From positions 1 through 41,532 of the forward strand of contig CACJYQ010000009.1 in assembly GCA_902597725.1 (NCBI GenBank): a stretch of DNA of 41,532 bases. The letters are read 5' to 3'. Below are positions 1 through 41,532 of the stretch, piece after piece. The notes below the pieces were generated by a model that was not told where the DNA came from, did no database searches, and saw only the letters and a list, made by a program, of their open reading frames with translations. The stretch's first letter is position 1. Each line of letters begins with the position of its first letter. Both the position numbers and the translations under genes were made by a program. This DNA is from an uncultured Pelagibacteraceae bacterium. GTDB taxonomy: Bacteria > Pseudomonadota > Alphaproteobacteria > Pelagibacterales > Pelagibacteraceae.

Positions 1-96
1 AAAACAAATATAGAAAGTGTAAATGTTAATTTAAACAGCGATATAATAAATGACATTAATAAAATTCAACAAAAATACCCTAATCCATGTCCATAA
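1..96 (+). CDS. Aldo/keto reductase, C-terminal 31 residues (partial)
   Basis: Frame 1 is open from the first base of the window to a TAA at 94-96. The 31 residues end in KIQQKYPNPCP. This matches the end of Tas-like NADPH aldo/keto reductases, where a short helix is followed by a Y-x-x-P-x-P tail. The catalytic domain lies outside the window, so the call rests only on this tail. The reading frame overlaps the start of the next gene by 10 bases, which suggests the two are co-transcribed. Family assignment is moderately sure; substrate is unknown. Confidence 0.6.
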   Translation, partial: KTNIESVNVNLNSDIINDINKIQQKYPNPCP

Positions 97-593
97 CTAA
101 AAAATTTATCTTCACTTTTTTATTTTTAATTATTCCAATTACAATTAGCTTAGCTGATATAAAAAAAGTTGGTAAGTTCAAAGATTGGGAAACATTAGTA
201 ATTCAAGAAAGTTCTGGAAAAGTTTGTTTTGCTCAATCTACTCCAGTTTTACAGGCACCAAAAACAAATAAAAGAGATGCTAGATTGTTCGTTACCTTCA
301 GACCAAATGAAAAAATTTCTAATGAGATAAGTACAACCGCTGGCTATGAATTTAATAAGAATAACTCTGTTTTGGCGACATCAGGAAATAACAAATTTAA
401 ATTTGACATTAAACAACAGGGTTTTGCTTGGATGACGAGTAATAAAAAAGAAAACATAATGGTTAAAGTTATGAAAAAAGGATCGAGAATTATGGTTACT
501 GGTTATAATGAGAAAGGTTCACAAACCATAGATCATTATTCGTTATTGGGATTTACAAAAGCCTATAACTTGGCAAAAAAAAGTTGTGCATAG
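87..593 (+). CDS. IalB-family (invasion-associated locus B) secreted protein
   Basis: A 168-residue exported protein. Residues 1-23 form a signal peptide (two Lys, then a hydrophobic core, ending at SLA-D). The mature part begins with a GKFKDWETLVI segment and carries two cysteines, C47 and C167. This is the layout of alphaproteobacterial IalB proteins, which keep two Cys able to form one disulfide. IalB was named in Bartonella, but homologues are widespread in free-living alphaproteobacteria, so a virulence role is not implied. It probably acts in the periplasm or at the outer membrane; its molecular role is not known. It overlaps the preceding aldo/keto reductase by 10 bases and is followed within 6 bases by the next gene. 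Confidence 0.75.
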   Translation: MSITKKFIFTFLFLIIPITISLADIKKVGKFKDWETLVIQESSGKVCFAQSTPVLQAPKTNKRDARLFVTFRPNEKISNEISTTAGYEFNKNNSVLATSGNNKFKFDIKQQGFAWMTSNKKENIMVKVMKKGSRIMVTGYNEKGSQTIDHYSLLGFTKAYNLAKKSCA

Positions 594-599
594 ATTTTG

Positions 600-1265
600 A
601 TGAATGATGGAGTAAAAAATATTCATAATTTATGGCCATTAAATATTGGCGACTTTCATAATAGTGATCACCCTCAAATTAAAGAAGAGTTATTAAATTT
701 TTTCAAATTATATGAAAAAAAATTACCTGATGGAAATAGTCAATTAAAAGACAAGGATCATGTTGGAAATCATAATCTTTATCAAAGCAATTATGATTTA
801 CATAATGAAGATAGTGAAATACTAAAAAAACTTTTTCATTTTATTGCAAAATCAGTTTTAGATGTAAGTAAAATAGCTAACCAAAAACTTATAGATAAAC
901 TAAGTGAACAAGAAAAAAAATATAAAGTGAATATTAATGAATCGTGGTTTATTAGATATAATAAAGGTGGTATCGTTTATCCACATCATCATGATGGTTT
1001 TAGTTGGTCGTGTGTTTACTATGTTCAAGTAGGCGCTGATGCTTCAATCAAAAATGGTTCTACCTATTTTATAAGACCTTATAATACTACGTCAAAAAAT
1101 GATTTTGGTTCAAAGTATCTTAGAGAAGATACTCATTTATTCACTGCAAAAGAAGGTCGACTTTTGGTATGGCCTAGTTTTCTTTATCACGGATCTCAAC
1201 CTTACTCTGGTGATAAAGAAAGAGTGATTATCTCGGCAAACTTAACTGTTGATCTTAGAGATTAA
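600..1265 (+). CDS. 2OG-Fe(II) oxygenase-like protein (TIGR02466 type)
   Basis: A 221-residue soluble protein. The core of a double-stranded beta-helix oxygenase is visible. YPHHHDGFSW near residues 127-136 supplies an H-x-D iron motif, YHGSQPY near 196-202 supplies the distal His, and ERVIISANL near 207-215 supplies the Arg that usually binds 2-oxoglutarate. This pattern fits the family of putative 2OG-Fe(II) oxygenases common in marine alphaproteobacteria and cyanophages. The substrate is unknown. An in-frame TTG at 597 precedes the ATG at 600; the ATG is preferred. The stop is one base before the argG ATG, so the two are probably translated from one message. Confidence 0.72.
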   Translation: MNDGVKNIHNLWPLNIGDFHNSDHPQIKEELLNFFKLYEKKLPDGNSQLKDKDHVGNHNLYQSNYDLHNEDSEILKKLFHFIAKSVLDVSKIANQKLIDKLSEQEKKYKVNINESWFIRYNKGGIVYPHHHDGFSWSCVYYVQVGADASIKNGSTYFIRPYNTTSKNDFGSKYLREDTHLFTAKEGRLLVWPSFLYHGSQPYSGDKERVIISANLTVDLRD

Positions 1266-1266
1266 A

Positions 1267-2454
1267 ATGTACAAAAAAAAAATTGTACTTGCTTATTCAG
1301 GAGGATTAGATACTTCTATAATTCTAAAATGGCTTCAAGAAAATTATAATGCAGAAGTCATTTGTTACACTGCTGATATTGGCCAAGAGATTAATCGAAA
1401 AAAAATAATCAATAATGCTAAAAAATTTGGTGTTAAAAAGATCATAATTAAAGATTTAAAAAATCTTTTCGTAAAAGATTACGTTTTTCCAATGATACGA
1501 GGTAATGCGATTTATGAGGGAGTTTATTTATTAGGAACTTCTATAGCAAGACCATTAATCGCAAAAGACCAAATAAGAGTAGCAAAAAAATTTAAAGCAT
1601 ACGCAGTATCTCATGGAGCAACTGGAAAAGGTAATGATCAGGTCAGATTTGAGTTAGGTTATCACTATTTTGGCCCAAAGATAAAAGTTGTTGCACCCTG
1701 GAGAATTTGGAAATTAAAATCTAGAAGCGATTTAATTAATTATGCAAAAAAACATAAGATACCTATCCCCAAAGATAAAAAAGGTGCACCCCCTTTTTCT
1801 GTTGACGATAATTTATTTCATACCTCAACTGAGGGTAAAATTTTAGAGAACCCAAAAAATTCAGCTCCAGAATTTATTTTCCAAAGAACAACTTCTCCTG
1901 AAAAAGCACCGAATAAACCAACTTTTATTTCAATTAATTTTAAAAATGGTGACCCTGTTGGAATAAATGGAAAAAAATTAAATCCTGAAAACATTCTTAC
2001 CAAATTAAATTTTATTGCTGGAAAAAACGGCATAGGAAGAGTTGACCTAGTTGAAAATAGATTTCTTGGAATTAAATCAAGAGGAGTTTATGAAACACCG
2101 GGCGGAACACTTTTGATTCACGCCCATAGAGCTATTGAGTCAGTGACATTGGATAAAGAAACGATGCACAAAAAAGATTCAATCATGCCAAGATATGCAG
2201 AATTAATTTATAATGGTTATTGGTACTCAAAAGAAAGATTTAAGTTACAAAAAATTATTGATCAAAAAAGAAATAAGGTAAATGGGTCTGTAAAACTTAA
2301 GTTATACAAAGGGAATATTACTATCCAATCTAGAATTACAAAGAGTAATGCATACTCAATGAAAAAAGTTTCTTTTGAAGAAAATAAAACATTTAATAAA
2401 TCTAATGTTGAAAGATTTATTAATTATCACAAGAAAAAACTGAGATATTTATAA
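1267..2454 (+). CDS. argG: Argininosuccinate synthase
   Basis: 395 residues, the usual length for type-I ArgG. It joins citrulline and aspartate with ATP to make argininosuccinate, the penultimate step of arginine synthesis in the cytoplasm. The PP-loop AYSGGLDTS lies at residues 9-17, followed by conserved stretches such as SHGATGKGNDQVRFELGY and VENRFLGIKSRGVYETPGG. An upstream in-frame TTG at 1249 would add six residues overlapping the oxygenase gene; the ATG at 1267 matches the family start (MYKKKIVLAYSGG). No argH is seen in the window, so the pathway is scattered. Assignment is secure. Confidence 0.97.
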   Translation: MYKKKIVLAYSGGLDTSIILKWLQENYNAEVICYTADIGQEINRKKIINNAKKFGVKKIIIKDLKNLFVKDYVFPMIRGNAIYEGVYLLGTSIARPLIAKDQIRVAKKFKAYAVSHGATGKGNDQVRFELGYHYFGPKIKVVAPWRIWKLKSRSDLINYAKKHKIPIPKDKKGAPPFSVDDNLFHTSTEGKILENPKNSAPEFIFQRTTSPEKAPNKPTFISINFKNGDPVGINGKKLNPENILTKLNFIAGKNGIGRVDLVENRFLGIKSRGVYETPGGTLLIHAHRAIESVTLDKETMHKKDSIMPRYAELIYNGYWYSKERFKLQKIIDQKRNKVNGSVKLKLYKGNITIQSRITKSNAYSMKKVSFEENKTFNKSNVERFINYHKKKLRYL

Positions 2455-2508
2455 GTTTTAGGACAATTTATAGTTTGTTAAATTTATTTTAAGCTATATC
2501 TTAGGATC

Positions 2509-2967
2509 ATGGAATCGCTTAAAAATTGGATGAGAGATACAGCAAACATTTTGTTTGATGACAGTAAAAATGATCTCCGATCTCTTCCTAAAACTGTTAG
2601 GTTGCAAATTTTATTAGTTTTAAGCTTTATATGGACCACAGTTTTTAGTTTATATGTTTTTTCATACACAACTTTTGTTTTTGGTTGGACTGGTCTTTTT
2701 TTAGCTCACATTGGTTTAATCTTTGCCGTGTATATGACCTTTAAACATTTTCATAGAGCAGAAGAAAATTCAGCTAGTGTTTTTAAAACAAAAAATTTTG
2801 ACCCTTTTAAAATAATGGTTCTTGTTTTTGTGATTGTATTTATATTTGTTTTTTCAAAAGGTATTGAAGTATTAACAAGTCCGAATCCATATTCTTATTC
2901 AATTCCTTATGAAGGTTCTTCAAAATCAGTGTTTGAAAAATGGTTGCCTTTTAGTAAAGATAAATAA
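2509..2967 (+). CDS. Small membrane protein of unknown function
   Basis: 152 residues that I do not recognise. The first 30 residues are soluble and charged (helix with DDSKNDLRSLPKTVR). Three likely membrane segments follow, at about residues 34-53, 57-76 and 100-120, with a short polar C-terminal tail. The ATG at 2509 is preceded by TTAGGATC, a passable ribosome binding site. The stop TAA shares its last base with the ATG of the PsiE-like gene, so the pair looks translationally coupled. The shared operon may mean a joint role in the envelope, but the sequence gives no direct clue. Confidence 0.6.
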   Translation: MESLKNWMRDTANILFDDSKNDLRSLPKTVRLQILLVLSFIWTTVFSLYVFSYTTFVFGWTGLFLAHIGLIFAVYMTFKHFHRAEENSASVFKTKNFDPFKIMVLVFVIVFIFVFSKGIEVLTSPNPYSYSIPYEGSSKSVFEKWLPFSKDK

Positions 2968-3347
2968 TGGAAAAAATAGCAAAAAATTTACAGCTTATTT
3001 TAATGGTTATCATTTTAATAAGCACAGTTATTGCAGTCGGTATAGAGATGTACAAAATGTTTGAGAATAGATCGGTAACTTTAGCTGATTTATTATTAAT
3101 GTTTCTTTACCTAGAAGTGCTAGCAATGGTAAGAGTTTTTTGGAACCAACAATCAATTAGTATTACCCTTCCTTTGTTAATTGCAATTACTGCTTTAGCG
3201 CGATTTATTATTCTTCAAGGTAAGGAAATGGATCCAACAGCATTAGTTTATGAAGCTATTGCAATTGTTCTAATTGCTGGTGCAATTGTTATTTTAAGAT
3301 TAAGACATAGCGACAAGCTTGGTTTAAAGAAAAAAAAATCAAAATAA
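2967..3347 (+). CDS. psiE: PsiE-family (phosphate-starvation-inducible) membrane protein
   Basis: 126 residues with four hydrophobic segments (about 9-28, 37-57, 64-84 and 93-112) and a basic tail. The LLLMFLYLEVLAMVRVFW segment, the following TLPLLIAITALAR and the buried RFIILQGKEMDP are typical of PsiE (PF06146). In E. coli this inner-membrane protein is induced by phosphate and carbon starvation, but its function is unknown. No Pho box could be made out in the upstream sequence. It starts on the last base of the preceding stop codon and ends 6 bases before the photolyase-like gene. Confidence 0.75.
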   Translation: MEKIAKNLQLILMVIILISTVIAVGIEMYKMFENRSVTLADLLLMFLYLEVLAMVRVFWNQQSISITLPLLIAITALARFIILQGKEMDPTALVYEAIAIVLIAGAIVILRLRHSDKLGLKKKKSK

Positions 3348-3353
3348 ATCAAA

Positions 3354-4493
3354 ATGAAATTTGAAGCCTCAAAGGCTGCGGCCTTAAATAGATTAAATAA
3401 TTTTGTAGAAAAAAATCTTTCTGAATATTCCAAACTAAGAAATTTTGATTTTGGTCCAGAAAAGAGATCAAATATATCTGGTTTATCTCCATATATTACT
3501 CATGGAGTTATCAACGAGAAAGAAGTTATTGAAAAATCACTTAGCAAGTTTTCTTTTTCAAAAAATGAAAAATTCATTCAAGAAGTTTTGTGGCGAACAT
3601 ATTGGAAGGGTTGGTTAGAATTACGACCAAACGTTTGGACAGATTACTTAGTTGAGCTAAATAAAATTCGAGAAGAATATAAAGATAACCAAAATTACAA
3701 AAATGCAATAGATGGAAAAACCAATATTGAATGTTTTAATTTTTGGGTAACAGAGCTTAAAGAAAATAATTATTTACATAATCATACTAGAATGTGGTTT
3801 GCTAGTATTTGGATTTTTACATTAGAATTACCCTGGCAATTAGGAGCAGAATTTTTTATGCAACATCTTTACGATGGTGACTCTGCATCTAATACTCTTG
3901 GTTGGAGATGGGTAGCTGGAATTCAAACACAAGGAAAACACTATTTAGCGAGCGAGTGGAATATTAAAAAATTCACTAATAATAGATTTAATAATATTAA
4001 ATTAAACGAAAACGCTCCTCCAAAAGTTTCTGAAAAAACTTACTCAATAGTTAAACAAGATTTTAGCAATAAAAATATAGATGATGAAAATCTTTTTATT
4101 TTTGAAAATAGTTTATCATTTGAAACCACAGATTTTCAAAATCATAAATTTAAAAAAATTTACATAATTTCAAATAAAAATGAAAATAGATCTATCAAAC
4201 TAAGTGAAAAAGTTATTAAATTTAAAGCTCTTTTAGTAGATGATCAAAAACAAAGATTAGAAAATAATTCTATCACTTGTGAAGTGGTAGACATAAGTGA
4301 GATTAAAAATATAAACGAAAAAATTATAGCGTTATATCCAACAGTCGGTGAAAACCTGGATTATTTAAATTTAAATAATTTAAAAATAGATTTTTTATAT
4401 AGAAAACTCGATCAATATTCATGGCAGTATTGTAATAAAGGTTTTTTTAATTTTAAAAATTATATTCCTAAAATAATTACAACTTTTAATTAA
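3354..4493 (+). CDS. Photolyase/cryptochrome-like protein with the FAD domain at the N terminus
   Basis: 379 residues. Residues 1-215 match the all-helical FAD-binding domain of DNA photolyases: SGLSPYITHG (42-51), EVLWRTYWKGW (77-87), HNHTRMWFASIW (142-153) and DGDSASNTLGWRWVAG (174-189). The Rossmann-like antenna domain that normally precedes it is absent. Instead, residues 245-379 form a second, poorly conserved region with alternating strand/helix character (LFIFENSLSF, KKIYIIS, KALLVDD, IALYPTVGENLDY). This may be the antenna domain placed after the FAD domain, or an unrelated addition. The protein probably binds FAD; light-driven repair, sensing, or another redox role cannot be decided. 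It converges with the small membrane gene, sharing a 4-base TTAA. Confidence 0.75.
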   Translation: MKFEASKAAALNRLNNFVEKNLSEYSKLRNFDFGPEKRSNISGLSPYITHGVINEKEVIEKSLSKFSFSKNEKFIQEVLWRTYWKGWLELRPNVWTDYLVELNKIREEYKDNQNYKNAIDGKTNIECFNFWVTELKENNYLHNHTRMWFASIWIFTLELPWQLGAEFFMQHLYDGDSASNTLGWRWVAGIQTQGKHYLASEWNIKKFTNNRFNNIKLNENAPPKVSEKTYSIVKQDFSNKNIDDENLFIFENSLSFETTDFQNHKFKKIYIISNKNENRSIKLSEKVIKFKALLVDDQKQRLENNSITCEVVDISEIKNINEKIIALYPTVGENLDYLNLNNLKIDFLYRKLDQYSWQYCNKGFFNFKNYIPKIITTFN

Positions 4494-4711
4494 AACCACC
4501 TAAACATCCCGATAATTCCTGCTGTAGCATAAAAGAATTGCAAAAATAATATTCCTCTGTGACCACCCCTATAGGCCCAAATTCCAATTAAAATTGCGGA
4601 AATAAGTAACAAACAAAAACCAAAAAATTCTATACCAATATTCATAGCTACAAATAATGAATATAGTATTGCAGTTATAACTCCTGCCCATTCAAAAATT
4701 TTATTATTCAT
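4490..4711 (-). CDS. Small membrane protein of unknown function
   Basis: 73 residues. Three hydrophobic stretches are visible (about 8-23, 26-45 and 53-70), separated by a short WAYRGGHRG loop, so the protein is almost wholly membrane-embedded. The compact form and the final GIIGMFRW resemble small PnuC-like or DUF6552-like proteins of alphaproteobacteria, but I cannot assign it. It is the last gene of the minus-strand run that begins with the photolyase at 8614. It starts 5 bases after the stop of the ArfA-like peptide. Its stop shares TTAA with the stop of the convergent gene. Confidence 0.6.
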   Translation of the reverse strand: MNNKIFEWAGVITAILYSLFVAMNIGIEFFGFCLLLISAILIGIWAYRGGHRGILFLQFFYATAGIIGMFRWF

Positions 4712-4716
4712 ACTTT

Positions 4717-4854
4717 TTATTCGTTTTCCAGCTTGAATTTTTTTCTATTATAAATTTTTTTTTTATTTTTTACTATTTTATTTCTGAGCATTGGTGAGCT
4801 TAATAATTTTGCCATTGGATTTTTCTTCTTTAATTTTTTTCTTTTTTTGCTCAT
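4717..4854 (-). CDS. 45-residue basic peptide resembling ribosome-rescue factor ArfA
   Basis: An ATG at 4854 opens a 45-codon frame ending in TAA at 4717. Its first 12 residues are almost all Lys/Arg, and then comes NPMAKLLSSPMLRNKIVKN followed by KKKIYNRKKFK. Placed beside E. coli ArfA from memory (N-A-x-x-A-LL-x-D-P-x-F-R-x-R-V-E-K-N-K-K...Y-x-R-K), about a dozen positions agree: N, LL, P, R, K-N-K-K, Y, R-K. ArfA recruits release factor 2 to ribosomes stalled without a stop codon. The alignment is short and Lys-rich, so chance is possible. The peptide sits between two minus-strand genes (28 bases after one, 5 before the next), which supports real expression. It could instead be an uncharacterised basic ribosome-associated peptide. 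Confidence 0.6.
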   Translation of the reverse strand: MSKKRKKLKKKNPMAKLLSSPMLRNKIVKNKKKIYNRKKFKLENE

Positions 4855-4882
4855 ATGAGTTTTTAAAATTAGTATACAAAAT

Positions 4883-5572
4883 TTATCTTGCCAATTTTAT
4901 GAAAATATCACCCATGCCAGCATCTAAATTTTCTAAAGGTGTATTGTTTCTTAAATTACAATACCTACCAGTAACTTGATGGCTTTTAACAAAATCTATT
5001 TCATCTTTTTCACAACTTTTTCCATTATGCAACAAACCTATAACTATTCGATCATCAAGACTATAAACCTCTGATATATTAATTTTTTTACCATCACAAA
5101 AATAATCTTTATTTACTCTGTTTGGAAAATCCTGTTTATCACAAGGGTTTTTGATAGTTAAAACATAAAATTCCTTCAAGCCATCTTTAAATTCATATTT
5201 CATTTTTTGAGTTTCAGAGTACTTCATAAGATCACATGAACATGGAACACAACATCTATAATAATTTCCACAAATTTTTTTTTGAGTTTTAGTTTCTTCA
5301 ATAAATAAAAATTCTGGGTCGCTATTTGGATCAATCAAAGATCCAGAAACCGCGCAGTATAATTTATTAAATTCAATAAAATCTTTATAAGTGATTTTTT
5401 TATCTATAATATATTTAAAAAACTTTGGTCCTGCCGCATTTCTATTTTTATCAGGGAATATTCTTGACCAATCAGTAATAAGCTCCTTGTGATAGTTTTT
5501 TTCTTCAGCGAATGATTTAAGCTGAAATAATATTAAAAATATAATCAAAAAAAGATTTAAAAATTTTTTCAT
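4883..5572 (-). CDS. Cysteine-rich secreted protein of unknown function
   Basis: 229 residues. Residues 1-22 form a signal peptide ending KSFA-E. The mature part contains ten cysteines (73, 101, 107, 108, 111, 113, 144, 159, 187, 205). Five of these cluster within 13 residues in CGNYYRCCVPCSC. Such a cluster could hold disulfides or a metal. I do not recognise the family. The start codon overlaps the stop of the FG-GAP/ASPIC gene by 4 bases (ATGA), so the two secreted proteins are probably made together and may act together outside the inner membrane. The C terminus (DAGMGDIFIKLAR) is soluble. Confidence 0.65.
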   Translation of the reverse strand: MKKFLNLFLIIFLILFQLKSFAEEKNYHKELITDWSRIFPDKNRNAAGPKFFKYIIDKKITYKDFIEFNKLYCAVSGSLIDPNSDPEFLFIEETKTQKKICGNYYRCCVPCSCDLMKYSETQKMKYEFKDGLKEFYVLTIKNPCDKQDFPNRVNKDYFCDGKKINISEVYSLDDRIVIGLLHNGKSCEKDEIDFVKSHQVTGRYCNLRNNTPLENLDAGMGDIFIKLAR

Positions 5573-6999
5573 TTTTGTTTTACAGTAATTGTTTGATTTA
5601 ACTCAGTTACATTGAATAATTTTTTTGTTCCATTGGTCCATTTAATCTCTACTTTAAAATTTTTTTCGTTTTTTCTAATTCCATAATGTGCCACAGGCTC
5701 CATTTGGCATAAGTAACCAGATCCTGCATCAATAGTTTTGGAATGCTTTCTTTTATTTGTTATTAATGTTACCGTAGCTCCTCTCGCCGGGGCACCATAT
5801 TTATTTAATGGTTTAATTCTTAGGTATTTATTTCCTTTGTCAACTTTTGCTTTATACAAAGTTAATGGTTGTTCTTTACTTTCACCACGAGCAACTAACA
5901 ATTCTAAAACTCCGTCATTATCAATATCTGCAACAGCTGCCCCAGTTCCATACCCATTAACTTCGAGACCAACTTGAAAATTTATCTGTTCAAATTTTCC
6001 ATCATCGTTAATACGAAATAATTTATTTGGTTCTGCTATATTGTTCATAAAAACTTCATCAAAACCATCGTTATCAAAATCTGCAGAAATAATTGTTCTA
6101 ATTCTAGAAGGTTTATCAAAATCTTTATTTCCTATGTCTTTAAATTCGTTTTTTTCCAAAACCCAGGCTCTATGATATCCAAGCCAATTACCACTCAGAA
6201 TATCTAATCTGCCTCGGTAATATATGTCTGATAAAGCTGTACCTCTCCCATTTTGGATTGCATCATCTACTCTATAATCAAATGCTACATCTTCAAAATT
6301 TCCATTATTATTTTTATAAAGATAATTTGCTCCCCTCTCATTTGCTGCAAAAATATCTGCTCTATCTGACAAGATATGTCCTGATACCACTGCTCTTCCA
6401 CCAGTGATATTATCAAGATTTAAACTCTGAGCCTTATCTTTAATCAATTCATCTTCAATCTCATAAAATCTGGTTGGGCCTCCGTAATTTGCTACATAGA
6501 CTCCATATTCACCATCTCCCTTTCTATCTACACAAACTACAGATCTTCCTGCTGTTAAATTTAGGTTTTCTTTATTTTTTTCTAATTCGAATAAATCAAA
6601 ATAATTATTATCTTCTATATCTAATAATCTATCTGAATATTTTTTATCCCCACTATATGTATCTGTATTTAGAAAGTAAATTTCTTCAAAGCCATCTTTA
6701 TCGATATCACACGCAGCAACTCCTATAGTTCTTTTTAAAGTATCTGAAAAAATTTTTTGCTGATTTAGATTCTTTAATTTTCCATCCTGAAAAGATAAAG
6801 CCAAGTTAGGATAACCAAATCCTGTTACTAAAAACTCATAATTTCCATCCATATTAAAATCTGTTACTGAGATACCATAGCTGAGCCTTTTTTCATTATT
6901 TTCAATAATTTTTGATAGATCCTCAAAAAATTCTGCACGAGTATTATTTGTAAGAATTACAAAAAAAATTAAAATCAAATATCGAGTAAGATTTTTCAT
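5569..6999 (-). CDS. Secreted FG-GAP/VCBS-repeat protein with C-terminal ASPIC/UnbV domain (CRTAC1-like)
   Basis: 476 residues from the chosen ATG. A signal peptide occupies residues 1-22 (ending NNTRA-E). At least five FG-GAP/VCBS-type repeats follow, each with an acidic Ca-binding-like loop such as DFNMDGNYEF, DIDKDGFEEI, DFDNDGFDEV and DIDNDGVLEL. Together they suggest a seven-bladed beta-propeller. The last 80 residues (NKYLRIKPLNKYGAPARGATV, SGYLCQMEPVAHYGI, VEIKWTNGTKK) are an ASPIC/UnbV domain as in CRTAC1 proteins. The role is unknown; such proteins are extracellular and probably adhesive or carbohydrate-related. The ATG at 6999 overlaps the upstream DUF2256 stop as ATGA, so it is preferred over the ATG at 7014 and the TTG at 7026. 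Confidence 0.85.
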   Translation of the reverse strand: MKNLTRYLILIFFVILTNNTRAEFFEDLSKIIENNEKRLSYGISVTDFNMDGNYEFLVTGFGYPNLALSFQDGKLKNLNQQKIFSDTLKRTIGVAACDIDKDGFEEIYFLNTDTYSGDKKYSDRLLDIEDNNYFDLFELEKNKENLNLTAGRSVVCVDRKGDGEYGVYVANYGGPTRFYEIEDELIKDKAQSLNLDNITGGRAVVSGHILSDRADIFAANERGANYLYKNNNGNFEDVAFDYRVDDAIQNGRGTALSDIYYRGRLDILSGNWLGYHRAWVLEKNEFKDIGNKDFDKPSRIRTIISADFDNDGFDEVFMNNIAEPNKLFRINDDGKFEQINFQVGLEVNGYGTGAAVADIDNDGVLELLVARGESKEQPLTLYKAKVDKGNKYLRIKPLNKYGAPARGATVTLITNKRKHSKTIDAGSGYLCQMEPVAHYGIRKNEKNFKVEIKWTNGTKKLFNVTELNQTITVKQK

Positions 7000-7124
7000 T
7001 TTTTTGATGAACATTTTTTTGAGCAATACTTAACCTTTTCCCAATTGAGTCTCCATTTCCTTCTCCATTTAAATGGTCTTTGACATATTGGACAAACCTT
7101 AATTGGTAAATTTTCTTTTTTCAC
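6996..7124 (-). CDS. DUF2256-family mini-protein (42 residues, zinc-ribbon-like)
   Basis: A GTG at 7124 opens a 42-codon frame ending in TGA at 6996-6998. It reads VCPICQRPFKWRRKW at residues 10-24 and WEKVKYCSKKCSSKK at 28-42. Paired cysteines C11/C14 and C34/C38 frame a basic, Trp-rich middle. This is the full pattern of DUF2256, small proteins often found beside photolyase/cryptochrome genes. The cysteines probably bind zinc. The GTG uses the last base of the photolyase TAG, and the stop overlaps the next ATG as ATGA, so it is wedged exactly between its neighbours. The function is unknown; location suggests a partner of the photolyase-like protein. Confidence 0.85.
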   Translation of the reverse strand: MKKENLPIKVCPICQRPFKWRRKWRLNWEKVKYCSKKCSSKK

Positions 7125-8614
7125 TAAACTGTGTTTTCTTTAATGAATTTATCTGCAGCCGACAAAATTAATTTTTTTCTATCCACTTTCATTTTATCAA
7201 ATATTCTTACCATCATTGAAAGTCTTGGATTTTTTAAAAAAAACTTTCTATTACGATCTATAAATCTCCAATAAAGTCCGTCCATCGTGTTACACCATTC
7301 TCCTTTTTTAAAATCCATCATTTTCATAAAATAACTTGATCCACAAATGTATGGTTTGGTTGCAAAAATTCCCCCGTCACTAAATAACCCCATACCATAA
7401 ACATTGGGTACCATTACCCAATCTGAGGAGTCGACAAACATCTCCATAAACCATTTATAAACAAACACTGGTTTGATCTCACAAAGATTCATGATGTTTG
7501 ATAAAATCATTAATCTTTCAATATGATGAGACCATCCATAATTTAAAGCATTTTTAATTGCGTAATCTAGTGGAGGTAAACCAGTTGTTCCGTCATACCA
7601 TGACTTTTTCATTTTACGATTTTGTTTGAAAAAATTTCCAGTTTCCATTTCATTTGAGTAACTTTGATAAATTCCTCTCATAAATTCTCTCCATCCTATA
7701 ACCTGACGAACATAACCTTCTAGAGAATTTAATCTAATTTTTTTACTCTTATGAAAATCTAAAACTTTTTTGATAATAAATTCAGGTGTGATTAAACCTA
7801 GGTTGATATAAGGACTTAAAGCGCTGTGAAATAAGATATTATCTTTTTGATCTACTGCGTCTTCATAATCACCAAATAAATTAGATTTTTCTTTAATAAA
7901 AAAATTCAATAATTTGACCACATCATTGTGCTCTGTGGCAAACCAAAAATTTTCGGTTGTTCCTGGATGATCTTTAAATAGTTTTTCAATAATGGGTTTT
8001 AATTTTTTTGTATGATTTGTTTCATTAATTTTAGGAAACTTTGGAATAGAAATATTTTTTGGTAACTTATTTCTATTATCTTCATCAAAACTCCATTTAC
8101 CTCCAATAGGATTTCCGTCCGAACCCATTAATATTCCAGATTTCTTTCTCACTTCCTTATAAAAAGTTGCCATGAAAGGTTTTTTTGATTTAGATAAATA
8201 TTGTTTAAATTCGTCTCTTGAGTTCAAAAACATCGGAGTTTGAACGATATTCCATTTGATCTTTTCTTTTTTTACGAAATGATTAATTTTTTTCTCAAAA
8301 AATTTATCCTCGACTTCAAAACTTGAAATCTCTTTTATTTTTTTTGAATTAATTACTTTTTTTAATTTTTTTAAATAATCATCTTTAAATTCTTTATCCT
8401 CAATTTTAAAATATTCTAATTTAAACTTATCTTTTCTGAGGTTTTCCGCATGTGAACGCATTGATGACAAAAAGAGAAGTATCTTATTTTTATGATGTTT
8501 TTCATAAGTACATAATTGATAATCCTCTGCCATAAAAATTAGGTGGTCTTTTTTGAAGCGATCCAAGTATTTTGATGGAAATAATTGATTGCCCAGTATA
8601 AAAAATAACTTCAT
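7124..8614 (-). CDS. Cryptochrome/photolyase of the PhrB (FeS-BCP) type, apparently lacking the Fe-S ligands
   Basis: 496 residues. The N-terminal part (MKLFFILGNQLF, then SSMRSHAENLRK) is the Rossmann-like domain of deoxyribodipyrimidine photolyase-related proteins. The C-terminal part is the FAD domain: HSALSPYINLGLITP (263-277), YVRQVIGWREFMRGIY (301-316), HHIERLMILSN (363-373), WVMVPNVYGMGLFSDGG (399-415) and LYWRF (447-451). PhrB-type enzymes repair (6-4) photoproducts and carry a 4Fe-4S cluster. Here the four ligand positions appear to be P348, K436, E439 and N442, and the intervening loop is about 12 residues shorter. Cysteines C378, C424 and C441 remain but do not fit the ligand spacing. 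It heads a six-gene minus-strand run. Confidence 0.9.
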   Translation of the reverse strand: MKLFFILGNQLFPSKYLDRFKKDHLIFMAEDYQLCTYEKHHKNKILLFLSSMRSHAENLRKDKFKLEYFKIEDKEFKDDYLKKLKKVINSKKIKEISSFEVEDKFFEKKINHFVKKEKIKWNIVQTPMFLNSRDEFKQYLSKSKKPFMATFYKEVRKKSGILMGSDGNPIGGKWSFDEDNRNKLPKNISIPKFPKINETNHTKKLKPIIEKLFKDHPGTTENFWFATEHNDVVKLLNFFIKEKSNLFGDYEDAVDQKDNILFHSALSPYINLGLITPEFIIKKVLDFHKSKKIRLNSLEGYVRQVIGWREFMRGIYQSYSNEMETGNFFKQNRKMKKSWYDGTTGLPPLDYAIKNALNYGWSHHIERLMILSNIMNLCEIKPVFVYKWFMEMFVDSSDWVMVPNVYGMGLFSDGGIFATKPYICGSSYFMKMMDFKKGEWCNTMDGLYWRFIDRNRKFFLKNPRLSMMVRIFDKMKVDRKKLILSAADKFIKENTV

Positions 8615-8641
8615 AATTAAATATAACTAATAAAAATTTTT

Positions 8642-9352
8642 ATGTCAGAAAAATATCTTATTCTTGGTGCGACAGGTTCAATCGGATCTAGTTTAGCCGA
8701 ACAATTAGTAAATTCAGGAAATTCAGTTCATTTAGTTGGCAGAAATGAAAATGAAACAAAAAATATTTCTGAGAAATTGGGTTGTAGTTTTACAATAGCC
8801 GATGTTTTGCAGGATGGATTTGTGGAAAAGGTTAAAAATGATATTTCTGATGTAAAAGGAATTGCCTACTGTGTAGGTTCAATTGATTTAAAACCTTTAA
8901 GAATGGTCAATGAGCAGGATTTTAATAAGTGTATGAAATTAAATTTATATTCAGCAGTTGAAGTGATAAAAGGCTACCAGGATAGTTTAAAAAAGAATAA
9001 AGGTTCGGTAGTTTTATTTTCCACAGTTGCAGCTCAAAGAGGTTTTACAAATCACGCTATAATTGCTTCTACTAAAGCTGCTGTAGAGGGTTTAACTGTT
9101 TCTTTAGCAGCGGAATTTGCTCCTAATATAAGAGTGAACTGTATTGCGCCTAGTTTGACTAACTCGAAAATTGCTGAGCCAATGTTAAAAAATAAAGCAT
9201 TAGCAGATGGTATAGCTAAAGCTCATCCTTTAAAAAGATTAGGTGAAGGTAAGGACTCTGCCTCTCTTGCAAAATTTCTTATCACTGACGACAGTTCTTG
9301 GGTTACAGGTCAAATCATTGCTGTTGATGGTGGTAGATCAAAACTTTCTTGA
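8642..9352 (+). CDS. Short-chain dehydrogenase/reductase-like protein without the catalytic Tyr
   Basis: 236 residues, the normal length of a classical SDR. The nucleotide-binding loop GATGSIGSS is at 9-17, the NAG-like motif reads YCVGS at 76-80, N101 matches the active-site Asn, and S127 the catalytic Ser. The tail shows the usual PxxxxS/NCIAPS and WVTGQIIAVDGG. The Y-x-x-x-K motif is altered: it reads I141-A-S-T-K145, so Lys is kept but Tyr is Ile. The protein may not be a normal oxidoreductase; it could use another acid or act structurally. It diverges from the photolyase gene with only 27 bases between start codons. Substrate unknown. Confidence 0.82.
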   Translation: MSEKYLILGATGSIGSSLAEQLVNSGNSVHLVGRNENETKNISEKLGCSFTIADVLQDGFVEKVKNDISDVKGIAYCVGSIDLKPLRMVNEQDFNKCMKLNLYSAVEVIKGYQDSLKKNKGSVVLFSTVAAQRGFTNHAIIASTKAAVEGLTVSLAAEFAPNIRVNCIAPSLTNSKIAEPMLKNKALADGIAKAHPLKRLGEGKDSASLAKFLITDDSSWVTGQIIAVDGGRSKLS

Positions 9353-9353
9353 A

Positions 9354-10418
9354 GTGAAAAGAACGTTTGTAACAATTTTTTTATTTACACTTTTTATAAA
9401 TTATTCATTTGCTGATAATTTAAAATTTAAGAAGATTGTAAATTTAAAAGGTCCATGGGGATCTACTTTTATTAGTGATACAGAATTATTAATTACCGAA
9501 AAAAGTGGAAAAATTAAACTAATAGATCTAAATACTAAAAAAATTTCTTCATTAAATCACAATCTTAATTATTTAGAGCATGGACAGGGTGGTTTATTAG
9601 ATATTCTTTATAAAGATGATTTTGTATATATTTCTTATACCGAAAATAGAGGAAATTGGAAAACTAGTACCTCAATAGCAAGATCGAAATTTAATGAAAA
9701 AGATTTAATCTTTAAAAATATTTTCCAAGCAAATCCACCTATTGACTCTGGATATCACTTTGGATCAAGGTTGGCGATCAAAGATGGTTATCTTTTCGCG
9801 TCTGCTGGTGAAAGAGGTCAAGGTATGATTGCACAAGATCCTACAAAGCATCCTGGTAGTATCATTAGAGTAAATATTGATGGAAGTATCCCAAAAGATA
9901 ATCCAAAATTTCAGGGTAAATCAGATTGGTTGCCCGAAATTTATCAAATAGGTATTAGAAATCCTCAAGGTCTAACTTTATCACCATTTGATGAAAAAAT
10001 TTATATGAGTAATCATGGAGCAAGAGGAGGAGATTGGTTTGGTGAAGCAAAGAAAGGTGAAAATTATGGATGGAAAATTTTAGGTTGGGGAGGGACAAAC
10101 TATTCAGGTATTCCTATCGGTCCTAAATGGAAGCCAGGTTTTACAAAAGCGATACAATATTGGGTGCCATCCATAGCAACAAGTGCGATAACAATTTACA
10201 AAGGAAAAGAGTTTAGTGAATGGAATGGCCATGCTTTAATTACTTCACTTAAAGATAAATCCTTGAGAAAATTAATATTTGACGACTTATCTAATGTAAA
10301 AGAGGAAATCATATTTAAAAATAAAATTGGAAGAATAAGAGATATACAAGTCCATCCAGATAACGGAAAAATTTACTTTTTAGGAGAAGACGCTCTCTGG
10401 CTGATGGAGAAAAACTAG
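9354..10418 (+). CDS. PQQ-dependent sugar (aldose) dehydrogenase, secreted
   Basis: 354 residues, close to the E. coli YliI length. A GTG at 9354, one base after the SDR stop, gives a clean signal peptide of about 20 residues (VKRTFVTIFLFTLFINYSFA-D). A longer frame back to 9243 lies inside the SDR gene and lacks such a signal. Motifs of the soluble GDH/Asd six-bladed propeller are clear: GYHFGSRLAIKDGYLFASAG, HPGSIIRVNIDGS, GIRNPQGLTLSP, MSNHGARGGD and GENYGW. The family oxidises aldose sugars in the periplasm, passing electrons via PQQ. No PQQ synthesis genes are present, so cofactor must come from elsewhere in the genome or from outside. Confidence 0.88.
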   Translation: MKRTFVTIFLFTLFINYSFADNLKFKKIVNLKGPWGSTFISDTELLITEKSGKIKLIDLNTKKISSLNHNLNYLEHGQGGLLDILYKDDFVYISYTENRGNWKTSTSIARSKFNEKDLIFKNIFQANPPIDSGYHFGSRLAIKDGYLFASAGERGQGMIAQDPTKHPGSIIRVNIDGSIPKDNPKFQGKSDWLPEIYQIGIRNPQGLTLSPFDEKIYMSNHGARGGDWFGEAKKGENYGWKILGWGGTNYSGIPIGPKWKPGFTKAIQYWVPSIATSAITIYKGKEFSEWNGHALITSLKDKSLRKLIFDDLSNVKEEIIFKNKIGRIRDIQVHPDNGKIYFLGEDALWLMEKN

Positions 10419-10421
10419 TTT

Positions 10422-10468
10422 TTTAGATATAAGTAACCACTTAATTCGAATAAAAGATTATATCTAAA
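10422..10468. repeat. 11-base perfect inverted repeat in the gap between sugar dehydrogenase and EamA genes
   Basis: The arms TTTAGATATAA (10422-10432) and TTATATCTAAA (10458-10468) are exact reverse complements, with 25 bases between. They fill most of the 57-base gap. An AT-only stem like this is weak as a terminator and has no T run of note after it. It may be a regulator site or an mRNA hairpin ahead of the EamA gene, which starts 8 bases later. Confidence 0.5.
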
Positions 10469-10475
10469 TAAATTT

Positions 10476-11375
10476 ATGAATTGGGTCGTTTTTACAATTT
10501 TAGCAGCTTTTTTTCAAAATCTAAGAACTTCTTTACAGAAAAAATTAAATAAAAATTTATCATTGGTTGCTTCTGCTTATGTAAGATTTGCCTTCGCATT
10601 ACCATTTGCATTTATATTATTTTTTCTTTTTCATGATTTTGGTATCATTTCAGATATTCTAGATCAAACTAACTTTATTTTTTTCACCTTTTTAGGATCT
10701 ATTTTACAAGTTACTTTTACAATAACGTTATTATACCTTTTTAGATTTTCGAATTTTGTTGTCGGTACTTCACTAAGTAAAACGGAAGTTATTCAAATTG
10801 CGATCTTTGAATATATCATATTAAAAGATAAATTAAATTTGCTTGGTGTTTTTGGAATAATAATTGCAACACTTGGGGTTATTATTATTTCGATCAAAGA
10901 TTATAAATTATTTTTTAAAAATTTTTTTTCAAGAGTAACACTTATTGGATTGGGAGCAGGACTTTTACTGGGTCTCAGTGTTGTATATTTTAGGGCAGCT
11001 GCACTAACACTAGAAAATTTTTCCTCTAATTTTGATAAAGCGCTTACTACAGTTTTTTTTGCTTTAGTAATTCAAACTATAATCATTACTGCATATCTAA
11101 TAATTTTTGAAAAATCGGAATTCAAAAAATTTTTTGATAATAAATTTGAAATATGCTTGACTGGCTTAGCTGGTTTTTTAGCGACACTATCCTGGTTTTT
11201 TGCTTTCACTTTAATTCAAGCATCTTTCGTAAGAGCTGTTGGTCAAATTGAAATATTTTTTAGTTACATCTCATCTAAATATCTTTTTAAAGAAAAAATA
11301 ACTTTTATTGAAATTTTAGGTATTTTGATATTTATAGCTGGTGCAACTTTATTACTTTTAACAAGAACAACTTAA
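10476..11375 (+). CDS. EamA/DMT-superfamily membrane transporter
   Basis: 299 residues with about ten hydrophobic segments, arranged as two five-helix repeats typical of the drug/metabolite transporter superfamily. The first repeat contains VRFAFALPFAFILFFLF and the GILGVIIATLGVIIIS-type ending; the second ends IEILGILIFIAGATLLLL. Proteins of this family export or import small metabolites such as amino acids, but the substrate cannot be read from sequence. It follows the sugar dehydrogenase on the same strand, though an inverted repeat lies between them. It ends 3 bases from the convergent SHOCT gene. Confidence 0.82.
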   Translation: MNWVVFTILAAFFQNLRTSLQKKLNKNLSLVASAYVRFAFALPFAFILFFLFHDFGIISDILDQTNFIFFTFLGSILQVTFTITLLYLFRFSNFVVGTSLSKTEVIQIAIFEYIILKDKLNLLGVFGIIIATLGVIIISIKDYKLFFKNFFSRVTLIGLGAGLLLGLSVVYFRAAALTLENFSSNFDKALTTVFFALVIQTIIITAYLIIFEKSEFKKFFDNKFEICLTGLAGFLATLSWFFAFTLIQASFVRAVGQIEIFFSYISSKYLFKEKITFIEILGILIFIAGATLLLLTRTT

Positions 11376-11378
11376 TCT

Positions 11379-11645
11379 TTAATTATTTAATAATTTATTT
11401 TTTGCCTTTTCAAACTCTTCTTGAGTTAATACACCGCTTTCTCTTAGTGCATTCAATTTTTCTAATTCATTACTTAAAGATTTATCAGTGTTAGACTCCT
11501 CATTATTGTCATCTGTGTCATTTTCATCTTTGTTAGCTTGGTTAGCTTGTTTTGCGCTAACACCGCTCATGATAGCTCTCGTCCCTAAGTATAAGACAAA
11601 GAATAAAATAGGAATTACCAGTCCAAAAAAAATTAATTTTTCCAT
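11379..11645 (-). CDS. Small membrane-anchored SHOCT-domain protein
   Basis: 88 residues. Residues 4-24 form one membrane helix. An acidic, Asn/Asp-rich linker follows (about 35-58). Residues 60-87 (LEKLNALRESGVLTQEEFEKAKNKLL) are a SHOCT motif, a short C-terminal helical hairpin found on many unrelated small proteins and thought to aid oligomerisation. Function unknown. It is the last of the minus-strand series from hemC, 3 bases after the stop of the preceding small membrane protein. Confidence 0.75.
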   Translation of the reverse strand: MEKLIFFGLVIPILFFVLYLGTRAIMSGVSAKQANQANKDENDTDDNNEESNTDKSLSNELEKLNALRESGVLTQEEFEKAKNKLLNN

Positions 11646-11648
11646 TAC

Positions 11649-11852
11649 TTAATCATCATCCTCTTCTCTCCAATTTTTTTCATACATTAGCCAAGCTGCA
11701 TATATAACTGAAAATGTTCCAACAATCATACCATAATCAAAACCTGTTTGTTGATCATATAAGTACCAGCCCAATTGGGTTGCTCCAATAGTAGGAACTG
11801 TTAAAATTAAGAATACAATTGCAATTCTATATGGATATTTAGGTTTCTTCAC
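11649..11852 (-). CDS. Small membrane protein of unknown function
   Basis: 67 residues with two membrane helices (about 9-30 and 40-57), a basic N terminus (MKKPKYPYR) and a strongly acidic C terminus (WREEDDD). The family is not recognised. Charge distribution puts the N terminus inside. It lies between folD (36 bases upstream) and the SHOCT gene (3 bases downstream) on the same strand, and is probably co-expressed with the latter. Confidence 0.55.
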   Translation of the reverse strand: MKKPKYPYRIAIVFLILTVPTIGATQLGWYLYDQQTGFDYGMIVGTFSVIYAAWLMYEKNWREEDDD

Positions 11853-11888
11853 ACCTCAAAATATCAAAAAATTTAATGGGTTGTAACT

Positions 11889-12734
11889 TTAAAGTTGCGA
11901 TCTTTTGAAACACTCTACAGTATTTTTTAATAAACAAGCGATTGTCATTGGTCCAACTCCACCTGGAACTGGTGTTAAAGCTTTAGCATTTTTTGAAACT
12001 TCATCAAATGCAACATCACCAACAATACCTTTATCTGTTTTATTAATTCCAACATCAATTACAATTGTGTCTTTTTTAACCCAATCCCCTTTAACAAGTT
12101 CAGGAATACCGACAGCAGCTATAATAATATCTGCTTCTAAACATTCAGCCTTGAGATCTTTTGTTTTTGAGTGAGTAATTGTTACCGTACAATTTTCTTT
12201 TAAAAGAAGCTGTGTCATCGGTTTTCCATTTAGATTAGATCTTCCAACTACAACTGCTTTTTTTCCACTTAAGTTTGGCTCAATTTTTTTAATTAATAAA
12301 TAACAGCCTAGTGGAGTACAAGGCACGGAACTCTCGTAACCTGAAGAAAGATTGCCAACATTCATAGGATGAAATCCATCAACGTCTTTAGATGGATGAA
12401 TAGCCTCAATAATTTTTTGTTTATCGATATGTTTTGGCAAAGGTAACTGAACTAAAATACCTGAAACGCTCTTATCTTTATTGAGATCATTAATCTTATC
12501 CAAAATAACTTTTTCTTCCACAGAGTCTGGGTATTTAATTACATCAGACTTTAAACCAACCTCTTTTGCTGATTTCTCTTTGTTTCTTACATATATTTGA
12601 CTAGGGGTAAGATCTCCGATCAAAATCACCGTTAAACCTGGCACTTTATTATACTTATTTTTTAATTCAGCTACTTCTTGTTTAAGTTCTTCTCTTAATT
12701 CAGCTGCTGCTTTTTTTCCATCAATTAGAATCAT
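11889..12734 (-). CDS. folD: Bifunctional methylenetetrahydrofolate dehydrogenase/methenyltetrahydrofolate cyclohydrolase
   Basis: 281 residues from ATG 12734, the normal FolD length. It interconverts methylene-, methenyl- and 10-formyl-tetrahydrofolate, supplying formyl groups for purine synthesis (compare purH in this window) and initiator tRNA. The catalytic Y-x-x-x-K region reads YVRNKEKSAKEVGL; QLPLPKHID, DVDGFHPMNVG and PVPGGVGPMT are diagnostic. A longer frame to 12791 runs through the YggT gene; the internal ATG gives the family start MILIDGKKAA. It begins 5 bases downstream of the YggT stop. Confidence 0.97.
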   Translation of the reverse strand: MILIDGKKAAAELREELKQEVAELKNKYNKVPGLTVILIGDLTPSQIYVRNKEKSAKEVGLKSDVIKYPDSVEEKVILDKINDLNKDKSVSGILVQLPLPKHIDKQKIIEAIHPSKDVDGFHPMNVGNLSSGYESSVPCTPLGCYLLIKKIEPNLSGKKAVVVGRSNLNGKPMTQLLLKENCTVTITHSKTKDLKAECLEADIIIAAVGIPELVKGDWVKKDTIVIDVGINKTDKGIVGDVAFDEVSKNAKALTPVPGGVGPMTIACLLKNTVECFKRSQL

Positions 12735-12739
12735 AAGTT

Positions 12740-13030
12740 TTAAAAAATTAAAGGTGCGATGTAGAGCTTCATACACATTTCTATAAACCAAATCAATAGA
12801 AGTAATATAATGGGTGAGATATCTAAGGATCCTAAATTAGGTAAAAAACGTCTAATTTTATTAAGTATAGGATCTGTCAAACGATATGTTAATTCTAAAA
12901 TTGAATAAACAAATCTATTTTGTGTATTTAAAACATTAAAAGCAACCAACCAGCTTATAATTACATTGGCTATTACTACGTAGGAATAAAGCTTTAATAT
13001 TTGTAAAGCTAAATAAAAAATGGCTATCAT
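12740..13030 (-). CDS. yggT: YggT-family membrane protein
   Basis: 96 residues with two hydrophobic regions and the YggT signature between them: TYRLTDPILNKIRRFLPNLG at about 48-67, followed by DISPIILLLLI. YggT proteins are small integral membrane proteins of uncertain role, linked in some bacteria to osmotic stress and cell-division genes. The start overlaps the mechanosensitive channel stop by 4 bases, a coupling that fits a shared osmotic role. This is inference from position. Confidence 0.85.
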   Translation of the reverse strand: MIAIFYLALQILKLYSYVVIANVIISWLVAFNVLNTQNRFVYSILELTYRLTDPILNKIRRFLPNLGSLDISPIILLLLIWFIEMCMKLYIAPLIF

Positions 13031-14112
13031 TTTTTTTCTATATAAATAGATGAACTTGGGAATGCAAAAGACGCTTTGTTTTTTTCAACAATCTTTTTTA
13101 TTTCAATTGCTAATTTCTCTTTAACCGATAACCACTCATTCCAACTGTCTGATTTAGTAAAACAACGAACATACATATCAATTGAACTATCAGAAAATTT
13201 GTCAACCCTCACCGCAATGCCTATGCTTGTGTTAAAGTCCTCGCTTTTTTGAATATGATCTTCAATTTCATTTCTTATAGTTTTTAATTGATCAACTGTT
13301 GTGTCATATTGAAGAGTTATAATCCAACTTATTAACCAATTTGAAGTTTCACTAACATTTACAACTGCATTTTCAGCAAATTGAAAGTTAGGAATAATTG
13401 CAAGAGATTTATCAAACTTTCTTATTGTTGTTGATCTGAACCCGATTTTTTCAACTATACCTTCTATAATTCCCTCGACTAATATCCAATCACCTATTTT
13501 AAATCTTTTTTCAACTAGAACTAAAATACCTGAAATTAAATTTTTAAATAAATCTTGGGCGCCCAAAGCCACTGCAACACCAAATAAACCAAGACCAGCA
13601 ATAATTGGTCCTATCTTTATTCCCCAAAGTTCTAATACAGCAGCTAGACCTAAAATAAAAATTAGTATTTTTAAGGATTTAATAATCCATCCAATTAACT
13701 CTCTTGTTAAAAGTTTATCAAGTCCACTTAAAATATAAGACACAGGTTCAATAATTTGATGTATCACCCAAAAGATTAAAATTGTTATTAAGGTTCTATT
13801 TATTGTGTCAACAACTTCTCTACCTTCAATAGAAAAAGTCATATAATAACTTGCTATAAAAAAACCCAAAACGATTGGTAAAAATCTTGCTGGTCCAATC
13901 AATGCAGACACAAAAGTATCATCTAATTTATTAGTAGTTCTTTTAGAAATTATTTCTAATTTTTTAATAATAAGTTTACTTATTAATCCCCTAAATATTA
14001 AAAAAATTAAAAATATTCCAATACCAATTAATATTTGAAAAATATCTACTCCTAGAATCCCTCTGTTCCAGACTGATAAAAAGACTTCGGAAAAATTATT
14101 TATTATTTCCAT
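13027..14112 (-). CDS. MscS-family mechanosensitive channel
   Basis: 361 residues. Several membrane helices occupy the first 190 residues. The pore-lining helix and beta domain follow: GPIIAGLGLFGVAVALGAQD, then LFKNLISGILVLVEKRFKIGDWI and STTIRKFDKSLAIIPNFQFAENAVVNVS. These are hallmarks of the small-conductance mechanosensitive channel, which opens on membrane tension to release solutes during osmotic downshock. Compared with E. coli MscS (286 residues) there is an N-terminal extension with extra helices. It lies 2 bases after hemD and overlaps yggT by 4 bases. Confidence 0.92.
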   Translation of the reverse strand: MEIINNFSEVFLSVWNRGILGVDIFQILIGIGIFLIFLIFRGLISKLIIKKLEIISKRTTNKLDDTFVSALIGPARFLPIVLGFFIASYYMTFSIEGREVVDTINRTLITILIFWVIHQIIEPVSYILSGLDKLLTRELIGWIIKSLKILIFILGLAAVLELWGIKIGPIIAGLGLFGVAVALGAQDLFKNLISGILVLVEKRFKIGDWILVEGIIEGIVEKIGFRSTTIRKFDKSLAIIPNFQFAENAVVNVSETSNWLISWIITLQYDTTVDQLKTIRNEIEDHIQKSEDFNTSIGIAVRVDKFSDSSIDMYVRCFTKSDSWNEWLSVKEKLAIEIKKIVEKNKASFAFPSSSIYIEKK

Positions 14113-14114
14113 AA

Positions 14115-14813
14115 TTAAATTTTATATAACAAAAATTCTTCTTCTCCAGGATTAAAAAGAAATATCTTTTTCCACTTAATTTCATTTAATTTAGCTGATG
14201 TTTTTTCACCTATACACATCAAATTAGTACTCATCCAAAGACTTTCTAGCTGATTAAATTTTATGAACTTTAAAAGACTTGATGCACTATTTTGTGAATA
14301 AACGTAAACCATATCAGGCATATCAAGTTTTAACTTATCGATAAAATCATTATCAAATTTTTCATTATGTACAGTTTCATAGTTTATCAATCGTTTAACT
14401 TCATATCCCTCATTTTGCAGTTGATTATCAAGATCCACTGAAATGTTTTCTCCACTTACATAAATTAATTTACCCTCAGTTTTATCAAAATTCTGCAATA
14501 TCAATTCTCTCAAATTTAGAACGTTTCCCTCTGCAGCAATTGTATTGGAAAAACCATGGCCTCTTGCTTCTTGTTCAGTTGCATTTCCTACACAAAAACA
14601 TTTTATATTTTTATCTATTCCGTTTAAATTTAAAAATCTTACAGCATTAGAACTTGTAAAAATAATACCTTTAAACTTAGAAAGATCTATTTCTTCATGT
14701 AGAATCTTTTTTATTGATAATAAGGGTAAATGTGAAACCTTATGACCGAGAGACTGAAATTTAATGATCATTTCAGAACAATCTTCTAGAGGTCTGGTTA
14801 ATAGAATATGCAT
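14115..14813 (-). CDS. hemD: Uroporphyrinogen-III synthase
   Basis: 232 residues. HemD closes hydroxymethylbilane to uroporphyrinogen III while inverting ring D. The family is poorly conserved, but the pattern is visible: MHILLTRPLEDC at the start, GIIFTSSNAVRFL at about 50-62, FCVGNATEQEARGHGF near 72-87, and VYVYSQNSASSLLKF near 168-182. Its place directly behind hemC (one base between them) makes the call firm. The encoded start ATG follows the hemC stop without its own clear ribosome binding site. Confidence 0.93.
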   Translation of the reverse strand: MHILLTRPLEDCSEMIIKFQSLGHKVSHLPLLSIKKILHEEIDLSKFKGIIFTSSNAVRFLNLNGIDKNIKCFCVGNATEQEARGHGFSNTIAAEGNVLNLRELILQNFDKTEGKLIYVSGENISVDLDNQLQNEGYEVKRLINYETVHNEKFDNDFIDKLKLDMPDMVYVYSQNSASSLLKFIKFNQLESLWMSTNLMCIGEKTSAKLNEIKWKKIFLFNPGEEEFLLYKI

Positions 14814-14814
14814 T

Positions 14815-15732
14815 TTACCTTTTGTAAGTATTATTCGATTTTATTTTTAAAATTTGACCAATTTCATTTCCAAGTTCTCTAAAATTTTCTAATTTGTCGG
14901 ATTTTTTTTCATAAAATCTTTGTGAACCATCCAATGAGAAAAGCTCAGCTTCTACTGTAATTTTGTTTTCATCTATTTCAGAATAAATTCCAACTGCTGT
15001 TTCACAATCTCCCTCTAAAATTTTTAGAATATTTCTTTCAGCATGTGCTCTTTTATAAGTCTCTTTATGATTAATTTTTTTTAACATTGAAATCATATCT
15101 TCATCATTTTCTCTACACTGTATAGCAATTATACCTTGTCCTGCACTTGGAATTATTTCCTCAATAGAAAAAATTTCTGAAATTTTATCTTCTAAATTCA
15201 GGTACTTTATTCCAGCATAAGATAAAATTATCGCATCATACTCACCATCTGCTAATTTTCTTATTCTAGTGTCAACATTGCCTCTTATAAGTTTACAATT
15301 AACATCTGGCCTTATCTTTTTAATTTGAAATTGTCGCCTATATGAGGATGTTCCAATAACAGCATTTTGTTTTAAATCTTTAAATTTTTTATTTCCATTA
15401 ATTATTGCGATTTCTCTCGCATCAGTTCTTTCAAGAAATGTATCTGTTAAAAGACCATTAGTCTCAATTGCTGGCATGTCTTTAAGTGCATGAACCGCTA
15501 TATCAATATTATTTTTTTGAAGTTCTTGCTCGATACTACTTGAAAACAAACCTTTGCCACCAACATCAGATAATCTTATATCTTGTATCTCATCCCCTTT
15601 AGTGGAAATTTTTTTAATATTTACATCCTGATCAATAAATCTCGTTGCCTCAATAATTTTCTCTTTTACTTTTTGAGCATATAATAATGCTAACTTGCTT
15701 CCTCGAGACCCAATTGTTATTTTCTTTTTCAT
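14815..15732 (-). CDS. hemC: Hydroxymethylbilane synthase (porphobilinogen deaminase)
   Basis: 305 residues. It polymerises four porphobilinogens to hydroxymethylbilane for haem and other tetrapyrroles. Family motifs: IGSRGSKLALLYAQ (7-20), STKGDEIQD (43-51), VGGKGLFSSSIEQEL (57-71), VHALKDMP (80-87) and GTSSYRRQFQI (127-137). C243, in EGDCETAVG, is the residue that carries the dipyrromethane cofactor. It is the first gene of a minus-strand series and diverges from tsaD across a 55-base gap. Confidence 0.97.
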   Translation of the reverse strand: MKKKITIGSRGSKLALLYAQKVKEKIIEATRFIDQDVNIKKISTKGDEIQDIRLSDVGGKGLFSSSIEQELQKNNIDIAVHALKDMPAIETNGLLTDTFLERTDAREIAIINGNKKFKDLKQNAVIGTSSYRRQFQIKKIRPDVNCKLIRGNVDTRIRKLADGEYDAIILSYAGIKYLNLEDKISEIFSIEEIIPSAGQGIIAIQCRENDEDMISMLKKINHKETYKRAHAERNILKILEGDCETAVGIYSEIDENKITVEAELFSLDGSQRFYEKKSDKLENFRELGNEIGQILKIKSNNTYKR

Positions 15733-15760
15733 AAAAAAATCATTTCTTACTTGTATTGGG

Positions 15761-15770
15761 ATTGTACAAT
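15761..15770. promoter_or_regulatory. Palindromic possible bidirectional -10 element between hemC and tsaD
   Basis: The 10-base perfect palindrome ATTGTACAAT lies in the 55-base divergent gap. Each strand therefore reads TACAAT, close to the sigma-70 -10 consensus. On the plus strand it sits 17 bases before the tsaD ATG, on the minus strand 28 bases before the hemC ATG. Upstream -35 matches are weak on both sides, so this is a candidate only; a dyad operator is the alternative. Confidence 0.35.
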
Positions 15771-15787
15771 TATTAAAAACTATTTGT

Positions 15788-16861
15788 ATGAATAAAAAAC
15801 CCTTAATTCTTGGAATAGAAACTAGCTGTGATGAAACTGCAGCGTCTTTAATTTCAGAAAATGAGCAAGGAATACCAATAATTCTCTCTAATATTATTTC
15901 TAGCCAAACAGAAGTTCATAAAGAATTTGGTGGAGTTGTCCCTGAACTTGCTGCCCGATCCCATTTAGAAAAAATTGATTTGATTGTCCAAAAGGCTTTG
16001 GATGAAAGTGGAAAAAAAATAGACGAAATAGATGCAGTTGCTGCAACGGCTGGGCCAGGATTGGTTGTTTGCTTATCGGTCGGTTTAAGTTTTGGTAAAG
16101 CTTTTGCTAATTTAATTAAAAAACCATTTATTGCAATTAATCATTTAGAAGGCCACGCTTTAAGTCCAAGAATTAATTCAGGGTTAAATTATCCGTATTT
16201 ATTTTTATTAATTTCAGGTGGACACTCACAGTTTTTAAATGTTAAAGGGCTTGGAAATTATAAAAGATTAGGCACTACTATAGATGATGCTTTAGGTGAA
16301 GCATTTGATAAAACCGCAAAGTTATTAGGAATAGAATTTCCCGGTGGACCCAAAATTGAAGTTCTTGCTGATAAGGGAGATTCTGAAAAATATAAGTTAC
16401 CAAAGCCAATTATTAATAGAGGGGGTTGTAACTTATCATTTGCAGGCCTAAAGACAGCCGTCTTGAAAATATCAAAAAATATAAAAACAGAACAAGATAA
16501 GTTTGATTTAGCAGCCTCGTTTCAAAAAACAATAATTGAAATCCTGAATAAAAAAACAAAGATTGCCTTTTTAGAATTTGAGAAACAAAATAATCCTAAA
16601 AAAAAAATTTTTGTTGTTGCCGGTGGTGTTGCAGCTAATAAAAAAATTAGATCTATGTTAATTAATCTATGTAAAGAGAAAAATTATGAAAGTATATTTC
16701 CACCAATAGAACTCTGCGGTGATAATGCTGCAATGATAGGGATGGTAGGCTTAGAAAAATTTAAATTAAATCAATTCAATGATTTAAATTATCCAGCAAA
16801 ACCTAGGTGGCCATTAGATGAAAATGCTAATTTCTTAAAAGGAGCAGGTGTAAAATTATAA
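15788..16861 (+). CDS. tsaD: tRNA N6-threonylcarbamoyladenosine synthase subunit TsaD
   Basis: 357 residues from ATG 15788. TsaD transfers the threonylcarbamoyl group onto A37 of ANN-decoding tRNAs, together with TsaB and TsaE. Motifs: LGIETSCDETAASL at the start, GGVVPELAARSHLE with a metal-binding His pair, INHLEGHALSPR, LISGGHSQF, GTTIDDALGEAFDKTA and VVAGGVAANKKIR. A longer frame to 15695 runs into the hemC start region; the ATG at 15788 gives the standard N terminus. The stop shares one base with the EVE-gene ATG. Confidence 0.97.
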   Translation: MNKKPLILGIETSCDETAASLISENEQGIPIILSNIISSQTEVHKEFGGVVPELAARSHLEKIDLIVQKALDESGKKIDEIDAVAATAGPGLVVCLSVGLSFGKAFANLIKKPFIAINHLEGHALSPRINSGLNYPYLFLLISGGHSQFLNVKGLGNYKRLGTTIDDALGEAFDKTAKLLGIEFPGGPKIEVLADKGDSEKYKLPKPIINRGGCNLSFAGLKTAVLKISKNIKTEQDKFDLAASFQKTIIEILNKKTKIAFLEFEKQNNPKKKIFVVAGGVAANKKIRSMLINLCKEKNYESIFPPIELCGDNAAMIGMVGLEKFKLNQFNDLNYPAKPRWPLDENANFLKGAGVKL

Positions 16862-17277
16862 TGCAATACTGGTTACTTAAGTCAGAACCTGATGTTTGGT
16901 CGATTAAAGAACAAAAAAAAGCTGGTGAAAAAGGAGCGCCCTGGGACGGTGTAAGAAACTATCAAGCAGCTAAGAATTTAAAAACTATGAAAAAGGGTGA
17001 TCAGTGTTTTTTTTATCATTCTAATATTGGAAAAGAAATTGTTGGAATAGTAGAAGTTATTAAAGAACATTACATTGATAAAACAGACAAATCGGGAAAA
17101 TTTGTTGCAGTAACTGTTAAATTTTTGAAAAAACTTGATAATCCTGTATCTTTAGAGAAAATAAAAAAAAACAAGGATTTAAGCCATTTATCTTTAATTA
17201 AACAAAGTAGATTATCTGTAATGCCTATTGACTCTAAAAGCTGGAAGATTTTAAATAAAATGAGTAAATATAAATAA
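16861..17277 (+). CDS. EVE-domain protein (THYN1-like)
   Basis: 138 residues covering a single EVE domain, a PUA-like fold thought to bind modified bases. Motifs: [13 protein letters not shown] (3-15), [17 protein letters not shown] (25-41), [10 protein letters not shown] (46-55) and [16 protein letters not shown] near the C terminus. It starts on the last base of the tsaD stop, and acs begins 2 bases after it. The position beside tsaD could hint at tRNA biology, but this is inference; in other bacteria EVE genes have many neighbours. Confidence 0.9.
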
Positions 17278-17279
17278 AA

Positions 17280-19367
17280 ATGCCAAAAAAAAAGAAATCA
17301 AAAAAGAAAAAAACCAAAAAGAGAAAGAAAAAAAAATCTTCAAAAAAAAGAAGAAAAATAAAAAGAACCACAAAAACTAAAAAAACATCTATTAAAAGAT
17401 CTGCAAAAAAAATTGTCGATAAAACATCGTCTAACGATCAAATTATTAAAACTAAACCTGAATGGGTGAAAAGAAGCCTAGCAAATAAATCTCAATATCA
17501 AAAAAAATATTCTGAATCTATTAAAAATAATAATGCCTTTTGGAAAAAAGAGGGAAAAAGAATTAATTGGATTAAACCTTATAAAAAAATAAAAGACGTC
17601 AAATATAGTAAAGACGAAGTTAAAATTAAGTGGTTTGAAGATGGTACACTCAATGCATCTGCCAATTGCATCGACCGTCATTTGAAGGACAAGAAAGATA
17701 AAACTGCAATAATTTGGGTTGGAGACGACCCTAAAGATAATCAAAAAATTACTTATAAACAATTACATCAAAAAGTTTCAAAAGCAGCAAACGGTCTAAA
17801 AAAACTTGGAATTCAAAAGGGAGATAGGGTAACTATTTATCTGACAATGATCCCTGAGCTCGCAATTTTAATGTTGGCTTGTGCTAGAATAGGTGCAATA
17901 CACTCGATTATTTTTGGAGGTTTTTCCGCAGATTCAATTTCAGGAAGAGTGAATGATTGTAAATCAGAATATATAATTACTGCCGATGAGGGTGTAAGGG
18001 GAGGCAAGACTATTCCTTTAAAAGCTACGACTGATGAAGCTTTATCTAATTGCCCAAATGTAAAAAAATGCATTGTAGTTAAAAGAACTGGCAATTATGT
18101 TTACTGGGATCAGGATAGAGATGTTTGGTATCATGACTTGATTAAAGATGTCCCAAATCATTGTGAACCTGAAGAAATGAATGCTGAAGATCCTTTGTTT
18201 ATTCTTTACACATCTGGCTCAACTGGAAAACCTAAAGGGGTTCTTCATACTACTGGGGGTTACATGGTTTATGCATCTATGACCCATCAGTATATTTTTA
18301 ATTATAAACCAAATGATATTTATTGGTGTACAGCAGATATAGGATGGGTAACTGGTCATAGCTATATAATCTATGGACCGTTAGCTAATGGTGCAACTAC
18401 TATTATGTTTGAGGGTGTTCCAAATTATCCAGACAGCTCGAGATGGTGGCAGATAGTAGACAAATATAAAGTTAATACGTTTTATACAGCACCAACAGCT
18501 ATAAGAGCTTTGATGAGAGAAGGTGATGGTCCGGTTAATAAAACCTCAAGAAAATCCCTAAAACTATTAGGAACTGTTGGAGAGCCCATAAATCCAGAAG
18601 CATGGATGTGGTATTATAAAACTGTTGGGAATTCAAAATGTCCAATAGTTGATACATGGTGGCAAACGGAGACTGGAGGAATTTTAATAGCGCCACAAAC
18701 TGGAGCAATTCCACTTAAACCTGGTTCAGCAACAAAACCTTTTTATGGAATTAAACCAGTGTTAGTGAATAAAGATGGCAAAGAAATAAAAGGTGAAGGT
18801 GAAGGTAGACTTTGTATAGCTCAATCTTGGCCTGGTCAAATGAGAACAGTATATGGCGATCATCAAAGATTTATTGATACATATTTTTCTCAATTTGATG
18901 GAAAATATTTCACTGGAGATGGATGTAAAAGAGATAAAGATGGTTACTATTGGATAACTGGTAGAGTTGATGATGTAATTATTGTTTCTGGTCATAACCT
19001 TGGTACCGCTGAAATAGAAAGCGCATTTGTTGCGCATCCAAAAGTAGCCGAAGCTGCAGTAGTTGGATATCCTCATGATATCAAAGGAAATGGGTTGTAC
19101 TGTTATGTTACTTTAAACGCTGGCGAGACCGAAACGGGCGATTTGGATAGAGAACTAAAGCTTTGGGTAAGAAAACAAATAGGGCCTTTGGCAACACCAG
19201 ATCTAATTCATTTTACCCCAGGGCTTCCAAAAACAAGATCTGGAAAAATTATGAGAAGAATTTTAAGAAAAATTGCAGCAAACGAGCATGGACAACTAGG
19301 TGACACAACTACCCTTGCTGATCCAGGTGTAGTCGATAGTTTAGTTGAAAATAGAAAAAATATCTAA
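17280..19367 (+). CDS. acs: Acetyl-CoA synthetase with a Lys-rich N-terminal extension
   Basis: 695 residues, against about 650 for typical Acs. It activates acetate to acetyl-CoA through acetyl-AMP. Motifs: [19 protein letters not shown] (phosphate loop), [36 protein letters not shown], and [11 protein letters not shown], whose Lys is the regulatory acetylation site in this family. Residues from about 62 ([20 protein letters not shown]) match the family start. The first 60 are extra, with about 29 Lys/Arg in the first 45. ATG 17280 lies 2 bases after the EVE stop; a GTG at 17466 would remove the tail. No other ATG lies near the family start. It ends convergently, sharing CTAA. Confidence 0.95.
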
Positions 19368-19987
19368 AATTTTATTCTTTCATTAAACTCTTTTTTTACA
19401 ACATCCCATTTTAAAATGACAGAGTTTAGAACTATTTTGCGATCTAAAGTTTTTAAATCTTCTGCAATTGGTGCCCACTTATATAAAGATAAAGCGCTAG
19501 GATTGAATGGTAAATCATTATGATGATCATCCCAATTAATATTTTGTATTCTTTCATCAAAATTTTTTTTTGCATTTTCTATAATATCAATTGGCATTTT
19601 ATTTGAAGTTTCATCATCTAAAATTTTTAAAAAAATTTCTTTTGCTTTCTCTGTGTCTTGGTAATTAAAATTCGCTTTCAATTTTGAAAATGTAAACAAA
19701 GTAAGATCTTGAAGGGCAACCGCATAAATATTCCACTTAGCCAAGTTCACTGAATCCATAAAAGTATCATTCTCAAAATGAAGAACATACCTAGTTCCCA
19801 TCCTCGTTTTAAGATAACCATAAAGAGTAACCTGACTCACCCAAGCAGATTTTGTTTGAATAAAAGTTTCAAGTTCATCCAAATTGCTAATTTTCCCCTT
19901 TGGAATAAAAGCTTTGAACATGGCAAAAAGATAAGTCTTAAAATCATGCCAAGTTAAGTCTCTCCACGTTAATTTGTATTTCCCCAT
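19364..19987 (-). CDS. Conserved alphaproteobacterial protein of unknown function
   Basis: 207 residues from ATG 19987; a GTG at 20008 would add 7. The ATG is preferred because an ATAGGGC-like ribosome binding site precedes it by a suitable distance. There is no signal peptide or clear membrane helix. Patterns such as [29 protein letters not shown] and [16 protein letters not shown] resemble a family I remember from other alphaproteobacteria, but I can attach no function. It lies between acs (convergent) and the DUF4212/symporter pair (divergent), which suggests a link with acetate or other carboxylate use. That link is inference. Confidence 0.65.
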
Positions 19988-20006
19988 AAAAAGCCCTATT
20001 TTTGAC

Positions 20007-20016
20007 ACTTATAACT
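20007..20016. repeat. Near-palindrome ACTTATAACT, first of two copies
   Basis: ACTTATAACT differs by one base from the perfect palindrome at 20085-20094. It overlaps the possible GTG start of the minus-strand gene. TTATAACTA is repeated exactly at 20009-20017 and 20087-20095, each followed by an A-rich stretch. The pair, 78 bases apart, brackets the divergent gap and may form an operator or paired promoter elements. Confidence 0.4.
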
Positions 20017-20084
20017 AGAAAAGGCCAGTAAATTTACCAATTTTAACACTTTAAATCTATTTCATAATGGTTATGGTTTTCGCC

Positions 20085-20094
20085 AGTTATAACT
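20085..20094. promoter_or_regulatory. Perfect palindrome AGTTATAACT upstream of the symporter genes
   Basis: A 10-base perfect palindrome 18 bases before the DUF4212 ATG, directly ahead of the AGAGAGG ribosome binding site (20101-20107). It contains TATAAC, which could be a -10 element, though no -35 was found at 16-18 bases. The second, imperfect copy is at 20007-20016. An operator for a regulator of the symporter, or part of its promoter, is the most likely meaning. Confidence 0.4.
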
Positions 20095-20112
20095 AAAAAG
20101 AGAGAGGTATAA

Positions 20113-20373
20113 ATGTCAAAACAAGAACAACACTGGGAAAAATCCAAGGGTTTGCTAATGATGACGTTAGCAATTTGGTTTGTTTTCTCAATTGGCATCT
20201 TCCTATTCGGGGCTGAAATGAACGAAGTTACGGGACCATTTGGTTATCCGTTAACTTATTGGTTCACATGTCAAGGTTCTCTTGGAATTTTCGTACTACT
20301 AATTTTCTGGTTTGCGAATAGACAAGAAAAAATTGATGAAGAGTTCGGCTTTAGTGAAAGAGGAGATGACTAA
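20113..20373 (+). CDS. DUF4212 small subunit of a sodium:solute symporter
   Basis: 86 residues with two membrane helices (about 14-33 and 45-66) and acidic, soluble ends. EVTGPFGYPLTYWFTCQGS between the helices is the DUF4212 (TIGR03647) pattern. Such proteins are always encoded beside a large SSS-family permease and are thought to be its small subunit. AGAGAGG lies 5 bases before the ATG, a strong ribosome binding site by the standards of this window. The stop TAA shares its last base with the ATG of the large subunit. Confidence 0.92.
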   Translation: MSKQEQHWEKSKGLLMMTLAIWFVFSIGIFLFGAEMNEVTGPFGYPLTYWFTCQGSLGIFVLLIFWFANRQEKIDEEFGFSERGDD

Positions 20374-22187
20374 TGATTAAAGGTAATTTTATAGACAATT
20401 TACCTAAGGTTTATGGAATCTATACAGGTGGTTTTTTAGCTTTCATAATCATTATGTCAATTGCCGAGCAGATGGGTATGACAGCGAAAACAATTGGTAT
20501 TTGTTTCGTTGCCTTCACGGTAGCCATCTATGCTATAATAGGTTATCTATCACGTACAGCTCAAGCTGATGCGTATTACGTAGCTGGAAGACAAGTACCA
20601 ACCGTGTTCAACGGAATGGCGACAGCAGCAGACTGGATGTCTGGTGCATCATTCGTTGCAATGGCAGGTGGTATTTACTTTAAGGGTTACGGTTATATGG
20701 CACTACTTGTAGGTTGGACTGGTGGATATGTATTAGTTGCATCACTTTTAGCACCTTACCTAAGAAAATTTGGCTGTTACACAGTTCCAGATTTTATTGG
20801 TACAAGATACGGTGGTAATTTAAGTAGATTTATGGCGGTAGTAGTTTTAACTGTTGCTTCATTTACTTACGTGACTGCACAAATTAACGCCACAGGTACA
20901 ATTGCATCTGTTGCACTTGATATTCCATTCCAATACGCTGTATACGTTGGACTTATAAGTATCTTACTTTGTTCAATGCTTGGTGGTATGAGAGGGGTAA
21001 CTTGGACACAGGTAGCTCAATATATCGTACTAATCATAGCTTACTTATTACCAGTATTCTGGATCAGTAACAAAATGGGTGCGGGTTTCTTCCCTCACTT
21101 CATGTTAGCTGACGAAGTTTCTAGAATAGCTGAATTAGAGGCTCAGTTTGGTTTTGTTAAAAACTCTGCTGAAAATCTAAAAGAAGTACCAAAAGGTTTG
21201 GCTGGAATAACTAAAGCTCACTCAGCGGTGAACGCAACACCTTGGGCATTTATTTCATTAGCGTTAGCGATGATGATGGGAACAGCTTCATTGCCTCACG
21301 TTATGATGAGATATTTTACTACTCCAAGTGTAAAAGCAGCTAGAAAATCAGTAGGTTGGTCATTATTCTTTATCTTCCTACTTTATTCTTCTGCTCCAAT
21401 GTTGGCGACACTATCTAAGTTGTCATTGATTGATCCGTCACTACCAACAGGTATTATCGGTAAATCAATAGCTGAAGTTCAATCGATAGATTGGTATCAA
21501 AACTGGAACCAAGCAAACTTAATGTTTGTAAGCGACTTTAACGGAAATGGAACTCTTGAATTAAACGAGTTTTTCATGGGTGGTAAAGCCGTTGTGTTAG
21601 CGACTCCAGAAATAGCTGGATTACCATATGTAATCTCAGGTCTGGTTGCTGCTGGAGGTATGGCCGCTGCCATGTCAACAGCCGATGGTTTGATTTTAGC
21701 AATTGCAAACGCAATCTCACACGATGTTTACTATAAGATCATCGATCCAAAAGCTGAGACTGCGAAGAGACTAGTTGTTGCAAGGGTATTACTTGTAGTA
21801 ATTGGTTTTGCAGGAGCAACAATCGCAGCTCTTGAGATCCAGGGTATCTTAGGTTCAGTAATCTGGGCTTTTGACTTTGCGATGTCAGGACTATTCTTCC
21901 CACTAGTACTTGGTGTATGGTGGAAGAGAGCTAACAAAGAAGGTGCTATTGCTGGTATGTTCTTAGGACTAGTTTCTGGTGCTGCTTACCTAATTTGGGT
22001 AAGAACAGGCGGAAGTGGATTCTTAGGAATTACTCAGTTAACGTTTGGTATCTTTGGTTCAGCTGTCAGCTTAGTAGCTATGGTTGTAGTGAGTTTAATG
22101 ACTCAAGCACCAAACGCTGCAACGCAGAAAATGGTTGATGAGGTTCGTGTACCAGCTGGTAAATCGATCCTTGGCAAACAACACTAA
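20373..22187 (+). CDS. Sodium:solute symporter large subunit (VC_2705/ActP-like, SSS family)
   Basis: 604 residues with about 13 hydrophobic segments. Motifs of the SSS family: DAYYVAGRQVP, NGMATAADWMSGASFVAMAGG, GWTGGYVLVASLLAPYLRKFG, and TASLPHVMMRYFTTPSVKAARKS. It is longer than E. coli ActP (549). An insertion near 376-405 contains an EF-hand-like loop, DFNGNGTLELNEF (388-400). Acs 1 kb away suggests a short carboxylate such as acetate as substrate, but that is inference. AGGAG at 20361-20365 gives a good ribosome binding site. The gene has visibly higher G+C and more C-ending codons than its neighbours, which usually means high expression. A terminator follows at 22200. Confidence 0.93.
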   Translation: MIKGNFIDNLPKVYGIYTGGFLAFIIIMSIAEQMGMTAKTIGICFVAFTVAIYAIIGYLSRTAQADAYYVAGRQVPTVFNGMATAADWMSGASFVAMAGGIYFKGYGYMALLVGWTGGYVLVASLLAPYLRKFGCYTVPDFIGTRYGGNLSRFMAVVVLTVASFTYVTAQINATGTIASVALDIPFQYAVYVGLISILLCSMLGGMRGVTWTQVAQYIVLIIAYLLPVFWISNKMGAGFFPHFMLADEVSRIAELEAQFGFVKNSAENLKEVPKGLAGITKAHSAVNATPWAFISLALAMMMGTASLPHVMMRYFTTPSVKAARKSVGWSLFFIFLLYSSAPMLATLSKLSLIDPSLPTGIIGKSIAEVQSIDWYQNWNQANLMFVSDFNGNGTLELNEFFMGGKAVVLATPEIAGLPYVISGLVAAGGMAAAMSTADGLILAIANAISHDVYYKIIDPKAETAKRLVVARVLLVVIGFAGATIAALEIQGILGSVIWAFDFAMSGLFFPLVLGVWWKRANKEGAIAGMFLGLVSGAAYLIWVRTGGSGFLGITQLTFGIFGSAVSLVAMVVVSLMTQAPNAATQKMVDEVRVPAGKSILGKQH

Positions 22188-22199
22188 ATAAATCTTTTT

Positions 22200-22225
22200 A
22201 AGGGGCGATTAATTTCGCCCCTTTT
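22200..22225 (+). terminator. Rho-independent terminator after the symporter
   Basis: A 9-base perfect stem, AAGGGGCGA (22200-22208) with TCGCCCCTT (22215-22223), closes a 6-base loop (TTAATT) and runs into TTTT. It lies 12 bases after the symporter stop and is the only strong GC-rich hairpin noticed in the window. It separates the symporter genes from the YggT-like gene at 22258. Confidence 0.93.
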
Positions 22226-22257
22226 AATTTCGATCTTTTTCCAATATAAATTTCTCA

Positions 22258-22602
22258 ATGTCGGCTAACTTTCATCCTTTAGTATATATAATTGACTATA
22301 TTCTTGGGGTAATCATGTGGACTTTGATTGGAAGAGTTGCAATGAATATTTTTCAAAGAGAGGACTCTCAATTTTTTTTCATGAGAGTCTTTGTCAAATT
22401 TACTAATCCTTTAATCAACTTATTTAAACCAATTACTCCGTCTTTTATCATACAACCGATTGTACCTCTTTATGTTGCTTGGTTTTTTTTCATGATAAGG
22501 TTTTACTTTATGCCTTGGATACTGGGGTACTCAGTAATGGGTATGTTGTCATTTCCATTAGAAAGTGAGATTTCAAGACAAATTTATCAATTTTTTAATT
22601 AA
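22258..22602 (+). CDS. YggT-like small membrane protein
   Basis: 114 residues with two hydrophobic regions (about 9-29 and 66-95). KFTNPLINLFKPITPSFI at about 47-64 resembles the YggT signature, in which a helix ends in T-x-P followed by a short basic stretch and a second proline pair. The family call is tentative because the match is partial, and the true yggT is already at 12740. It sits just after the terminator at 22200, so it needs its own promoter; none was clear. The next gene, rpe, starts 40 bases downstream. Confidence 0.65.
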   Translation: MSANFHPLVYIIDYILGVIMWTLIGRVAMNIFQREDSQFFFMRVFVKFTNPLINLFKPITPSFIIQPIVPLYVAWFFFMIRFYFMPWILGYSVMGMLSFPLESEISRQIYQFFN

Positions 22603-22642
22603 ATTAGATTTTAAAATTTGGTACTAGTTGATTTAACAATTT

Positions 22643-23302
22643 ATGAAAAAAATACAAATTTCCCCCTCAATATTATCTGCTGACTTTAGTCAATTAGGAA
22701 ATGAGATTAAGAGACTCGAGGATGCAGGTGCAGATATGATACATGTTGATGTAATGGATGGTCATTTCGTTCCTAATTTAACTATAGGACCTCCAGTCAT
22801 TAAGACTCTTAGAAAGTATTCAGATTTAACCTTTGATGTGCATTTGATGATTTCACCTGTTCATAAATATATAAAAGATTTTGCAGATGCGGGAGCTGAT
22901 ATAATTACTATACACCCTGAAGCAACTGATAATTTAGCAGAATCAATTAAACATATTAAAAGTTTTAAAAAAAAGGTTGGTATTTCTCTAAATCCAAATA
23001 CAGAGATTAACATAATTGAAAATGAGTTAAAAAATGTTGATTTAATTCTAGTCATGAGTGTTTATCCAGGTTTTGGAGGGCAAAAATTTATTCCTGACGT
23101 TATTAAAAAAATTGAATTATTAAAAAAACTTAAAGATGATCAAAATTATGAGTATGACATTGAAGTAGATGGCGGAATAAATTTTTCAAATTCAAAAGAT
23201 GTAATAAACGCAGGTGCAAATATTCTTGTATCAGGAACTACAATATTTAAAGAAAACAACGGAAACATAAAAAAAAATATAGAAACACTTAAAGAAGTGT
23301 AG
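22643..23302 (+). CDS. rpe: Ribulose-phosphate 3-epimerase
   Basis: 219 residues, the normal length. It interconverts ribulose 5-phosphate and xylulose 5-phosphate. Conserved stretches: ISPSILSADFSQLGNEI (6-22), DMIHVDVMDGHFVPNLTIGP with the metal-binding D and H, FDVHLMI, VMSVYPGFGGQKF and EVDGGINFSN. Its stop is one base from the ATG of the heparinase-like gene. Assignment is secure. Confidence 0.97.
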   Translation: MKKIQISPSILSADFSQLGNEIKRLEDAGADMIHVDVMDGHFVPNLTIGPPVIKTLRKYSDLTFDVHLMISPVHKYIKDFADAGADIITIHPEATDNLAESIKHIKSFKKKVGISLNPNTEINIIENELKNVDLILVMSVYPGFGGQKFIPDVIKKIELLKKLKDDQNYEYDIEVDGGINFSNSKDVINAGANILVSGTTIFKENNGNIKKNIETLKEV

Positions 23303-23303
23303 A

Positions 23304-24929
23304 ATGCTGTTAGATGGATTTTTTGAAACTTTTAATGAGTTTGCAGAAATAATAAAAAAAAAATTCAGAGGTATTTATCAAAATTCAAGTTTATACGAAA
23401 AAAAGATTTCTAAAACTTTTGATAATGAGTTCATATACAAACCAAGTCCCCACTTACTTTCATCAATAATCAAATATCAAAATAAGAAATATAAAATTGA
23501 AGATTTTGAACTAGAGACAGTTTGGAATAACCAAATTAAACCTAAAGATTTTGAAAAATTAAATAACTTTTTTTGGTTTTTTAGTCTTGATTTAAAATCT
23601 TCCAAAAAATCAGTTCAAGAAGTTATCTCAAATTGGATTAATAAAAACAATAAATTTAAAAAAGAGAGTTGGGAATTTAATATTACTGCAAAAAGAATAA
23701 TTTCATGGTTATCTAACCATCAACTTTCTTATAATGAAAGTGATAAAGAATATAGGTCTATGTTTGATCACATGATTCAAAAACAAACAAATCATTTATT
23801 ATACGAAATAAAAAACTCTAAAAATTTAGAAAACAAAATAATTGGTTGCTCTGCAATAATTTTGACTGGATTATGTTACAAAATTGAGAAAAATTATTTA
23901 AATATTGGTTTAAACTTACTAAAAAAAATTACTAATTCCTCAATAGATAACCAAGGTTTTACAAACTCACGAAACATAAACCAGCTAATATTTTTTTTAA
24001 AATATTTTATAATTATAAGAGAATGGTTTAAAGAGTCCCAAGCTGTGGTTCCAGAACACATAGAGGAAAATATTTATTATCTTGGACAAAATTATTCTTA
24101 CATAAGACAAAATATAAACACAGACCTTTTGTTTAATGGAAATAATAAGTCTAATACGCAAGATTTCGATCATTACTTAAGAAGACTTGGTTATAAATTT
24201 AAAAATGAAAATAGAGACTGTGGTGGTTACATAATTTTAAAGAATAAAAAAATTTGCATAGCAATGGATGCAGGATCTTCGCCAAATCCTAAATATACTC
24301 AGGATTACCAGTCGGGCGCTCTTTCATTTGAAATAATTTCAAATGGAAAGAAACTTATAACCAATTGTGGATATTATAAAAAAAATAATCAAAATCTTAA
24401 TGAAATATCAAAATCTTCAGCTGCACATAGCACTTTAATAATTGATGATAATTCCTCGTGTAAATTTACAAAAATGAAAGATAAGTTAATTTTAAAAACA
24501 GGTTTAAAAATTACTCAAAAAAATTCTGTGTGTGAGAAAAATTATTGGAAAATTAATGCTGCTCATGATGGATATTTTAAAAAATTTAAATCGATTCATG
24601 AGAGAAATATTGAATTTTTTCCTGAGCAAATGAAATTTGTTGGAAATGATAAGATTATAAGAAAAAAAAATAATCATAATTTCAAGTTTGATATTCGATT
24701 TCATTTAGAACCAAATATTAAATTAATGAAAACTCAAGATAATAAATCTATTTTAATAGAATTAGAGGATGAAGGTTGGAAATTTACTTGTGATAATTAC
24801 GAAATTAATATTGATAATGGATTATACTTCGGTGATAAAAATTCATATATTGAGAACCAAAATATTTTTGTATCTGGGATATTAAATAATAATGAAGAGA
24901 ACATTAAATGGGAAATTAAAAAGATATAA
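23304..24929 (+). CDS. Heparinase II/III-family protein
   Basis: 541 residues. The N-terminal half is helical, as in the alpha-toroid of polysaccharide lyases (WINKNNKFKKESWEFNITAKR, HLLYEIKNSKNLENKIIGCSA). The C-terminal half carries the heparinase II/III-like domain: DCGGYIILKNKKICIAMDAGS, YQSGALSFEIISNGKKLITNCGYY and SAAHSTLIIDDN. Such genes lie next to purH in many alphaproteobacteria, which supports the call. The substrate is unknown; a role with cell-surface polysaccharide is plausible. No signal peptide is visible. The stop shares one base with the purH ATG. Confidence 0.88.
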   Translation: MLLDGFFETFNEFAEIIKKKFRGIYQNSSLYEKKISKTFDNEFIYKPSPHLLSSIIKYQNKKYKIEDFELETVWNNQIKPKDFEKLNNFFWFFSLDLKSSKKSVQEVISNWINKNNKFKKESWEFNITAKRIISWLSNHQLSYNESDKEYRSMFDHMIQKQTNHLLYEIKNSKNLENKIIGCSAIILTGLCYKIEKNYLNIGLNLLKKITNSSIDNQGFTNSRNINQLIFFLKYFIIIREWFKESQAVVPEHIEENIYYLGQNYSYIRQNINTDLLFNGNNKSNTQDFDHYLRRLGYKFKNENRDCGGYIILKNKKICIAMDAGSSPNPKYTQDYQSGALSFEIISNGKKLITNCGYYKKNNQNLNEISKSSAAHSTLIIDDNSSCKFTKMKDKLILKTGLKITQKNSVCEKNYWKINAAHDGYFKKFKSIHERNIEFFPEQMKFVGNDKIIRKKNNHNFKFDIRFHLEPNIKLMKTQDNKSILIELEDEGWKFTCDNYEINIDNGLYFGDKNSYIENQNIFVSGILNNNEENIKWEIKKI

Positions 24930-26464
24930 TGAGAAAAATTAGAACAGCTTTAATATCATTATCTGATAAATCTAATCTAAAGCCTTTATTACAAGAATTG
25001 AGGAGAAATAATATCAAAATAATTAGTTCTGGTGGAACATTTAAAGTAATTAAGAAACTTAAATTCAAATGTATAGATGTTTCAGATTTTACAGGATTTA
25101 AGGAAATACTTAATGGAAGAGTCAAAACTTTACACCCAAAAATACATTCTGGAATTTTAAACAAAAGGAGTAACAAATCTCACTCGAGCGATATAAAAAA
25201 AAATAATTTTGAGAATATTGACTTAGTAATAGTAAATTTCTACCCATTTGAAAAAACGATTGAACAAACAAAAAACCATTCAAAAATAATAGAAAATATT
25301 GATATCGGTGGACCAACTATGATCAGAGCTGCTGCTAAAAATTATAATGATGTAGCTGTAATAACTTCTACCGATCAATATTCAGAACTTATAAATGAGT
25401 TAAAAAAAAATAAAGGTAGTACTTCTCTAAAATTTAGAGAAAGAATGTCTAGGTTAGCTTTTAGCGAAACCGCGTATTATGATGCCGTAATTTCAAATTA
25501 TTTCAATAAATTTAACAATATCGATTTCCCAAAAAGAAAAATTCTTTACACTAATTTGATAGAAAATCTTAGGTACGGAGAAAATCCCCATCAATTAGGT
25601 GCTTTCTATTCTCAAAATAAAAATAATAAATTAGAGCAAATACAGGGAAAAATTTTGAGTTATAATAATTACAATGATATTTTGGCTGCAATTACTATTT
25701 CAAAATCATTACCAAAAAACACCGGTACAGTTATCGTTAAACATGGAAATCCTTGTGGCGTCTCGGCTTTGAAAAATAATTTAGATAGTTATAAGTCTGC
25801 ATTAGAGACCGATCCAATAAGTGCATTTGGTGGTATTGTTTCGTGTAACTATAAAGTTACTCAAAAACTTGCTTTAATGCTAAATAAAATTTTTCTTGAA
25901 GTAGTTGTGGCCAATGGTTTTGATAAAAATGCTCTTAAAGTATTAAAATCAAAAAAAAATCTAAGGCTAATAGACTCCTCAAAAATTTCATTCAGTGAAG
26001 TATGGAAATTCAACTCTTTAGATAATTTTACACTTGTACAGTCAGAGGATAAAAAAAAAATTTCGACTAAGAATTTTAAAGTTGTTTCAAAAAGACAGCC
26101 AAGTAAATCACAGCTTGATAATTTAATATTTGCATTTAATGTTTGTAGATACACAAAATCAAATGCCATCGTTCTTGCTAGTAATAAATCCACTATTGGC
26201 ATCGGTTCAGGTCAACCTAGTAGATTAGATAGTTGTGAGATTGCAATAAATAAAATGAATAAGTTTTCAAAAATCAAAAGTGAAATAGTAGCTGCATCAG
26301 ATGCTTTTTTTCCATTTGTTGACGGAGTAGAAAAATTAGTTCAATCAGGAGCTAGTGCAATAATACAGCCCGCTGGATCAATAAGAGATAAAGAAATTAT
26401 AAAATTTGCAAACGAGACAAATACTGTTTTGGTTTTTTCAAAAACTCGCCATTTTAGGCACTAG
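24929..26464 (+). CDS. purH: Bifunctional AICAR formyltransferase/IMP cyclohydrolase
   Basis: 511 residues. It carries out the last two steps of purine synthesis, using 10-formyl-THF to make FAICAR and then closing it to IMP. The N-terminal MGS-like cyclohydrolase shows ALISLSDKSNL, SSGGTFKVI, GRVKTLHPKIHSGIL and IDIGGPTMIRAAAKN. The C-terminal formyltransferase shows LRYGENPHQLGAFY, VKHGNPCGVSA, DPISAFGGIVS, GIGSGQPSR and ASDAFFPFVDGVE. It ends in the usual RHFRH. The 3' end overlaps the convergent pterin dehydratase gene by 11 bases. Confidence 0.98.
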   Translation: MRKIRTALISLSDKSNLKPLLQELRRNNIKIISSGGTFKVIKKLKFKCIDVSDFTGFKEILNGRVKTLHPKIHSGILNKRSNKSHSSDIKKNNFENIDLVIVNFYPFEKTIEQTKNHSKIIENIDIGGPTMIRAAAKNYNDVAVITSTDQYSELINELKKNKGSTSLKFRERMSRLAFSETAYYDAVISNYFNKFNNIDFPKRKILYTNLIENLRYGENPHQLGAFYSQNKNNKLEQIQGKILSYNNYNDILAAITISKSLPKNTGTVIVKHGNPCGVSALKNNLDSYKSALETDPISAFGGIVSCNYKVTQKLALMLNKIFLEVVVANGFDKNALKVLKSKKNLRLIDSSKISFSEVWKFNSLDNFTLVQSEDKKKISTKNFKVVSKRQPSKSQLDNLIFAFNVCRYTKSNAIVLASNKSTIGIGSGQPSRLDSCEIAINKMNKFSKIKSEIVAASDAFFPFVDGVEKLVQSGASAIIQPAGSIRDKEIIKFANETNTVLVFSKTRHFRH

Positions 26465-26798
26465 TTATATTATCAATTTTAGCAGCTAGTATAAAATCGT
26501 TCTCAGATAAACCCTCTATTGCATGAGTTGTGATATTAATCTTAGCATAACCCCATCCAAAAAAAATATCTGGATGATGACCCTCTTCCTCAGAAACTTT
26601 TCCAACTTCATTGATAAATTTTTGACTTTCTAAAAAATTTTTAAATTCAAATTTTTTTTCTAAAAAATAAACTTTTTTATCATTTTGAATAATCTCCCAG
26701 CCATCAACTTTTTTTTGATATTTATGGATTTCAGAAATATCAAAAGCTTTAGCTCCTCCCTCACACGGTACACATTTTTTATCTAATAAATCACTCAT
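26454..26798 (-). CDS. 4a-hydroxytetrahydrobiopterin (pterin-4a-carbinolamine) dehydratase
   Basis: 114 residues. The active-site motif EEGHHPDIFFGWGYAKINITTHA is at about 76-98. An N-terminal KKCVPCEGGAKAF is common in bacterial members. It recycles the carbinolamine made by aromatic amino-acid hydroxylases. No phenylalanine hydroxylase is in the window; in bacteria without one, the protein may act in other pterin chemistry. The ATG lies only 10 bases after the encoded CCA of tRNA-Gly, with no ribosome binding site in between, so the two are probably transcribed together. The tail overlaps purH. Confidence 0.93.
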   Translation of the reverse strand: MSDLLDKKCVPCEGGAKAFDISEIHKYQKKVDGWEIIQNDKKVYFLEKKFEFKNFLESQKFINEVGKVSEEEGHHPDIFFGWGYAKINITTHAIEGLSENDFILAAKIDNITSA

Positions 26799-26808
26799 AT
26801 TTTAATAA

Positions 26809-26883
26809 TGGAGCGGGCAAAGGGGGTCGAACCCTCGACCTTCTCGTTGGCAACGAGACGCTCTACCACTGAGCTATGCCCGC
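26809..26883 (-). tRNA. tRNA-Gly (anticodon GCC)
   Basis: A complete cloverleaf on the minus strand. The acceptor arm pairs GCGGGCA with TGCCCGC, the D arm reads AGCTCAGTGGTAGAGC, and the anticodon stem TCTCG/CGAGA holds loop TTGCCAA, giving GCC for glycine. The T arm includes GGTTCGACC. The discriminator is U and the 3' CCA is encoded (26809-26811). No intron. Confidence 0.98.
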
Positions 26884-26894
26884 AAAATCAAATT

Positions 26895-26923
26895 AATATA
26901 AAGAATGTAAATTATAATTTCAA
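26895..26923 (-). promoter_or_regulatory. Sigma-70 promoter for tRNA-Gly
   Basis: On the minus strand TTGAAA (26918-26923) and TATATT (26895-26900) are separated by exactly 17 bases. The -10 lies 11 bases before the first tRNA base, as expected for a tRNA with a short 5' leader. It is the clearest sigma-70 match seen in the window and probably also drives the pterin dehydratase gene. Confidence 0.7.
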
Positions 26924-26933
26924 GAAATTTCAA

Positions 26934-27785
26934 TTATAAATAATTCAATTCAATTAGATTTCTTTTAAAAATATCATTCAATTTTTGATTAAACCTATCA
27001 TCAAAATTTTTCTTCCAATCATTTTTGGGACCCAAATGAAAGAAAGGAATGTTTTTTTTATTTTCACGAGCAATGATCGACTCACTAAAACCACTGTTGT
27101 CTTCTATTTTTTTTAAATTTTCAAAGGATGTGCTTTGTACTGAATTTTTAGCCTTCTCTCTACTAAATCCATTTTTATTATTTGTTATTTTATCTATAAA
27201 TTCTACTATCTCCTTGAATACAAAAAAAGTCTCCTTAAGAAGATCTTCATATCTAAGGAATTTAACAGGTACCAGCTTATTATTTTTCCAAGATTGATAA
27301 TTTTTTTCCCATGAGCTAATAAATTGATAATCACTAAAATCTTTTTTTTTTTTGAAATCATAAATATAATTACTTTCATTTTGCATCACACTTAAAGCTT
27401 TGTCATGATTAATTTGAAAATGCCTTGACATAGAGTCGAGAACATTTCTGGGATCTCTAACTATATATATTCCACCAAGTGTATTTTTACGATTTGTGAA
27501 GTCATTCTGACCAATTTTTACTAAAGCATTGTGTGTTTTTAAAAATTTGATTTTATTATCTAAATTAATTCTTTCTTGAGCTTCAACCCAGTATTTTACT
27601 GTATCTCCAGGTTTTTCTAAATTATAATCAAAATTTTTAAGATATTTTTTAGTGGGAAATTGCTGAATATTTTGTAATTGTTTATCACCCAAAAAAAGAC
27701 CATCATTTGTATAATAGTAAGCACTTATTAATGATCTTAGCCATGTGTTTCCATTTTTAGGATATGATGATAGCCAAATAATCAT
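26934..27785 (-). CDS. Sulfotransferase-family protein
   Basis: 283 residues, soluble. The 5'-phosphosulfate loop reads WLSSYPKNGNTWLRSL at about 4-19 (K-x-G-x-T-W), and the 3'-phosphate motif reads YIVRDPRNVLDSMSRHF at about 108-124. Both bind PAPS in the Sulfotransfer_1 fold. KFLRYEDLL follows in the expected place. The acceptor is unknown; a surface glycan or small alcohol/phenol is possible. It lies just upstream of tRNA-Gly on the same strand and diverges from the Lon-N gene. Confidence 0.88.
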   Translation of the reverse strand: MIIWLSSYPKNGNTWLRSLISAYYYTNDGLFLGDKQLQNIQQFPTKKYLKNFDYNLEKPGDTVKYWVEAQERINLDNKIKFLKTHNALVKIGQNDFTNRKNTLGGIYIVRDPRNVLDSMSRHFQINHDKALSVMQNESNYIYDFKKKKDFSDYQFISSWEKNYQSWKNNKLVPVKFLRYEDLLKETFFVFKEIVEFIDKITNNKNGFSREKAKNSVQSTSFENLKKIEDNSGFSESIIARENKKNIPFFHLGPKNDWKKNFDDRFNQKLNDIFKRNLIELNYL

Positions 27786-27836
27786 ATATTTAATCTTTTA
27801 AATACTTTTATTATTATTATATAGTTTATTTTAATT

Positions 27837-28478
27837 ATGAAACTTCCAAAAATTATACCTATTTTCCCCTTGAGCAATTTTATTGTTTTTCCAAAAACCG
27901 CGGTACCTTTAAACATTTTCGAACCTAGATATTTAGAAATGGTTAATGAAAGCATGAAAGCAGAGAAATTCATTGGAATGGTACAACCAAAAACTATGAA
28001 AAATTTTGATAACACAAAATTACCTATTCTTCATAAAATTGGATGTTTAGGCAAAATAAACAGTTTTAAAGAAACTGATGATGGACGTTATCTAATTGAG
28101 TTAAAAGGTTTGATTAGGTTTAAAATTATCAATGAAATTAATAATAATAAAAGTTACAGAGAAGTTGAAGTCAGTTTTGATGATTATTTACATGATCTAG
28201 ATGAAAAAAAAGAAGATCTTAAATTTTCAGATTTAGAACTTATTTTTAAAGATTTTAAATCATTGTTTGAAAAAAGGGGTTTCATCATTAATTGGAAGGC
28301 TTTAGAAAAACAAAGTTTAGATGAGACTATTAATGCATTAGCTATGACCTCACCTTTTAGTTTGGAGGAAAAACAGGTTTTACTAGAAGCAAAAAATTTA
28401 AATGTCAGAAAGACAAAGATTGCGGAGATACTGAATACTTACACATACGATCAATTTGACAATAATACGTTGCAATAA
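27837..28478 (+). CDS. Lon N-terminal (substrate-binding) domain protein
   Basis: 213 residues covering only a Lon-N/LON_substr_bdg domain, without ATPase or protease parts. IPIFPLSNFIVFPKTAVPLNIFEPRY (about 5-30) and GCLGKINSFKETDDGRYLIELKGLIRFKI are characteristic. Stand-alone versions are common in alphaproteobacteria, and their role is unsettled; adaptor or stress roles have been proposed. Its stop lies one base from the stop of the convergent UbiH-like gene. Confidence 0.92.
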   Translation: MKLPKIIPIFPLSNFIVFPKTAVPLNIFEPRYLEMVNESMKAEKFIGMVQPKTMKNFDNTKLPILHKIGCLGKINSFKETDDGRYLIELKGLIRFKIINEINNNKSYREVEVSFDDYLHDLDEKKEDLKFSDLELIFKDFKSLFEKRGFIINWKALEKQSLDETINALAMTSPFSLEEKQVLLEAKNLNVRKTKIAEILNTYTYDQFDNNTLQ

Positions 28479-28479
28479 A

Positions 28480-29562
28480 TCATATTTGCAAACCTTCATT
28501 GGCAATCCTTTTAAAATATTTGTTTAATAATTTGTTTTTTCCAATTAATTTTACAGATCTATCTATAAAATCACCTTTGATTTTGCTTTTAAAATTAAAA
28601 CTTTCGTAAATGAAATTAATTCCCTCAGAAAAAATTAAATTGTTACTTTTAACTCTTTTTTGAAATTCGCTACAAACACTCTGATCTAAAGGTAAACCAA
28701 GTTCAATTCTATTATTAACTATTTCTAATAAACTTTTAATATCTCTTAAGGTCATATTAAAACCTTGACCAGCTAGAGGATGTAATTTGTGAAGTATATC
28801 GCCAAAAGCTAATACTTTATTTTTATAATATTTTCGTAAATTTAAAGACCTTAAATTAAATTTTGAAACTTTATTAATTTTTTTTATTTGATAACTCGAA
28901 TTAAATTTCATAATTGAATTTTTGACATCAAATGTATCATCAGATTTATTTGTCTGCACAGAGTAAACTACTGATGTTTTTTTTTTTGATATAGGTAAAA
29001 AGGCCAGTGGTCCTTTTTTTGTAAATATCTGCGTTGCTGTATCGTTTAGTGATAAAGCTTTATGATCAATTACTGTTGAATATGCTGTACTTTTATACTT
29101 TTTTTCAAATTTTTTTAAAAAAAATTTTTTTGTAATTTCGTGCTCTTGATCACAATTAATAAATAAATCACAATTAATATTATTTAGATCTTTATAGCTG
29201 ATAGTATTTTTGTATTTGAAAAATTTATTATTTTTAAGTTCAGTATTTAATTGATTGAATATTTCATAATTTTTTACAATTGAAAAAAGGGTTTCACTTT
29301 GATTTTCAAATTTTATTATTTCTTTATTGTTAGAGTTTTCTGAATAAATCTTTATTTTTTTAATTGGCCATGAAATTTTTTTAATATCTGATATGTTTTT
29401 ATTAAAGTAATCAATATTTGATTTGGAAATACCTATTGTTCTTGATTTATCTGCATTTATTTTCTGGTCTTTATAAAAGATATCAACAAAAATCTCTTGA
29501 TTAACAAAAGCTTTGGCTAAAGCTAAGCTAGTTAAGTTATTTCCAATTATACCAACTTTCAT
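28480..29562 (-). CDS. UbiH/UbiF-family FAD monooxygenase
   Basis: 360 residues from ATG 29562 (a longer frame to a TTG at 29601 has no support). MKVGIIGNNLTSLALAKAF is a divergent FAD-binding Rossmann start in which the usual G-x-G-x-x-G is replaced by G-N-N-L. Further motifs include SRTIGISKSNIDYF, FLPISKKKTSVVYS and, most telling, VLAFGDILHKLHPLAGQGFNMTLRD. The family hydroxylates the ubiquinone ring. Which position is attacked cannot be told. It diverges from ftsK, a neighbourhood seen in other alphaproteobacteria. Confidence 0.88.
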   Translation of the reverse strand: MKVGIIGNNLTSLALAKAFVNQEIFVDIFYKDQKINADKSRTIGISKSNIDYFNKNISDIKKISWPIKKIKIYSENSNNKEIIKFENQSETLFSIVKNYEIFNQLNTELKNNKFFKYKNTISYKDLNNINCDLFINCDQEHEITKKFFLKKFEKKYKSTAYSTVIDHKALSLNDTATQIFTKKGPLAFLPISKKKTSVVYSVQTNKSDDTFDVKNSIMKFNSSYQIKKINKVSKFNLRSLNLRKYYKNKVLAFGDILHKLHPLAGQGFNMTLRDIKSLLEIVNNRIELGLPLDQSVCSEFQKRVKSNNLIFSEGINFIYESFNFKSKIKGDFIDRSVKLIGKNKLLNKYFKRIANEGLQI

Positions 29563-29592
29563 AATAAATTTAATTTTAACAAGAAAAATTAG

Positions 29593-31713
29593 ATGATACA
29601 AAGTGATATATTTGATTCAATCAATATGAAAATAAAGAAAATTACGAATACAATATTGCTTTTTATTGCGAAAAGACTGACAGAAATATTTGGGTTTTTA
29701 ATCTTATTCTCGGGTATTCTTTTGTTTGTTTCCCTAATATCCTATTCCCCAGAAGATCCAAATTTTATATTTCCAGAAAATACAGACATAAAAAATATCC
29801 TTGGCTTTAGAGGTAGTTATGTTTCTGATCTTTTTTTTCAATCAATTGGTTTAATTTCTTATCTATTTTCTTTAACGCTAATATTTACTGGATTGAATAT
29901 TACTTTATCAAAAGACCTTTTTTTAGTAATTGAAAATATTTTCTATTCAATTTTTTACATAATATTAGGATCATCATTTTTTAATTATTTTTATGATAGC
30001 ACTTTTATACTTTTTATAAATGGCAATGGAGGATTTATAGGAAGTTACTTAAATGAAAATCTATTTATAAAATTAATTAACGTGAATGAAACTATTTCTT
30101 TTTATTTTTTAATCATCTTAATATTTGGACTATTTTTATTGAGTGTAAATTTTAATTTAAAGAAAAATTTTTATTTTTTAAAAAAAATAATTGCGTTATT
30201 TTCTAATAAAAAACACAACTACACTGATAAAAGTGAAGTGATAAATGAATATATTCCACAAGAGGAAATTAAAAATCTTATTCAAGAAGATCTACCTTTT
30301 ATAAAAGCTGATGAAATAAAAAAAACAGAAAAATTAAGATTTAAATTACCGAGTTTGGAATTGCTGAAATTTCCATCGAAAAAAGAAAGAGAGAATTTCG
30401 ACAAAAATCAATCAAGTGATCCTGAATTTTTAGAAAAAATATTATTAGACTTTGGTGTTAATGGAAAAATCAAAAAAATAAGTCACGGTCCAGTAGTTAC
30501 ATTGAATGAATTTGAACCTGCTGCTGGTGTAAAGGTTTCCAAAATAATAAATCTATCTGATGATATCGCGAGAAATACTAGTTCTGAGTCAGCTAGAATT
30601 TCGACTATTCCAGGAAGCAACACTGTTGGAATTGAATTACCTAATACATCAAGGGAAAATGTTTACTTGAGTGAGATTCTAAATAACGCCGACTTCAAAA
30701 AAAAAGAAATTAAATTACCGATCGCTTTAGGTAAAAGTATATCTGGAAACCCAATAGTTGGCGATTTATCTTCAATGCCTCATTTGTTAATAGCTGGAAC
30801 AACCGGATCTGGAAAATCAGTTTGCATTAACACAATAATATTATCACTTCTTTACCGTCATACTCCTGAAAGATGTAAATTTATTTTGATTGACCCCAAG
30901 ATGCTTGAGCTATCTACATACGAGGGTGTACCTCATCTTTTATGTCCAGTGATAACAGAAGCAAAAAAAGCAGCCTCTGTTTTAGGCTGGGTGGTTAAAG
31001 AGATGGAAAGTAGATACAGACTAATGACAAAAGAAGGAGTTAGAAATATTGATGGTTATAATGCAAAACATAAACTTCCAATGCCTTATATAGTCGTAGT
31101 GGTTGATGAGATGTCAGATTTAATGCTTGTAGCAGGAAAAGAAATTGAAAACTATATTCAAAAATTATCTCAAATGGCAAGAGCTGCTGGAATACACATT
31201 ATCATGGCTACTCAAAGACCAAGCGTTGACGTTATTACTGGAACAATTAAAGCTAACTTTCCTACACGAATATCTTTCCAAGTTACATCTAAAATAGACA
31301 GTAGGACCATATTAGGAGAACAAGGTGCTGAACAATTATTAGGTAAAGGCGATATGTTGTATATGTCATCTGCTAACAGAGTTATAAGAATACATGCACC
31401 ATTTGTATCTGATAATGAGATTGAAAATATTAACAATTCTTTAAGATCCCAAGCGGAACCTGATTATGTCGATGAAATTCTAAATTTTGCAGATGAAAAA
31501 GAAATAGGTGATGGATCCAAAAATATAGGTGATAAAGATGAGCTTTATCAAACAGCTGTTGAAATCATAAAATCTGAAGGGAAAGCATCAACCTCTTTTT
31601 TACAAAGAAAACTACAAATTGGATATAATCGAGCCGCAAGAATAATTGATATGATGGAAGAAGAGGGAATCGTAAGCAAGGCCAATCATGTAGGAAAACG
31701 TGATGTTCTTTGA
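29593..31713 (+). CDS. ftsK: DNA translocase FtsK
   Basis: 706 residues. Four hydrophobic segments occupy the first 200 residues and anchor the protein at the septum. A short linker leads to the motor domain. The Walker A site AGTTGSGKSV lies near residues 400-410, and the Walker B strand reads YIVVVVDEMSDLM. The C-terminal gamma domain (ELYQTAVEIIKSEGKASTSFLQRKLQIGYNRAARI) binds KOPS-like sites and activates XerCD. ATG 29593 is used; ATG 29626 (MKIKK) is an equally plausible start. The linker is short compared with E. coli. lolA starts on its last stop base. Confidence 0.97.
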   Translation: MIQSDIFDSINMKIKKITNTILLFIAKRLTEIFGFLILFSGILLFVSLISYSPEDPNFIFPENTDIKNILGFRGSYVSDLFFQSIGLISYLFSLTLIFTGLNITLSKDLFLVIENIFYSIFYIILGSSFFNYFYDSTFILFINGNGGFIGSYLNENLFIKLINVNETISFYFLIILIFGLFLLSVNFNLKKNFYFLKKIIALFSNKKHNYTDKSEVINEYIPQEEIKNLIQEDLPFIKADEIKKTEKLRFKLPSLELLKFPSKKERENFDKNQSSDPEFLEKILLDFGVNGKIKKISHGPVVTLNEFEPAAGVKVSKIINLSDDIARNTSSESARISTIPGSNTVGIELPNTSRENVYLSEILNNADFKKKEIKLPIALGKSISGNPIVGDLSSMPHLLIAGTTGSGKSVCINTIILSLLYRHTPERCKFILIDPKMLELSTYEGVPHLLCPVITEAKKAASVLGWVVKEMESRYRLMTKEGVRNIDGYNAKHKLPMPYIVVVVDEMSDLMLVAGKEIENYIQKLSQMARAAGIHIIMATQRPSVDVITGTIKANFPTRISFQVTSKIDSRTILGEQGAEQLLGKGDMLYMSSANRVIRIHAPFVSDNEIENINNSLRSQAEPDYVDEILNFADEKEIGDGSKNIGDKDELYQTAVEIIKSEGKASTSFLQRKLQIGYNRAARIIDMMEEEGIVSKANHVGKRDVL

Positions 31714-32261
31714 TGATTAATAAGTTAATTTTTTTATTTCTTTTATTTTCAATTGTTGAGGCTTCAGCAAACGTTAAAGAAAAAATTATTCAAAATTTAA
31801 AATCTACTAACAACTTAACATTTAACTTTGAACAAAACGTTAATGGTAAAACAGAAAATGGCCATTGTGCTCTGTCATACCCACAAAAAATATTTTGCAA
31901 ATATAATTTAAAAAATAACAAAATTTTAGTTTCTAATGGAAAATCTATAGTCATAAAAACTAATAGTAGCTATTACCTATATCCTCTAGAACGAACACCT
32001 TTAAATCTAATACTAAATAAAAAATTTTTAATTAATAAGATCGAAAATTTAAATGAAAGAATCCTAGATGATAAATTTGTAAATTTTAAGTTTTTTGAAG
32101 AAGATTTTGAGGTAAATATTTTCTTTGATTATAACAGTCTTGATTTAATTGGTTGGCAAACTACAGATATTTATCAAAATCTTAGTATCACTTTTTTAAA
32201 TTCGATTAAAAAAAATCAAAAATTAAATAATGATTTATTTGATTTACCTCAACAAAATTAA
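31713..32261 (+). CDS. lolA: LolA-like outer-membrane lipoprotein carrier protein
   Basis: 182 residues from ATG 31713, which overlaps the ftsK stop by one base. A signal peptide covers residues 1-20 (ending VEASA-N). LTFNFEQNVNGKTENGHCALSYPQKIFCKY is the usual LolA opening (a soluble beta-barrel half), and the strand series ISNGKSIVI, LNLILNKKF and LDLIGWQTTD continues it. LolA shuttles lipoproteins across the periplasm to the outer membrane. Two cysteines in the opening stretch could pair. The ftsK-lolA order is common in alphaproteobacteria. It ends convergently, sharing TTAA. Confidence 0.85.
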   Translation: MINKLIFLFLLFSIVEASANVKEKIIQNLKSTNNLTFNFEQNVNGKTENGHCALSYPQKIFCKYNLKNNKILVSNGKSIVIKTNSSYYLYPLERTPLNLILNKKFLINKIENLNERILDDKFVNFKFFEEDFEVNIFFDYNSLDLIGWQTTDIYQNLSITFLNSIKKNQKLNNDLFDLPQQN

Positions 32262-32761
32262 ATTGAAATAGATTCTGTTTTATAAATTCTCATACCTCTT
32301 GAAATATAATTATTTAATGCATTTTTATGATCTAGTGAGCAAGTGTGTACCCAGACTCTATTAGTATTTTCAGAAAAAGAATTTTTTATAGCTGATGTTA
32401 AAAGGAAAGAGCCTAATTTTTTATTTTGATATTCTTTGAGCAAACCAAGATAAGCAATTTCTGTCTCCTTTTTTTCCTTATGGAAAATAAGTTCAAAATA
32501 TCCAGCCATATCATCAGCTTTTTTAAGAATATAAGTTTTTACCTTTTGATCAGAAATATATTCCCTCCACTGTTTATCTGTCCAAACTAATCGATCCGTC
32601 CATCGATGTTCTTTACCGATGCTTTTATAAAAAAACTTATTTATTTGAAAATCTGTTGGATCACTAAGATCAACTAAACAATCATCTGGTGAAAATTCTG
32701 ATTTTTTTAAGTCTTTGAGTGAATTGATTTCTAAATAATTTCTTTCAACTTTAGTGCTCAC
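32258..32761 (-). CDS. GNAT-family acetyltransferase
   Basis: 167 residues. The acetyl-CoA binding region reads EIAYLGLLKEYQNKKLGSFLLTSAI at about 103-127, a GNAT motif A in which Q/R-x-x-G-x-G/A becomes Y-Q-N-K-K-L-G. DHKNALNNYISRGMRIYKTE closes the domain. The substrate is unknown. It overlaps the HIT gene by 4 bases and is last in the minus-strand his-gene series. It ends opposite lolA, sharing TTAA. Confidence 0.85.
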   Translation of the reverse strand: MSTKVERNYLEINSLKDLKKSEFSPDDCLVDLSDPTDFQINKFFYKSIGKEHRWTDRLVWTDKQWREYISDQKVKTYILKKADDMAGYFELIFHKEKKETEIAYLGLLKEYQNKKLGSFLLTSAIKNSFSENTNRVWVHTCSLDHKNALNNYISRGMRIYKTESISI

Positions 32762-33123
32762 TCCACCATCTTTCCAACTTTTTCACCCCCAAATAGATGA
32801 AAATGTAAATGAGGTACCTCTTGACCGCCGTGTTCAGAAATATTAGCTAAAGCACGATAACCTTTACCACCGTCTACCGATATACCAAGTTTTTTTGCAA
32901 CTAAATTTATACCCTTTAATAAACCTACCATTTCCTCTGAAGAGGCTTTTTGACTAAAATCATCAAGGTCAATATATTTTCCTTTAGGTATTACCAGCGC
33001 ATGAATTTTTTTTTGTGGATTAATATCATGAAATGACAAGACGTAATCATCTTCGTAAATCTTCTTACAAGGAATTTCTCCCCTTAAGATTTTAGCAAAA
33101 ATATTATTATCATCGTAGCTCAT
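32758..33123 (-). CDS. HIT-family (HINT-type) nucleotide hydrolase
   Basis: 121 residues. The histidine triad reads PHLHFHLFGGEKVGKM near the C terminus, and DDNNIFAKILRGEIPCKKIYEDD is a classic HINT start. HINT proteins hydrolyse nucleotide phosphoramidates such as AMP-lysine. It overlaps hisE and the GNAT gene by 4 bases each. HIT genes follow hisE in several alphaproteobacteria. Confidence 0.95.
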   Translation of the reverse strand: MSYDDNNIFAKILRGEIPCKKIYEDDYVLSFHDINPQKKIHALVIPKGKYIDLDDFSQKASSEEMVGLLKGINLVAKKLGISVDGGKGYRALANISEHGGQEVPHLHFHLFGGEKVGKMVE

Positions 33124-33392
33124 TTTTTTCTTTTGCTTAGCTCTTCCATTACATCCTCAATTTTCACATCATTTGCCTCTAGATACATTATCAAATGATA
33201 GAAAACATCAGCTGCCTCATGAATTTTATTTGAATTTTTTTCTACTGCCTCAATAAGTTCATTAATTTCCTCTAGGACCTTTTCTTTGCTCAAAGATTTA
33301 TCACTAAGTAATTTATTAGTATAAGAACCATCTATTGGAGTTTTTTTTCTCTCTCTTGCAAGATTAAATAAGCTTTCTAAAGTATTGAGCAT
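33120..33392 (-). CDS. hisE: Phosphoribosyl-ATP diphosphatase
   Basis: 90 residues, a stand-alone HisE. It removes pyrophosphate from phosphoribosyl-ATP, the second step of histidine synthesis. The all-helical MazG-like fold shows EEINELIEAVEKNSNKIHEAADVFYHLIMYL, with paired Glu for metal. It starts one base after the hisF stop and overlaps the HIT gene by 4 bases. HisI (cyclohydrolase) is not in the window. Confidence 0.95.
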   Translation of the reverse strand: MLNTLESLFNLARERKKTPIDGSYTNKLLSDKSLSKEKVLEEINELIEAVEKNSNKIHEAADVFYHLIMYLEANDVKIEDVMEELSKRKK

Positions 33393-33393
33393 A

Positions 33394-34149
33394 TTAAATT
33401 CTAACAGGTATTCCTTTTGAGTCCAAATAATCCTTGGCTTCTTTTACCGAGTGTTTTCCATAATGAAATATAGAAGCTGCCAAAACTGCACTAGCTTTTC
33501 CTAATTTAATTCCGTCCACTAGGTGATCTAAATTACCCACCCCGCCAGATGCAATAACTGGAATATTTACTTTAGATGAAATTTTCGACATAAGATCAAT
33601 ATCATAACCTACTTGCGTTCCATCTCTATCCATAGAAGTTACTAATAACTCTCCTGCACCGTTTTTTTCCATTTGTTCAGCGTACTCCAACGCATCAATA
33701 CTACTATTATTTCTTCCTCCGTGAGTAAACACTTCCCACTTATCTCCATTTTTTTTTGCATCAATTGCAACTACAATACATTGAGATCCAAATTTTTTTG
33801 AACTTTCTGCAACTACTTTTGGATTTTCAACTGCTGCAGTGTTAATGGAAACTTTATCTGCCCCACAGTTAAGTAATTTGTTAATATCTTCAATACTTCT
33901 GACGCCACCTCCTACAGTTAATGGCACAAAACATTTTTTTGAAGTTTTCTCCACAACATTATAAATAGTATCTCTATTTTCATTTGAAGCAGTAATATCT
34001 AAAAAACAAATTTCATCTGCTCCACCATCACTATAAATTTTTGCTTGTTCAACGGGATCTCCGGCATCTTTAAGATCAACAAAGTTAATCCCCTTAACAA
34101 CCCGACCATTTTTGACATCTAAACAAGGTATTATTCTATTTTTAAGCAT
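33394..34149 (-). CDS. hisF: Imidazole glycerol phosphate synthase subunit HisF
   Basis: 251 residues, the usual length. The (beta/alpha)8 barrel shows [22 protein letters not shown] at the start with the catalytic Asp, [28 protein letters not shown] with the second Asp, [13 protein letters not shown] and VIASGGVG. It cyclises PRFAR using ammonia from HisH. The start overlaps hisA by 8 bases. Confidence 0.98.
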
Positions 34150-34858
34150 CTTCTTTCACTAGTTCCTCTAATTTTATATCACCATCATAAATAGCTTTGC
34201 CAACTATTATACCTTCAACATTTTTTAAATTCTTCGCCTTTTTAATATCACCTATTGATGAAACACCACCCGATATAATAACAGGGCACTTTGAAATTTC
34301 AGCAACTTTCATTGTTTCATTAAAATTTGGACTTTGTTTCATTCCATCTCTATCAATATCAGTATAAATTAATCTACTAACACCATAGTCATTAATTTCT
34401 TTTAAATAATCTAAAGTTAATTGATTAGAGATTTCTTTCCATCCAGATATTGCTAAATACCCATCTTTAGCATCTAAACCTAATGCAATTTTATTTGGAA
34501 ATTTTTCACAGGCCTCTTTTAAAAAATTTTTATCTTTTATGGCAGCACTCCCCAGAATTACTTTCTCAACACCAACATCAATATATTTTTTGATACTATC
34601 AATATTTCTTATGCCACCCCCTATTTCAACCCTAAGATCAAATTTATCGACTATAGTCTGTATAGTATCCAAATTTATCATTTTACCAGTTAAAGCTCCA
34701 TCTAAGTCAACGATGTGTATATTTTTAAAACCATGATTTTTATATCTTCCTGCTTGATCCTCTGGAGACATTTGATACTCAGTTTTATTATTAAAATCTC
34801 CCTTGACCAACCTCACACATTTTTTATCTTTAATATCTATGGCTGGAAAAATTTTCAT
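34142..34858 (-). CDS. hisA: ProFAR isomerase HisA
   Basis: 238 residues. Barrel motifs: [19 protein letters not shown] (4-22), [49 protein letters not shown] and VIISGGVSS. It isomerises ProFAR to PRFAR, the substrate of HisF/HisH. It starts 3 bases after the inserted FkbM gene and overlaps hisF at its end. Confidence 0.98.
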
Positions 34859-34861
34859 TTA

Positions 34862-35716
34862 TTAAAATTTATAATACTCATTATTATAAAATATTTCATC
34901 TTGCCCAATTCTGTCGAGATAAGTAAAATTCACAGTATCGAAAAAATTTTTAAAATTTTGTTCTTTCGGTATGTTATTTTCTACGGAAATAACTTTGATA
35001 TTATTAATTTTGAAGTCTATTGATTTTAATAAATTCATTTCTCCTCCCTCAATATCTATTGATAAATAATCTATATCTATGTTTTTAGGGATTATCTCGT
35101 CAAAAGTAATAGTTTTTAGGCGTATGGATTTAGTTTTACTGAGTTGATTGTTTGAAATAATATTAATATTTCTTTTAAATGAGCTATCGTTTATCCCGCT
35201 CATCTGAGTAAGACCATCGGTAACTTCGATAAATTCAACTTCTTTTACTTCATCACTAATTGCATTATTTAAAACTTTGCACTTCCTATTTTTTTTTAAT
35301 TTTTCAAATTGAACTGTTGAGGGTTCTATCGCAATACCATCCCAATTTAGAAATCTTTCAAAATGATAACAATTACTTCCACTAATTCCATCAAAAGCAC
35401 CTATCTCAATAAAAAATCCATTTTTTTTTCTATCAAAAAACTTTTTTTTAATAATTTTGTCTTGTCCTGCCTGTGAGGTATATTTTTCATTCCAAAAAAA
35501 AGACCTTTCACAATTCCAAATTTTTTGCCTGATCATGCCCCTATACACATGTTCGTTTGTGCTAGCGTAAATATTTGGTACTTGTTCTAATAATTCTGAA
35601 TAAATTTTATGAGCATGAATTTTACCTTCAAGATTATCGTTGAAAAGTTGATCTCCTTTTTTTAATAAATCATTCACATTCTTTCCAACAAAAGAGCTTA
35701 GGTCTATGTTTTTCAT
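34862..35716 (-). CDS. FkbM-family methyltransferase
   Basis: 284 residues. The SAM-binding part reads GFFIEIGAFDGISGSNCYHFER (about 96-117), followed by WDGIAIEPS, NAISDEVKEVEFIEV, LKTITFDEI and DYLSIDIEGGEMNLL, all standard for FkbM O-methyltransferases. These often act on sugars, lipids or natural products. About 90 N-terminal residues precede the domain. It is placed between hisH and hisA with 1- and 3-base gaps, so it is transcribed with the his genes. Nothing in the histidine pathway needs a methyltransferase, so this looks like insertion of a cargo gene. Confidence 0.9.
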   Translation of the reverse strand: MKNIDLSSFVGKNVNDLLKKGDQLFNDNLEGKIHAHKIYSELLEQVPNIYASTNEHVYRGMIRQKIWNCERSFFWNEKYTSQAGQDKIIKKKFFDRKKNGFFIEIGAFDGISGSNCYHFERFLNWDGIAIEPSTVQFEKLKKNRKCKVLNNAISDEVKEVEFIEVTDGLTQMSGINDSSFKRNINIISNNQLSKTKSIRLKTITFDEIIPKNIDIDYLSIDIEGGEMNLLKSIDFKINNIKVISVENNIPKEQNFKNFFDTVNFTYLDRIGQDEIFYNNEYYKF

Positions 35717-35717
35717 T

Positions 35718-36344
35718 CTATAGCTTCAAAAAATTATCTATTATTTTTAGTCCTAACTTATCACTTTTTTCAGGATGAAATTGTGTTCCGAAGATATTTT
35801 CTTTTTCAACAGAACAAACAATATTTGATGAATATTCTGTTGTTGCAGAAATTACGTTTTTATCTTTAGGAATAAATTCATAACTATGCACAAAATACAT
35901 GTGCGATTTATTTTCTATATCTTTGAAAATTTTACTATCTTTAACAATTTCAATTTGATTCCAACCAATATGGGGAAGTTTATATTTTCCCTCTTGATTA
36001 TTAATTTTTGAAACATTTCCTGATATCCAGCCCAACCCACTAGTTTTAGTTTCTTCGTAACTAATGTCAGCAAACATTTGTAAGCCAACACAAATTCCCA
36101 GAACTGGTTTTTTTTTATTTATAGCAAATTCATTTAGAGCATTTGTAAGACCATTAATCTTATTTAAAGCATCTATACAGTTTTTAAATGACCCCTGTCC
36201 TGGCAAGACTACTTTGTCGCTAGATTGTATCTTGTTTAAATCTGACGTGACTTCGATGTTTACTTTATCTTTAGCAACTTCTTTGAAAGAGTTTATTACC
36301 GAGCTTATATTGCCCGATTTATAATCAACAATTGTGACGTTCAT
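35718..36344 (-). CDS. hisH: Imidazole glycerol phosphate synthase subunit HisH (glutaminase)
   Basis: 208 residues from ATG 36344; a TTG at 36347 would add one residue. Class-I glutamine amidotransferase motifs: VTIVDYKSGNISSV at the start, VLPGQGSF, GICVGLQMF with nucleophile C85, and GTQFHPEKS with the catalytic His and Glu. It feeds ammonia to HisF. The start lies 5 bases after the hisB stop. Confidence 0.98.
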   Translation of the reverse strand: MNVTIVDYKSGNISSVINSFKEVAKDKVNIEVTSDLNKIQSSDKVVLPGQGSFKNCIDALNKINGLTNALNEFAINKKKPVLGICVGLQMFADISYEETKTSGLGWISGNVSKINNQEGKYKLPHIGWNQIEIVKDSKIFKDIENKSHMYFVHSYEFIPKDKNVISATTEYSSNIVCSVEKENIFGTQFHPEKSDKLGLKIIDNFLKL

Positions 36345-36349
36345 CAAAT

Positions 36350-36940
36350 TTAAAGAGAACCCTTTGTAGAAGGAATCGTTTTTTTGTTTCTCGGATCTAT
36401 TTCCAATGCAGTTCTTAAAGACCTCGCTAATCCTTTATAGCAAGACTCGATAATGTGGTGACTATTGTCACCATAAATATTTTCAACGTGAAGAGTAATT
36501 CCAGCAGCTTGAGAAAACGCTTGAAACCATTCTTTAAAAAGTTCTGTGTCCATCTCACCAAGCTTTTCTACTTTTAAATTTACTTTCCAAATTAAATAAG
36601 GTCTATTTGAAATATCAATGGCTACACGTGATAAAGTTTCGTCCATTGGGATCATTGCGTGAGCATATCTTCTAATTCCAACAGATTTTTTTAACGCTTT
36701 TTTTAAAGCTTCACCAATAGCAATTCCTGTATCTTCAGTTGTGTGGTGTAGATCAATATGAGTGTCGCCTTTAGCTTTTATATTCATGTCTATTGAAGAA
36801 TGCTTAGATAGTTGCTCAAGCATGTGGTTTAAAAAACCTATTCCTGTGTCAATTTTGTATTTACCTTTACCATCAATATTTAAATCAACACTGATGCTTG
36901 TTTCTTTTGTTTTCCTGCTTATTTTGCCTTTACGCTTCAT
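36350..36940 (-). CDS. hisB: Imidazoleglycerol-phosphate dehydratase
   Basis: 196 residues, a monofunctional HisB. Motifs: [34 protein letters not shown] (metal-binding His and Glu), [21 protein letters not shown] and [19 protein letters not shown]. It is the first gene of the his operon here and diverges from hslV across 91 bases. hisG, hisD, hisC, hisI and the phosphatase are elsewhere in the genome. Confidence 0.98.
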
Positions 36941-36996
36941 AATTAAAAACAGGTATACATATATTATTCAATTATGGCAATAATACTAAACCTGGG

Positions 36997-37024
36997 CTTG
37001 AAGTATTAAATTTAGTATCCATTT
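36997..37024 (+). promoter_or_regulatory. Sigma-32-like heat-shock promoter for hslVU
   Basis: CTTGAAG (36997-37003) and ATCCATTT (37017-37024) are separated by 13 bases. They match the heat-shock consensus CTTGAAA-N13-15-CCCCATNT at six of seven and six of eight bases. HslVU is a standard RpoH target. The start point expected from the -10 falls at or within a few bases of the hslV ATG (37032), and no ribosome binding site is visible in TTATAAGCT before it, so the message may be leaderless. Confidence 0.6.
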
Positions 37025-37031
37025 ATAAGCT

Positions 37032-37547
37032 ATGACAACGATTGTGTTAGTTAGAAAAAACAACGAAGTGGTGGTAGCTGGTGATGGCCAAGTAAGTATG
37101 GGCAATACTGTCGTAAAAAGCACTGCCTCAAAAGTCAGAAAAATTGAAAAGAGAGATGTCGTAGCTGGTTTTGCTGGATCAACAGCCGATGCTTTAACAT
37201 TGTTTGAAAGATTAGAAGGAAAATTAGAAAAGCATGCAGGTAACTTATCTAGAGCTGCTGTAGAGTTAGCTAAAGATTGGAGAACTGATAAATATCTAAG
37301 AAGATTAGAAGCTCTAATGGCGGTAGGTGACAAGAGCAATAGTTATATAATTTCAGGCACTGGTGACGTTCTCGAACCTGAGGGTGATGTTATTGGTATT
37401 GGCTCTGGTGGTAATTATGCTTTAGCTGCAGGGAAGGTTTTAATAGAAAGCAATATATCTGCAGAAGAAGTTGCAAAAAAAGCTATAAAAGTTGCAGCTG
37501 ATATCTGTGTATTTACAAATGAAAATGTCAAAGTTGAAAAAATATAA
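37032..37547 (+). CDS. hslV: ATP-dependent protease peptidase subunit HslV
   Basis: 171 residues. The N terminus [24 protein letters not shown] gives the catalytic Thr once Met is removed, with the conserved GDGQV Asp. [19 protein letters not shown] and [13 protein letters not shown] are typical of the beta-type proteasome-like fold. HslV forms the proteolytic double ring worked by HslU. The stop shares one base with the hslU ATG. A heat-shock promoter candidate lies directly upstream. Confidence 0.97.
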
Positions 37548-38920
37548 TGGATAAATCAAACGTAACTCAATTACATCCTAAAGGGGATCAACAAAAAGAA
37601 GAGGCTTCACTTGTAAGCTCTTTATCACCAAGAGAAATTGTTTCTGAATTAGACAGATTTGTTGTCGGTCAAAATAAAGCTAAAAGAGCAGTTGCTGTCG
37701 CCCTACGAAACAGATGGAGGAGACAAGCTTTAAAAGGTGAAATGAGAAATGAAGTTTTGCCAAAAAATATTTTAATGATTGGACCAACCGGTGTTGGAAA
37801 AACAGAAATTTCAAGAAGACTATCTAAATTGGCAGAGGCTCCTTTTGTAAAAGTTGAAGCAACTAGATTTACTGAGGTGGGTTATGTTGGAAGAGATGTA
37901 GAACAAATTGTAAGAGATTTAATTGAAATAGCAATTTCAATGGAAAAAGTTAAAAAAAGAAAAGAAGTCTACGCAAAAGCTCAAAAGTTAGCTGAAGAGA
38001 AGGTATTAGATGCTTTAGTTGGTAAAAAAGCAAGTACGGCTACAAGAGAAAGCTTTAGAAAAAGACTTAGAGATGGTGATCTAGATAATAACGAGATAGA
38101 AATAGCTGTCAGCGAAAGTGGCGCTAATAGTACATCATTTGAAATTCCTGGAATGCCTGGTGCTAATGTAGGAATGATTAATATTGGCGAGATGCTTGGA
38201 AAGTCTATGGGCAAGCAGGAAAAAAAGAAAAAAATGACAGTAAAAGAATCTCACGAAATTTTGATAAATGATGAGTCTGATAAATTAATCGAACAAGATA
38301 AAATAATTAAGTCTGCAAAAATCTCTACAGAAAACAATGGGATTGTTTTCTTAGATGAAATAGACAAAATTTCTGGAAGAACAGACAGGGTTGGTGGAGA
38401 TGTATCTAGAGAAGGTGTACAGAGAGATTTATTACCTTTAATTGAAGGAACGACAGTTAATACAAAATATGGACCAATAAAAACTGACCATATATTATTT
38501 ATTGCATCTGGTGCTTTCCAATTAGCCAAACCTTCTGATTTACTTCCTGAGTTACAAGGTAGGCTACCAATCAGAGTTGAGCTAGAGGCTTTATCAAGTG
38601 ATGATTTCAAAAGAATTCTTAAAGAACCTGATTTCAGTTTGATTAAACAGTATGTGGCTTTGCTAAAGACTGAGAATGTTGAGCTTGAGTTTACTGAAGA
38701 TGGGATTGATGCAATCGCTAATATTGCTTCTGAGGTAAATGCAACTGTTGAGAATATAGGTGCTAGAAGACTACACACAATAATAGAGAAGATCCTGGAT
38801 GAAATTAGTTTCACCGCGACTGACAGATCTGGTGAAAAAATCTCAATAAATAAAGAATATATAAACAAAAACCTTGATAATCTTATCAAAGATACAGATC
38901 TATCAAAATTTATCTTATAA
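37547..38920 (+). CDS. hslU: ATP-dependent protease ATPase subunit HslU
   Basis: 457 residues, slightly longer than E. coli HslU (443). Walker [10 protein letters not shown] lies near 78-86 and Walker [10 protein letters not shown] near 267-275. [22 protein letters not shown] precedes the ATPase core; [27 protein letters not shown] is the sensor region. The I domain occupies about 110-240. It ends in DLSKFIL, the hydrophobic tail that docks into HslV. Its 3' end overlaps smr by 6 bases. Confidence 0.98.
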
Positions 38921-39328
38921 TTTTTTTTTTAAAAAGATATAAAAAGCCCCACTGCCACCATCTTCAATTTCGGCATCAGTTATAGTTTTTATTTTTTTCA
39001 TTAAGCTAGAATTATTTTTTATAAAATCAGGAACAGAATTTTTTAAAATACCAAATTTCTTTGAAATATATGGGTCTTTATCATTTTGAGAATGCAGTCC
39101 TTTACCGGTAACTATTATAACTTTAGAGACTTTTTGATCAAAACAATGACTTATAAAACTTTCAACTTTTTTGTTTGCTTCATCAAGTGTGTAACCATGA
39201 AGATCTAATGATTTAGTAATATGAAATTTATTCTCTTTTTTTTCTAAATCTTTGTTTGGTAACTTTTCATTTTTTTCTAAAAAGTTTTTCCAATCCTTTT
39301 TGTCTTTATCTGAAATATTACTATTCAA
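38915..39328 (-). CDS. Smr (MutS2 C-terminal-like) domain protein
   Basis: 137 residues. The Smr domain starts at [20 protein letters not shown] (about 50-69), continues [12 protein letters not shown] (the TGxGxH-like motif), and closes [18 protein letters not shown]. Smr domains nick or bind nucleic acid; small stand-alone forms in alphaproteobacteria lack a clear role. About 45 Lys/Glu-rich residues precede the domain. It follows the Tim44-like gene with no gap and overlaps the hslU end. Confidence 0.93.
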
Positions 39329-39925
39329 TTAAGAAAGAGTATCAACTAACTGCCAATTTGGATTATTAGTACTTGTATCTCTTGAAAATACCCAAGTATC
39401 ATAAATCTTCTTAATCTTTTCAGGGTCCCCGGAAACTATCTTTTTATCTTTATCCCTAATACAAGTGATTACTTCACCTACAAATTCTACAGTTACCTGT
39501 AAAATTTTTCCTAAATACTTGTGCTCTTTAATATTAGCTGAATTTACTCCGATAAAAGTAATTTCAGCTAGATGACCTCTTTTGCCTCTTTCTTTTAGTG
39601 CAGTGTTAAACTGATCGTAAATTTTATTGCTCAATAAAGACTTGCTTGTTGTCAATTTATTATCACTATCGCCAAAGTCTGTTATAATAGTTTCATATGC
39701 TATTTTAGCGCCTTTTAAAAAATCTTTTTTTGCTTTTTCATCAAAATCAATTTTTTCATTTATTTTTGCTTGAGGGTTAATATTTTTCAAAATTTCCTCA
39801 AATTGAGGTGAGGCTTTTCCTTCAAAACCGGTTCTTTTACCAAGAATACCTCTTAGTCTTAAAAAAATGAAGCCTGCGATCATCGCTAATAAAATAATAT
39901 CGATATATTCAAAACTATAATTCAT
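39329..39925 (-). CDS. Tim44-like domain protein
   Basis: 198 residues. An N-terminal hydrophobic helix (about 6-23) anchors it to the membrane. The Tim44-like domain follows, with FLKGAKIAYETIITDFGDSD, RGHLAEITFIGVNSANI and KIYDTWVFSRDTSTNNPNWQLV near the end. The family is related to the mitochondrial import motor protein Tim44; bacterial members lie beside secB and fxsA in alphaproteobacteria, which hints at a role in protein export. It ends directly at the smr start. It diverges from fxsA. Confidence 0.92.
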   Translation of the reverse strand: MNYSFEYIDIILLAMIAGFIFLRLRGILGKRTGFEGKASPQFEEILKNINPQAKINEKIDFDEKAKKDFLKGAKIAYETIITDFGDSDNKLTTSKSLLSNKIYDQFNTALKERGKRGHLAEITFIGVNSANIKEHKYLGKILQVTVEFVGEVITCIRDKDKKIVSGDPEKIKKIYDTWVFSRDTSTNNPNWQLVDTLS

Positions 39926-39982
39926 AGTTTAAATTTAATTACTATGTTGATTAATTTCAACTAACAATTACATTAAAGACAA

Positions 39983-40408
39983 ATGAACACAGTACTTTTA
40001 TCTATTATTTTAATCCCAATTATAGAAATTTACCTTTTTATAAAGATCGGGTCTCAAATAGGCGCATTCAGCACGATTTTTCTAGTATTTTTTACTGCAG
40101 TTGTTGGTGTGTACTATGCCAAGTATGAGGGTATTAATACTCTTAGATCTGGAATGATGCAGATGATTAAAAATCAAATTCCAGCCCATGAATTAATTTC
40201 TGGTGCTGCAATAGCATTTGCCGCTGTTCTATTAATTATACCAGGATTTGCGACTGACTTGGTTGGTTTTCTTTTAATTATCCCAATAACACGAAAATTA
40301 ATATTAGGAAAATTTAACAAAAAATTTGAAAATAAAAAAATGCGAAAGAATGATTTTATCGAAGGAGAATTTGAAGACATAGAGGATGATAATGACAGAA
40401 AAGTTTAA
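39983..40408 (+). CDS. fxsA: FxsA-family membrane protein
   Basis: 141 residues with three to four hydrophobic segments in the first 110 residues. IPIIEIYLFIKIGSQIGAFSTIFLVFFTAVVG and LLIIPGFATDLVGFLLIIP are typical of FxsA, a membrane protein that relieves phage T7 exclusion by F in E. coli; its normal role is not known. The acidic C-terminal tail (EFEDIEDDNDRKV) overlaps the start of secB by 17 bases. Confidence 0.9.
   Translation: MNTVLLSIILIPIIEIYLFIKIGSQIGAFSTIFLVFFTAVVGVYYAKYEGINTLRSGMMQMIKNQIPAHELISGAAIAFAAVLLIIPGFATDLVGFLLIIPITRKLILGKFNKKFENKKMRKNDFIEGEFEDIEDDNDRKV
40382..40385 (+). promoter_or_regulatory. Ribosome binding site GAGG deciding the secB start
   Basis: GAGG ends 6 bases before ATG 40392 and directly abuts ATG 40386. 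The normal spacing therefore favours 40392 (MTEKFKI) over 40386. It lies inside the fxsA coding sequence. Confidence 0.6.
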
Positions 40409-40814
40409 AATTTTAGCGAAATATATCAAAGATATGTCAAGCGAAACACCTGACGTTGAAACTTACCTGTCTACAGGGAATAATATTGGTAAATACCAAT
40501 TAGACATAGATATCAAATCAACAGCGCTTAAAAATAAAATGATTGAAGTAATTATAACGTTAAAATTTCAACACAAAGACACTAAAGTCAAAAGATCTCA
40601 TTTTGAGATTATTTACGCAGTAGCAATAAAAATTGATGAGTCTATAAAAGAAAAAAAAGACTTGGAAAGAATTGTATTATGTGACGTACCCAATTCCGTT
40701 GTTTCAGATATAGAGAAGTCATTTACCGATATGATGCAAAATTCTGGATTTTCTAATATTAAGTTAGAAAAAAAAATTGATTTTACAAAACTTTATCTAG
40801 AAAGATTTAATTAG
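40392..40814 (+). CDS. secB: Protein-export chaperone SecB
   Basis: 140 residues. It keeps precursor proteins unfolded and hands them to SecA. The conserved beta-sheet core reads YQLDIDIKSTALKNKMIEVIITLKF, with HFEIIYAVAIKID following. KYIKDMSSETPD near the start is a typical SecB opening. The ATG at 40392 is chosen because of the GAGG placed 6 bases upstream; ATG 40386 adds two residues. The gene starts inside fxsA and ends convergently with dnaQ, sharing TTAG. Confidence 0.93.
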   Translation: MTEKFKILAKYIKDMSSETPDVETYLSTGNNIGKYQLDIDIKSTALKNKMIEVIITLKFQHKDTKVKRSHFEIIYAVAIKIDESIKEKKDLERIVLCDVPNSVVSDIEKSFTDMMQNSGFSNIKLEKKIDFTKLYLERFN

Positions 40815-41473
40815 AAATAGTTTTTTTTTAGAGAAGTCTTTAAATAAGTTTGATGATTTTTGAGCTCTTCAGGAGAAGGTTTAATAATTTTTGTTGAATA
40901 AACAACTTTTCCAGTACCTAATTTTGAAACGTTTTCCTCTATATTTTTAAAATCAAGAGTTGGTTCTTTTTGATCGATTAAGTTTATATAAACTTTAGCT
41001 AACAAATCACAGTCGATAAGTGCAGTATGTTGGACTCTTTTGGAATTGTCTATCCTATATCTTTTACATAAAGCATCCAAGCTGATTTGGGAGCCTGGAA
41101 ATTTATTTCTAGCCAATGATACAGTGTCCACTATTTCATTGTCGATTTTTTTTTTTCCAATGATTTTAAGTTCATTATTTAAATGAGATAAATCAAATTC
41201 TGCATTATGAATTATTAATCTTTTATTTTTTATAAATTGTAGAAAATCATCAGCTATCTCCCTAAATTTCATTTTGTCAGATAAAAAGCTATCAGAGTAT
41301 CCATGTACTTCGAAAGCTTTTTCAGATACTTTTCTCTCAGGATTTAAATAACAATGAAATTTTTTTTTCGTTGGTATTAAATCATCTAACTCAATACAAC
41401 CAATTTCTACAATTCTATGTCCCTCTTTAACTGAAATACCAGTTGTTTCTGTGTCGAGGACGATCTCTTTCAT
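40811..41473 (-). CDS. dnaQ: DNA polymerase III epsilon subunit (3'-5' proofreading exonuclease)
   Basis: 220 residues. The exonuclease motifs are plain: VLDTETTGIS (ExoI) at 5-14, HNAEFDLSHL (ExoII) around 94-103 and HTALIDCDLLAKVY (ExoIII, with the general-base His) around 158-171. It proofreads as part of the polymerase III core. The start ATG overlaps the stop of the preceding minus-strand gene as ATGA. The ExoI region begins immediately at the N terminus, as in other DnaQ. Confidence 0.97.
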   Translation of the reverse strand: MKEIVLDTETTGISVKEGHRIVEIGCIELDDLIPTKKKFHCYLNPERKVSEKAFEVHGYSDSFLSDKMKFREIADDFLQFIKNKRLIIHNAEFDLSHLNNELKIIGKKKIDNEIVDTVSLARNKFPGSQISLDALCKRYRIDNSKRVQHTALIDCDLLAKVYINLIDQKEPTLDFKNIEENVSKLGTGKVVYSTKIIKPSPEELKNHQTYLKTSLKKNYF

Positions 41474-41532
41474 ATTAAATTATTTATAATTTCTTTTACT
41501 CTAATTTTAACAGAATTTTTTTTAAAATTGTT
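41470..41532 (-). CDS. C-terminal 20 residues of a gene cut by the window edge, probably coaE
   Basis: On the minus strand the frame is open from the window edge to TGA at 41470-41472, coding for NNFKKNSVKIRVKEIINNLI. It overlaps the dnaQ ATG as ATGA. The residues alone identify nothing. In alphaproteobacteria coaE (dephospho-CoA kinase) precedes dnaQ and secB, and the basic helical tail fits, so coaE is the best guess from synteny only. Confidence 0.45.
   Translation of the reverse strand, partial: NNFKKNSVKIRVKEIINNLI

Follow-up and report, generated by a model that had tools for sequence, protein, structure and literature searches.

Published accounts place the ribosome-rescue factor ArfA outside the Alphaproteobacteria. 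In the passages drawn on here, ArfA is described as confined to a subset of beta- and gammaproteobacteria (PMC8012679), and a 2024 survey reports arfA in Gammaproteobacteria, some Betaproteobacteria and ten species of the Bacillus group, with none in 2,376 alphaproteobacteria (PMC11633108). The survey relied on DNA profiles, a method that may overlook genes of this length. The cited parts of the first account (PMC8012679) also state that the A18T substitution leaves E. coli ArfA inactive, with RF2 not activated, and that 40 residues of the protein are insufficient; those of another (PMC6299226) describe the role of the KGKGS motif and of residue F25. The latter source also describes Francisella ArfT, which has no hydrophobic residue at the F25 position and recruits RF1 or RF2. 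Our search of the literature on ArfA in SAR11, alphaproteobacteria and phages, mostly conducted without full text, found no report of a SAR11 host ArfA. An earlier note on the DNA studied here had expected an ArfA in a streamlined alphaproteobacterium to be new, which agrees with the two distribution papers as far as their cited portions go.

The window analyzed here is a stretch of 41,532 nucleotides from an uncultured Pelagibacteraceae bacterium, whose own genome assembly (820 kb) is 75% complete. Based on sequence comparison, we propose that a 45-codon open reading frame (ORF) in this window probably encodes a divergent ArfA-type ribosome-rescue factor, an RF2-recruiting back-up of tmRNA.

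A conserved 45-codon gene and its neighborhood

The ORF begins with ATG, ends with TAA (Table 1) and encodes the peptide MSKKRKKLKKKNPMAKLLSSPMLRNKIVKNKKKIYNRKKFKLENE. We searched genome contigs with a profile (A3) constructed from the window form, its relatives in the neighboring family f2 and one g6 sequence. Orthologs were recovered at 39 loci, where 34-45 of the 45 residues align with 85-100% identity, all from other Pelagibacteraceae or Pelagibacterales records, one of them a Candidatus Pelagibacter ubique. Over the 34-codon conserved part, pooled pS is 0.383 and pN 0.031 (pN/pS 0.08), the median pairwise dN/dS is 0.044, and variable columns at codon positions 1, 2 and 3 number 11, 7 and 23. 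These values derive from the window and 38 of the 39 orthologous loci (39 of 40 sequences, 34 of them distinct at the DNA level); locus L130 was omitted because its C-terminal end is out of frame, which inflated pN. Lysine-rich composition is, on general reasoning, possible in chance frames of such genomes, and the ORF might thus be non-coding or decaying sequence in an A+T-rich gap. The codon conservation refutes this explanation and leaves it with a negligible probability. The frame that the earlier note had picked out, proposing conservation across Pelagibacterales and between strains as checks, is a genuine conserved gene under strong purifying selection.

An AlphaFold2 model of the peptide alone (mean pLDDT 86.8, pTM 0.40) contains helices at residues 13-18, 21-24 and 31-44. 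Helix 13-18 would agree with the helix of ArfA, which is weak evidence given that the model is of a lone lysine-rich peptide.

Table 1. Features around the 45-codon gene in the window
Feature	Coordinates	Strand	Basis or context
379-aa protein, sole Pfam match photolyase FAD-binding domain	3354..4493	+	Convergent; downstream at 39/39 orthologous loci
73-aa hydrophobic ORF	4490..4711	-	Starts 5 nt past the ArfA-like stop; downstream at 39/39 orthologous loci
Putative ArfA-like 45-aa gene, KGKGS-less form	4717..4854	-	ORF, alignment to ArfA, orthologs, codon statistics, profile comparison
229-aa protein without assigned function, upstream	4883..5572	-	Within 3 kb at 30/39 orthologous loci
FG-GAP / UnbV-ASPIC repeat protein	5569..7026	-	Pfam
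DUF2256 42-aa protein (PF10013)	6996..7124	-	Pfam
DPRP photolyase-related protein (PF04244 + FAD_binding_7)	7124..8614	-	Pfam

The gene belongs to a minus-strand run in the order DPRP photolyase-related protein, DUF2256 protein, FG-GAP/UnbV protein, 229-aa protein, 45-aa ORF and 73-aa ORF, and lies 28 nt past the 229-aa ORF. Judged from strand and spacing, the DPRP gene is possibly the head of an operon that includes the 45-aa ORF. DUF2256 genes occur within 3 kb of 26 of the 39 orthologous loci. The DUF2256 gene of the window overlaps the end of the DPRP gene, and the pair recurs within 3 kb at 23 of the 39 loci. The convergent 379-aa protein, which adjoins the DPRP operon, has no antenna-domain match.

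The presence of the photolyase-like gene had suggested a link between translation rescue and UV-damaged mRNA. A DPRP gene is indeed close by in three lineages (23/39 window-type loci, 6/6 g6 loci and 2/3 g286 loci). The link is nevertheless weak as a general rule, because no photolyase was found at most of the canonical, KGKG-bearing SAR11 loci that we read. At most of the canonical loci fetched, arfA instead neighbors a response-regulator-like gene and a convergent gene that is usually PfkB. For most loci read, we therefore rejected a photolyase operon as the typical setting.

Relationship to ArfA and DUF7230

Curated profiles do not recognize the peptide as ArfA. PF03889, the family against which the earlier note had proposed a profile search, gave no match to the peptide at E <= 1 and none in its own genome at E <= 10, so that the curated cut-off of 25.5 bits is not reached. 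NCBIfam likewise returned no ArfA match, and the sole Pfam line for the peptide, DUF4322, stays below its cut-off (E 0.056). The tail reads NKKKIYNRKK and lacks the KGKGS motif. By strict membership we do not file the peptide as ArfA, since it has neither the curated score nor KGKGS.

Direct comparisons point to ArfA. A phmmer search of 177,635 PDB sequences yielded two matches at E <= 10, both of them ArfA chains and both weak (E 0.53); the resemblance to E. coli ArfA described in the earlier note was thus reproduced. We also searched 2,722 ORFs meant as decoys, to which E. coli ArfA and 36 canonical SAR11 copies had been added. The top match was a PF03889-positive alphaproteobacterial ArfA (dec542), which a filter miss had placed among the decoys, and E. 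coli ArfA ranked third with 14.1 bits. The best of 200 shuffles of the peptide scored 8.3 bits with E. coli ArfA and 11.2 bits with the canonical copies, compared with 14.5 for the real peptide. In a separate search, matches inside long frames (285, 203, 461 aa and similar) were taken as chance and dropped. Aligned by eye, N12, L18, P21 and R24 of the peptide pair with N14, L20, P23 and R26 of E. coli ArfA, L23 falls at the F25 position, KNKK at 29-32 pairs with residues 31-34, and Y35 and R37 pair with Y39 and R41.

KGKGS is also absent from the relatives of the window form in genus g284 and family f2. We compared five sets (ArfA, DUF7230, g284, f2 and window type) with each other and with decoys, for which 2,721 ORFs of the window and of the fetched loci served once dec542 had been taken out. 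The ArfA profile placed all six window-type members above every decoy (best 23.6 versus 6.8 bits), as well as 4/4 DUF7230, 7/7 g284 and 6/6 f2 members above the best decoy. The reverse direction was weaker, the window-type profile lifting 13 of 47 ArfA and two of four DUF7230 members above the best decoy. Profile-profile alignment with hhalign linked the window type to ArfA with 95.6% probability (E 1.2e-8) and to g284 with 96.8%, and linked f2 and g284 to ArfA with 97.2% and 97.0%. A profile restricted to the KGKGS-less relatives (A2) gave ten PDB matches, six to ArfA (best E 0.16) and four to the selenium transferase SelA (best E 0.22). The PDB, phmmer and profile comparisons together support the relationship to ArfA, and on these grounds the peptide is homologous to SAR11 ArfA and, through the canonical copies, to E. 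coli ArfA.

The second family in this comparison, DUF7230 (PF23876; cut-off 27 bits), is one for which our literature search found no paper naming it. It matches 6 of 372 alphaproteobacteria at E <= 0.01, four of them over the cut-off. The g284 form L078 scores 26.6 bits (6.4e-6) and the f2 form L029 16.8 bits, both below the cut-off, and neither matches ArfA. With the Pfam profiles, the f2 form L010 and the window-type form L006 match neither family, and for the window peptide the DUF7230 cut-off is not reached, with no match to the peptide itself or in its own genome at E <= 0.01. The earlier note had held that the lack of a profile match, together with a better match to another small basic family, would argue against an ArfA-like peptide. 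The first was found for PF03889; the second was seen in the sister form L078, which matches DUF7230 rather than ArfA. This objection is resolved in part, because the DUF7230 and ArfA sets are themselves linked by profile (97.8%, E 1.2e-12). We read ArfA, DUF7230, g284, f2 and the window type as one superfamily with two tail types, in which the window form resembles the KGKGS-less branch that includes DUF7230.

An alternative is that the peptide is a DUF7230-type small basic protein of ArfA ancestry that does another job, such as binding rRNA or other RNA, and recruits no release factor. The near-threshold match of the g284 sister form, the nearly equal best scores of the window type with the DUF7230 and ArfA profiles (22.2 and 23.6 bits) and the missing KGKGS channel motif are all consistent with such a protein. 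We nevertheless consider it unlikely, given the strength of the DUF7230-ArfA link, the preference of hhalign for ArfA over DUF7230 (86.4%) with the window form, and the lack of co-occurrence of the two tail types in the genomes searched, described below. The ArfA link also offers ribosome rescue as a hypothesis for the function of DUF7230.

Canonical ArfA in Pelagibacteraceae and on viral contigs

At E <= 0.1, profile A3 matched 128 of 147 Pelagibacteraceae genomes, and 48 of the 53 that are near-complete. Among the weakest matches, a few lie inside long frames. Best matches were read in 67 of the 128 genomes (loci L062-L091 and L131-L170, three genomes having been fetched twice) and comprise 54 canonical copies with KGKG, 10 of the g284 type and three of the window type. 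These counts show that the ArfA family is present across Pelagibacteraceae and that canonical ArfA is commoner there than the window form. All 30 canonical SAR11 sequences that make up profile A4 match PF03889 at E <= 0.01, an E threshold rather than the curated cut-off, and in the PDB A4 matches ArfA chains only (best E 1.1e-6). N14, L20, R41 and KGKGS are invariant in the 30 sequences and the F25 position is Y or F; the A18 position of canonical copies is K, R or Q, unlike in E. coli.

The canonical gene mostly follows a response-regulator-like gene, with a 4-nt overlap in 15 of 35 cases measured (the choice of start being uncertain), and precedes a convergent, mostly PfkB, gene, its stop lying within -20 to +14 nt (34 measured). 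At L131-L168, the canonical arfA stop overlaps or abuts that of the convergent gene, reminiscent of the convergent genes arfA and mscL in E. coli.

From one genome to another, the window and canonical forms appear to substitute for each other. The canonical arfA locus was found in seven of nine window-type genomes, each time without room for arfA, and was not located in the other two (G043 and G019). Searches with A4 returned nothing below E 0.01 in the nine window-type genomes, none of which has a credible canonical match, or in four genomes with an empty locus; in 10/10 g284 genomes only the g284 locus itself fell below that value. None of the 19 KGKGS-less genomes searched with A4 yielded a KGKGS form as well, as expected for one function. 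A second weak A3 match (E 0.01-0.1) occurs in seven genomes, in six of them in long or stop-broken frames and in G557 in a 40-aa frame. A4 missed the window form itself in genome searches at E <= 0.1, which we count against close membership in ArfA. Five of the 53 near-complete family genomes have no A3 match, so the ArfA-like gene seems dispensable; four of the five are Pelagibacter, in which the canonical locus is empty or nearly so.

Relatives of the canonical profile are also encoded on at least 253 stretches of viral contigs. The 80 stretches fetched (L186-L265) encode 56 distinct proteins, and KGKG is present in 80/80 copies, a count that is partly predetermined, as KGKG was itself included in one of the scan patterns. 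Examples of viral KGKGS-type ORFs are L216:3989-4132 and L194:3992-4099, and some viral frames extend to an N-terminal stretch of the PGKWDGxSR type. In L194 and L216, a T4-type clamp-loader gene immediately precedes the ArfA copy. Elsewhere the copy has an endolysin gene at a distance of about 0.4 kb (L187), a major head protein gene at 1.3 kb (L203) or a terminase gene at 2 kb (L201). Several of these ArfA-bearing contigs are clearly phage, which suggests that phages in the sea supply a rescue factor of their own.

Phage ArfA is also mentioned in the cited parts of two papers, which name gp30 of pelagiphage HTVC027P as ArfA (PMC12753301) and report a Citromicrobium phage with ArfA (PMC8953757). 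HTVC027P gp30 (L299:15768-15944), a hypothetical protein in its record, scores 20.2 bits to PF03889, below the cut-off. A motif scan of 3.9-5.5 kb stretches of HTVC010P, Mosig, HTVC008M, Bellamy and HTVC202P detected no KGKG-type short ORF, and a tblastn search of phages with a 35-aa query was likewise without matches, possibly owing to the masking of lysine-rich queries by the low-complexity filter. HTVC010P contains an unannotated lysine-rich frame of ~34 codons (L294, about 3364-3465) at the gap where the related L187 has its ArfA ORF.

Rescue systems in SAR11 and the proposed function

An alphaproteobacterial tmRNA is present in the genome of the window, and tmRNA was found in all 14 SAR11 genomes tested, including four without arfA. 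The search for arfB that the earlier note had proposed indicates that ArfB is essentially undetected in the family: PF00472 gives at most two matches in 98 of 99 family genomes, and a third, ArfB-like match occurs in G528 alone, among the matches listed. Such third matches, scoring 60-82 bits, do show up in 12 of 31 alphaproteobacteria, which makes the absence in SAR11 meaningful. The class as a whole gave no support for ArfA and ArfB being complementary, with a third PF00472 match in 6/15 genomes that have an A4 match and in 6/16 without. Four near-complete Pelagibacter genomes (G417, G526, G535 and G574) have tmRNA and neither a recognizable ArfA nor a third PF00472 match, and are candidates for another back-up or none. 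In genomes with the window form, tmRNA is present and neither ArfB nor canonical arfA was detected. With the ArfA family in Pelagibacteraceae and ArfB essentially undetected, the rescue back-up is directly testable there.

In ArfA, F25 is the docking residue for a pocket of RF2 formed by V198 and F217. By predicted pairing, this position is leucine in the window form. The RF2 of the same genome has I at V198 and F at F217 of E. coli RF2, and the residue at the F217 position is A in two sequences of SAR11 RF1 (positions assigned by eye). The replacement of F25 and the loss of KGKGS might suggest rescue through RF1, or through RF1 and RF2 alike, as the published description of Francisella ArfT, itself without a hydrophobic F25, would allow. 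This seems improbable to us, as leucine is still hydrophobic and the RF2 of the genome keeps the pocket residues.

Our preferred reading is an ArfA-type factor acting through RF2. The basic C-terminal tail (KNKKKIYNRKK) would enter the mRNA channel that stands empty when a ribosome has stalled at a non-stop mRNA end, and the NPMAKLL helix and SPMLRNKIV stretch would dock and activate RF2. RF2 would then hydrolyze the peptidyl-tRNA, as a back-up to tmRNA. Since the ORF stops at an ordinary TAA shortly beyond the basic tail, the control known for E. coli, with ArfA made from a non-stop mRNA and repressed by trans-translation, probably does not apply.

Evidence for this function includes the exclusively ArfA matches of the peptide in the PDB, the profile links, the canonical locus without room for arfA and the retained RF2 pocket, and we judge it likely on balance. 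Against it stand the lack of a Pfam or NCBIfam ArfA match, the failure of A4 to find the window form, the closeness of SelA to ArfA in the A2 search, the missing KGKGS, the leucine at F25, the K, R or Q at the canonical A18 position, the five near-complete genomes without a match and the absence of ArfB complementarity across the class. The peptide most likely works like ArfA, as a divergent variant.

Few bacterial groups on Earth are as abundant as SAR11. A broader reading, which we regard as evenly balanced, is that ArfA has a second, KGKGS-less branch comprising the window peptide and DUF7230, and that SAR11 lineages swap the two branches between genomic sites. Such swapping would imply that a shorter basic loop can recognize the empty mRNA channel, and SAR11 and their phages would be the main holders of ArfA in the ocean.

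Among known systems, DUF7230 shares with the window peptide an N-P-x-A-x-x-L start, a shortened loop without KGKGS and a tail of the Y-x-R-K type, and differs in that the peptide itself has no DUF7230 match. ArfT, by its description in the cited part of PMC6299226, is likewise a small release-factor-dependent rescue factor with a basic tail, and is set apart from the proposed ArfA-type function by the F25 position and by recruitment of RF1 as well. Canonical SAR11 ArfA belongs to the same bacterial family and size class as the window form, and differs in its KGKG, its aromatic residue at F25 (30/30 of A4) and its response-regulator-like/PfkB setting. Compared with E. coli ArfA, the window peptide lacks KGKGS and the hydrophobic C-terminal extension, has a loop two residues shorter and L for F25, stays below the curated Pfam cut-off and ends at a normal stop codon. 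The two have in common their small size, the N-x-x-x-x-L-L helix start, P-x-[FL]-R and a basic tail with K-N-K-K and Y-x-R-K, and the genome of the window matches the E. coli setting in having tmRNA and an RF2 with the ArfA pocket.
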